Shown here in pieces: positions 1 through 33,993 of a stretch of 33,993 nucleotides of DNA. The position numbers and the translations under genes are program-made. Position 1 is the first letter of the stretch; the number at the start of each line of letters is the position of its first letter. This DNA comes from Candidatus Saccharimonadota bacterium. Lineage in GTDB: Bacteria > Patescibacteriota > Saccharimonadia > Saccharimonadales > AWTP1-31. Location: contig JAGQMX010000006.1 in assembly GCA_020428425.1 (NCBI GenBank), forward strand, positions 1 to 33,993, written 5' to 3'. The notes beneath the pieces are model-generated. The model saw only the letters and a program-made list of their open reading frames with translations. It had not been told where the DNA came from and did no database searches.

Positions 1-132
1 CTACTAAAAGGTCAATACCAAGATCCTAAGATGCAAGAAGAGCTCAACACAACTGAAGGCCGACAAGATATCGCCTCCAGACTTCGTTCAGAGAAAATCG
101 TTAAACTACTAACAGACAAAGCCGGCAAATAG
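1..132 (+). CDS. tig: Trigger factor, C-terminal fragment (probable)
   Basis: Only the last 43 codons are present; the gene enters from the left edge and stops at TAG (130-132). The visible protein is a charged helix containing QYQDPKMQEEL and EGRQDIASRLRSEK and ending in TDKAGK. This resembles the C-terminal helical arm of ribosome-bound trigger factor, a peptidyl-prolyl isomerase and chaperone for nascent chains. The neighbouring convergent clpP supports the call, because tig and clpP are often adjacent in bacteria. Too little is present to see a PPIase or ribosome-binding domain, so another helical protein cannot be excluded. Confidence 0.6.
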   Translation, partial: LLKGQYQDPKMQEELNTTEGRQDIASRLRSEKIVKLLTDKAGK

Positions 133-156
133 AGAAAAAAGCGATTTTTACTGTTA

Positions 157-180
157 AACCTGCGACTAGGTTACTTTTTT
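157..180 (+). terminator. Weak intrinsic terminator between tig and clpP
   Basis: AACCT (157-161) and AGGTT (168-172) form a 5-bp stem with a 6-base loop, followed by ACTTTTTT. It sits 25 bases after the tig stop and overlaps the clpP stop codon, so it could end tig transcription. The stem is short, so the call is tentative. Confidence 0.4.
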
Positions 181-785
181 ACTTCTTTTAAACTCTTCAC
201 TATCTTATCGACAATACCGTACTTACGAGCTTCATCGGAATTCATCCAGTAATCTCGCTCCATATCTGTTTGGATTCGTTTAACAGTTTGGCCAGTATTC
301 TTAGCCATAATTTCATTTAATCGATGTTTAATGCGAAGAGATTCTTTAAGATCAATCTCCATATCGGTAACTTTACCTCTAGTACCGCTACTTGGCTGGT
401 GAACCATGACTGTAGCATTAGGAAGGGCAACGCGTTTACCTTTGGTTCCTGAACTAAGCAAGAAGGCCGCAGCTGAGGCTTGAATACCTATGCCTACAGT
501 CTGTATATCGTTGGATATATATTGCATAGTGTCATAAATTGCTAAAGCATCATACACACTGCCACCTGGGCTATTAATATAGAAATTAATATCTTTCTTT
601 GGATCTTCAGCATGTAGGAATAGTAATTGAGCTACCACTAAGTTGGCAGTGTGTTCATCTACTGCATCTCCAAGGAAAATAATCCGATCTTTTAGTAGGC
701 GGCTGTAAATATCATAAGCTCTCTCTACACGACCGTCATTTTCTATAACTGTAGGAACTAATGTTGAGTTGGAAATCGTATTCAT
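171..785 (-). CDS. clpP: ATP-dependent Clp protease proteolytic subunit
   Basis: A 204-residue ClpP, normal family length (about 195-210). It is the serine peptidase that forms the two-ring degradation chamber capped by ClpX or ClpC ATPases in the cytosol. The triad is visible: Ser104 in QASAAAFLL, His129 in MVHQP and Asp178 in ERDYWMN. The oxyanion-strand motif INSPGGSV is at about 70-77. The residues after the nucleophile are Ala-Ala where most bacterial ClpPs have Met-Gly (ASMGA), a mild change beside the active site. The start at 785 is fixed by a -10 box only 6 bases upstream, so the mRNA is probably leaderless and has no Shine-Dalgarno. A perfect CIRCE operator covers the -35 box, predicting HrcA-controlled heat-shock expression. 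Confidence 0.96.
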
Positions 786-791
786 GAAGAT

Positions 792-820
792 ATAGTAATC
801 AATTAATTAGCACTCGTCAA
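792..820 (-). promoter_or_regulatory. clpP promoter, leaderless type
   Basis: On the minus strand, TTGACG (815-820) and TACTAT (792-797) are separated by 17 bases, a strong sigma-70-like arrangement. Only 6 bases lie between the -10 box and the clpP ATG, so transcription should begin at or next to the start codon. The -35 box lies inside the CIRCE element. Confidence 0.8.
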
Positions 821-833
821 TAGTGAGTGCTAA
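807..833. promoter_or_regulatory. CIRCE operator (HrcA binding site)
   Basis: TTAGCACTC (807-815), nine bases, then GAGTGCTAA (825-833) is an exact match to the CIRCE inverted repeat bound by the heat-shock repressor HrcA. It covers the clpP -35 and part of its spacer, and ends 3 bases before the -35 of the outward rpoB promoter. Repression of clpP is the direct expectation; an effect on rpoBC is inference. hrcA itself is not in the window. Confidence 0.93.
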
Positions 834-836
834 TTC

Positions 837-866
837 TTGCTAATAGTACCAATTTTTTGATACAAT
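837..866 (+). promoter_or_regulatory. rpoBC promoter
   Basis: TTGCTA (837-842), an 18-base spacer and TACAAT (861-866) point towards rpoB. The predicted transcript starts near 873, giving an untranslated leader of about 250 bases. The -35 is back to back with the clpP -35 across the CIRCE element. Confidence 0.6.
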
Positions 867-1124
867 CAAACAACAACTTAGCTACTGCAGATATATCTGT
901 AGTAGTATATACAACGTAAGTCTAAATACTTGCAATGTAACTCCTAAAACAGTACTATTTATCTAAGAAGTAGCGTTAGCGGGCACTGCTGTGTTAGCAA
1001 AAATTTAGTAACACATTGGCAATCACCACTTAGAATATCTTCTCACTACCAAGAGAAACAGATAAATAATAAGAAATCAAAATAATACAAACTTAAAGTT
1101 TAACTAACGGAGTATTAATAGCGT
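867..1124 (+). promoter_or_regulatory. Long rpoB 5' leader with hairpins
   Basis: There is no convincing gene here. Near the expected 5' end, 882-905 is a near-perfect inverted repeat (CTACTGCAGATA against TATCTGTAGTAG, the single exception being a G-U pair in RNA). A second hairpin joins TGTGTTA (990-996) to TAACACA (1009-1015). GGAG (1109-1112) lies 12 bases before the rpoB ATG. The leader is long for such a compact genome and may carry regulation, but I recognise no known RNA family. Confidence 0.4.
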
Positions 1125-4100
1125 ATGGCAAAAAGTTCAGTGAGTAAGAGTTCAAGTAATCGAGTCCAATTTACCGAAACAAAAAATATTGTAGACCTAC
1201 CAAACCTGGTAGATCACCAGAATAAATCATGGAACTGGCTAGTAGAAGAAGGCCTAGGCGAGCTTCTTGCAGAAATTAGTCCAATAGAGGACTATACTGG
1301 CACAAAATTATCACTATCTTTCAAAGATTATCGCTTTGAAGAACCAAAACTAAGCGAAGCAGAAGCTAGAGAAAACAATGTTAGTTACGATGCCCCACTT
1401 AAAGCAACTGTTGAATTAACAAACAAAGTTACTGGTGAAGTTAAAGAACAAGAAATCTATCTTGGTGACTACCCATGGATGACCGAACGCGGTACTTTTG
1501 TAATAAATGGTGCCGAACGTGTGGTAGTCAGTCAGCTTATCCGATCTGCAGGTGTATTCTTTACGCTAGATAACTCAACCGCTACCAAACGCTATGGTGC
1601 AAAAGTTATCCCGGGTCGTGGAGCTTGGTTAGAATTTGAAACTGCTGCCAACGGTGCTCTATTTGTGAAAATTGATCGAAAACGAAAAATTGCCGTTACA
1701 ACATTACTTCGGGCACTTGGTATGAACGAAGCTCAAATGAAAGAAACTTTTTCTCACGTAGATACTGGAAAAAACAGCTACATTAAAACAACACTAGATA
1801 AAGACCCTTCAAAAGGTACTAATGATGCACTTATTGAAGTATATCGCCGTCTTCGACCTGGTGATCTAGCTACTGTCGATAACGCTCGAAGCCTAATCGA
1901 GAACATGTTTTACAACTTCAAGCGTTTTGATTTTTCTAGAGTTGGTCGCTACAAAATCAATAAGCGTCTAGACATAGATATTCCAAATACAACTAAAAAC
2001 CGAGTAATGCGACTGGAAGATCTTCAAGCCATAATTGCTGAAATTATTCGACTATCTAACAGTGGAGAACCGGCCGACGATATAGATAGCCTAGCTAACC
2101 GCCGAGTAAAACTAGTCGGTGAACTTGTCCAACGACAATTTAGAATTGGACTTCTACGAATGGAGCGAAATACCAAAGACCGAATGAGTATGTGTGAAAT
2201 AGAAACCGTTACTCCAGGTCAGTTAATAAATGCTCGGCCTATAGTAGCTGCCGTCCGCGAATTCTTTGCTAGCTCTCAGCTATCTCAATTCATGGACCAA
2301 ATTAACCCACTAAGTGAATTGGCTCACAAACGACGATTAAGCTCGATGGGTCCCGGTGGACTATCTCGAGAACGTGCTGGATTTGAAGTACGTGATGCTC
2401 ATGCTACTCACTACGGTAGAATTTGTACGGTTGAAACACCTGAAGGTGCCAACATTGGACTAGTTCTTAACCTTGCTAGCTATGCTCGTATTAACGAATA
2501 TGGCTTTATTGAGACACCTTATAGGAAAGTTATCAATGCATTGCCAGCTAAAAAGCTAGCCGGCCACATTGCCAGCTACAATCTTGAAGATGAAAACGGT
2601 AAAGTAATTGTCGCTAAAGACAAAGTTATTACTGAAGCTGCCGCCAAAAAACTAGAGAAAATTAAGTCTCAGGTGACATGGCCAGTCAAAGCTCATGTGA
2701 CGAACAATATTGAATACCTAGATGCCGCAGAAGAAGACAAAGCAGTAATCGCTGGTGCTACTGAAGCCATCGACGACAAAGGCTTTTTCATCAAAGAAAG
2801 AGTCAGTGCTAGAAATCGACTGGTAGCTGGAGAAGTAGATGCCAATGACGTTACTCACATGGATGCCTCCCGGCGTCAAATTATTGGATCCAGTGCCGCC
2901 CTAATTCCATTTATTGAGAAGAACTATGTTTACCGCTCACTAATGGGTAGTAACCAGCAACGCCAAGCTGTTCCACTAATTTGCCCACAATCTCCAATTG
3001 TTGGAACCGGTATGGAAGCTGAAGTTGCTCAGAACTCTGGACAGCTAATTGTTGCTGAAGACAAAGGACAAGTGACTAAGGCTAATGCCAATGAAGTAAC
3101 AGTTAAATACGGAAAAACTTCAAAGACTTATTTAGCTCAACACTTTGTTCGCAGTAACGAAGGTACTAGCATTAACCAAAAAGTTAAAGTTGAAACCGGC
3201 GATAAAGTTAAAGCTGGCGATACTCTAATAGAAGGAATGTCAGTTGCTGATGGTGAGTTAGCTCTTGGAAAAGATCTATTAACTGCCTTCATGCCATGGA
3301 ACGGCTACAACTTTGAAGATGCTATCATCCTTAGTCGAAGGCTAGTTGAAGATGACACTCTAACCAGCGTACACATCGTAGACTATATGACGGAAGTTCG
3401 TGAAACAAAGCTAGGACCTGAGATTGTCACTCAAGATATTCCTAATGTATCGGAAGAAGCTCTTCGTCATCTTGATGAAGACGGCATTGTTAGAATCGGT
3501 GCTGAAGTTCATCCAGGAGATATATTAGTTGGTAAGATTACTCCAAAAGGTGAACAAGAACTAAGTAGTGAAGAACGCTTGCTTCGAGCCATCTTTGGTG
3601 AAAAAGCTAAAGAAGTTCGTGATACATCTCAGCGAATGAGTAATGGTAAACACGGTAAAGTTGTTGGCGTAAAAGTCTTCAGCCGTGAAAACGGCCATGA
3701 GCTTAAAGCTGGCGTTATCATGCAAATACAAATCTTTGTTGCTCAAATGCGTAAGATTGCAGTTGGAGATAAACTTGGTGGACGTCATGGAAACAAAGGT
3801 GTTATCGCTCGAATTCTACCAGTTGAGGACATGCCATTCAACGAAGATGGAACTCCAGTAGATATCGTGCTGAACCCCTTAGGTGTACCAAGTCGTATGA
3901 ATATTGGTCAGCTATTTGAAACTCACCTAGGTATGGCAGCCAAAGCCCTAGGCATCAAAGTAGCTACCCCTCCTTTCAACGGAGTTCCTACTGAGAAAAT
4001 CAAATCTATGCTTAAAGAAGCAGGACTACCAGAAGATGGCAAACAACAGCTATATGATGGTCGTACTGGTGAAGCGTTTAGCGAAAAAACTACAGTTGGT

Positions 4101-4712
4101 AGTATGTATATGATTAAACTAAACCACATGATTGCCGATAAAATCCACGCTCGTTCAACTGGACCATATACTATGGTTACCCAGCAACCGCTAGGCGGAA
4201 AAGCGCAAAATGGTGGTCAGCGATTCGGAGAGATGGAAGTTTGGGCTCTTGAAGCTTATGGAGCTAGCAATACCCTACAGGAAATGCTAACTATTAAATC
4301 CGACGATGTGTTCGGACGATCAAAAGCTTATGAGTCAATCATCAAGGGAACTGAGATTGTCGGACCCAAGGTACCAGAAAGCTTTAACGTTCTTGTTAAA
4401 GAACTACAAGGGTTAAATCTTAAAGTTGACCTAATTACATCTGATGGAAGCATCGATGCAGAGAATATTCTTTCCAAGAACATCAAAGACGAAAGTGATC
4501 ATATGTCAACCGTAGATGTACCGGAACCAGAAGCTTCAACCGTAGACGTCACTACAGACAGCGTTGAAGATGAATTCGAAATACTTGATCTAGACGATCA
4601 TAAACCAGACAACAAAGCTAAACCATCAGATGATAGCCCCGATAATGCCGAACAAGATAAGGCCGATCAAGAGATAGAAATAACCAAAGATCAAGAAAGT
4701 GAGGTCAAATAA
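1125..4712 (+). CDS. rpoB: DNA-directed RNA polymerase subunit beta
   Basis: A 1195-residue beta subunit that forms half of the RNA polymerase active-site cleft. Diagnostic segments are clear: the rifampicin pocket (SQFMDQINPLSELAHKRRL), ERAGFEVRDAH, ETPEGANIGL, the GEKAKEVRDTS segment and the catalytic-core block GRHGNKGVIARILP. The last roughly 75 residues are an acidic, low-complexity tail rich in Asp, Glu and Lys. Such a tail is not part of the conserved fold and is probably disordered. In the rifampicin pocket the equivalents of E. coli Asp516, Ser522, His526 and Ser531 are kept, while Asn518 is Ile and Leu533 is Met. The TAA stop overlaps the rpoC ATG by one base, indicating translational coupling. 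Confidence 0.98.
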   Translation: MAKSSVSKSSSNRVQFTETKNIVDLPNLVDHQNKSWNWLVEEGLGELLAEISPIEDYTGTKLSLSFKDYRFEEPKLSEAEARENNVSYDAPLKATVELTNKVTGEVKEQEIYLGDYPWMTERGTFVINGAERVVVSQLIRSAGVFFTLDNSTATKRYGAKVIPGRGAWLEFETAANGALFVKIDRKRKIAVTTLLRALGMNEAQMKETFSHVDTGKNSYIKTTLDKDPSKGTNDALIEVYRRLRPGDLATVDNARSLIENMFYNFKRFDFSRVGRYKINKRLDIDIPNTTKNRVMRLEDLQAIIAEIIRLSNSGEPADDIDSLANRRVKLVGELVQRQFRIGLLRMERNTKDRMSMCEIETVTPGQLINARPIVAAVREFFASSQLSQFMDQINPLSELAHKRRLSSMGPGGLSRERAGFEVRDAHATHYGRICTVETPEGANIGLVLNLASYARINEYGFIETPYRKVINALPAKKLAGHIASYNLEDENGKVIVAKDKVITEAAAKKLEKIKSQVTWPVKAHVTNNIEYLDAAEEDKAVIAGATEAIDDKGFFIKERVSARNRLVAGEVDANDVTHMDASRRQIIGSSAALIPFIEKNYVYRSLMGSNQQRQAVPLICPQSPIVGTGMEAEVAQNSGQLIVAEDKGQVTKANANEVTVKYGKTSKTYLAQHFVRSNEGTSINQKVKVETGDKVKAGDTLIEGMSVADGELALGKDLLTAFMPWNGYNFEDAIILSRRLVEDDTLTSVHIVDYMTEVRETKLGPEIVTQDIPNVSEEALRHLDEDGIVRIGAEVHPGDILVGKITPKGEQELSSEERLLRAIFGEKAKEVRDTSQRMSNGKHGKVVGVKVFSRENGHELKAGVIMQIQIFVAQMRKIAVGDKLGGRHGNKGVIARILPVEDMPFNEDGTPVDIVLNPLGVPSRMNIGQLFETHLGMAAKALGIKVATPPFNGVPTEKIKSMLKEAGLPEDGKQQLYDGRTGEAFSEKTTVGSMYMIKLNHMIADKIHARSTGPYTMVTQQPLGGKAQNGGQRFGEMEVWALEAYGASNTLQEMLTIKSDDVFGRSKAYESIIKGTEIVGPKVPESFNVLVKELQGLNLKVDLITSDGSIDAENILSKNIKDESDHMSTVDVPEPEASTVDVTTDSVEDEFEILDLDDHKPDNKAKPSDDSPDNAEQDKADQEIEITKDQESEVK

Positions 4713-7700
4713 TGCGTCGCTATACATCAGGAACCGATATTGCAGACTTTGATGCAGTCAGATTAGCCGTAGCCAGCCCTAGTGATATTCTAGACTGGTC
4801 TCACGGTGAGGTAACAAAACCAGAAACAATAAATTATCGAACCCAAAAGCCAGAACGCGACGGATTATTCTGTGAGAGAATTTTTGGACCAGTAAAAGAC
4901 ATCAGTCCACATGATGCTAAATATAAAGGTGTCCGATCTCGCGAAGCTGCTGTAGATAAAAAAGGTGAAGTGGTCACTAAATCTATCGTTCGACGGGAAC
5001 GAATGGCTCATATCACCCTAGCTAGCCCTGTTGCCCACATTTGGTTCCTACGAGGAACACCAAGTGCCATGGGCCTAGTCCTTGGTATGACAGTAAAGAA
5101 TCTTGAGCGAGTAGCCTATTTCGCAAACTACATCATTAAAGAAGTAAACACTGAAAAACGCGATCAAATCCTAGCTGACCGAGAAGCTGAATTTAATGCC
5201 GGCAAAGAAGCTATCAAGCTTCGATTCGAAACAATGGCAAAAGAAGAAAAAGCCAATCTAAAAGAACTTGCCGAGCTGCAAACTAAGGAACTAGAAGACC
5301 TTACAATAGAGTTTGAAGAAGTCCAAAATCAACTTAGCTCGCTAAATCGCCTTCAACTAATTAGTGAAAGCGATTACCGTAATCTACCAAGCGAATACCG
5401 TAGCCTAATTAAAGTAGGTATGGGTGGAAGTGCCTTAAAAGAACTACTCGATGAAGTAAACCTTGAAGATGTTATTGCTGATCTAAATAAAGAAGCTGAC
5501 TCAACTAAGGGTATGCGTAAGAAAAAGATTATGAAGCGATTAAGACTTCTAGAAAATATGCTTCGGGCTGGCATAACACCTGGCTCACTATGTGTGTCAG
5601 TACTACCTGTAATCCCACCAGATCTTCGTCCAATGGTTCAACTTACTGGTGGCCGATTTGCTACTAGCGACCTTAACGATCTATACCGAAGAGTAATTAA
5701 CCGAAACAATCGTCTAAAGAAATTGATTGATTTGAATGCTCCAGAAGTAATCCGGCGCAATGAACAACGAATGCTTCAAGAAGCCGTTGATGCGCTAATC
5801 GACAACAACAATGCCCGATCAGGTCGGGCAGTTGCAGCAACTGGTCAAAGACGTAGATTAAAATCACTCAGTGATATGTTAAAAGGTAAGCAAGGACGTT
5901 TCCGTCAGAACCTACTTGGTAAACGAGTTGACTACTCTGGACGATCAGTTATTGTTTCTGGACCAGAATTGAAGATTAACCAATGCGGTCTTCCAAAAAT
6001 GATGGCTCTTGAACTTTTCAAACCATTCGTGATTGGACAACTAATAGCTCAAGAATATGCTCACAATATAAGGTCAGCTTCTAGAATGATCGACGCCGGT
6101 GAAATTGAAGTTTGGGATGCCCTGGACGAAGTAATTAAAGGGAAGTACGTACTACTTAACCGGGCACCCAGTCTTCATAGGCTTAGTATCCAGGCTTTTC
6201 AACCAGTACTAATTGAAGGAAAAGCAATTCAGCTTCATCCGCTAGTATGTAAAGGTTTTAATGCCGACTTTGATGGTGACCAAATGGCTGTGCATCTCCC
6301 ACTAAGCGATGCTGCTCAAGACGAAGCAAAGAACATAATGTCAGCCAGCATGAACTTGCTAAAACCAGCCGATGGATCTCCAATCCTGCATATCGAGCAA
6401 GATATTGTGCTAGGTTGTTACTATCTGACCTACGACCGACCAGGTACTGACGAGAAAATTAGACAATTCTCTAATATTGACGAAGCCATAATGGCTCTGG
6501 ACCAAGGTAGTATCCAATTACAAAGCCCAATTTCGATAACATTCCGAGGTTCTAAAAGAACTACAACTCTAGGTAGAGTATTGTTCAACGAAATATTCCC
6601 AGAAGACTTCGCCTACCAAGAGGATGTCATGACCAAGAAAAAGATTGCTGCAGTTATGGCACAAGCCTACGATAAATACGGCCAAGCAATTACCGCAGAA
6701 ATCGCTGACTCAATTAAAGATATAGCATTCAAGTACGCTACCAAATCAGGCTTATCCATGGGAATGGATGACTTCAGAGAAATCAAGGGACTTGAGAAAA
6801 TGTTAGATAAAGGTGAAGAGAAATCTATCACTATTAGTGACCAATTCGATGAAGGTTTAATTACCGAAGAAGAACGCTACCGTCTAACTATCGAAAACTG
6901 GCAGAACGTTGTATCTGAAGTGCAAAGCGTACTAAGCGACCAATTCGTAAAAGAAGATAGTGCGATGTCCATCGCTGTAGTCTCTGGTGCACGTGGTAAC
7001 ATCGGTCAGGTTATGACCGCCGTTGGTATGCTGGGTATCACTACTGATGCTACAGGGCGAGCTATCGAGCTTCCAATTCGATCTAACTATAAAGGTGGCT
7101 ACACTCCACTAGAATATTTCACAGCCACTCGTGGTGCCCGAAAAGGTATGATCGATACAGCTCTTAAGACTGCTGACTCTGGCTATCTAACCCGAAGATT
7201 AGTCGATGTATCGCAAGATGTATTTACTATTGATGAGGATGAGGATGATCCAGGCTTTGCAATCTATCGAGCAGATGCTGAAATCATTGGCGTTCCTTAT
7301 GGTTCTAGGTTGCGTGGACGGTTTGCTGCTGAAAATATTGCAAAACTAATCAAGCGTGGTGAGCTAATAACTCAAGAAGTTGCCGATAAGATTGAAGCAG
7401 ACGATAAACTAGACGGCGTTAAAATAATGAGCGCCCTTAGTAGTACTAGTGTTCGTGGTGTGGGACGTAAATCATACGGTGTTGACCCAGCAACCGGGAA
7501 TCTAGTAGCTCGTCACCATCCTATTGGTGTTATTGCAGCTCAAAGTATAGGTGAACCCGGTACTCAGTTAACCCTAAAGACTTTCCACTCTGGTGGTGTA
7601 GCAGGTGATGACATTACTACTGGACTACCTCGTGTCGAAGAATTGTTTGAAGTCCGAACTCCAAAAGGTCAAGCCTTCTTAGCAGAAATTGATGGAACAG

Positions 7701-8527
7701 TTAGTACTTGGGAAGACGGAGAAAAATACGTCGTTCAAATAACTACCGACAAGAACAGCAGGAAAGAATTGCCTCTAAAAGGCCGAACTCCGCAAATTGC
7801 CAGTGGTAGTGAAGTTGCCATAGGTGATGTAATAGCTGCTAATGATGATGGAGCAAATCCATTAATTGCCTCAATCGCAGGTTCGGCGGAAATTACCGAT
7901 AAATCTATCGTAATAGTTCCAGCTAAGCAGAGTGCTGTAAAATATGAAATTCCAGGCTTCAAGCAAGTTGTTGTCAAAGAAGGCGACACTGTTAAGGCTG
8001 GCGATCGACTAACTAATGGTTCTATTAATCTACACGAATTAATTGAGCTAAAAGGTGTGGAAGCGACTCAGCGCTACATCATGAACGAAATTTTAAGTAT
8101 CTTCGCCTCACAAGGTCAAAACATTGCAGATAAGCACCTGGAGATCATTGTTAGACAAATGTTCAGTAGAGTCCAGATTGAAGATGCTGCAGATAGTGAA
8201 TTTGTTACTGGTGACATAGTAAGTAAACTAGCGGTTGTCGAAGCCAATGAAGCCTTAGTAAAAGCCAAGAAAAAGCCGGCCAAGTATGATCAGCTACTAC
8301 TTGGAATTACCAAAGCTTCTCTATCTACCGACTCTTTCCTAAGTGCAGCCAGCTTCCAAGATACAACTCGCGTTCTAATTGCTGCTGCTACTAGCGGTAA
8401 AGTTGACCACCTTTACGGTCTAAAAGAAAACGTAATCCTTGGTCGCCGAATTCCAGTCGGTACTGGCTATGAAGATCCTGAAGCGGAGTTAGAAGACGAA
8501 GTAATCGAAGAGGTTGCGGCGATCTAA
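4712..8527 (+). CDS. rpoC: DNA-directed RNA polymerase subunit beta-prime, lacking both zinc sites
   Basis: A 1271-residue beta-prime subunit carrying the catalytic magnesium loop NADFDGD at residues 517-523. Other conserved blocks include [31 protein letters not shown] and the bridge-helix/trigger-loop region ([36 protein letters not shown]). A charged helical insertion spans about 145-270. Unusually, every zinc ligand is replaced without length change. In the N-terminal zinc finger the four E. coli cysteines (70, 72, 85, 88) align with Pro66, Asp68, Val81 and Lys84. In the second site Cys888, 895 and 898 align with Ser911, Gly918 and Ser921, and the Cys814 region (DEDEDD) is acidic and Cys-free. 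The fold is otherwise intact, so this is a functional enzyme, not a pseudogene. The next promoter lies within its last codons. Confidence 0.98.
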
Positions 8528-8542
8528 CGAATCTGTTAGAAT
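8514..8542 (+). promoter_or_regulatory. Promoter of the rpsL-rpsG-fusA operon
   Basis: TTGCGG (8514-8519), 17 bases, then TAGAAT (8537-8542) preceded by TGT, an extended -10. The -35 lies in the last codons of rpoC. Transcription should begin near 8549, leaving a leader of about 98 bases. Confidence 0.65.
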
Positions 8543-8577
8543 AGGCCCCAGAGTTTCATTTAGTAAATATAAGAGAG

Positions 8578-8621
8578 TATTGAACGGTATATTGGTTGTG
8601 CTGATCAATAAACCGTCAATA
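8578..8621 (+). promoter_or_regulatory. Leader hairpin upstream of rpsL
   Basis: TATTGA-A-CGGT (8578-8588) pairs with ACCGTCAATA (8612-8621) with one bulged A, and inner ATTGG/TCAAT pairing continues the helix. It lies between the promoter and the rpsL ribosome binding site with no U-tract. That makes it a candidate protein-binding leader, such as autoregulation by S7 or S12, not a terminator. The function is inferred. Confidence 0.45.
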
Positions 8622-8646
8622 TCTCCAAGCATTTAAGGAATAAGAA

Positions 8647-9060
8647 TTGCCAACAATTAATCAATTAGTTAGAAAACCTCGTGTTAAAGTGACTAAGAAA
8701 TCTAAGTCACCTCATCTTCAGCGCGTTGTAAATAACCTCAAAACTCGTAATTACGAGAAACCTTCTCCATTTAAGCGAGGAGTGTGTGTTAAGGTAACCA
8801 CTAAAACACCAAAGAAACCAAACTCTGCCCTACGAAAAGTTGCTCGTGTTCGTTTAACTAATGGTCACGAAGTATGGGCTTACATCGGTGGTGAAGGGCA
8901 CAACCTTCAAGAACATGCAGTTGTTCTAATCCGTGGTGGACGAGTAAAGGATCTTCCTGGTGTGCGTTACCACATAGTCCGTGGTTCTTTTGACCTTCAA
9001 GGTGTTAGTGATCGAAAACGTAGCCGATCAAAGTACGGTACCAAGAAAGCGAGTAAATAA
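8647..9060 (+). CDS. rpsL: 30S ribosomal protein S12 (uS12)
   Basis: A 137-residue S12, the decoding-centre protein of the small subunit. The conserved loops [11 protein letters not shown] and [14 protein letters not shown] are present, including the lysines whose mutation gives streptomycin resistance and the Asp that is methylthiolated in many bacteria. The start is TTG: it gives the canonical N-terminus MPTINQLV and is preceded at about 7 bases by AAGGA, with no nearby ATG in frame. A weak start codon in the first gene of the operon could tune output. The TAA stop shares its last A with the rpsG ATG. Confidence 0.97.
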
Positions 9061-9539
9061 TGCCTCGTAAAGTAACCAAAGCTCTAGTCCGAGATATTAA
9101 ACCCGACCGCGTATACAACAGTGTTATGGTTCAAAAAGTCATCAACCGAGTCATGTTAAATGGTAAGAAGCAACTAGCAGAACGACTAGTCTACGGTGGT
9201 ATGGAGAAAGCGGCTAATAAACTAAAAGTGGATAATCCATTGGATGTCTTTGACCAAGCCTTAAAGAATGTTCAACCGCACGTTGAAACCCGTTCCCGAA
9301 GAGTGGGTGGTGCAAACTACCAAATACCATTTGAAGTAAAAGGCCAGCGACAAAATCACTTAACCATTATGTGGTTTGTGGCAGCGGCACGATCAAGAAA
9401 AGGTATTTCTATGGAAGATAAAATTGCTGCTGAACTAGTCGAAGCTTACAACGGTGCAGGAAGTGCAGTTAAGAAGCGTGAAGATGTACATAAGATGGCT
9501 GATGCTAACCGAGCTTTTGCTCACTTTGCAAGGTTCTAA
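9060..9539 (+). CDS. rpsG: 30S ribosomal protein S7 (uS7)
   Basis: A 159-residue S7, normal length (about 156). It nucleates assembly of the 30S head and contacts E-site tRNA. Conserved stretches are MPRKVTKA at the start, QKVINRVMLNGKK, NVQPHVETRSRRVGGANYQIP and ANRAFAHFARF at the end. Translation is probably coupled to rpsL through the one-base overlap. In E. coli S7 represses its own operon by binding the rpsL-rpsG intergenic region. No such spacer exists here, so any autoregulation must use the upstream leader or another site. Confidence 0.98.
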   Translation: MPRKVTKALVRDIKPDRVYNSVMVQKVINRVMLNGKKQLAERLVYGGMEKAANKLKVDNPLDVFDQALKNVQPHVETRSRRVGGANYQIPFEVKGQRQNHLTIMWFVAAARSRKGISMEDKIAAELVEAYNGAGSAVKKREDVHKMADANRAFAHFARF

Positions 9540-9542
9540 ATC

Positions 9543-9851
9543 ATGGAGATCGAGAACAGTCCATACCCTCCTGGTCCTTCGGGTGATCCAACAACAGATC
9601 AAGCTGTTAGACGCGTTGATCGAGTACTGGCTAGAGGCAAACCCGATCCAAATCCTAAAGAAAGAATATTTTCTCGAAAGTCCAAACCAACCGAATTAGA
9701 TAGGCAAATATGGGATACTTATGTAGATTACGCTGAACAAGTGGTAGATCAAGATAGATGGCCAGATGCACACCAAGAAGCTCGAAATTTTGTTATAGGA
9801 CAGCTTATTGTTCAAACAAATACATATGAAAATAAAAGTCACGATGATTAA
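9543..9851 (+). CDS. Hypothetical protein between rpsG and fusA
   Basis: Not recognised. It is 102 residues, starting 3 bases after the rpsG stop and ending 15 bases before fusA, so it lies inside the operon. AAGG lies 9 bases before the ATG. The N-terminus is Pro- and Gly-rich (PYPPGPSGDP), followed by a basic stretch (RRVDRVLARGKP) and then an amphipathic helical second half (YVDYAEQVVDQDRW, ARNFVIGQLIVQT). It has no cysteines, signal peptide or membrane segment, so it is probably a cytosolic protein. The position suggests a link to ribosome function or EF-G, but only by association. A second frame overlaps 9454-9699 and is judged a shadow. Confidence 0.75.
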   Translation: MEIENSPYPPGPSGDPTTDQAVRRVDRVLARGKPDPNPKERIFSRKSKPTELDRQIWDTYVDYAEQVVDQDRWPDAHQEARNFVIGQLIVQTNTYENKSHDD

Positions 9852-9866
9852 TTAACGGAGAGAAAA

Positions 9867-11951
9867 ATGGCAAAGAAATACCCACTAGGCAAGATTAGAA
9901 ACATTGGAATTATAGCGCACATTGACGCCGGTAAAACCACCACTACGGAAGGAATCCTCTACCGGACTGGTTTAAAGCACAAAATCGGTGCCGTTCATGA
10001 AGGTGAAACTACCACTGACTGGATGGCTCAAGAACGTGAACGTGGTATCACTATCGTATCTGCTGCTGTTTCCTGCTACTGGAAAGATCATCAGATTAAC
10101 ATTATCGATACCCCGGGACACATTGACTTCACTGTTGAAGTAGAACGATCGCTACGGGTTCTCGATGGAGCTATAGTGGTGTTTGATGGAAAGATGGGTG
10201 TTGAATCACAGTCTGAGACTGTCTGGCGCCAAGCTGACAAGTACAACGTTCCACGTATCTGTTTTATAAACAAAATTAACCAAACTGGTGGTGACTTCTA
10301 TAAATCCCTTGATACCATCCATGCTCGACTAAACAAACGAGCATTCCCAATACATCTTCCTATTGGATTTGAACAAGGTATTAATGGTGTTATAGATCTA
10401 GTATCTATGAAAGCTTATACCTATAAGGAATTCACCGATAAAGCTCTAGTAGAAGGTGAGATTCCTGAAGATATGATCGACCAAGCCAAGAAATACCGTA
10501 GTTTGCTTATCGAAAATGCAGTGGCTGAAGATGAAGAAATGCTCGAAAAATACTTTGAAGTTGGCGAAGAAGGGCTTAGTGAGGATGAAATCAAGCAAGC
10601 TATTCGTAGCGCTATTCTTACTGCCGAATTTTTCGCAGTAACCGGTGGTGACGGCCGTGGAGTAATTGTCGAGAAAGTACTAGATCTAGTGAATGATCTC
10701 TTACCAAGTCCTGTTGATCGTGGTTCAAACTGGGGTACAGACCCTAAGACTGGAGACAAGTTAGAACGAAAACCTGAAAGCAGCGAACCATTCGCTGGGT
10801 TAGCATTCAAGATTGCTACCGACCCATTCGTAGGTAAGCTAGCTTACTTCCGTGTCTATTCAGGAAAACTAAAGTCCGGTAGTTATGTACTTAACAGCTC
10901 AACTGGTGAAAAAGAACGTGTTGGACGTATCGTTCGGATGCAAGCTGACAAACGTGAAGATGTAGATGAAGTTGATGCAGGAGATATCGCAGCAATTGTT
11001 GGTCTAAAAGGGACAACAACTGGAGATACTCTTTGCGAACAAACTAAACCAATTATTCTTGAAAGCATCACCTTCCCAGAACCACCAGTAAGCATTGCAA
11101 TTGAGCCGAAAACAAAAGCCGACCAAGAAAAGATGGGAATTGCCTTACAACGCCTAGCAGAAGAAGATCCAACTTTCCGAGTTAAAGTAGATGACGAAAC
11201 TGGTCAGACTATTATCAGTGGTATGGGTGAACTTCACCTAGAAATCCTAGTGGATAGAATGAAGCGAGAATTTAAAGTTGAAGCTAACATTGGTCAACCC
11301 CAGGTTGCCTACCGAGAAACTATCCGTAAAGACGCCGTTGAAGCTGAAGGAAAATTCATTAAACAGTCCGGTGGACGTGGTCAATATGGTCATGTATGGA
11401 TCCGCCTTAGTCAAAATGAAGCCGGCGAAGGATTTGAATTCATCAACTCTATTAAAGGTGGTGTGGTACCAAGTGAATATATCAAGCCAGTATCTGAGGG
11501 GATTAAAGAAGCTATGGCTAATGGCGTACTAGCCGGATATCCAGTTGTAGATGTAAAGGCTGAACTGTACGACGGAAGTTACCACGATGTCGACTCAAAC
11601 GAAATGGCCTTCAAGATTGCTGGGAGCATGGCTCTACAAAATGGTGTCAAGAACGCAAGCCCAGTACTCATGGAACCGGTCATGAAAGTTGTTGTTGTAA
11701 CCCCTGAAGAATTTATGGGTGACGTGATTGGCGACCTGAACAGTAAACGTGGCCGAATAGAGTCTATGGAAGACTTAAGTGCTGGAGTAAAAGAAATAAC
11801 TTCTTTCGTGCCTCTTGGTGAGATGTTTGGTTATACCACAAATCTAAGAAGCACTACCCAAGGTAGAGCTAGCTCTAGTATGGAATTAGACCACTACGCA
11901 GATGTACCAAACCATGTTGCCGAAGCTATTATTGCCAGCAACTCAAAATAG
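9867..11951 (+). CDS. fusA: Translation elongation factor G
   Basis: A 694-residue EF-G, the translocase that moves tRNA-mRNA through the ribosome using GTP. The P-loop AHIDAGKT is at 17-24, the switch II motif DTPGHIDF at about 78-85, and domain IV and V signatures such as GQYGHVWI and [15 protein letters not shown] follow. The guanine-specificity motif, normally NKxD, reads NKIN at 135-138 (AAC at 10278-10280). In other GTPases an Asp-to-Asn change here shifts preference from guanine to xanthine nucleotides, so this is noteworthy in an otherwise intact protein. The Shine-Dalgarno ACGGAGAG is well placed. It ends in TAG and is the last gene of the operon. Confidence 0.98.
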
Positions 11952-11965
11952 AGTCAAATAAACAC

Positions 11966-11994
11966 TTTACAAACACCGTAGTTTTAGATAATAT
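11966..11994 (+). promoter_or_regulatory. tuf promoter
   Basis: TTTACA (11966-11971), 17 bases, then TAATAT (11989-11994). Transcription should begin near 12001, separating tuf from the fusA operon and giving about 72 bases of leader. Confidence 0.65.
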
Positions 11995-12007
11995 ATATCG
12001 GTAACTC

Positions 12008-12030
12008 GCATGAGTACTATACACTTATGC
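12008..12030 (+). promoter_or_regulatory. 5' hairpin of the tuf mRNA
   Basis: GCATGAGT (12008-12015) pairs with ACTTATGC (12023-12030) over a 7-base loop, with one G-U pair. It lies almost at the predicted 5' end and lacks a U-tract. It may stabilise the abundant tuf mRNA; the function is inferred. Confidence 0.35.
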
Positions 12031-12072
12031 AAGAATTAATTAGTTAATACAATAAAATAGGAGTCTTACCAT

Positions 12073-13257
12073 ATGGCAGACAATTTTGATCGAAGTAAGC
12101 CGCACGTAAACGTCGGTACCATGGGGCACGTTGACCATGGAAAAACAACACTAACAGCTGCTATTACATCAGTACTAGCTAAGAAGCTACCAAGTGACGT
12201 AAATAAACAAATTGCATACGACCAAATCGACAATGCACCTGAAGAAAAAGCACGTGGTATAACCATTGCTACTTCTCACCAGGAATATGAAAGTGAAAAG
12301 CGACACTATGCTCACGTAGATATGCCAGGACACGCTGACTATGTTAAGAACATGATTACCGGTGCTGCTCAAATCGATGGTGCAATCCTTGTAGTAGGTG
12401 CTAACGACGGTCCTTTACCGCAAACTCGTGAACACGTTCTTCTTGCAAAGCAAGTTGGTGTTCCAAGCATCCTAGTATTCATGAACAAGATGGACCTTGC
12501 TGATCCAGAATTAGTTGAACTAGTTGAAATGGATATCCGTGAACTACTAGCTAAGAACGGATTTGACGAAGATGCTCCTATAATTAAAGGCTCTGCGACA
12601 AAAGCCCTAGAAGGCTCAAAAGAAGACGAAGATGCAATTATGGAACTAGTCAAAGCTATGGACGACTACGTACCTGAACCAAAACGAGAACTAGACAAGC
12701 CTTTCCTAATGCCAATTGAAGATGTATTCAGTATTAAGGGTCGTGGTACCGTTGCTACTGGACGTGTCGAACAAGGTATTGTAAAGGTTGGGGAAGAAGT
12801 TGAAATCGTCGGTATTAAGAAGACAACTAAGTCTACTGTTACTGGTGTAGAAATGTTTAAAAAGAACCTAGACCAAGGACAAGCTGGCGATAACGTTGGT
12901 ATCCTACTCCGAGGTGTTGAACGTGATGACATCGAACGTGGACAAGTTCTTGCCAAGCCAGGTTCTGTAACTCCGCACACTGAATTTGATGCTGAAGTAT
13001 ATATCCTAACTAAAGAAGAAGGTGGACGTCATACTCCTTTCTTCAAAGGATATAAGCCACAGTTCTACTTCCGTACTACTGACGTAACCGGTGAAGTTGA
13101 ACTTCCAGCTGACAAAGAAATGGTTATGCCAGGTGACACAGTCACTTTCAAGGTAAAACTACTTGCTCCAATCGCTATGGAACAAGGTCTTCGCTTCGCT
13201 ATTCGTGAAGGTGGACGAACTGTTGGTGCTGGTGTTGTAACCAAGATCAGCAAATAA
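12073..13257 (+). CDS. tuf: Translation elongation factor Tu
   Basis: A 394-residue EF-Tu that delivers aminoacyl-tRNA to the ribosome. P-loop GHVDHGKT is at 18-25, [10 protein letters not shown] is the effector region, and DMPGH is at 83-87 with the catalytic His. NKMD is intact, unlike in the neighbouring EF-G. The usual DCPGH has Met in place of Cys (E. coli Cys81). Domains II and III follow, with [13 protein letters not shown] and the C-terminal [16 protein letters not shown]. It is a single gene between its own promoter and a strong terminator. A GGAG Shine-Dalgarno precedes the start. Confidence 0.99.
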
Positions 13258-13279
13258 TATATCTATACTAAGATATATG

Positions 13280-13308
13280 AAAGACCTGGAGAAATCCGGG
13301 TCTTTTTT
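13280..13308 (+). terminator. Intrinsic terminator of tuf
   Basis: AAAGACCTGG (13280-13289), a 6-base loop, then CCGGGTCTTT (13296-13305) forms a 10-bp stem with one U-G pair, followed at once by more T. It is the clearest unconditional terminator in the window and separates tuf from the next gene. Confidence 0.93.
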
Positions 13309-13323
13309 ATTGTATTTTCATGG

Positions 13324-13332
13324 TGATATACT
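13324..13332 (+). promoter_or_regulatory. Extended -10 promoter, leaderless
   Basis: TGATATACT is an extended -10 (TG, one base, TATACT). Six bases separate it from the ATG at 13339. No good -35 is seen and there is no Shine-Dalgarno, so the mRNA is probably leaderless. Confidence 0.6.
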
Positions 13333-13338
13333 AGTAAT

Positions 13339-13587
13339 ATGAGTTTAACAACGGACGACCTTCAAGATATTCGAACAATCATCAAGGATGAAATTAACCC
13401 GCTAAGAGGCGATATTGAAGCTCTGAGTAACGATATTAAAGAAATTTATGAGATGATTTCAGAACTACAGTCTTCGACTATTACAGATAAATCATTCAAG
13501 AAGAAGTCTTTAGAAGACAAATTGTTGACAGTAAATGCCGAGCTACTAGCGATGGCCAAACAAGCAGGCATAACCTTGCCTAGATAA
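13339..13587 (+). CDS. Small coiled-coil protein, function unknown
   Basis: 82 residues with no recognised family. The first 45 residues form heptad-like repeats (IRTIIKDEINPLRGDIEALSNDIKEIYEMI) consistent with a short coiled coil, followed by a charged helical tail ending GITLPR. There is no signal or membrane segment. It has its own leaderless-type promoter after the tuf terminator, and the rpsJ promoter overlaps its last codons. The look is of a small oligomeric or adaptor protein; that is description, not function. Confidence 0.75.
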   Translation: MSLTTDDLQDIRTIIKDEINPLRGDIEALSNDIKEIYEMISELQSSTITDKSFKKKSLEDKLLTVNAELLAMAKQAGITLPR

Positions 13588-13604
13588 TAGTTTTATTGTA
13601 AAAT
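13576..13604 (+). promoter_or_regulatory. rpsJ promoter
   Basis: TTGCCT (13576-13581), 17 bases, then TAAAAT (13599-13604). The -35 overlaps the end of the preceding small gene. The leader of about 79 bases contains a small hairpin, TGGAT (13645-13649) with ATCCA (13655-13659). Confidence 0.6.
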
Positions 13605-13689
13605 GATCAGGTAAATTAATCGTGATGACTAAAAGTCGCTTGAATGGATCATATATCCACCAAGAGATGTTACATTACTAGGAGAGAAC

Positions 13690-14022
13690 ATGGCAGAAGC
13701 CAAAAAAGATGCAAGTACTAAACAGCGGATTCGTATCCGTCTAAAGGCCTATGATCACAAAGTAATCGATCAAGCAGCTAAGCAAATTGTCGATACAGCT
13801 CTACGAACTGGCGCAGTTATTGCTGGACCGATCCCACTTCCAACAAAAAAGACAACTTATACAGTAGTCAAAAGTCCACACGTATATAAAAAGGGTCGCG
13901 AACAGTTCGAGATGCGTGTACATAAACGACTTATCGACGTACTTGATCCAACACCAAAGACTATAGATAGTCTTATGAACATCAGCTTACCAGCTGGTTG
14001 TGACGCTGAAATTAAGATGTAA
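13690..14022 (+). CDS. rpsJ: 30S ribosomal protein S10 (uS10)
   Basis: A 110-residue S10, a head protein of the small subunit that also joins NusB and NusG in antitermination complexes in other bacteria. Conserved parts are [27 protein letters not shown] and [20 protein letters not shown]. It carries an N-terminal extension of about 10 residues and a slightly extended C-terminus. GGAG lies 5 bases before the ATG. In most bacteria rpsJ directly precedes rplC; here a Nudix gene, a membrane protein gene and a new promoter intervene. Confidence 0.97.
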
Positions 14023-14047
14023 CAACAAACACCTACTACGAGGAGAA

Positions 14048-14542
14048 ATGAATAAGTCTAAAAAAGTCAAAGTAGCGGTCGCCGAAGAAAAAGTTGACCT
14101 TCGACGAGGCATCGACCATATAGGAGTTACTGTAAATTTCCTTATCCATGACGGGAGCGGCAAAATATTACTTCAAAAACGCAGTAAGAATTGTCGTGAC
14201 GAACATGGTAAGTGGGATATTGGCGGTGGAGCTGTTGAGTTCGGCGAAGAACTCCACGAAGCATTAGAACGTGAATTAATGGAAGAATATAAAATTAGCC
14301 CCTTAGCTTATGAATTAACCGAAATCTATAACGCTCTACGCGAACATCAAGGAATTCCCACCCACTGGGTTGCTATTAATTACAAAGTCTTAGTTAATCC
14401 GGATGAAATCAGAATAGGTGAACCTCATAAAGTTGATGCTATAGGCTGGTTCAATGAAGACGATTTACCAGAGTCATCCGAATTGCATAGTAAATTTGAC
14501 GAGGCAAAAAGAATTGCTTTGAAGCACAATATACTAAAGTAA
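14048..14542 (+). CDS. Nudix hydrolase
   Basis: 164 residues with a Nudix fold. The Nudix box is [20 protein letters not shown]; the usual Gly near its end is replaced in EEYKI, but the metal-binding REXXEE glutamates are present. The family hydrolyses nucleoside diphosphates linked to another moiety; the substrate cannot be told from sequence. The start at 14048 is chosen because GAGGAG lies just upstream, and an in-frame extension back to 14000 would overlap rpsJ and look unlike a protein start. It lies 25 bases after rpsJ and is probably co-transcribed. A nucleotide-sanitation or mRNA-decapping role would be speculation. Confidence 0.9.
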
Positions 14543-14565
14543 ACTGAATCCTCTCTTCAGTAGTG

Positions 14566-14571
14566 TATAAT
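14566..14571 (+). promoter_or_regulatory. -10 box of a leaderless promoter
   Basis: Perfect TATAAT with 7 bases to the ATG at 14579. A weak -35 (CTGAAT, 14544-14549) lies 16 bases upstream. No Shine-Dalgarno is visible. Confidence 0.6.
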
Positions 14572-14578
14572 TACACTA

Positions 14579-14905
14579 ATGCCTAAAACGAAAACAAAAT
14601 CAAAAAGAAAATCTACCAAAACTAAAACTAGCAAATCAAAATATAAGAGACAGCCAGCTGAATTAGATTCGGTTTACATTCTTAAACTTACCGTCTACTT
14701 AATCCTGAGCTCACAATGGATACATTTCACCACTACCGCCGGGAGTGGGGGTATGAACTTCTCTCTTCCCTTAGGTGCAGTATTGGGGTTACTGTTAGCT
14801 ACACATGACCGGTTTAAAATCGATCGCAAAATAGAATATGCTGTCATTTTAATCGCCATGCTAATTGGTTTTTGGCTTCCAACGGGCTTATCCGTCGTAA
14901 TCTAA
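14579..14905 (+). CDS. Small basic membrane protein, function unknown
   Basis: 108 residues, not recognised. The first 27 residues are almost entirely Lys, Thr, Ser and Arg (a cytosolic basic tail). They are followed by hydrophobic stretches at about 33-46 (VYILKLTVYLILSS), 60-75 (LPLGAVLGLLLAT) and 86-107 (YAVILIAMLIGFWLPTGLSVVI), suggesting two or three membrane spans. The positive N-terminus predicts it stays inside the cell. It has its own -10 box 7 bases before the start, so is probably transcribed separately from the Nudix gene. No catalytic motif is seen. Confidence 0.75.
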   Translation: MPKTKTKSKRKSTKTKTSKSKYKRQPAELDSVYILKLTVYLILSSQWIHFTTTAGSGGMNFSLPLGAVLGLLLATHDRFKIDRKIEYAVILIAMLIGFWLPTGLSVVI

Positions 14906-14928
14906 AGTAGTGTAGTTTTTGCAACATC

Positions 14929-14958
14929 TTGACAGATGTAGGCAATGAGTGTTACTCT
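14929..14958 (+). promoter_or_regulatory. Promoter of the rplC ribosomal protein operon
   Basis: A perfect -35 TTGACA (14929-14934) with an 18-base spacer to TACTCT (14953-14958), which is preceded by TGT as an extended -10. The -10 is a weak match, so the exact start is uncertain, but the consensus -35 ahead of the largest operon is persuasive. Confidence 0.55.
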
Positions 14959-14964
14959 TTATTG

Positions 14965-15129
14965 GTATCAAAAAAATATTGGTTGGTATGAAGGTTCATC
15001 ACTGTTAGAGTTTTTATCTAAAAACAATACACAAATACATGTATTACAGGGGCGAAAACCACACACGACCAAATGTTTTTATTTCTAGGCCAAATAGCCC
15101 AAGCGATAATATTAACCATACGAGGATAG
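14965..15129 (+). promoter_or_regulatory. rplC operon leader with palindromes
   Basis: About 165 untranslated bases. They hold a hairpin GTTTTT/AAAAAC (15010-15015 with 15020-15025), a perfect 12-base palindrome AATACATGTATT (15034-15045), and GGC/GCC pairing at 15088-15099. In E. coli the S10 operon leader is bound by L4; rplD is in this operon, but the shape here does not let me claim homology. GAGG lies just before the rplC ATG. Confidence 0.35.
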
Positions 15130-15762
15130 ATGAAAGCACTAATTACCCGCAAAATCGGTATGACCAGCATCATGATGGAAGATGGTGTCGTCTGTCCTAT
15201 TACCTTGCTTTCTGCACAACCTAATACTGTAACTCAAATAAAGACTGTTGACGTCGATGGTTATAACGCCATACAAGTTGGCGCTGAAGAGGCTAAGAAA
15301 GTCAATAAGACTCTTCTAGGACATCTCAAGCCATCAAAAGCCAATTCCAAGATTATTCGCGAATTTAGATTAAATGACACAGACCCAGACCTCAGCGTCG
15401 GAGCACAACTCACCGCAGAGGTCTTTTCAATTGGCGACAAAGTTAATGTCCAAGGTACTTCCAAAGGAAAAGGATTTGCTGGAACGATTAAGCGACATAA
15501 CTTTCATCGTCAGAGAAAAACTCATGGTGGTAAAGGAAATACACGTAAACCTGGTTCAATCGGTTCAATGTATCCTCAACATATTTTTAAAGGTAAAAGA
15601 ATGGCCGGCCGTATGGGCCATGAAACAGTTAGCGTCATGAACCTTGAAGTAGCACTAGTTGACGTCGAAAATAACCTTATTGGTATCAAAGGTGCAGTAC
15701 CTGGACCTCGTAAGAGTCTTGTACTGGTAAAATCAAACGAAATGACTGGGAAGGCTAAGTAA
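15130..15762 (+). CDS. rplC: 50S ribosomal protein L3 (uL3)
   Basis: A 210-residue L3, normal length, which folds near the peptidyl transferase centre and is an early assembly protein. MKALITRKIGMTSIM opens the protein, and the KGKGFAGTIKRHNFHRQ and KTHGGKGNTRKPGSIG loops are typical. It is first in a long operon behind its own promoter. Its TAA stop shares one base with the rplD start. Confidence 0.98.
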   Translation: MKALITRKIGMTSIMMEDGVVCPITLLSAQPNTVTQIKTVDVDGYNAIQVGAEEAKKVNKTLLGHLKPSKANSKIIREFRLNDTDPDLSVGAQLTAEVFSIGDKVNVQGTSKGKGFAGTIKRHNFHRQRKTHGGKGNTRKPGSIGSMYPQHIFKGKRMAGRMGHETVSVMNLEVALVDVENNLIGIKGAVPGPRKSLVLVKSNEMTGKAK

Positions 15763-16454
15763 TGAGTGTTGCTACTTTTACAAAAGCTGGCGCCAAAGCC
15801 ACTACTAATGTGACTCTAGATAAATCTGTATTTGGTCTAGAAGTTGAAAGTCATGATTTGCTAAAACAAGTATACGTCGCCTATCTCGCTAATGGCCGCG
15901 AGAACCTAGCAGTTACCAAAACTAGAGGTTTAGTACGGGGTGGTGGTAAGAAGCCTTGGAAACAAAAAGGCACTGGACGGGCCCGTTTTGGTTCAATTAG
16001 AGTTCCTATTTGGAGGGGTGGTGGTATAACTTTCGGTCCTACTGGCCAAGAAAATTATTCTCAAAAGATTCACACCAAAGTAAAGCGCCTAGCAATTCGC
16101 CAAGCACTTAGTATTGCTGCAGCTGACAAGAAAGTTAAAGTCATTGATGCGATCAGCCTAAAAGAAGCTAAAACTAGCGAACTGAACAAGCTACTTAAAA
16201 AACTAGGTGTTGAGCGTCAGACTTTACTAGTAGTATCAAACCTTGATGACAAAATAACCCGAGCGAGTAGCAACCTGGAGAAAGTAAAAGTAGTTCAACC
16301 AAACTATCTTAATGTCTACGACCTAGTAAACTCATATAACATTATTATTGAAAAAGACTGCCTAGATACAATATCTAATTGGCTAAATCCAGCTAAGACG
16401 GCGAATGCAAAACCTGCAAAGCCAGCAACTAAGAACAAGGCGGAGGCTAAATAA
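15762..16454 (+). CDS. rplD: 50S ribosomal protein L4 (uL4)
   Basis: A 230-residue L4 lining the exit tunnel. The tunnel loop has the expected TRGLVRGGGKKPWKQKGTGRAR and RAGS-like FGSIRVPIWRGGG region. The C-terminal globular part reads LLVVSNLDD and VYDLVNS. The last 25 residues are a Lys/Ala/Pro-rich tail (AKPAKPATKNKAEAK) beyond the normal end of about 205 residues. In E. coli L4 regulates its operon both transcriptionally and translationally. It is joined by TAATG to rplC and rplW. Confidence 0.98.
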   Translation: MSVATFTKAGAKATTNVTLDKSVFGLEVESHDLLKQVYVAYLANGRENLAVTKTRGLVRGGGKKPWKQKGTGRARFGSIRVPIWRGGGITFGPTGQENYSQKIHTKVKRLAIRQALSIAAADKKVKVIDAISLKEAKTSELNKLLKKLGVERQTLLVVSNLDDKITRASSNLEKVKVVQPNYLNVYDLVNSYNIIIEKDCLDTISNWLNPAKTANAKPAKPATKNKAEAK

Positions 16455-16810
16455 TGAAAGACCTCGTACTCAAGCCCCGAATGAGCGAAAAAGCTTACCA
16501 ACAAAGCGTTGCAAGCAACGTTTACGTATTCGTTGTGCCTCTAACTGTTAATAAAATGACTATTAAACAAGCTGTTGAAGATCAATTTGAAGTTACTGTA
16601 ACCAAGGTACGGACTGTTATTCAAAGTGGTAAAGCAGTAAACAGCCGACACCGTCGAGCCCGACCTATTAAAGTAAACCGCGCAGATATTAAAAAGGCCT
16701 ATGTAACTGTAAAAGACGGTGACACAATTACTATCTTTGAATCTGAAGACGAAAAAGACACCAAGAAGAAGACCACTAAAAAAGCCAAAGTAGCAAAGGC
16801 GGAGAAGTAA
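16454..16810 (+). CDS. rplW: 50S ribosomal protein L23 (uL23)
   Basis: A 118-residue L23 located at the tunnel exit, where trigger factor and SRP dock in bacteria. VLKPRMSEKAYQ opens it and the body includes VNKMTIKQAVEDQFEV. The usual family length is about 95-100. The extra residues form an acidic then Lys-rich tail (EDEKDTKKKTTKKAK). A probable trigger factor fragment lies at the left edge of the window, so both partners of the docking site occur here. GGAG in the rplD tail codons serves as its Shine-Dalgarno. Confidence 0.97.
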   Translation: MKDLVLKPRMSEKAYQQSVASNVYVFVVPLTVNKMTIKQAVEDQFEVTVTKVRTVIQSGKAVNSRHRRARPIKVNRADIKKAYVTVKDGDTITIFESEDEKDTKKKTTKKAKVAKAEK

Positions 16811-16811
16811 G

Positions 16812-17648
16812 ATGGCTGTACAATCATACCGACCAACGACACCAGGACGACGCGGCATGTCTAGCCAGGACATGAGCGAAATTACGGCCAAGAAGCCTAT
16901 TAAATCACTTCTTGTTAAAAAGTCTAAGAACGCCGGTCGTAATAACCAAGGACGTATAACTACCAGACACCAAGGTGGTGGAGTTAAGCAATTCTATCGA
17001 ATTATGAACTTTAAGTTGGCCGATGGTAGTTCAGCAACAATCGAAGCTATTGAATACGACCCGAACAGGACTGCTAGGATTGCCCGAATTAAAGACAATA
17101 CTGGAAAATATCACTATATATTAGCTGCCAAAGGCATGAAAGTCGGACAGAAAATTGCATCTGGCGAAGAAGCACCTGTTGAAACCGGGAACCGAAAAGC
17201 TCTAAAAAATATACCGGTTGGTAGTCTTATCCATGGTATTGAGCTAACTCCAGGTCGTGGTGCACAAATGGTACGATCTGCTGGAACTAGTGCCCAGCTA
17301 ATGGCTAAAGAAGGTGACCATGCTCAAATTCGAATGCCATCAGGTGAAGTTAGGATCGTTCTACTAGAATGTACAGCCAGTATTGGACGTATCGGCAACG
17401 AACAACACCAGAACGTTAAAATTGGAAAAGCCGGCCGGAACCGACTTAAAGGTAAGCGCCCAAGTGTTCGTGGTGTTGTTATGAATGCCGCCGATCACCC
17501 TCATGGTGGTGGTGATGGTGGACGTCACGGTATGGCAAAAGCTCCTAGAACTCCATGGGGACAGAAGACTCTGGGTTATAAAACACGGCGTCGTAAGAGC
17601 ACTAATAAGAATATTATAAGAAGTCGTCATCAGGCGAAGAGAAGATAA
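16812..17648 (+). CDS. rplB: 50S ribosomal protein L2 (uL2)
   Basis: A 278-residue L2, normal length, essential for subunit association and peptidyl transfer. RRGMSSQDM, GRNNQGRITTRHQGGG, the KOW-like core and the conserved VMNAADHPHGGGDGG loop with its histidines are present. One base separates it from rplW and 9 bases from rpsS, so it remains in the operon. No tail extension is seen, in contrast to its neighbours. Confidence 0.98.
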   Translation: MAVQSYRPTTPGRRGMSSQDMSEITAKKPIKSLLVKKSKNAGRNNQGRITTRHQGGGVKQFYRIMNFKLADGSSATIEAIEYDPNRTARIARIKDNTGKYHYILAAKGMKVGQKIASGEEAPVETGNRKALKNIPVGSLIHGIELTPGRGAQMVRSAGTSAQLMAKEGDHAQIRMPSGEVRIVLLECTASIGRIGNEQHQNVKIGKAGRNRLKGKRPSVRGVVMNAADHPHGGGDGGRHGMAKAPRTPWGQKTLGYKTRRRKSTNKNIIRSRHQAKRR

Positions 17649-17657
17649 GGATTAGTA

Positions 17658-17933
17658 ATGAGTAGATCACTAAAAAAAGGACCATTTATCGACCCTAAAC
17701 TAGCTAAGAAAGTTAGTGCTCTAGGTGCTGAAGACCGAACCATTATTAAAACATGGGCTCGGGCCTCTACTATTACTCCTGAATTTGTTGGACGAACAAT
17801 TGCTGTACATAACGGTAAGGTTCATGTACCAGTATTTATCACTGAAAACATGGTTGGACACAAGCTTGGTGAATTCTCACCAACTCGAAAATTCCGAAGC
17901 CATGGCGGTAAACTTGCTAAAGGACAGAAATAA
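17658..17933 (+). CDS. rpsS: 30S ribosomal protein S19 (uS19)
   Basis: A 91-residue S19 of normal length, forming a head complex with S13. [12 protein letters not shown] at the start and the C-terminal [17 protein letters not shown] are diagnostic. An AAGGAT Shine-Dalgarno lies 5' of the ATG in the 9-base gap. Stop and start overlap with rplV in TAATG. Confidence 0.98.
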
Positions 17934-18334
17934 TGAGTGTTAAAGCAGTAGCCAAGAACGTAAGTGTCAGCCCCCGAAAAGTCGGTGAGGTTGCTTCTCT
18001 TGTCCGTGGCCGAAGTGTTGCTGACGCGCTAGTGATCCTTTCGCACACTCCAAGAGCTTCAGCTATACCAGTTCGAAAAGCAATTGAGAGCGCTAAGGCA
18101 AATGCTGATCATAACCACAACTATAAGCCAGACACTTTAGTTATTACTGAAATTAGTGTAACGCCTGGAATGCGTCTAAAACGATTCCGACCACAAGCTC
18201 GAGGAAGTGCCGCTGAATACATCAAGCGAAGTAGCCATATCCGAGTAATTGTTGATGGCGAAATGCGTAAACCAAAGACCGTTAAGAAAGAAGTTAAAGC
18301 AGATAGCAAGCCAGCCAAGAAAGGGAGCAAGTAA
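17933..18334 (+). CDS. rplV: 50S ribosomal protein L22 (uL22)
   Basis: A 133-residue L22 whose beta-hairpin reaches into the exit tunnel. VSPRKVGEVASLVRGRSV and the hairpin region MRLKRFRPQARGSA are recognisable and lack obvious macrolide-resistance deletions, though this is a visual judgement. The C-terminal 20 residues are a Lys-rich tail (KKEVKADSKPAKKGSK) beyond the usual length of about 110. GGGAG in the tail codons precedes the rpsC start. Confidence 0.97.
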   Translation: MSVKAVAKNVSVSPRKVGEVASLVRGRSVADALVILSHTPRASAIPVRKAIESAKANADHNHNYKPDTLVITEISVTPGMRLKRFRPQARGSAAEYIKRSSHIRVIVDGEMRKPKTVKKEVKADSKPAKKGSK

Positions 18335-18963
18335 TGGGACAAAAAGTTAATCCTATCAGCATGCGATTGCAAGTTAATAAAGACTGGCGCAGTAAGTGGT
18401 TCATCAACAAACGTGAATACGCTGGCTACCTAGCTAAAGACTTGCAGGTACGTAAACTAATCCAAAATAAACTTGGTAGTCGGGCTGCTATAAATAAAGT
18501 AGACATTGAACGTTCTCCTAATCTAGTAACGGTAACTATCTATACTGCCAAAGCCGGTGTTGTTATCGGACGTGGTGGTACTGGTGCACAAGAACTAAAA
18601 AGCGCCATTGAGAATATCTATCAAGCACAAACACGAGTAAACATTGAAGAGATCAAGAAACCAGAATTACACGCTAAACTAGTTGCTGAAAATATTGCCC
18701 ACCAAATTGAACGACGAATCTCTTTCCGTAGAGCTATTAAATCTACAGCCGCCGCTACTATGCGAGCTGGTGCAAAAGGTATCCGAATTCAAGTTTCTGG
18801 ACGACTAAACGGCGCCGACATGTCTAGGCGTGAGAAAGAAATTCAAGGAAGTGTTCCACTTCATACTATTCGAGCTGACATTGACTTCGCTAGCGTACCT
18901 GCAAATACTGCAAAAGGTATTATTGGTGTAAAAGTATGGATCTATAAAGGCGAGGTAAGCTAG
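18334..18963 (+). CDS. rpsC: 30S ribosomal protein S3 (uS3)
   Basis: A 209-residue S3 at the mRNA entry site, with helicase-like function. [18 protein letters not shown] opens the protein and the KH domain GXXG region reads [13 protein letters not shown]. The C-terminal domain has [17 protein letters not shown] and HTIRADIDF. It stops at TAG, one base before rplP. It lacks the longer basic tail seen in E. coli S3 (233 residues). Confidence 0.98.
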
Positions 18964-18964
18964 T

Positions 18965-19378
18965 ATGTTAATGCCTAAACGACAAAAGTTCCGAAAAGCT
19001 ATGAAAGGCCGTATTACCGGCGTTGCTACAAGTGGCAACTATATAGCTTTTGGCGACTATGGACTGCAAAGTCTTGGTAGTGAAAGAATTACCTCTCGTC
19101 AAATTGAAGCCGCTCGACAGGCTATGACTCGCTACATTAAGCGTGGTGGTAAAATTTGGATTAGAATTTTCCCTCACACTCCTGTTACTCGTAAACCTCA
19201 AGACGTTAAAATGGGTAGCGGTAAAGGAAATCCCGAGTTTTTTGTAGCTAAAGTCCGCCCGGGAACTATCCTATTTGAAATGCAGGGTGTTGACGAAGCT
19301 GTAGCTAGAGAAGCTATGCGACTTGCCAGCCATAAACTACCGATCAAGACAAAGTTTTTAGTAAAGGACGAGGTATAG
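18965..19378 (+). CDS. rplP: 50S ribosomal protein L16 (uL16)
   Basis: A 137-residue L16 near the A-site tRNA, normal length. Motifs: [11 protein letters not shown] at the start, [22 protein letters not shown], and [12 protein letters not shown] with the C-terminal half [14 protein letters not shown]. The first of two close ATGs (18965 and 18971) is chosen because MLMPKR is the family consensus start. It ends in TAG. Confidence 0.97.
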
Positions 19379-19382
19379 AATT

Positions 19383-19583
19383 ATGCAGATCCTAGAAATT
19401 AGAAAACTACCAACCGAGAAACTGACTGTGGAATGCGTAAAGCTACGTGAAGAGATTGCTGAGCTAAAACGACGTGTTCACATGGGCGAAGTAACAAATG
19501 TAAGATTAATTAGAAATAAGAGAAAAGACCTGGCCAGAATGCTTACTGTTCTTGGCGAACAGATTTACAAGGAGACCGAATAA
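19383..19583 (+). CDS. rpmC: 50S ribosomal protein L29 (uL29)
   Basis: A 66-residue L29, a two-helix protein beside L23 at the tunnel exit. IRKLPTEKLTVECVKLREE and VRLIRNKRKDLARMLTVL match the family. AAGGAG falls in its final codons and serves the overlapping rpsQ start, so the C-terminal Lys-Glu residues double as a ribosome binding site. Confidence 0.95.
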   Translation: MQILEIRKLPTEKLTVECVKLREEIAELKRRVHMGEVTNVRLIRNKRKDLARMLTVLGEQIYKETE

Positions 19584-19891
19584 TGGCTAAGACCCTAACT
19601 GGAGTTGTAGTATCCGATAAGACCGATAAAACTATCGTAGTCTCTGTTGCTACTCACAAAAACCACCCACTATACCGCAAGGCATATATTACTAATAAGA
19701 AATTCATGGCACATGATGCTAAAAACGAGGCCAAGCAAGGTGATACTGTAATTATCAGCGAAACCACTCCGTTAAGTGCTCGTAAACGACATACACTTAG
19801 TAAAGTAGTCAGCCGGGCAAAAATATCTCAGGATAACAGTGTAGAAGCTGTAACTCCAAAGACTGAAGAAATTCTAGAGGAAGAAAAGTAA
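19583..19891 (+). CDS. rpsQ: 30S ribosomal protein S17 (uS17)
   Basis: A 102-residue S17, an early 16S rRNA binder with an OB fold. [18 protein letters not shown] and the [15 protein letters not shown] block are typical. The last roughly 20 residues are an acidic tail ([13 protein letters not shown]), so it is longer than the usual 80-87 residues. It overlaps both neighbours by one base. Confidence 0.97.
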
Positions 19892-20259
19892 TGATACAGC
19901 AAGAATCAAGAATCGGCGTTTGTGACAATAGCGGTGCAAAAGAACTTCTTTGCATTCGTGTACTAGGTGGTACCCGCAAGCGTTACGCTCGAGTCGGCGA
20001 TACTATCGTGGCTACCGTAAAAGAAGCAGCTCCAAACGGAACAGTTAAAAAGAAGACTGTCGTTCGGGCAGTTGTTGTGCGTACTAAGAATGTTATTAAA
20101 CGAAAAGATGGTTCAACCATTCGATTCGATGACAATGCAGCTGTAGTAATTGGTGACGACAAACTACCACGAGCCACTCGTATCTTTGGACCAGTACCAA
20201 GAGAACTTCGAGAATTAGGCTTTGCGAAAATAATTTCACTTGCACCGGAGGTCCTATAA
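19891..20259 (+). CDS. rplN: 50S ribosomal protein L14 (uL14)
   Basis: A 122-residue L14, exactly the usual length, at the subunit interface and the docking site for the silencing factor Rsf[38 protein letters not shown] and [11 protein letters not shown] are diagnostic. GGAGG lies at the end of its coding sequence as the Shine-Dalgarno for rplX. Confidence 0.98.
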
Positions 20260-20624
20260 TGAGTAGTCCCATAAGCGTCCGAAACCATGGCAAAGCTAAT
20301 GAAGTATTTAAAATTCGCCTGCGAAAAGGTGATGAAGTAATGCTGTTAGCTGGCAAGAATAAAGGTAAGACTGGCAAAGTAATTGCTACTCATCCACGAC
20401 TTAATAAAGTAACCGTTGAAGGACTAAATATTGTTAAAAAGCACATCAAGCCAAATAAACAATATCCTCAAGGTGGAATAATCCCAATAACCAAGCCAAT
20501 TGACGTATCTAAGGTTGGTATCATCGACCCTAGTTCAAAGAAACCAACCCGAATTGGCTACAAATTTAATGCAAAGAACGAAAAAGTTAGAGTATATAAG
20601 TCTAGCGGAAAGGAGATCAAGTAA
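20259..20624 (+). CDS. rplX: 50S ribosomal protein L24 (uL24)
   Basis: A 121-residue L24, an assembly initiator near the tunnel exit. The KOW motif (KGDEVMLLAGKNKGKTGKV) and GLNIVKKHIKPN are clear. The short loop that in many bacteria reads CPKCGKPTR here reads DPSSKKPTR, so no CxxC pair is present. The N-terminus carries about 15 extra residues. It ends in KEIK encoded by AAGGAGATCAAG, which contains the rplE Shine-Dalgarno. Confidence 0.95.
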   Translation: MSSPISVRNHGKANEVFKIRLRKGDEVMLLAGKNKGKTGKVIATHPRLNKVTVEGLNIVKKHIKPNKQYPQGGIIPITKPIDVSKVGIIDPSSKKPTRIGYKFNAKNEKVRVYKSSGKEIK

Positions 20625-21238
20625 TGGCAACTGCAACTAAACAACCAAAAGCTACTAAAGCCAACAAGTCAGATCAGTCTAACTACACTGCCCGTCTAAA
20701 AGATCTCTACCAAAAGACTTACGCAAAAGAACTAATGAAGGAGCTTGAGCTTGGTAACATCAATCAAGTACCTAAACTACAAAAGATTGTGGTAAATGTC
20801 GGCCTAGGACGAGCAAAAGACGATAAAAAAATGCTGGAAGTAGCTAAGAATACACTGAGAAAAATTACTGCCCAGGAGCCAATCGACACGGTAGCAAAAA
20901 ATTCAATTGCTGGCTTTAAACTTCGAGAAGGTAACAAAATTGGTTTGAAAGTTACTCTTCGAGGCAATCACATGTACGAATTCGCCGATCGACTAATTAA
21001 CATTGTCATTCCACGTCTGCGTGATTTCCACGGAGTTAAGAATACTGCTTTTGATCAATCTGGAAACTTTAGTATCGGCTTCGTAGATCAATCAGTTTTC
21101 CCTGAACTATCTTACGAAGAAACAACTACCGCTCATGGCCTTCAAGCCATATTCGTCATCAAAGCCAACAACGTAAATGAATCTCAAGCGCTACTAACTA
21201 AACTAGGTATGCCGTTTGAGAAGAAGGAGAATAAGTAA
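20624..21238 (+). CDS. rplE: 50S ribosomal protein L5 (uL5)
   Basis: A 204-residue L5 that binds 5S rRNA in the central protuberance. The family core ([59 protein letters not shown]) is intact. The first roughly 20 residues are a Lys/Thr/Ala-rich extension ([13 protein letters not shown]), since the usual length is about 180. It overlaps rplX and rpsN by one base each. Confidence 0.97.
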
Positions 21239-21507
21239 TGGCTAGAAAATCTAATATTGCCCGAGACAAAAAGCGCGCCAAGATGCATGCTAAGTATGCT
21301 GCTAAGCGAGCTGAACTGAAGAAGTTAGGTGATCTAGATGGACTACATCTATTACCAAAGAATTCTTCACCTACAAGATTAAAGAACCGATGTATTGAAA
21401 CCGGAAGGCCCCACGCTTACATGCGAACCTTCGGGCTATCACGTATATCATTTAGAGAACACGCTAGTAAGGGTGAAATACCTGGCGTAACGAAAGCGAG
21501 CTGGTAA
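21238..21507 (+). CDS. rpsN: 30S ribosomal protein S14, zinc-independent form (uS14)
   Basis: An 89-residue S14. The C-terminal half ([19 protein letters not shown] and [12 protein letters not shown]) is the conserved signature. It belongs to the C-minus class: the CxxC pairs of zinc-binding S14 (the 61-residue type) are absent and only one Cys remains. In bacteria that hold both forms the C-minus copy is zinc-repressed; here it is embedded in the main operon, so it is presumably the standard S14. Confidence 0.97.
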
Positions 21508-21908
21508 TGACACAGACATCAACAGACCCAATTTCAGACATGCTAACCCGAATTCGGAATGCTATTGCAGTTCGAAAATCAGATATTGTATTGCCTCACA
21601 GTAACGTAAAAGAATCAGTAGCCAAATTACTTCAGAAGAATAACTTCGTTGAAAAAATCACTGTAGCTGATGCGAGCATTGGTAAAACATTGCACGTCAA
21701 GATAAACCTTGAAGATAGCAACGCTAAAATTACTGAAATCAAAAGACTTAGCACTCCTGGACGACGATACTACGTAGCAGCTAAAGACATTCCAACTGTA
21801 AAAAGTGGTCGTGGCTTAGTAATTGTATCGACATCAAAAGGTATGATGACTGGCAGTGAAGCTAAAAAAGTCGGTATCGGCGGTGAATTAATTTGTAAGG
21901 TATTTTAA
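21507..21908 (+). CDS. rpsH: 30S ribosomal protein S8 (uS8)
   Basis: A 133-residue S8, normal length, a central 16S rRNA binder and the spc-operon translational repressor in E. coli. DPISDMLTRIRNA starts the protein and the C-terminal half contains STPGRRYYV and GLVIVSTSKGMMT. The stop and the rplF start are separated by one base. Confidence 0.98.
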   Translation: MTQTSTDPISDMLTRIRNAIAVRKSDIVLPHSNVKESVAKLLQKNNFVEKITVADASIGKTLHVKINLEDSNAKITEIKRLSTPGRRYYVAAKDIPTVKSGRGLVIVSTSKGMMTGSEAKKVGIGGELICKVF

Positions 21909-21909
21909 G

Positions 21910-22449
21910 ATGAGTCGTGTAGGAAAATCACCAATTACAGTACCATCTGGAGTTAACGTCTCTATAGCTGACGATGTAATTACGGTTACTGGTTCAAAAG
22001 GTACACTTTCTGAACCTCAGATCGAAGACATAACGGTAAAGTTAGAAGATAACGTAATTACTGTAACTCGAGCTAACGATATGCCTAAAATTAGAGCTAA
22101 ACATGGCCTAATGCGAGCTTTGATCAATAACATGGTTGTTGGAGTATCTGAAGGATTCTCTAAGCAGCTAGAGATTAAAGGTGTAGGTTATCGGGTTGCT
22201 CAAGCCGGAACTGATCTTAAACTAAATGTTGGCTTCTCTCACGATATTATGTACCCTATTCCTCAGGGAGTAAAAGTGGATATCCAAGGCACAGTCATGA
22301 CAGTCAGCGGCATCAGCCGTCAACAAGTCGGACAAGTTGCTGCCGAAATCCGAGCTATTAAGAAACCTGAGCCCTACAAAGGTAAAGGTATTATGTATGT
22401 CGGCGAACGAATACTTCGTAAGTCAGGTAAGTCAGGTAAGGAAAAATAA
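21910..22449 (+). CDS. rplF: 50S ribosomal protein L6 (uL6)
   Basis: A 179-residue L6 with two tandem related domains, near the sarcin-ricin loop where EF-G and EF-Tu act. MSRVGKSPI, MRALINNMVVGVSEGF and the C-terminal KPEPYKGKGIMYVGE are diagnostic. The end shows a tiny tandem duplication (AAGTCAGGT twice) coding SGKSGK. It overlaps rplR by one base. Confidence 0.98.
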   Translation: MSRVGKSPITVPSGVNVSIADDVITVTGSKGTLSEPQIEDITVKLEDNVITVTRANDMPKIRAKHGLMRALINNMVVGVSEGFSKQLEIKGVGYRVAQAGTDLKLNVGFSHDIMYPIPQGVKVDIQGTVMTVSGISRQQVGQVAAEIRAIKKPEPYKGKGIMYVGERILRKSGKSGKEK

Positions 22450-22802
22450 TGGAACGATTAAAGAAGAAACAACTAAATCTTAAGCATCGTAAGGCCCGAG
22501 TTAGGTCTACTATTTCTGGTACTGCTAAGCGACCTAGACTAACTGTCCATATCAGCAATCGGCATGTATCAGCTCAATTAATAAACGATGAAAAACACCA
22601 GACTATTGCAGCAACTACCTCAGTTGGCAGGAAAGAGAAAGTTACAATAACTGAACTAGCTATCGCTGCTGGTGAGGATATTGCTAAAAAAGCTCAAAAA
22701 GCTAAGATTAAATCTGTAGTATTTGACCGAAATGGCCGACAATATCACGGAAGAATACAGGCTCTAGCTGAATCAGCCCGTAAAAATGGATTGGAGTTCT
22801 AA
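22449..22802 (+). CDS. rplR: 50S ribosomal protein L18 (uL18)
   Basis: A 117-residue L18, the 5S rRNA partner of L5, normal length. RPRLTVHISNRHVSAQLI, VFDRNGRQYHGRIQAL and the closing GLEF are the family marks. No extension. rpsE begins directly after the stop. Confidence 0.97.
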   Translation: MERLKKKQLNLKHRKARVRSTISGTAKRPRLTVHISNRHVSAQLINDEKHQTIAATTSVGRKEKVTITELAIAAGEDIAKKAQKAKIKSVVFDRNGRQYHGRIQALAESARKNGLEF

Positions 22803-23447
22803 ATGGTAGATTCACAAAACACTCAAAGAATGAATCGAAAGATTGATCAAGAAGAAAAACAGTTCGATGAACGTGTACTAGCTATTGATCGTGTTGCTCG
22901 TGTTGTAAAAGGCGGACGAAGATTTAGATTCCGTGCCCTAGTTGTAGTTGGCGACAAGAAGAACAAGGTGGGTGTAGGCTCTGCTAAAGGTGCTGACGTA
23001 TCTACTGCTGTTTCTAAAGCCGTAGACGTCGCTAAAAAGAGTATGATCAATGTAACACTATACAAAGGTACGCTGCCACATGATGCACTTACTAAAGTAG
23101 GTGGTGCGAATATTCTAATTAAGCCAGCCAGCCCCGGTACTGGTCTAATTGCTGGTGGTGTGGTAAGAACCATCTTGGAAGTTGCTGGTGTGCATAACGC
23201 TCTAAGTAAATCACTTGGATCAAGCAACAAGACTAACACTGCTTACGCAGTAATAGAGGCTCTAGACAGTATGGTTCCTGCTAAAAACTGGGTTACATCC
23301 AAGCCAATTGAAAAGAAAGATAAGAAAGTCACGAAAGCTGCAGATAGTAAAACAGATGATGCGAAAAGTGAAGATAAGCCAAAAGCAAAAACTACAAAAG
23401 CTACCAAGCCAAAAACTGAATCAAAAGCTAAAAAAGAGGCTAAATAA
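22803..23447 (+). CDS. rpsE: 30S ribosomal protein S5 (uS5)
   Basis: A 214-residue S5 involved in accuracy and mRNA entry. FDERVLAIDRVARVVKGGRRFRF forms the double-stranded-RNA-binding domain and GTGLIAGGVVRTILEVAGV the C-terminal domain. About 45 residues at the end are a low-complexity tail of Lys, Ala, Thr and Asp (KTTKATKPKTESKAKKEAK). The next gene is rplO, not rpmD: L30 is absent, a hallmark of CPR ribosomes. The overlap with rplO is one base, so no gene has been missed there. Confidence 0.98.
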   Translation: MVDSQNTQRMNRKIDQEEKQFDERVLAIDRVARVVKGGRRFRFRALVVVGDKKNKVGVGSAKGADVSTAVSKAVDVAKKSMINVTLYKGTLPHDALTKVGGANILIKPASPGTGLIAGGVVRTILEVAGVHNALSKSLGSSNKTNTAYAVIEALDSMVPAKNWVTSKPIEKKDKKVTKAADSKTDDAKSEDKPKAKTTKATKPKTESKAKKEAK

Positions 23448-23917
23448 TGAGTTACAATAAACTAAACATTACTAGCAAAAAGTCTGGCAACCGAGTCGGT
23501 AGAGGTATTTCTGCTGGACAAGGAAAGACTGCTGGACGTGGTACCAAAGGACAAAAGGCCCGAACTGGATTTAGTCTTCGACCTGGATTTGAAGGCGGAC
23601 AAAACCCGCTAATGCAACGTTTTCCTAAACTTCGAGGTTTTAAGTCTTTCAAGACTAAACCAGAAGTCGTCCAAATTAGCGACTTAGATAATTTTGGAGT
23701 GAATATAGATAACTTCACTCTAGCTGAAGCTGGACTTATCTCTAGCCCTTACGTAAAAGTAAAACTTATCGCTAACGGTGAAGTAACCAAGAAACATACT
23801 GTTAGTCTACAGGCTGCATCGGCCACCGCTGAAGCTGCTGTCAAGAAGGCTGGTGGTGAGTTTAAGCAAGTCCCGCGAATTGGCGAACCGAAGAAAACTG
23901 ATACTAAATCAAAATAA
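23447..23917 (+). CDS. rplO: 50S ribosomal protein L15 (uL15)
   Basis: A 156-residue L15, a late assembly protein. The Gly/Arg/Lys-rich N-terminal arm (GRGISAGQGKTAGRG, KGQKARTG) and the globular C-terminus are normal, with a short KTDTKSK tail. It is the last gene of the rplC operon. A large inverted repeat and the secY promoter follow in the 114-base gap. Confidence 0.97.
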   Translation: MSYNKLNITSKKSGNRVGRGISAGQGKTAGRGTKGQKARTGFSLRPGFEGGQNPLMQRFPKLRGFKSFKTKPEVVQISDLDNFGVNIDNFTLAEAGLISSPYVKVKLIANGEVTKKHTVSLQAASATAEAAVKKAGGEFKQVPRIGEPKKTDTKSK

Positions 23918-23934
23918 TTAATTTGTAGTAATTA

Positions 23935-23997
23935 CTAGTTATTTATTCATTTTTCATCTAAGAGCCAAGCATCCAAAATGATGTATTAAATAACTGG
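23935..23997. repeat. Nested inverted repeat upstream of secY
   Basis: CTAGTTATTTA (23935-23945) pairs with TAAATAACTGG (23987-23997) with one G-U pair. Within it TCATTTT (23947-23953) pairs with AAAATGA (23975-23981), leaving a 21-base apical loop. There is no T-tract right after it, so it is not a standard terminator. It could be an mRNA 3'-end structure for the rplO operon, or an operator, since its right arm overlaps the likely secY -35 region. Confidence 0.5.
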
Positions 23998-24023
23998 TTA
24001 CAAACATAAATTTAATGTAGAAT
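23995..24023 (+). promoter_or_regulatory. secY promoter, near-leaderless
   Basis: TAGAAT (24018-24023) lies 8 bases before the secY ATG. A weak -35, TGGTTA (23995-24000), stands 17 bases upstream. GGA just before the start is too short and close to be a strong Shine-Dalgarno. Confidence 0.55.
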
Positions 24024-24031
24024 AGTTTGGA

Positions 24032-25564
24032 ATGAGTTGGAAAGTAATTTGGTCATCATTAAAGAGTGCAGACATGCGCAAACGCCTATTGGCTGTTATG
24101 GGCATGTTATTTGTATTCCGTATTTTTGCCCATATTCCCGTACCTCTTGCTGACCCTACCACCCTAAAGCAAATTCTTGAAAATGTCTTTACCTCCAGCG
24201 AAACCCCTCAGTTATTCAGTTTTATTAACGTTCTATCTGGTGGGGCACTGGCTAACTTCTCAATCATGCTTGTTGGTTTAGGCCCCTACATTAATGCATC
24301 TATTATTTTACAGCTGTTAACTAAAGCTATCCCTCAGCTTGAGGCCTTGAATAAAGAAGGTGAATACGGTCGAAAGAAGATTAACCAATATACCCGTATA
24401 TTAACCCTACCGCTAGCTATCATGCAGTCTATTGGTGCCATCTATCTAGTAAGACAATCTGCTTCCAGTATCGGTGGACTGGGGGATATCACAGCCAATA
24501 CCTCGCTTATGCAGTGGGTCTTAATGGTTTGTGCCCTAACTGGTGGGTCTATGATCCTTATGTGGCTTGGAGAACTAATCACAGAACAGAACGTTGGAAA
24601 TGGTATATCACTAATCATTACCGTAGGTATTGTTAGTAGCTTGCCAGGCACCATCGGATCACTACTAACTAGCGTAATAAATGAAAATGAAAAATGGAAT
24701 ATTTTCGGTCGTCAGCTACCTATTGATCAACAAGGTCTGCTATACACGCTCCTGATAGTAGCAATAGTTACAATCGTCACAGTTCTGGTAGTAAAGCTGA
24801 ACGAGGCTTCCCGGAATATTACAATCAACTACGCGAAACGGGTCCAAGGCAACCGTAGCTACGGTGGGGTAACAACCACACTGCCGGTTAAACTTATCAC
24901 TGCTGGAGTAATACCAATTATTTTCGCAGTTGCTTTCTTAAGCGTCCCAAGTTTTGTTGGGCAATTGATGACCTCATCAAGTAGCGCTCGCCTACAATCA
25001 CTAGGTGCTGAACTAGTAAAATTATTCCAAAACCCGACTGCCCAGACCTTCCAGCAACCTGGCTGGCAACCATACATCTATCCATTAGTCTACTTTATAC
25101 TGGTTTTTGCTTTTACATTCTTCTACACATCTATTGCATTCAACACCAAGGAAATTGCCGAAAACCTCCAAAAACAAGGTGGCTTTATTGAAGGAGTACG
25201 AATTGGAGCTCAAACTGAGAAATATCTAGGTAAAGTAGTCAATCGACTTACCCTGTTTGGGGCTTTATCGCTAGGTATGTTGGCCTTAATGCCAATCCTT
25301 GGTCAGAAATTCCTAACCACCAACATATCGCTAGGTGGAACCAGCCTACTGATCTTGGTATCTGTAGCTCTAGAGACCCTACGTCAGATCGAATCTCGAG
25401 CTCTTATGGCCACATACGACCAATATACCCAGGATGACTTCTTTTATGACTCCAGCGAGCCAGCACAGGCTGCAACAGGGGGTAGGAGGCTAAGGTTTAT
25501 CCCTAAAACTCTAAAAAGATCAGGTAAAAAGAGCGATAATTCAACTAAATCAAAAGATAATTAG
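24032..25564 (+). CDS. secY: Protein translocase subunit SecY
   Basis: A 510-residue SecY, the channel of the Sec export machinery in the cytoplasmic membrane. Ten membrane spans can be traced, from [20 protein letters not shown] to the last near [12 protein letters not shown]. Conserved parts are the plug region, [13 protein letters not shown] and the cytosolic loops with [13 protein letters not shown] and GFIEGVRIG. The usual length is about 430-440; the extra is an enlarged periplasmic loop (about 310-350) and a Lys/Ser-rich C-terminal tail. It is monocistronic by appearance. adk and map, which follow secY in many bacteria, are not here. Confidence 0.97.
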
Positions 25565-25572
25565 AAAATGTC

Positions 25573-25602
25573 TTTACATTTGTTAGATCTATCTGTTATA
25601 AT
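25573..25602 (+). promoter_or_regulatory. infA-rpoA operon promoter
   Basis: TTTACA (25573-25578) and a perfect TATAAT (25597-25602) 18 bases apart, with a TGT extended -10. The predicted start near 25609 leaves only about 12 untranslated bases before infA and no Shine-Dalgarno. Confidence 0.75.
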
Positions 25603-25620
25603 TGGCTCTTAGTTATATTT

Positions 25621-25842
25621 ATGGCAGTAAACAAGGAAGTAATCGAACTAACGGGCACAATAGTAGAGACTCTACCTGGGACTCAGTTTCGTGTCGAACT
25701 TGAAAACGGTCATAAAATTATAGCTCATGTTGCAGGAAAGATGCGGAAACATTATATCCGAATCGTCCCCGGTGACAGCGTTACGGTCGAGTTGACCCCT
25801 TACGATCTTACGAAGGGCAGAATCACCTATCGCAAATCATAA
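25621..25842 (+). CDS. infA: Translation initiation factor IF-1
   Basis: A 73-residue IF-1, normal length, an OB-fold protein that blocks the A site during initiation. [27 protein letters not shown] and [28 protein letters not shown] match the family (given here as landmarks). It heads the transcript containing rpmJ, rpsM, rpsK, rpsD and rpoA. The very short leader means it is probably translated without Shine-Dalgarno pairing, although the gene encodes an initiation factor. Confidence 0.97.
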
Positions 25843-25911
25843 TCGTAATTGATTATATTTTATTAAAATTAAGGCAGTGTGTTATGAATTCCAGAAAGGA
25901 ACATGATCCGT

Positions 25912-26028
25912 ATGAAAGTACGTGCTAGCGTCAAAAAAATCAGTCCAGACGATAAGATAGTCCGCCGCAAAGGTAAGGTCTATGTTATTAACAAATTAAA
26001 GCCTAAACACAAGCAAAGGCAAGGTTAA
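25912..26028 (+). CDS. rpmJ: 50S ribosomal protein L36, zinc-independent form (bL36)
   Basis: A 38-residue protein beginning MKVRASVKK and ending PKHKQRQG, the exact borders of L36. The usual zinc ribbon (CxxC, then Cys and His) is lost: the first pair is replaced by SPDD and the third Cys by Asn, leaving only the His. The start at 25912 is chosen over an in-frame ATG at 25903 because it gives the family N-terminus and an 11-base spacing from AAGGA (25896-25900), while the upstream ATG would be only 2 bases away. It ends 2 bases before rpsM. Confidence 0.95.
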
Positions 26029-26030
26029 AC

Positions 26031-26417
26031 ATGGCTAGAATTTCTGGTGTAACTATTCCTTCTGAAAAACAAATTCAAATTGCCCTAACTTATGTCTACG
26101 GCATAGGCCCAAAAACTAGTAGTGATATCCTTACAGCAGCTAAAATTGATAAAACTGTCCGAGTAAAGAACCTAACTGATTCTGAGATCTCTAAAATTCA
26201 AGACGTTATTAACGACACCCTAACTGTTGAAGGTGAACTTCAAAGAATTGTTAGCGGTAATATTAAGCGTCTAAAAGATATTAACGCCTACCGAGGTCTT
26301 CGACACAAGCAGAATCTTCCATCAAGAGGCCAAAGAACTAAGACTAACGCTCGAACCCGTCGTGGTAAGAAAGTAACTGTAGGGGGAACAGCCAAGAAAG
26401 TAGCGGCTAAGACCTAA
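26031..26417 (+). CDS. rpsM: 30S ribosomal protein S13 (uS13)
   Basis: A 128-residue S13 in the head, contacting P-site t[21 protein letters not shown] opens it; [14 protein letters not shown] and [21 protein letters not shown] are the conserved blocks. A short Lys/Ala tail replaces the usual basic end. The 14-base gap to rpsK includes TAGGAAA as a possible weak Shine-Dalgarno. Confidence 0.98.
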
Positions 26418-26431
26418 GATTAGGAAATATT

Positions 26432-26977
26432 ATGACTGAAGATAAATCAAAGACTACAACCCAAGCAGAAGAAAAGAAAACCGCCAAGGCCGATGAGCCA
26501 GTGGTTACTAAAACTCAGGCAAAGAAAGAAACTCAAGAAGCTCCTAAAGATAGCCCAGATACAACATCTAGCGAAAATGAAAGTGGCGAAGTTAAGAAAG
26601 CTCCAAAACGAAAGAAAGTTAAGCGCGCAGTACCTTACGGACAAGTACACATATCTGCCTCTTTCAATAATACTATCGTAACCTTTACTGATTCTAACGG
26701 TGGAGCTCTTACAGCATCAAGTTCGGGGGCCTGTGGCTTCCGAGGATCAAAGAAAGGCACCGCCTATGCAGCGCAGGTAGCAGCTGAAAAAGCTGGACAA
26801 ATGGCCCAACAACAATACGGATTCACTAAAGCCGATGTTTATGTCAAAGGTATAGGCCTAGGTAGAGAATCTGCCGTTCGAACCCTTAATACACTAGGAA
26901 TTGCTGTTGAATCAATTAAAGATGTTACAGGAGTCGCTCATGGTGGCGTACGTCCACGGAAAGCGAGAAGGGTCTAA
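26432..26977 (+). CDS. rpsK: 30S ribosomal protein S11 with long N-terminal extension (uS11)
   Basis: 181 residues where the family has about 129. The extra is an N-terminal extension of roughly 55 residues, almost all Lys, Glu, Thr, Ala and Asp (for example [19 protein letters not shown]), predicted to be disordered. The core begins near [18 protein letters not shown] and continues through [17 protein letters not shown] and the C-terminal [18 protein letters not shown]11 lines the mRNA exit platform, so the extension would project near the Shine-Dalgarno/anti-Shine-Dalgarno site; a role there is inference. A later start inside the extension cannot be excluded. Confidence 0.96.
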
Positions 26978-26979
26978 GC

Positions 26980-27600
26980 ATGGCACGAGATACACAATCT
27001 ATAGTAAAAATGAGCCGTCGTGAAGGTTACGCCCTCCACCCTAAGGCCCATAAAGCGCTAGTAAAGCGAACTAACAAACCAGGTGCTCAAGGCGGCATGA
27101 TGTCTAGGAACAAACCTAGTCAATATAGCCTACAGCTAAGAGAAAAACAGAAAGTTAAGCGACTTTATGGTTTACTAGAAAAACAATTCTCTCGTCTTAT
27201 GGCCGAAGCCTCACGTAAAACTGGTCAATCTGGAGCAATCTTACTCCAACTACTTGAACGAAGATTAGATAATGTTATATACCGCAGTGGCCTAGCTGTA
27301 AGTAGACGAGCTGCCCGGCAGTTAGTTACCCATGGTCACTTCATGCTAAATGATCACCGAGTTGATGTTCCTTCAATAAGAGTAAAAGTTGGCGATGAAA
27401 TTGTACTTCGCGATAAAGCTAAGAAGAATGAATATTTCAAGAATATAGATGACGTTAGCCCAGCAGCCACAGACACTGTCCCTGCTTGGTTAAAAGTTGA
27501 CCGAAAGAAATTCAAAGTAACCGTTACAAATACCCCATCACGTGATGATGCTGAACCAGATATCAACGAACAATTAATAGTAGAATATTATTCACGCTAG
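26980..27600 (+). CDS. rpsD: 30S ribosomal protein S4, zinc-independent form (uS4)
   Basis: A 206-residue S4, one of the two proteins that start 30S assembly. The S4 RNA-binding domain includes LLERRLDNVIYRSGLA and ARQLVTHGHFMLND, with the C-terminal NEQLIVEYYSR. The N-terminus (MARDTQSIVKMSRREGYAL) lacks the cysteines of zinc-binding S4, as in E. coli. In E. coli S4 represses the alpha operon. It stops at TAG. Confidence 0.98.
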   Translation: MARDTQSIVKMSRREGYALHPKAHKALVKRTNKPGAQGGMMSRNKPSQYSLQLREKQKVKRLYGLLEKQFSRLMAEASRKTGQSGAILLQLLERRLDNVIYRSGLAVSRRAARQLVTHGHFMLNDHRVDVPSIRVKVGDEIVLRDKAKKNEYFKNIDDVSPAATDTVPAWLKVDRKKFKVTVTNTPSRDDAEPDINEQLIVEYYSR

Positions 27601-27614
27601 GAGGCGATAAATAT

Positions 27615-28556
27615 ATGTCAAAAATGATTCACACCCCAGGTCTCGTAAACATCGACGATCATAAGGATAATTCAGCAACCTTTACCATTGAACCACTTCA
27701 CACTGGCTACGGTATGACCCTAGGTAACTCCCTACGGAGAGTTCTACTATCTAGTATTGCAGGTGCAGCAATTACTTCTTTTAAGATTGAAGGTGCTACT
27801 CATGAATTCACCACTGTTAAAGGTGTAAAAGAAGATATCGTAGATATCATGCTAGCACTTCGTGGTGTTCGCTTCCGAGTATTTAGTAGTGAACCGCAAA
27901 CACTTAGACTGACTAAGACTAGCAAGGGTAAAGTTACAGCTAAAGACATCGAAGGTAACTCTGATGTTGAAATTGTAAATCCAAAACATCAAATCGCTAC
28001 AATCGACGATGACAAAACTAAGCTAGTTATCGATATAGAAGTAGAAACTGGTAGAGGCTACCGAACTATTGACGAATCAGGTCAGAAAAAGAAAAGTGAT
28101 ATGATCGCTCTTGACGCTGTGTTTAGCCCCGTCAGCCGAGTACGCTATAAAGTTGAGAACACTCGTGTTGGACAAATGACCGACCTAGATAAATTACATA
28201 TTACTATAGACACCGATGGTTCTATTACTCCACGAGACGCCTTTGAAGAAGCAGCAGCTATATTAGTAAACCAATATACTGCCTTAGCCGGTCAAACTAA
28301 GGTAGAAGTTATCGCTCCTACTCCAGTAAAAACTGCTGAAGAAGTAGCTGCCGAAAATGATGAGCCAGCTGAGCTAATGACTTCTATTGAAGATCTGAAC
28401 TTGTCAGCTCGGACTACAAATGCCCTAGTTAATAACGAAATTCATACCCTAAAAGACCTATTCGATCTTAATGATGCAGAACTGCGTGACCTAAAAGGTT
28501 TTGGTAGCAAAGCCCTAGACGAAGTTAAAGATAAAATGGCGGAGTTGGAGCTATAA
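27615..28556 (+). CDS. rpoA: DNA-directed RNA polymerase subunit alpha
   Basis: A 313-residue alpha subunit, normal length. The N-terminal domain that dimerises and assembles the polymerase includes GYGMTLGNSLRRVLLSSI. After a linker of Glu-rich residues (about 232-252) comes an intact C-terminal domain (SIEDLNLSARTTNALVNN, LRDLKGFGSKALDEVK) that retains the Arg used to contact UP-element DNA in E. coli. AGGAGG ten bases before the ATG is the best Shine-Dalgarno in the window. All three core subunits are thus encoded within 28 kb. Confidence 0.98.
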   Translation: MSKMIHTPGLVNIDDHKDNSATFTIEPLHTGYGMTLGNSLRRVLLSSIAGAAITSFKIEGATHEFTTVKGVKEDIVDIMLALRGVRFRVFSSEPQTLRLTKTSKGKVTAKDIEGNSDVEIVNPKHQIATIDDDKTKLVIDIEVETGRGYRTIDESGQKKKSDMIALDAVFSPVSRVRYKVENTRVGQMTDLDKLHITIDTDGSITPRDAFEEAAAILVNQYTALAGQTKVEVIAPTPVKTAEEVAAENDEPAELMTSIEDLNLSARTTNALVNNEIHTLKDLFDLNDAELRDLKGFGSKALDEVKDKMAELEL

Positions 28557-29021
28557 ATGCATCGTCACGGATATAAAGGTCGTAAATTTGGAAGAGAAAC
28601 TGATCAGCGATCAGCTCTGATTAAGAGTCTAGCCGAGTCTTTAGTGCGAGATGGCTCGATCAAGACTACAATTTCAAAAGCCAAAGAACTTGTGCCTTAT
28701 ATGGAAAAATTAATCACCAAAGCGAAAGTTGGCGACCTACATAATAGACGCCAGGTTATTAACGGCCTACAAACTATAGAAAGTGCTCATAAACTAGTAG
28801 ACGATATGACCCCCAAAATGAGCGGCCGGACAAGTGGACACTTAAGAATTACAAAACTAGAAAATCGACGTGGAGACAATACCCTAATGGCTCAAGTTTC
28901 TTTTGTTGATGATCTAAAAGAAGCACCAGTAGCTAAAGATCAATCTAAGGCAAAATCAACTGTGTCTAAGTCGAAAGCCAAGACCTCGTCCAAAAAACCG
29001 GCAGCCAAGGAGACTAAATAA
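28557..29021 (+). CDS. rplQ: 50S ribosomal protein L17 (bL17)
   Basis: A 154-residue L17 near the exit tunnel. MHRHGYKGRKFGRETDQR and LVRDGSIKTTISKAKEL are diagnostic. The core ends near ALMAQVSFVDD-like residues at about 120, and the last 30 residues are a Lys/Ser/Ala tail (KSTVSKSKAKTSSKKPAAK). It starts directly after the rpoA stop and overlaps rplM by one base. Confidence 0.97.
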   Translation: MHRHGYKGRKFGRETDQRSALIKSLAESLVRDGSIKTTISKAKELVPYMEKLITKAKVGDLHNRRQVINGLQTIESAHKLVDDMTPKMSGRTSGHLRITKLENRRGDNTLMAQVSFVDDLKEAPVAKDQSKAKSTVSKSKAKTSSKKPAAKETK

Positions 29022-29488
29022 TGAATTCAAAAACATATAGCGCAAAACCAACCGACGTAGTACGCAAGTGGTACATAGTAGATGCTTCTAAAGCGCCTAT
29101 GGGAAGAGTTGCTACTGAAGTTGCTACTCTACTTACCGGAAAAGGTAAACCAATGTATACCGCCCACATCGACTGTGGTGACTATGTCATTATCACCAAC
29201 ACCGACAAATTAGTAGCGACTGGAAATAAATTAGACGGCAAGATCTATTACAAGCATAGTAAATATCCAGGTGGTCTTAAATCTGCAACTTTAAAAGAAC
29301 AAATGGAGAAAGACTCTACAAGAGTATTATTCAAGGCTGTCCGAGGCATGCTACCAGTAAATAAACTTCGTGCCGATAGACTGATGCGACTTAAGTTGTA
29401 TCCTGGTAGTGAGCACAATCATAATGCCCAGGCTCCTGTCGAGTACAAACTAACTCACGTTAAAGATCTAAGCAAGGAGACTAAATAA
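29021..29488 (+). CDS. rplM: 50S ribosomal protein L13 (uL13)
   Basis: A 155-residue L13, an early large-subunit assembly protein. RKWYIVDASKAPMGRVATEVA, YTAHIDCGDYVIITNTDKL (landmarks) and the AVRGMLPVNKLRADRLMRLK block are typical, with the C-terminal YPGSEHNHNAQAP. In many bacteria rplM and rpsI form an autoregulated pair; here they are appended to the alpha operon. Confidence 0.98.
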   Translation: MNSKTYSAKPTDVVRKWYIVDASKAPMGRVATEVATLLTGKGKPMYTAHIDCGDYVIITNTDKLVATGNKLDGKIYYKHSKYPGGLKSATLKEQMEKDSTRVLFKAVRGMLPVNKLRADRLMRLKLYPGSEHNHNAQAPVEYKLTHVKDLSKETK

Positions 29489-29895
29489 TGGCTACAACTA
29501 AACCAAAGAATTACTTCTACGCCTTAGGCCGACGCAAAAGCGTTACTGCCCGTGCACGGCTAATGACTGGAAAAGGTTCGATAACTATTAACTCCAAGCC
29601 AGCTGAAGAATATTTTGCAAACAGCACCCAATTACTATACGAAATTAACCAGCCATTCAACGTATTAGAACAAAATGGCAAATACGACGTGACAGTTGTT
29701 GTTTCTGGTGGTGGTATGAGCGGACAAGCTATCGCTATCCGACTTGCTATCTCCAAGGCCCTAGTCCTTATAAACGAAGACTTCAAGCAAACACTGCGCC
29801 GCGCCGATCTACTTGGCCGTGACCCCAGAGAGAAAGAACGTAAGAAATACGGTCTTAAGGGTGCTCGAAAACAACGACAATTCACCAAGCGTTAA
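29488..29895 (+). CDS. rpsI: 30S ribosomal protein S9 (uS9)
   Basis: A 135-residue S9 whose C-terminal tail touches P-site tRNA. FYALGRRKSVTARARL, the VVSGGGMSGQAIAIRLAISKAL core and the closing GLKGARKQRQFTKR, with the invariant final Lys-Arg, are clear. Last ribosomal gene of the operon. A hydrophobic reading frame overlaps its 3' end in another frame. Confidence 0.98.
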   Translation: MATTKPKNYFYALGRRKSVTARARLMTGKGSITINSKPAEEYFANSTQLLYEINQPFNVLEQNGKYDVTVVVSGGGMSGQAIAIRLAISKALVLINEDFKQTLRRADLLGRDPREKERKKYGLKGARKQRQFTKR

Positions 29896-30079
29896 ACAAA
29901 ACTCACTAGTAGTTGCAATAACTATCTTTTCTGTCGGTCTGTTATCTTTAACAAACTTTCATTTGTTAGGCATAATTCTAATTGCAGGGACGAGCATATA
30001 TGTATACAGACACTATGGCTATTTGAGAGTCCTACTCCATAACGCCATAATTATCGGTCTACTATTGGCAATCCACTAA
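29813..30079 (+). CDS. Possible small membrane protein overlapping rpsI
   Basis: An 88-codon frame with a TTG start inside rpsI; GTG at 29819 or 29861 are alternative starts. The part beyond rpsI is strikingly hydrophobic: SLVVAITIFSVGLLSLTNF, HLLGIILIAGTSIYV and LHNAIIIGLLLAI would make two or three membrane spans. No Shine-Dalgarno or promoter is visible, and the first 27 codons read rpsI DNA in another frame, so the true N-terminus is unclear. It may be translated by coupling to rpsI termination, or be a fortuitous frame in AT-rich DNA. No family recognised. Confidence 0.35.
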   Translation: MAVTPERKNVRNTVLRVLENNDNSPSVKQNSLVVAITIFSVGLLSLTNFHLLGIILIAGTSIYVYRHYGYLRVLLHNAIIIGLLLAIH

Positions 30080-30093
30080 AAACATGGTACCTT
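30065..30093 (+). promoter_or_regulatory. Promoter of the trp leader
   Basis: TTGGCA (30065-30070), 17 bases, then TACCTT (30088-30093) preceded by TGG as an extended -10. Exactly 7 bases follow to an ATG at 30101, so the transcript probably starts on the leader peptide's first codon, like the other leaderless genes here. Confidence 0.6.
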
Positions 30094-30100
30094 CTTATTG

Positions 30101-30169
30101 ATGAGTAAAGTAATGACCAACAATATATATTGGTTTACCGGCCAATCTTGGACGGTTTATTTAGCTTAG
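30101..30169 (+). CDS. Putative Trp-codon leader peptide
   Basis: A 22-codon reading frame, ATG to TAG. It begins MSKVMTNN and carries Trp at codons 11 (TGG, 30131-30133) and 17 (TGG, 30149-30151), about 9% Trp. The second Trp codon lies within the left arm of an antiterminator stem, and the stop codon lies about 25 bases before the shared arm. The arrangement, with trpS downstream, is that of a ribosome-monitored attenuator. An alternative in-frame ATG is at 30113. The predicted mRNA is leaderless. No homology is claimed; the evidence is codon content, position and the RNA structures. Confidence 0.6.
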   Translation: MSKVMTNNIYWFTGQSWTVYLA

Positions 30170-30216
30170 CTAATAATCTTGCATCAGCAGTCAACCGTCC
30201 AACTGGGCGGTTTTTT
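30148..30216 (+). promoter_or_regulatory. Attenuator: competing antiterminator and terminator hairpins
   Basis: TTGGACGGTT (30148-30157) is a perfect 10-base complement of AACCGTCCAA (30193-30202), the antiterminator. AACCGTCC (30193-30200) alternatively pairs with GGGCGGTT (30205-30212) over a 4-base loop, followed by TTTT, giving an intrinsic terminator with one U-G pair. A small hairpin TTAGC/GCTAA (30161-30173) sits between. A ribosome that finishes the leader peptide would cover the first arm and allow termination. One paused at Trp codon 11 would leave it free and allow read-through. No T-box, TPP or other known riboswitch motif is seen. Confidence 0.7.
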
Positions 30217-30243
30217 AATTTACTAAATAATGGAAGAATAAAT

Positions 30244-30438
30244 ATGGAACTATCACAATCAAAAGCACAAGAAATATTAAAGACTAATAAGATCGCAGTA
30301 TCACCGGAAGATTTTAGGTCATCGGTAGAAATTGCTACACAATTTGTGCTCACTGGGCAAGTAGCAATTAATCCGCTAGAGGAGCAACGAACAGAAAATA
30401 TAGATGATATAAATATTATCGATCAAAACATTCAATAA
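30244..30438 (+). CDS. Hypothetical 64-residue protein upstream of trpS
   Basis: Not recognised. GGAAG lies 7 bases before the ATG. The protein opens MELSQSKAQEILKTNKI and continues SPEDFRSSVEIATQFVLTGQVAINPLE, so a compact helical domain, then an acidic Asn/Asp/Ile-rich tail. No Cys, Trp, signal or membrane segment. It is the first gene after the attenuator and therefore its most direct target. The frame stays open upstream to 30130, but that would run through the terminator hairpin, so the short form is preferred. Absence of Trp fits expression during Trp shortage, though 64 residues often lack Trp by chance. Confidence 0.7.
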   Translation: MELSQSKAQEILKTNKIAVSPEDFRSSVEIATQFVLTGQVAINPLEEQRTENIDDINIIDQNIQ

Positions 30439-30445
30439 AATAACG

Positions 30446-30451
30446 TATAAT
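30446..30451 (+). promoter_or_regulatory. Possible -10 box directly before trpS
   Basis: A perfect TATAAT ends 9 bases before the trpS ATG, with no Shine-Dalgarno and no clear -35. If used, it would give a nearly leaderless trpS mRNA independent of the attenuator. Confidence 0.45.
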
Positions 30452-30460
30452 AGAATCAAT

Positions 30461-31489
30461 ATGAGTAAACCAGTAATATTAACTGGCCTACGGGCTAACA
30501 ACGATTTGCACCTCGGTAACTACCTGGGGGCCTTGCTTCCTATTGTCGAAATGCAGAAGAAACATGCTGGGGAATTCCAGATAAACTTATTCGTACCTGA
30601 TCTTCATAGCTTCACCACACCAATTGACCATTCAAAATTATACGAACAATCGCTAAACAATATCAGGCTATTCATTGCCGCCGGATTAAACATCAAAGAC
30701 GAAAATACTTTTGTCTATCGGCAAAGTTTTATTCCAGCACATAGTGAACTAACTGTTATCCTAAACTCCTTCACTTACATCGGTGAGCTTAAGCGAATGA
30801 CTCAATTCAAAGAAAAAGGTGAAGGTCAGCAAAGTAGCGTTTCAGCTGGACTTTTTGACTATCCAGTCCTAATGGCCGCCGACATCCTACTGTATGGTGC
30901 AAAATATGTGCCAGTTGGAGCTGATCAAACTCAACACGTTGAGTTAGCTAGAGATATTGCTGAAAGGTTTAATAACAAGTTCGGAGATATATTTATATTA
31001 CCAGAAGCCGAGAAACAACAGATAGCCTTCACCGAGTCAGTCGATAGGCTAAGAATTAGAGACTTGCTCCATCCTGAGAAGAAAATGAGCAAGTCCGACG
31101 AAACCGGCAAGGGCGTCATATTCTTAAACGATAGCCCGGAAGTAGCTACCAAAAAGATTATGTCGGCCACAACCGATAGTTTTGGTGAAATTAAGTATGA
31201 CCGCAAGGAACGCCCAGGCATCAGTAACCTAATGGACATCCTAGCTGCATTGACCAATACACCACTTGATTCCATCAAGCAACAATATGAAGGTAGTACG
31301 ACCTATGGAGATTTTAAAGCTGATGTTGCTAAGTCTGTGGCTAACTTCTTAACTACCTTCCAAGCAAATCTAGCAAGAGTCGACGATGGCCAGACTCTAT
31401 ATAAAATAACTCAATCAGAGAAACAGATGAATGATGTTGCCAACCAAACTTTGTTGAAAGTGCAAAAAGTAGTTGGTCTTAGAGTCTAA
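30461..31489 (+). CDS. trpS: Tryptophanyl-tRNA synthetase
   Basis: A 342-residue class I synthetase that charges tRNA-Trp, normal length (about 330). The HIGH-type motif reads LHLGNYLGAL near residue 17 and the KMSKS loop KKMSKSDETGKG near 208. VGADQTQHVELARDIAERFN is the family signature. There is no ribosome binding site; the gene is either transcribed from a -10 box 9 bases upstream or read through from the attenuator. Its TAA stop is immediately followed by the ATG of the next gene. No tryptophan biosynthesis genes appear here, so charging may depend entirely on imported Trp (inference). Confidence 0.97.
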   Translation: MSKPVILTGLRANNDLHLGNYLGALLPIVEMQKKHAGEFQINLFVPDLHSFTTPIDHSKLYEQSLNNIRLFIAAGLNIKDENTFVYRQSFIPAHSELTVILNSFTYIGELKRMTQFKEKGEGQQSSVSAGLFDYPVLMAADILLYGAKYVPVGADQTQHVELARDIAERFNNKFGDIFILPEAEKQQIAFTESVDRLRIRDLLHPEKKMSKSDETGKGVIFLNDSPEVATKKIMSATTDSFGEIKYDRKERPGISNLMDILAALTNTPLDSIKQQYEGSTTYGDFKADVAKSVANFLTTFQANLARVDDGQTLYKITQSEKQMNDVANQTLLKVQKVVGLRV

Positions 31490-32344
31490 ATGAAGTTTAC
31501 AGCCGGCTCAGATTATACGCGTCTCGATCTTTGTATAGCTGACAAAGTAGATAATCTTAGCAGGTCTTTTATAACTGCACTATGTGACCAAGGAAAAGTC
31601 CAAATAAATAGTAAAACGATATATAAACCTTCCGTTAAGATCAGAGCAGGGGATTCTATTGAAATAGATTACGATTTTGATGCAGTAATAGATATTCCCG
31701 AAATTCAGTTAGATATTATTTACCAGGATGATGATTGTTTAGTAGTTGTGAAGCCCGAAGGAATACTAACCCACAGCAAAGGCCGGTTCAACCCGGAGGC
31801 TACAGTTTCAAGTTTTATACGTAAATATACAACTGGTATGCAGGATAATCGAGGTGGGATTGTTCATCGCTTAGACCGAGTAACATCTGGATTGCTTATT
31901 TGCGCCAAACACCAACAAGCAATGGATTGGCTGCAAAAACAATTTGCTGAACGTAAAGTTAAAAAGATATATATGGCAGTAGTTAGTGGGACACCTGCCG
32001 AAGCTGAAGCACTAATCGACATGCCTATTGAGAGGAATCCAAAAAAACCGCAAACATTCCGAGTTGGTCCAAATGGAAAGCCGGCCAAAACCTCATACAA
32101 AGTTCTTACCAGCAATAACAGTTATTCACTAGTTGAATTATATCCAGAGACTGGTCGAACTCATCAACTTCGAGTCCATCTTGCCCAAATCGGACACCCT
32201 ATACTTGGAGATGTTCTGTATGGTGGTAAGCCTGCCGAGCGGACCTATCTACATGCCAAATCTCTAGAATTAACTTTATTAAACAAACAAAAAAAGAAAT
32301 TCGAAGCTCCAATGCCAGAGGCTTTTAATAATAAGGTTAAATAA
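31490..32344 (+). CDS. RluA-family pseudouridine synthase
   Basis: 284 residues. An S4-like RNA-binding domain (about 10-60, SRSFITALCDQGKVQINSK) is followed by the RluA catalytic domain with GIVHRLDRVTSGLLICAK near 122, where the Asp of HRLDR is the nucleophile. TGRTHQLRVHLAQIGHPILGD further on is the second signature. These enzymes convert uridines of 23S rRNA or tRNA to pseudouridine. The S4 domain favours an RluD- or RluC-like 23S role, but the exact site cannot be told. It starts directly at the trpS stop, so is probably co-transcribed. Confidence 0.93.
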   Translation: MKFTAGSDYTRLDLCIADKVDNLSRSFITALCDQGKVQINSKTIYKPSVKIRAGDSIEIDYDFDAVIDIPEIQLDIIYQDDDCLVVVKPEGILTHSKGRFNPEATVSSFIRKYTTGMQDNRGGIVHRLDRVTSGLLICAKHQQAMDWLQKQFAERKVKKIYMAVVSGTPAEAEALIDMPIERNPKKPQTFRVGPNGKPAKTSYKVLTSNNSYSLVELYPETGRTHQLRVHLAQIGHPILGDVLYGGKPAERTYLHAKSLELTLLNKQKKKFEAPMPEAFNNKVK

Positions 32345-32346
32345 AT

Positions 32347-33216
32347 ATGGAGCTGTTACTTCATCCTACTACCAAGCATTCGGTCGACAATATACTAGCT
32401 TCACCGAGTCAAGCAATATTACTACATGCACCAGCTGGCAGCGGTAAGGGTCTAACTGCAAAATATATATCTTCTAGACTATTGAACATTACGTTAGAGC
32501 AAGTAGATAATAGTTCAAAAATTAAAATTTTATCTATCAATCCAGATGGAAAAGAAAAACGATTATCTATAGAAAATATCCGTGAAATTAATGGTTTTCT
32601 TAAACTTAAAACAACCGGAAATTCAAATTACAGGCGAGCTGTTATTGTTGAAGATGCCCAGACTATGGGACATGAAGCCCAAAATGCCTTTCTAAAAACC
32701 CTGGAAGAACCACCAAAAGATACAATAATAATTCTAACCACCACTAACACTGAATTATTGCTGCCAACCATCCAGTCTAGAGTACAGCCATTAGCCATAT
32801 TAGCACCTAGCAAAAAGGCAACTTTAGACTACTTTTCAGTAAAATATACTGTGGCTGAGATAGAAAAAGCTTATCTATTATCTGAGGGAGCTATTGGGCT
32901 AACTACTGCACTTCTAGAAAACCAAACCGATCATCAATTAGTTAAAAATATTGAACTAGCTAAAGATGTATACCGTAAAAACATCTTTGAACGACTAAAT
33001 CTAATAGATAATATAGTTAAAACAATAGATATCTCCAGTTTTCTACTTGCCATGGAACGAGTCAGTCATGTTGCCCTATATAATGCAGTCCAAAAAAAGG
33101 ATAGTTCCACAAAAGCTTGGAACAAACGAGCCAAATTAATCCTCGAGTCTCAGGGATATTTAGCAAATAACCCAAATTCTAAGCTACTTCTTAGTAATCT
33201 ATTTATCAATCTGTAA
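32347..33216 (+). CDS. holB: DNA polymerase III delta-prime-like clamp loader ATPase
   Basis: 289 residues of AAA+ clamp loader type. Walker A is APAGSGKG near residues 29-36, and the Walker B-like AVIVEDAQTMG and QNAFLKTLEEPP follow, the latter being highly typical of DnaX and HolB. The usual SRC arginine-finger motif is IQSRVQPL. The zinc-binding cysteine module of delta-prime and DnaX proteins is absent; that region instead runs through LNITLEQVDNSSK. In the holoenzyme delta-prime helps load the sliding clamp. Two bases separate it from the pseudouridine synthase gene. It could be a divergent DnaX, but it is too short for gamma or tau. Confidence 0.82.
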   Translation: MELLLHPTTKHSVDNILASPSQAILLHAPAGSGKGLTAKYISSRLLNITLEQVDNSSKIKILSINPDGKEKRLSIENIREINGFLKLKTTGNSNYRRAVIVEDAQTMGHEAQNAFLKTLEEPPKDTIIILTTTNTELLLPTIQSRVQPLAILAPSKKATLDYFSVKYTVAEIEKAYLLSEGAIGLTTALLENQTDHQLVKNIELAKDVYRKNIFERLNLIDNIVKTIDISSFLLAMERVSHVALYNAVQKKDSSTKAWNKRAKLILESQGYLANNPNSKLLLSNLFINL

Positions 33217-33241
33217 ACTGTACTTGACTGCATTGTTCCAG

Positions 33242-33247
33242 TATAAT
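33242..33247 (+). promoter_or_regulatory. -10 box of a leaderless promoter
   Basis: A perfect TATAAT ends 7 bases before the ATG at 33255. A TTGACT stands upstream but only 12 bases away, too close to act as its -35. No Shine-Dalgarno is present. Confidence 0.55.
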
Positions 33248-33254
33248 TACTGTA

Positions 33255-33908
33255 ATGTTAGAGCTACTTATTCTTGTAATATTTGGTGCGCTAGTCATAC
33301 GAACCTCTAAGGGTGACGATGATGAGCTCGGCGCCCTCCCCAGGAAGATTACTGACAAGGTTGGAAAACTATGGGACGTTGCCCACCAAGGTATGCGGGA
33401 GAACAGGTTTCTCCGAGCAGAGAAAGCATTATTAACTATTTTGAAAATTGATGTGCGAAATGCAGCAGCATACAATAGATTGGGTATACTTTATGCAAAA
33501 CAGAAAGAGTACAAAGATGCCATCGATTGTTTTGAAATTGCATCTAGTATTGAGTCCACTCCATCCAGCTTGCACAACCTAGGACTAATTTATTACGAAA
33601 CTGAAAACTACGAGAAAGCTGCTATTGCATTTGAGCAAGCATTGAAGCTGGAAGATAAACTAGCTGCCCGCCATATTGCCTACGCAAAAGTTCAAGAGCA
33701 ACTAGGAAATAACAAACTAATGATCAGCGAACTAAAAATAGCTGCAGAGTTAGAGCCAAATAAAGAAACTTACGAACTACTTAAAAAAGCCTACGAACAA
33801 CAAGATATGCAGATTGAAGCTGATGAAATTGAGCAACAACTAAAAAAACTAATAGTTCCTGCTGGCAGACCAAAAAAGGTTGCCCGCCCCAAACGCGTTG
33901 TAATTTAA
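33255..33908 (+). CDS. Membrane-anchored TPR protein
   Basis: 217 residues. A hydrophobic N-terminus (LELLILVIFGALVI, 2-15) looks like a short membrane anchor, followed by a basic and charged linker. From about 50 to 195 there are roughly four tetratricopeptide repeats, for example NAAAYNRLGILYAKQKEYKD, SLHNLGLIYYETENYEKAA and AYAKVQEQLGNNKLM. The C-terminus is very basic (RPKKVARPKR). TPR proteins are scaffolds for protein assembly; no catalytic motif is present and the partner is unknown. The start is set by the -10 box 7 bases upstream. Confidence 0.85.
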   Translation: MLELLILVIFGALVIRTSKGDDDELGALPRKITDKVGKLWDVAHQGMRENRFLRAEKALLTILKIDVRNAAAYNRLGILYAKQKEYKDAIDCFEIASSIESTPSSLHNLGLIYYETENYEKAAIAFEQALKLEDKLAARHIAYAKVQEQLGNNKLMISELKIAAELEPNKETYELLKKAYEQQDMQIEADEIEQQLKKLIVPAGRPKKVARPKRVVI

Positions 33909-33944
33909 CCCCTGTAATGCTACACTAACCTAGTATTATTTTGT

Positions 33945-33993
33945 GCCGCCTTAGCTCAGTTGGTTAGAGCGACGGTTTTGTAAACCGTAGGTC
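33945..33993 (+). tRNA. tRNA-Thr (UGU), cut by the window edge
   Basis: Acceptor strand GCCGCCT (33945-33951), D stem GCTC/GAGC (33954-33957 with 33967-33970), and anticodon stem ACGGT/ACCGT (33972-33976 with 33984-33988). The loop TTTGTAA has anticodon TGT (33979-33981), reading ACA threonine. The T arm and 3' acceptor lie beyond the window. A TATTAT (33934-33939) could be its -10 box. Confidence 0.95.

Follow-up and report, generated by a model that had tools for sequence, protein, structure and literature searches.

A predicted HrcA operator of clpP and a separate promoter and structured leader of rpoBC at a divergent Saccharibacterial locus

The clpP operator and the gene order around it

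We analyzed a DNA stretch of 33,993 nucleotides (the window), which is contig C68 of a 773-kb assembly in 97 contigs that is 89% complete (genome G000). By rpoB, the nearest named relative is an uncultured Saccharibacterium. The window opens with the C-terminus of a tig-like gene, followed by clpP in reversed orientation, a CIRCE element, and rpoB (Table 1); rpsL, rpsG, and fusA lie downstream from rpoB-rpoC. The divergent orientation of clpP and rpoB recorded in the initial annotation was confirmed.

Table 1. Genes and predicted regulatory features at the start of the window
Feature	Positions	Strand	Basis or remark
3' end of a presumed tig, collinear with the trigger-factor-like gene that precedes clpP in relatives	1..132	+	C-terminus LLKGQYQDPKMQEEL...GRQDIASRLRSEKI matches the upstream ORF in L095, L096, L097
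clpP, 204 aa	171..785	-	PF00574, E = 5e-77
clpP -10, TACTAT	792..797	-	Identical in congener G089; 6 bases 5' of ATG
CIRCE, predicted HrcA operator of clpP	807..833		0 mismatches; kept upstream of clpP
clpP -35, TTGACG	815..820	-	Inside CIRCE spacer; TTG-type hexamer also at relatives' clpP-linked sites
TTGCTA-18-TACAAT, probably non-functional	837..866	+	rpoBC promoter of the initial annotation; deleted in congener; chance P = 0.24
rpoBC promoter, TTGCAA (930-935), 17 bases, TACTAT (953-958)	930..958	+	Positional orthologue of relatives' promoter; kept in G089
Structured leader RNA of rpoBC (model R1)	964..1052	+	Covariation and covariance-model matches; no Rfam match
rpoB	1125..4712	+	Pfam RNA_pol_Rpb2 domains
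rpoC	4712..8527	+	Pfam RNA_pol_Rpb1 domains

The CIRCE element spans 27 bases and reads TTAGCACTC-N9-GAGTGCTAA, with all 18 arm positions matching and a spacer of 9 bases. It stands alone in the window, where shuffled sequences lead one to expect 0.02 elements at up to 3 mismatches. The overlap of this perfect element with the clpP -35, described in the initial annotation, holds, and the hexamer lies inside the CIRCE spacer. In the direction of clpP, the promoter reads TTGACG (820-815), 17 bases, TACTAT (797-792), ATCTTC, and ATG. The same architecture recurs in relatives: TTGAC occurs in the spacer at 35 of the 48 clpP-linked sites, and a TTG-type hexamer lies in or at the spacer at 44 of them. 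In many genomes 5-8 bases separate the end of the -10 from the clpP ATG (785-797 on the minus strand in the window, and the clpP starts of the relatives), a distance from which the clpP mRNA is predicted to be leaderless or nearly so.

We wondered how widely this arrangement is shared. We found rpoB in 80 genomes and read the upstream DNA in nearly all of them; clpP lay near rpoB in 60 loci. Of these 60 loci, 48 have a CIRCE no more than 250 bp 5' of clpP. Six of the 12 misses were loci in which the sequence read reached at most as far as the clpP start; the other six were real misses, of which one belongs to the Saccharimonadales and five to different orders of the class. Within the Saccharimonadales, 44 of the 45 assessable loci carry CIRCE upstream of clpP. 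These observations identify CIRCE 807-833 as the operator of clpP, predicted to bind HrcA and to belong to an ordinary HrcA/CIRCE regulon.

In 58 of the 60 loci clpP and rpoB are co-directional; the two divergent cases are G000 and its congener G089. In two relatives from the same family (G069 and G288), the tig-like gene, CIRCE, clpP, and rpoB all point in the same direction, and the relatives keep CIRCE beside clpP, on the side of clpP that faces away from rpoB. The upstream gene is presumably tig, judged by the likeness among the loci and to trigger-factor sequence. The comparison indicates that the cassette of CIRCE and clpP, which lies between tig and rpoB, is inverted in this genus, and because the divergent layout is limited to the genus, it is recent. 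An assembly artefact is an unlikely source, given that a separate genome, G089, shows the same layout.

Co-directional genes raise another way of connecting heat shock to rpoBC: in the relatives, clpP transcription derepressed by heat might run on into rpoBC, a coupling that the inversion would have removed in this genus. In most cases 35-127 bp separate the clpP stop codon from the leader motif of rpoB, and a simple scan detected a terminator-like hairpin in 0 of 24 adjacent loci; with the shared orientation in 58 of 60 loci, read-through is thus possible there. However, rpoB has a strong conserved promoter of its own (see below), in several relatives the two genes are 600-2500 bp apart with other sequence in between, and termination may have escaped the simple scan or may occur inside the leader. 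The idea is also inapplicable to the layout of the window itself. We therefore regard indirect coupling as a tentative and rather doubtful proposal, one that concerns the relatives and is compatible with CIRCE acting as the clpP operator.

The rpoBC promoter and its leader RNA

In relatives, TTGACA-like and TATAAT-like hexamers lie directly 5' of a conserved motif, (A)AGAAGTAG, with a 17-base spacing in 45 of 54 leaders; in most of the 54, TTGACA-17-TATAAT stands immediately 5' of GAAGTAG. At the same position the window has TTGCAA/TACTAT, a weaker promoter than that of most relatives, and G089 has TTGCAT-17-TACTAT. The comparative weakness of the window promoter would accommodate an additional promoter closer to CIRCE.

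The initial annotation had placed the rpoBC promoter just there, with a -35 that begins 3 bases past CIRCE, and had proposed that one repressor dimer could act on both clpP and rpoBC. If the 837-866 promoter were real in this species, HrcA would repress the two transcripts jointly and couple heat stress to transcription capacity. The hexamers exist as letters: TTGCTA (837-842) begins 3 bp past the CIRCE end, TG precedes the TACAAT -10 (861-866), and the weakness of the conserved promoter speaks for the same idea. However, a global alignment of G000 and G089 showed that CIRCE, the 930-958 promoter, and the leader are kept, whereas the stretch with TTGCTA/TACAAT is deleted in G089, the only congener. 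In addition, shuffled versions of 834-966 hold at least one match of the TTGCTA/TACAAT class in 24% of cases (P = 0.24), a chance-level match. On these two grounds we rejected 837-866 as the rpoB promoter. CIRCE lies beside the rpoB promoter in no co-directional relative. In the window, too, CIRCE neither overlaps nor adjoins the conserved promoter: the distance from the CIRCE end to the conserved -35 is 96 bp, too far for CIRCE-bound HrcA to be expected to reach the 930-958 promoter. The rpoB start is thus predicted to lie away from CIRCE, the rpoBC half of the dual action is unsupported, and joint repression appears very improbable. A heat-shock link to RNA polymerase synthesis through CIRCE is rejected.

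Downstream from the conserved promoter lies the leader element (AAGAAGTAG), which is ∼85 nt long and is opened by the conserved GAAGTAG-type motif. Its RNA follows the pattern AAGAAGUAGUGUAAG...GGG...CCC...CUUAG...CUUCGCGCGAA. A covariance model built from 15 leaders with a hand-set structure gave 56 matches in 81 loci; besides the window, the leader occurs upstream of rpoB at L094-L163. In a search of 145 genomes of the phylum, five members of the order, the genome of the window among them, carried a single copy of the leader each, always at the rpoB position. A marginal match outside the class was seen at L191 (G341:C1:127779-127847, 24.5 bits).

Covariation argues for a structured RNA. The structure-fitted alignment of model matches, which by its construction leans to the structure, contains 118 double-sided pair-keeping changes versus 48.5 in shuffled alignments (0/500), and slid controls gave at most 41. 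An unfitted MAFFT alignment of 15 sequences contains 16 double-sided changes versus 9.1 in shuffled alignments (1/500), driven by a UAAG:CUUA / UACG:CGUA helix. RNAalifold found no consensus structure on an unconstrained MAFFT alignment of 36 sequences. A search of Rfam 15 with the window leader gave no match at E up to 1, and four relatives gave just two sub-threshold antisense-RNA matches, both in one locus. The leader thus resembles the structured mRNA leaders of Rfam 15 in being a structured, covarying element upstream of an essential operon, but it differs from them in matching no family. A literature search for an rpoB leader of this kind found no paper.

In the large family f2 (for example L151, L154, L157, and L159), a CACTA complementary to the 5' UAGUG of the leader is enriched downstream of it; over all families, 13 of 53 leaders have it against 2.7 expected. 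The enrichment suggests an additional pairing, CACTA:UAGUG, that would cross the GAAG:CUUC helix and form a pseudoknot or a switch.

The most likely role of the leader RNA is control of rpoBC expression; as a candidate element, it could sense a ligand or serve the autoregulation of RNA polymerase synthesis in Saccharimonadales epibionts. We lean toward the view that this undescribed, lineage-specific structured leader RNA, rather than HrcA, controls rpoBC in the Saccharimonadales; it would begin at or near the 5' end of the transcript. The leader is a more novel observation than the CIRCE-clpP association.

The heat-shock regulon and hrcA

The genome of the window contains five CIRCE sites, and a reversed-pattern control gave 0. 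The sites lie at clpC (after nusA), groES-groEL (twice), ftsH (where tilS ends), and clpP; translated ORFs gave the names of the clpC, groESL, and ftsH loci. In the congener G089, CIRCE precedes hrcA-grpE, dnaK, dnaJ, groES, clpC, clpP, ftsH, and hsp20. The search for further sites that the initial annotation called for thus found four others in G000, at heat-shock and protease genes, but the repressor gene was missing from the assembly: a profile search of G000 gave no PF01628 or PF03444 match. In G089 the gene order is guanylate kinase, hrcA, grpE, and dnaK. The guanylate-kinase gene of G000 breaks off at residue 201 of 243, where contig C81 ends, and contig C82 ends within dnaK. Because the genes that flank hrcA and grpE by the G089 order both break at contig ends, hrcA and grpE of G000 probably fall in an unassembled gap, and the apparent lack of hrcA, which the initial annotation would have counted against HrcA control, is best read as a gap in the assembly.

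A true loss of hrcA, leaving CIRCE as an unbound relic, agrees with the unmatched profiles, but the flanking genes are cut at the ends of C81 and C82, perfect or near-perfect sites stand at five heat-shock positions, and the congener retains hrcA; we rejected this reading as scarcely credible. More widely, hrcA is present in 282 of 295 genomes of the class, G089 included. The conserved site architecture, the coherent regulon, and this wide occurrence of hrcA strongly support the predicted control of clpP by HrcA.

Five genomes (G134, G163, G201, G263, and G289) have no PF01628 match at 91-98% completeness, yet each has 3-5 CIRCE sites; a diverged HrcA, a gap, or another repressor are the alternatives.

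A model for the locus and its relation to known systems

Taken together, these results make it very likely that CIRCE is the HrcA operator of clpP, released upon heat, that rpoBC is served by its own promoter and leader, and that the divergence arose by cassette inversion. Sequence comparison underlies the operator, the promoter architecture, regulon membership, the inversion, the rpoB promoter, and the leader; we infer HrcA binding, the heat response, and the transcription start sites. At normal temperature, an HrcA dimer on CIRCE would cover the clpP -35 in the spacer and so deny sigma-70-type RNA polymerase access to the promoter. In response to heat or unfolded protein, HrcA would leave CIRCE, and clpP would then be transcribed from a start at or beside its ATG. 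Induction would be shared with clpC, groESL, and ftsH and, in the congener, also with hrcA-grpE, dnaK, dnaJ, and hsp20. Transcription of rpoBC would start from 930-958, beyond the reach of CIRCE-bound HrcA, and proceed into the conserved structured leader RNA. The divergent layout itself stems from inversion, in this genus, of the segment with CIRCE and clpP that lies between tig and rpoB; it would remove any clpP-to-rpoB read-through and creates no link between the two.

The model describes a coherent single-repressor heat-shock regulon in ultrasmall Saccharibacteria, with the clpP -35 contained in the spacer of its operator. At the same time, it does away with an attractive but mistaken connection from heat shock to the synthesis of RNA polymerase: rpoBC is probably controlled by the conserved promoter together with a covarying leader RNA that has no Rfam family.

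In Gram-positives, CtsR is the stress repressor of clp genes (clpP and clpC) and its operator is the CtsR heptad repeat. The Saccharibacterial regulon likewise places clp genes under a predicted stress repressor, but the operator found in the window is CIRCE. A search of mostly open-access literature found no relevant paper on HrcA/CIRCE in Saccharibacteria.

Control of groESL and hrcA-grpE-dnaK through HrcA and CIRCE is well established, as in Bacillus subtilis (groE/dnaK) and delta-proteobacteria (PMC545781). The Saccharibacterial regulon shares with these the operator, the groESL and hrcA-grpE-dnaK targets, and a winged-helix HrcA; it differs in adding clpP, clpC, ftsH, dnaJ, and hsp20 and in having the clpP -35 inside the CIRCE spacer. 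Extended HrcA regulons with the dnaK operon, clpB, and lon are found in genome-reduced Mollicutes (PMC5138195). There, too, a single CIRCE repressor acts on chaperones and proteases in small genomes, but the Saccharibacterial protease genes are clpP, clpC, and ftsH, and lineage and promoter layout also differ.

The HrcA of G089 contains a winged helix that resembles Thermotoga maritima HrcA (1STZ; E = 5.5e-18 over residues 2-89), and it has ∼236 aa versus 338 aa for the T. maritima protein. The Saccharibacterial HrcA at L173:5617-6324 is ∼100 residues shorter than T. maritima HrcA, and of the PF01628 profile it matches only positions 105-215.
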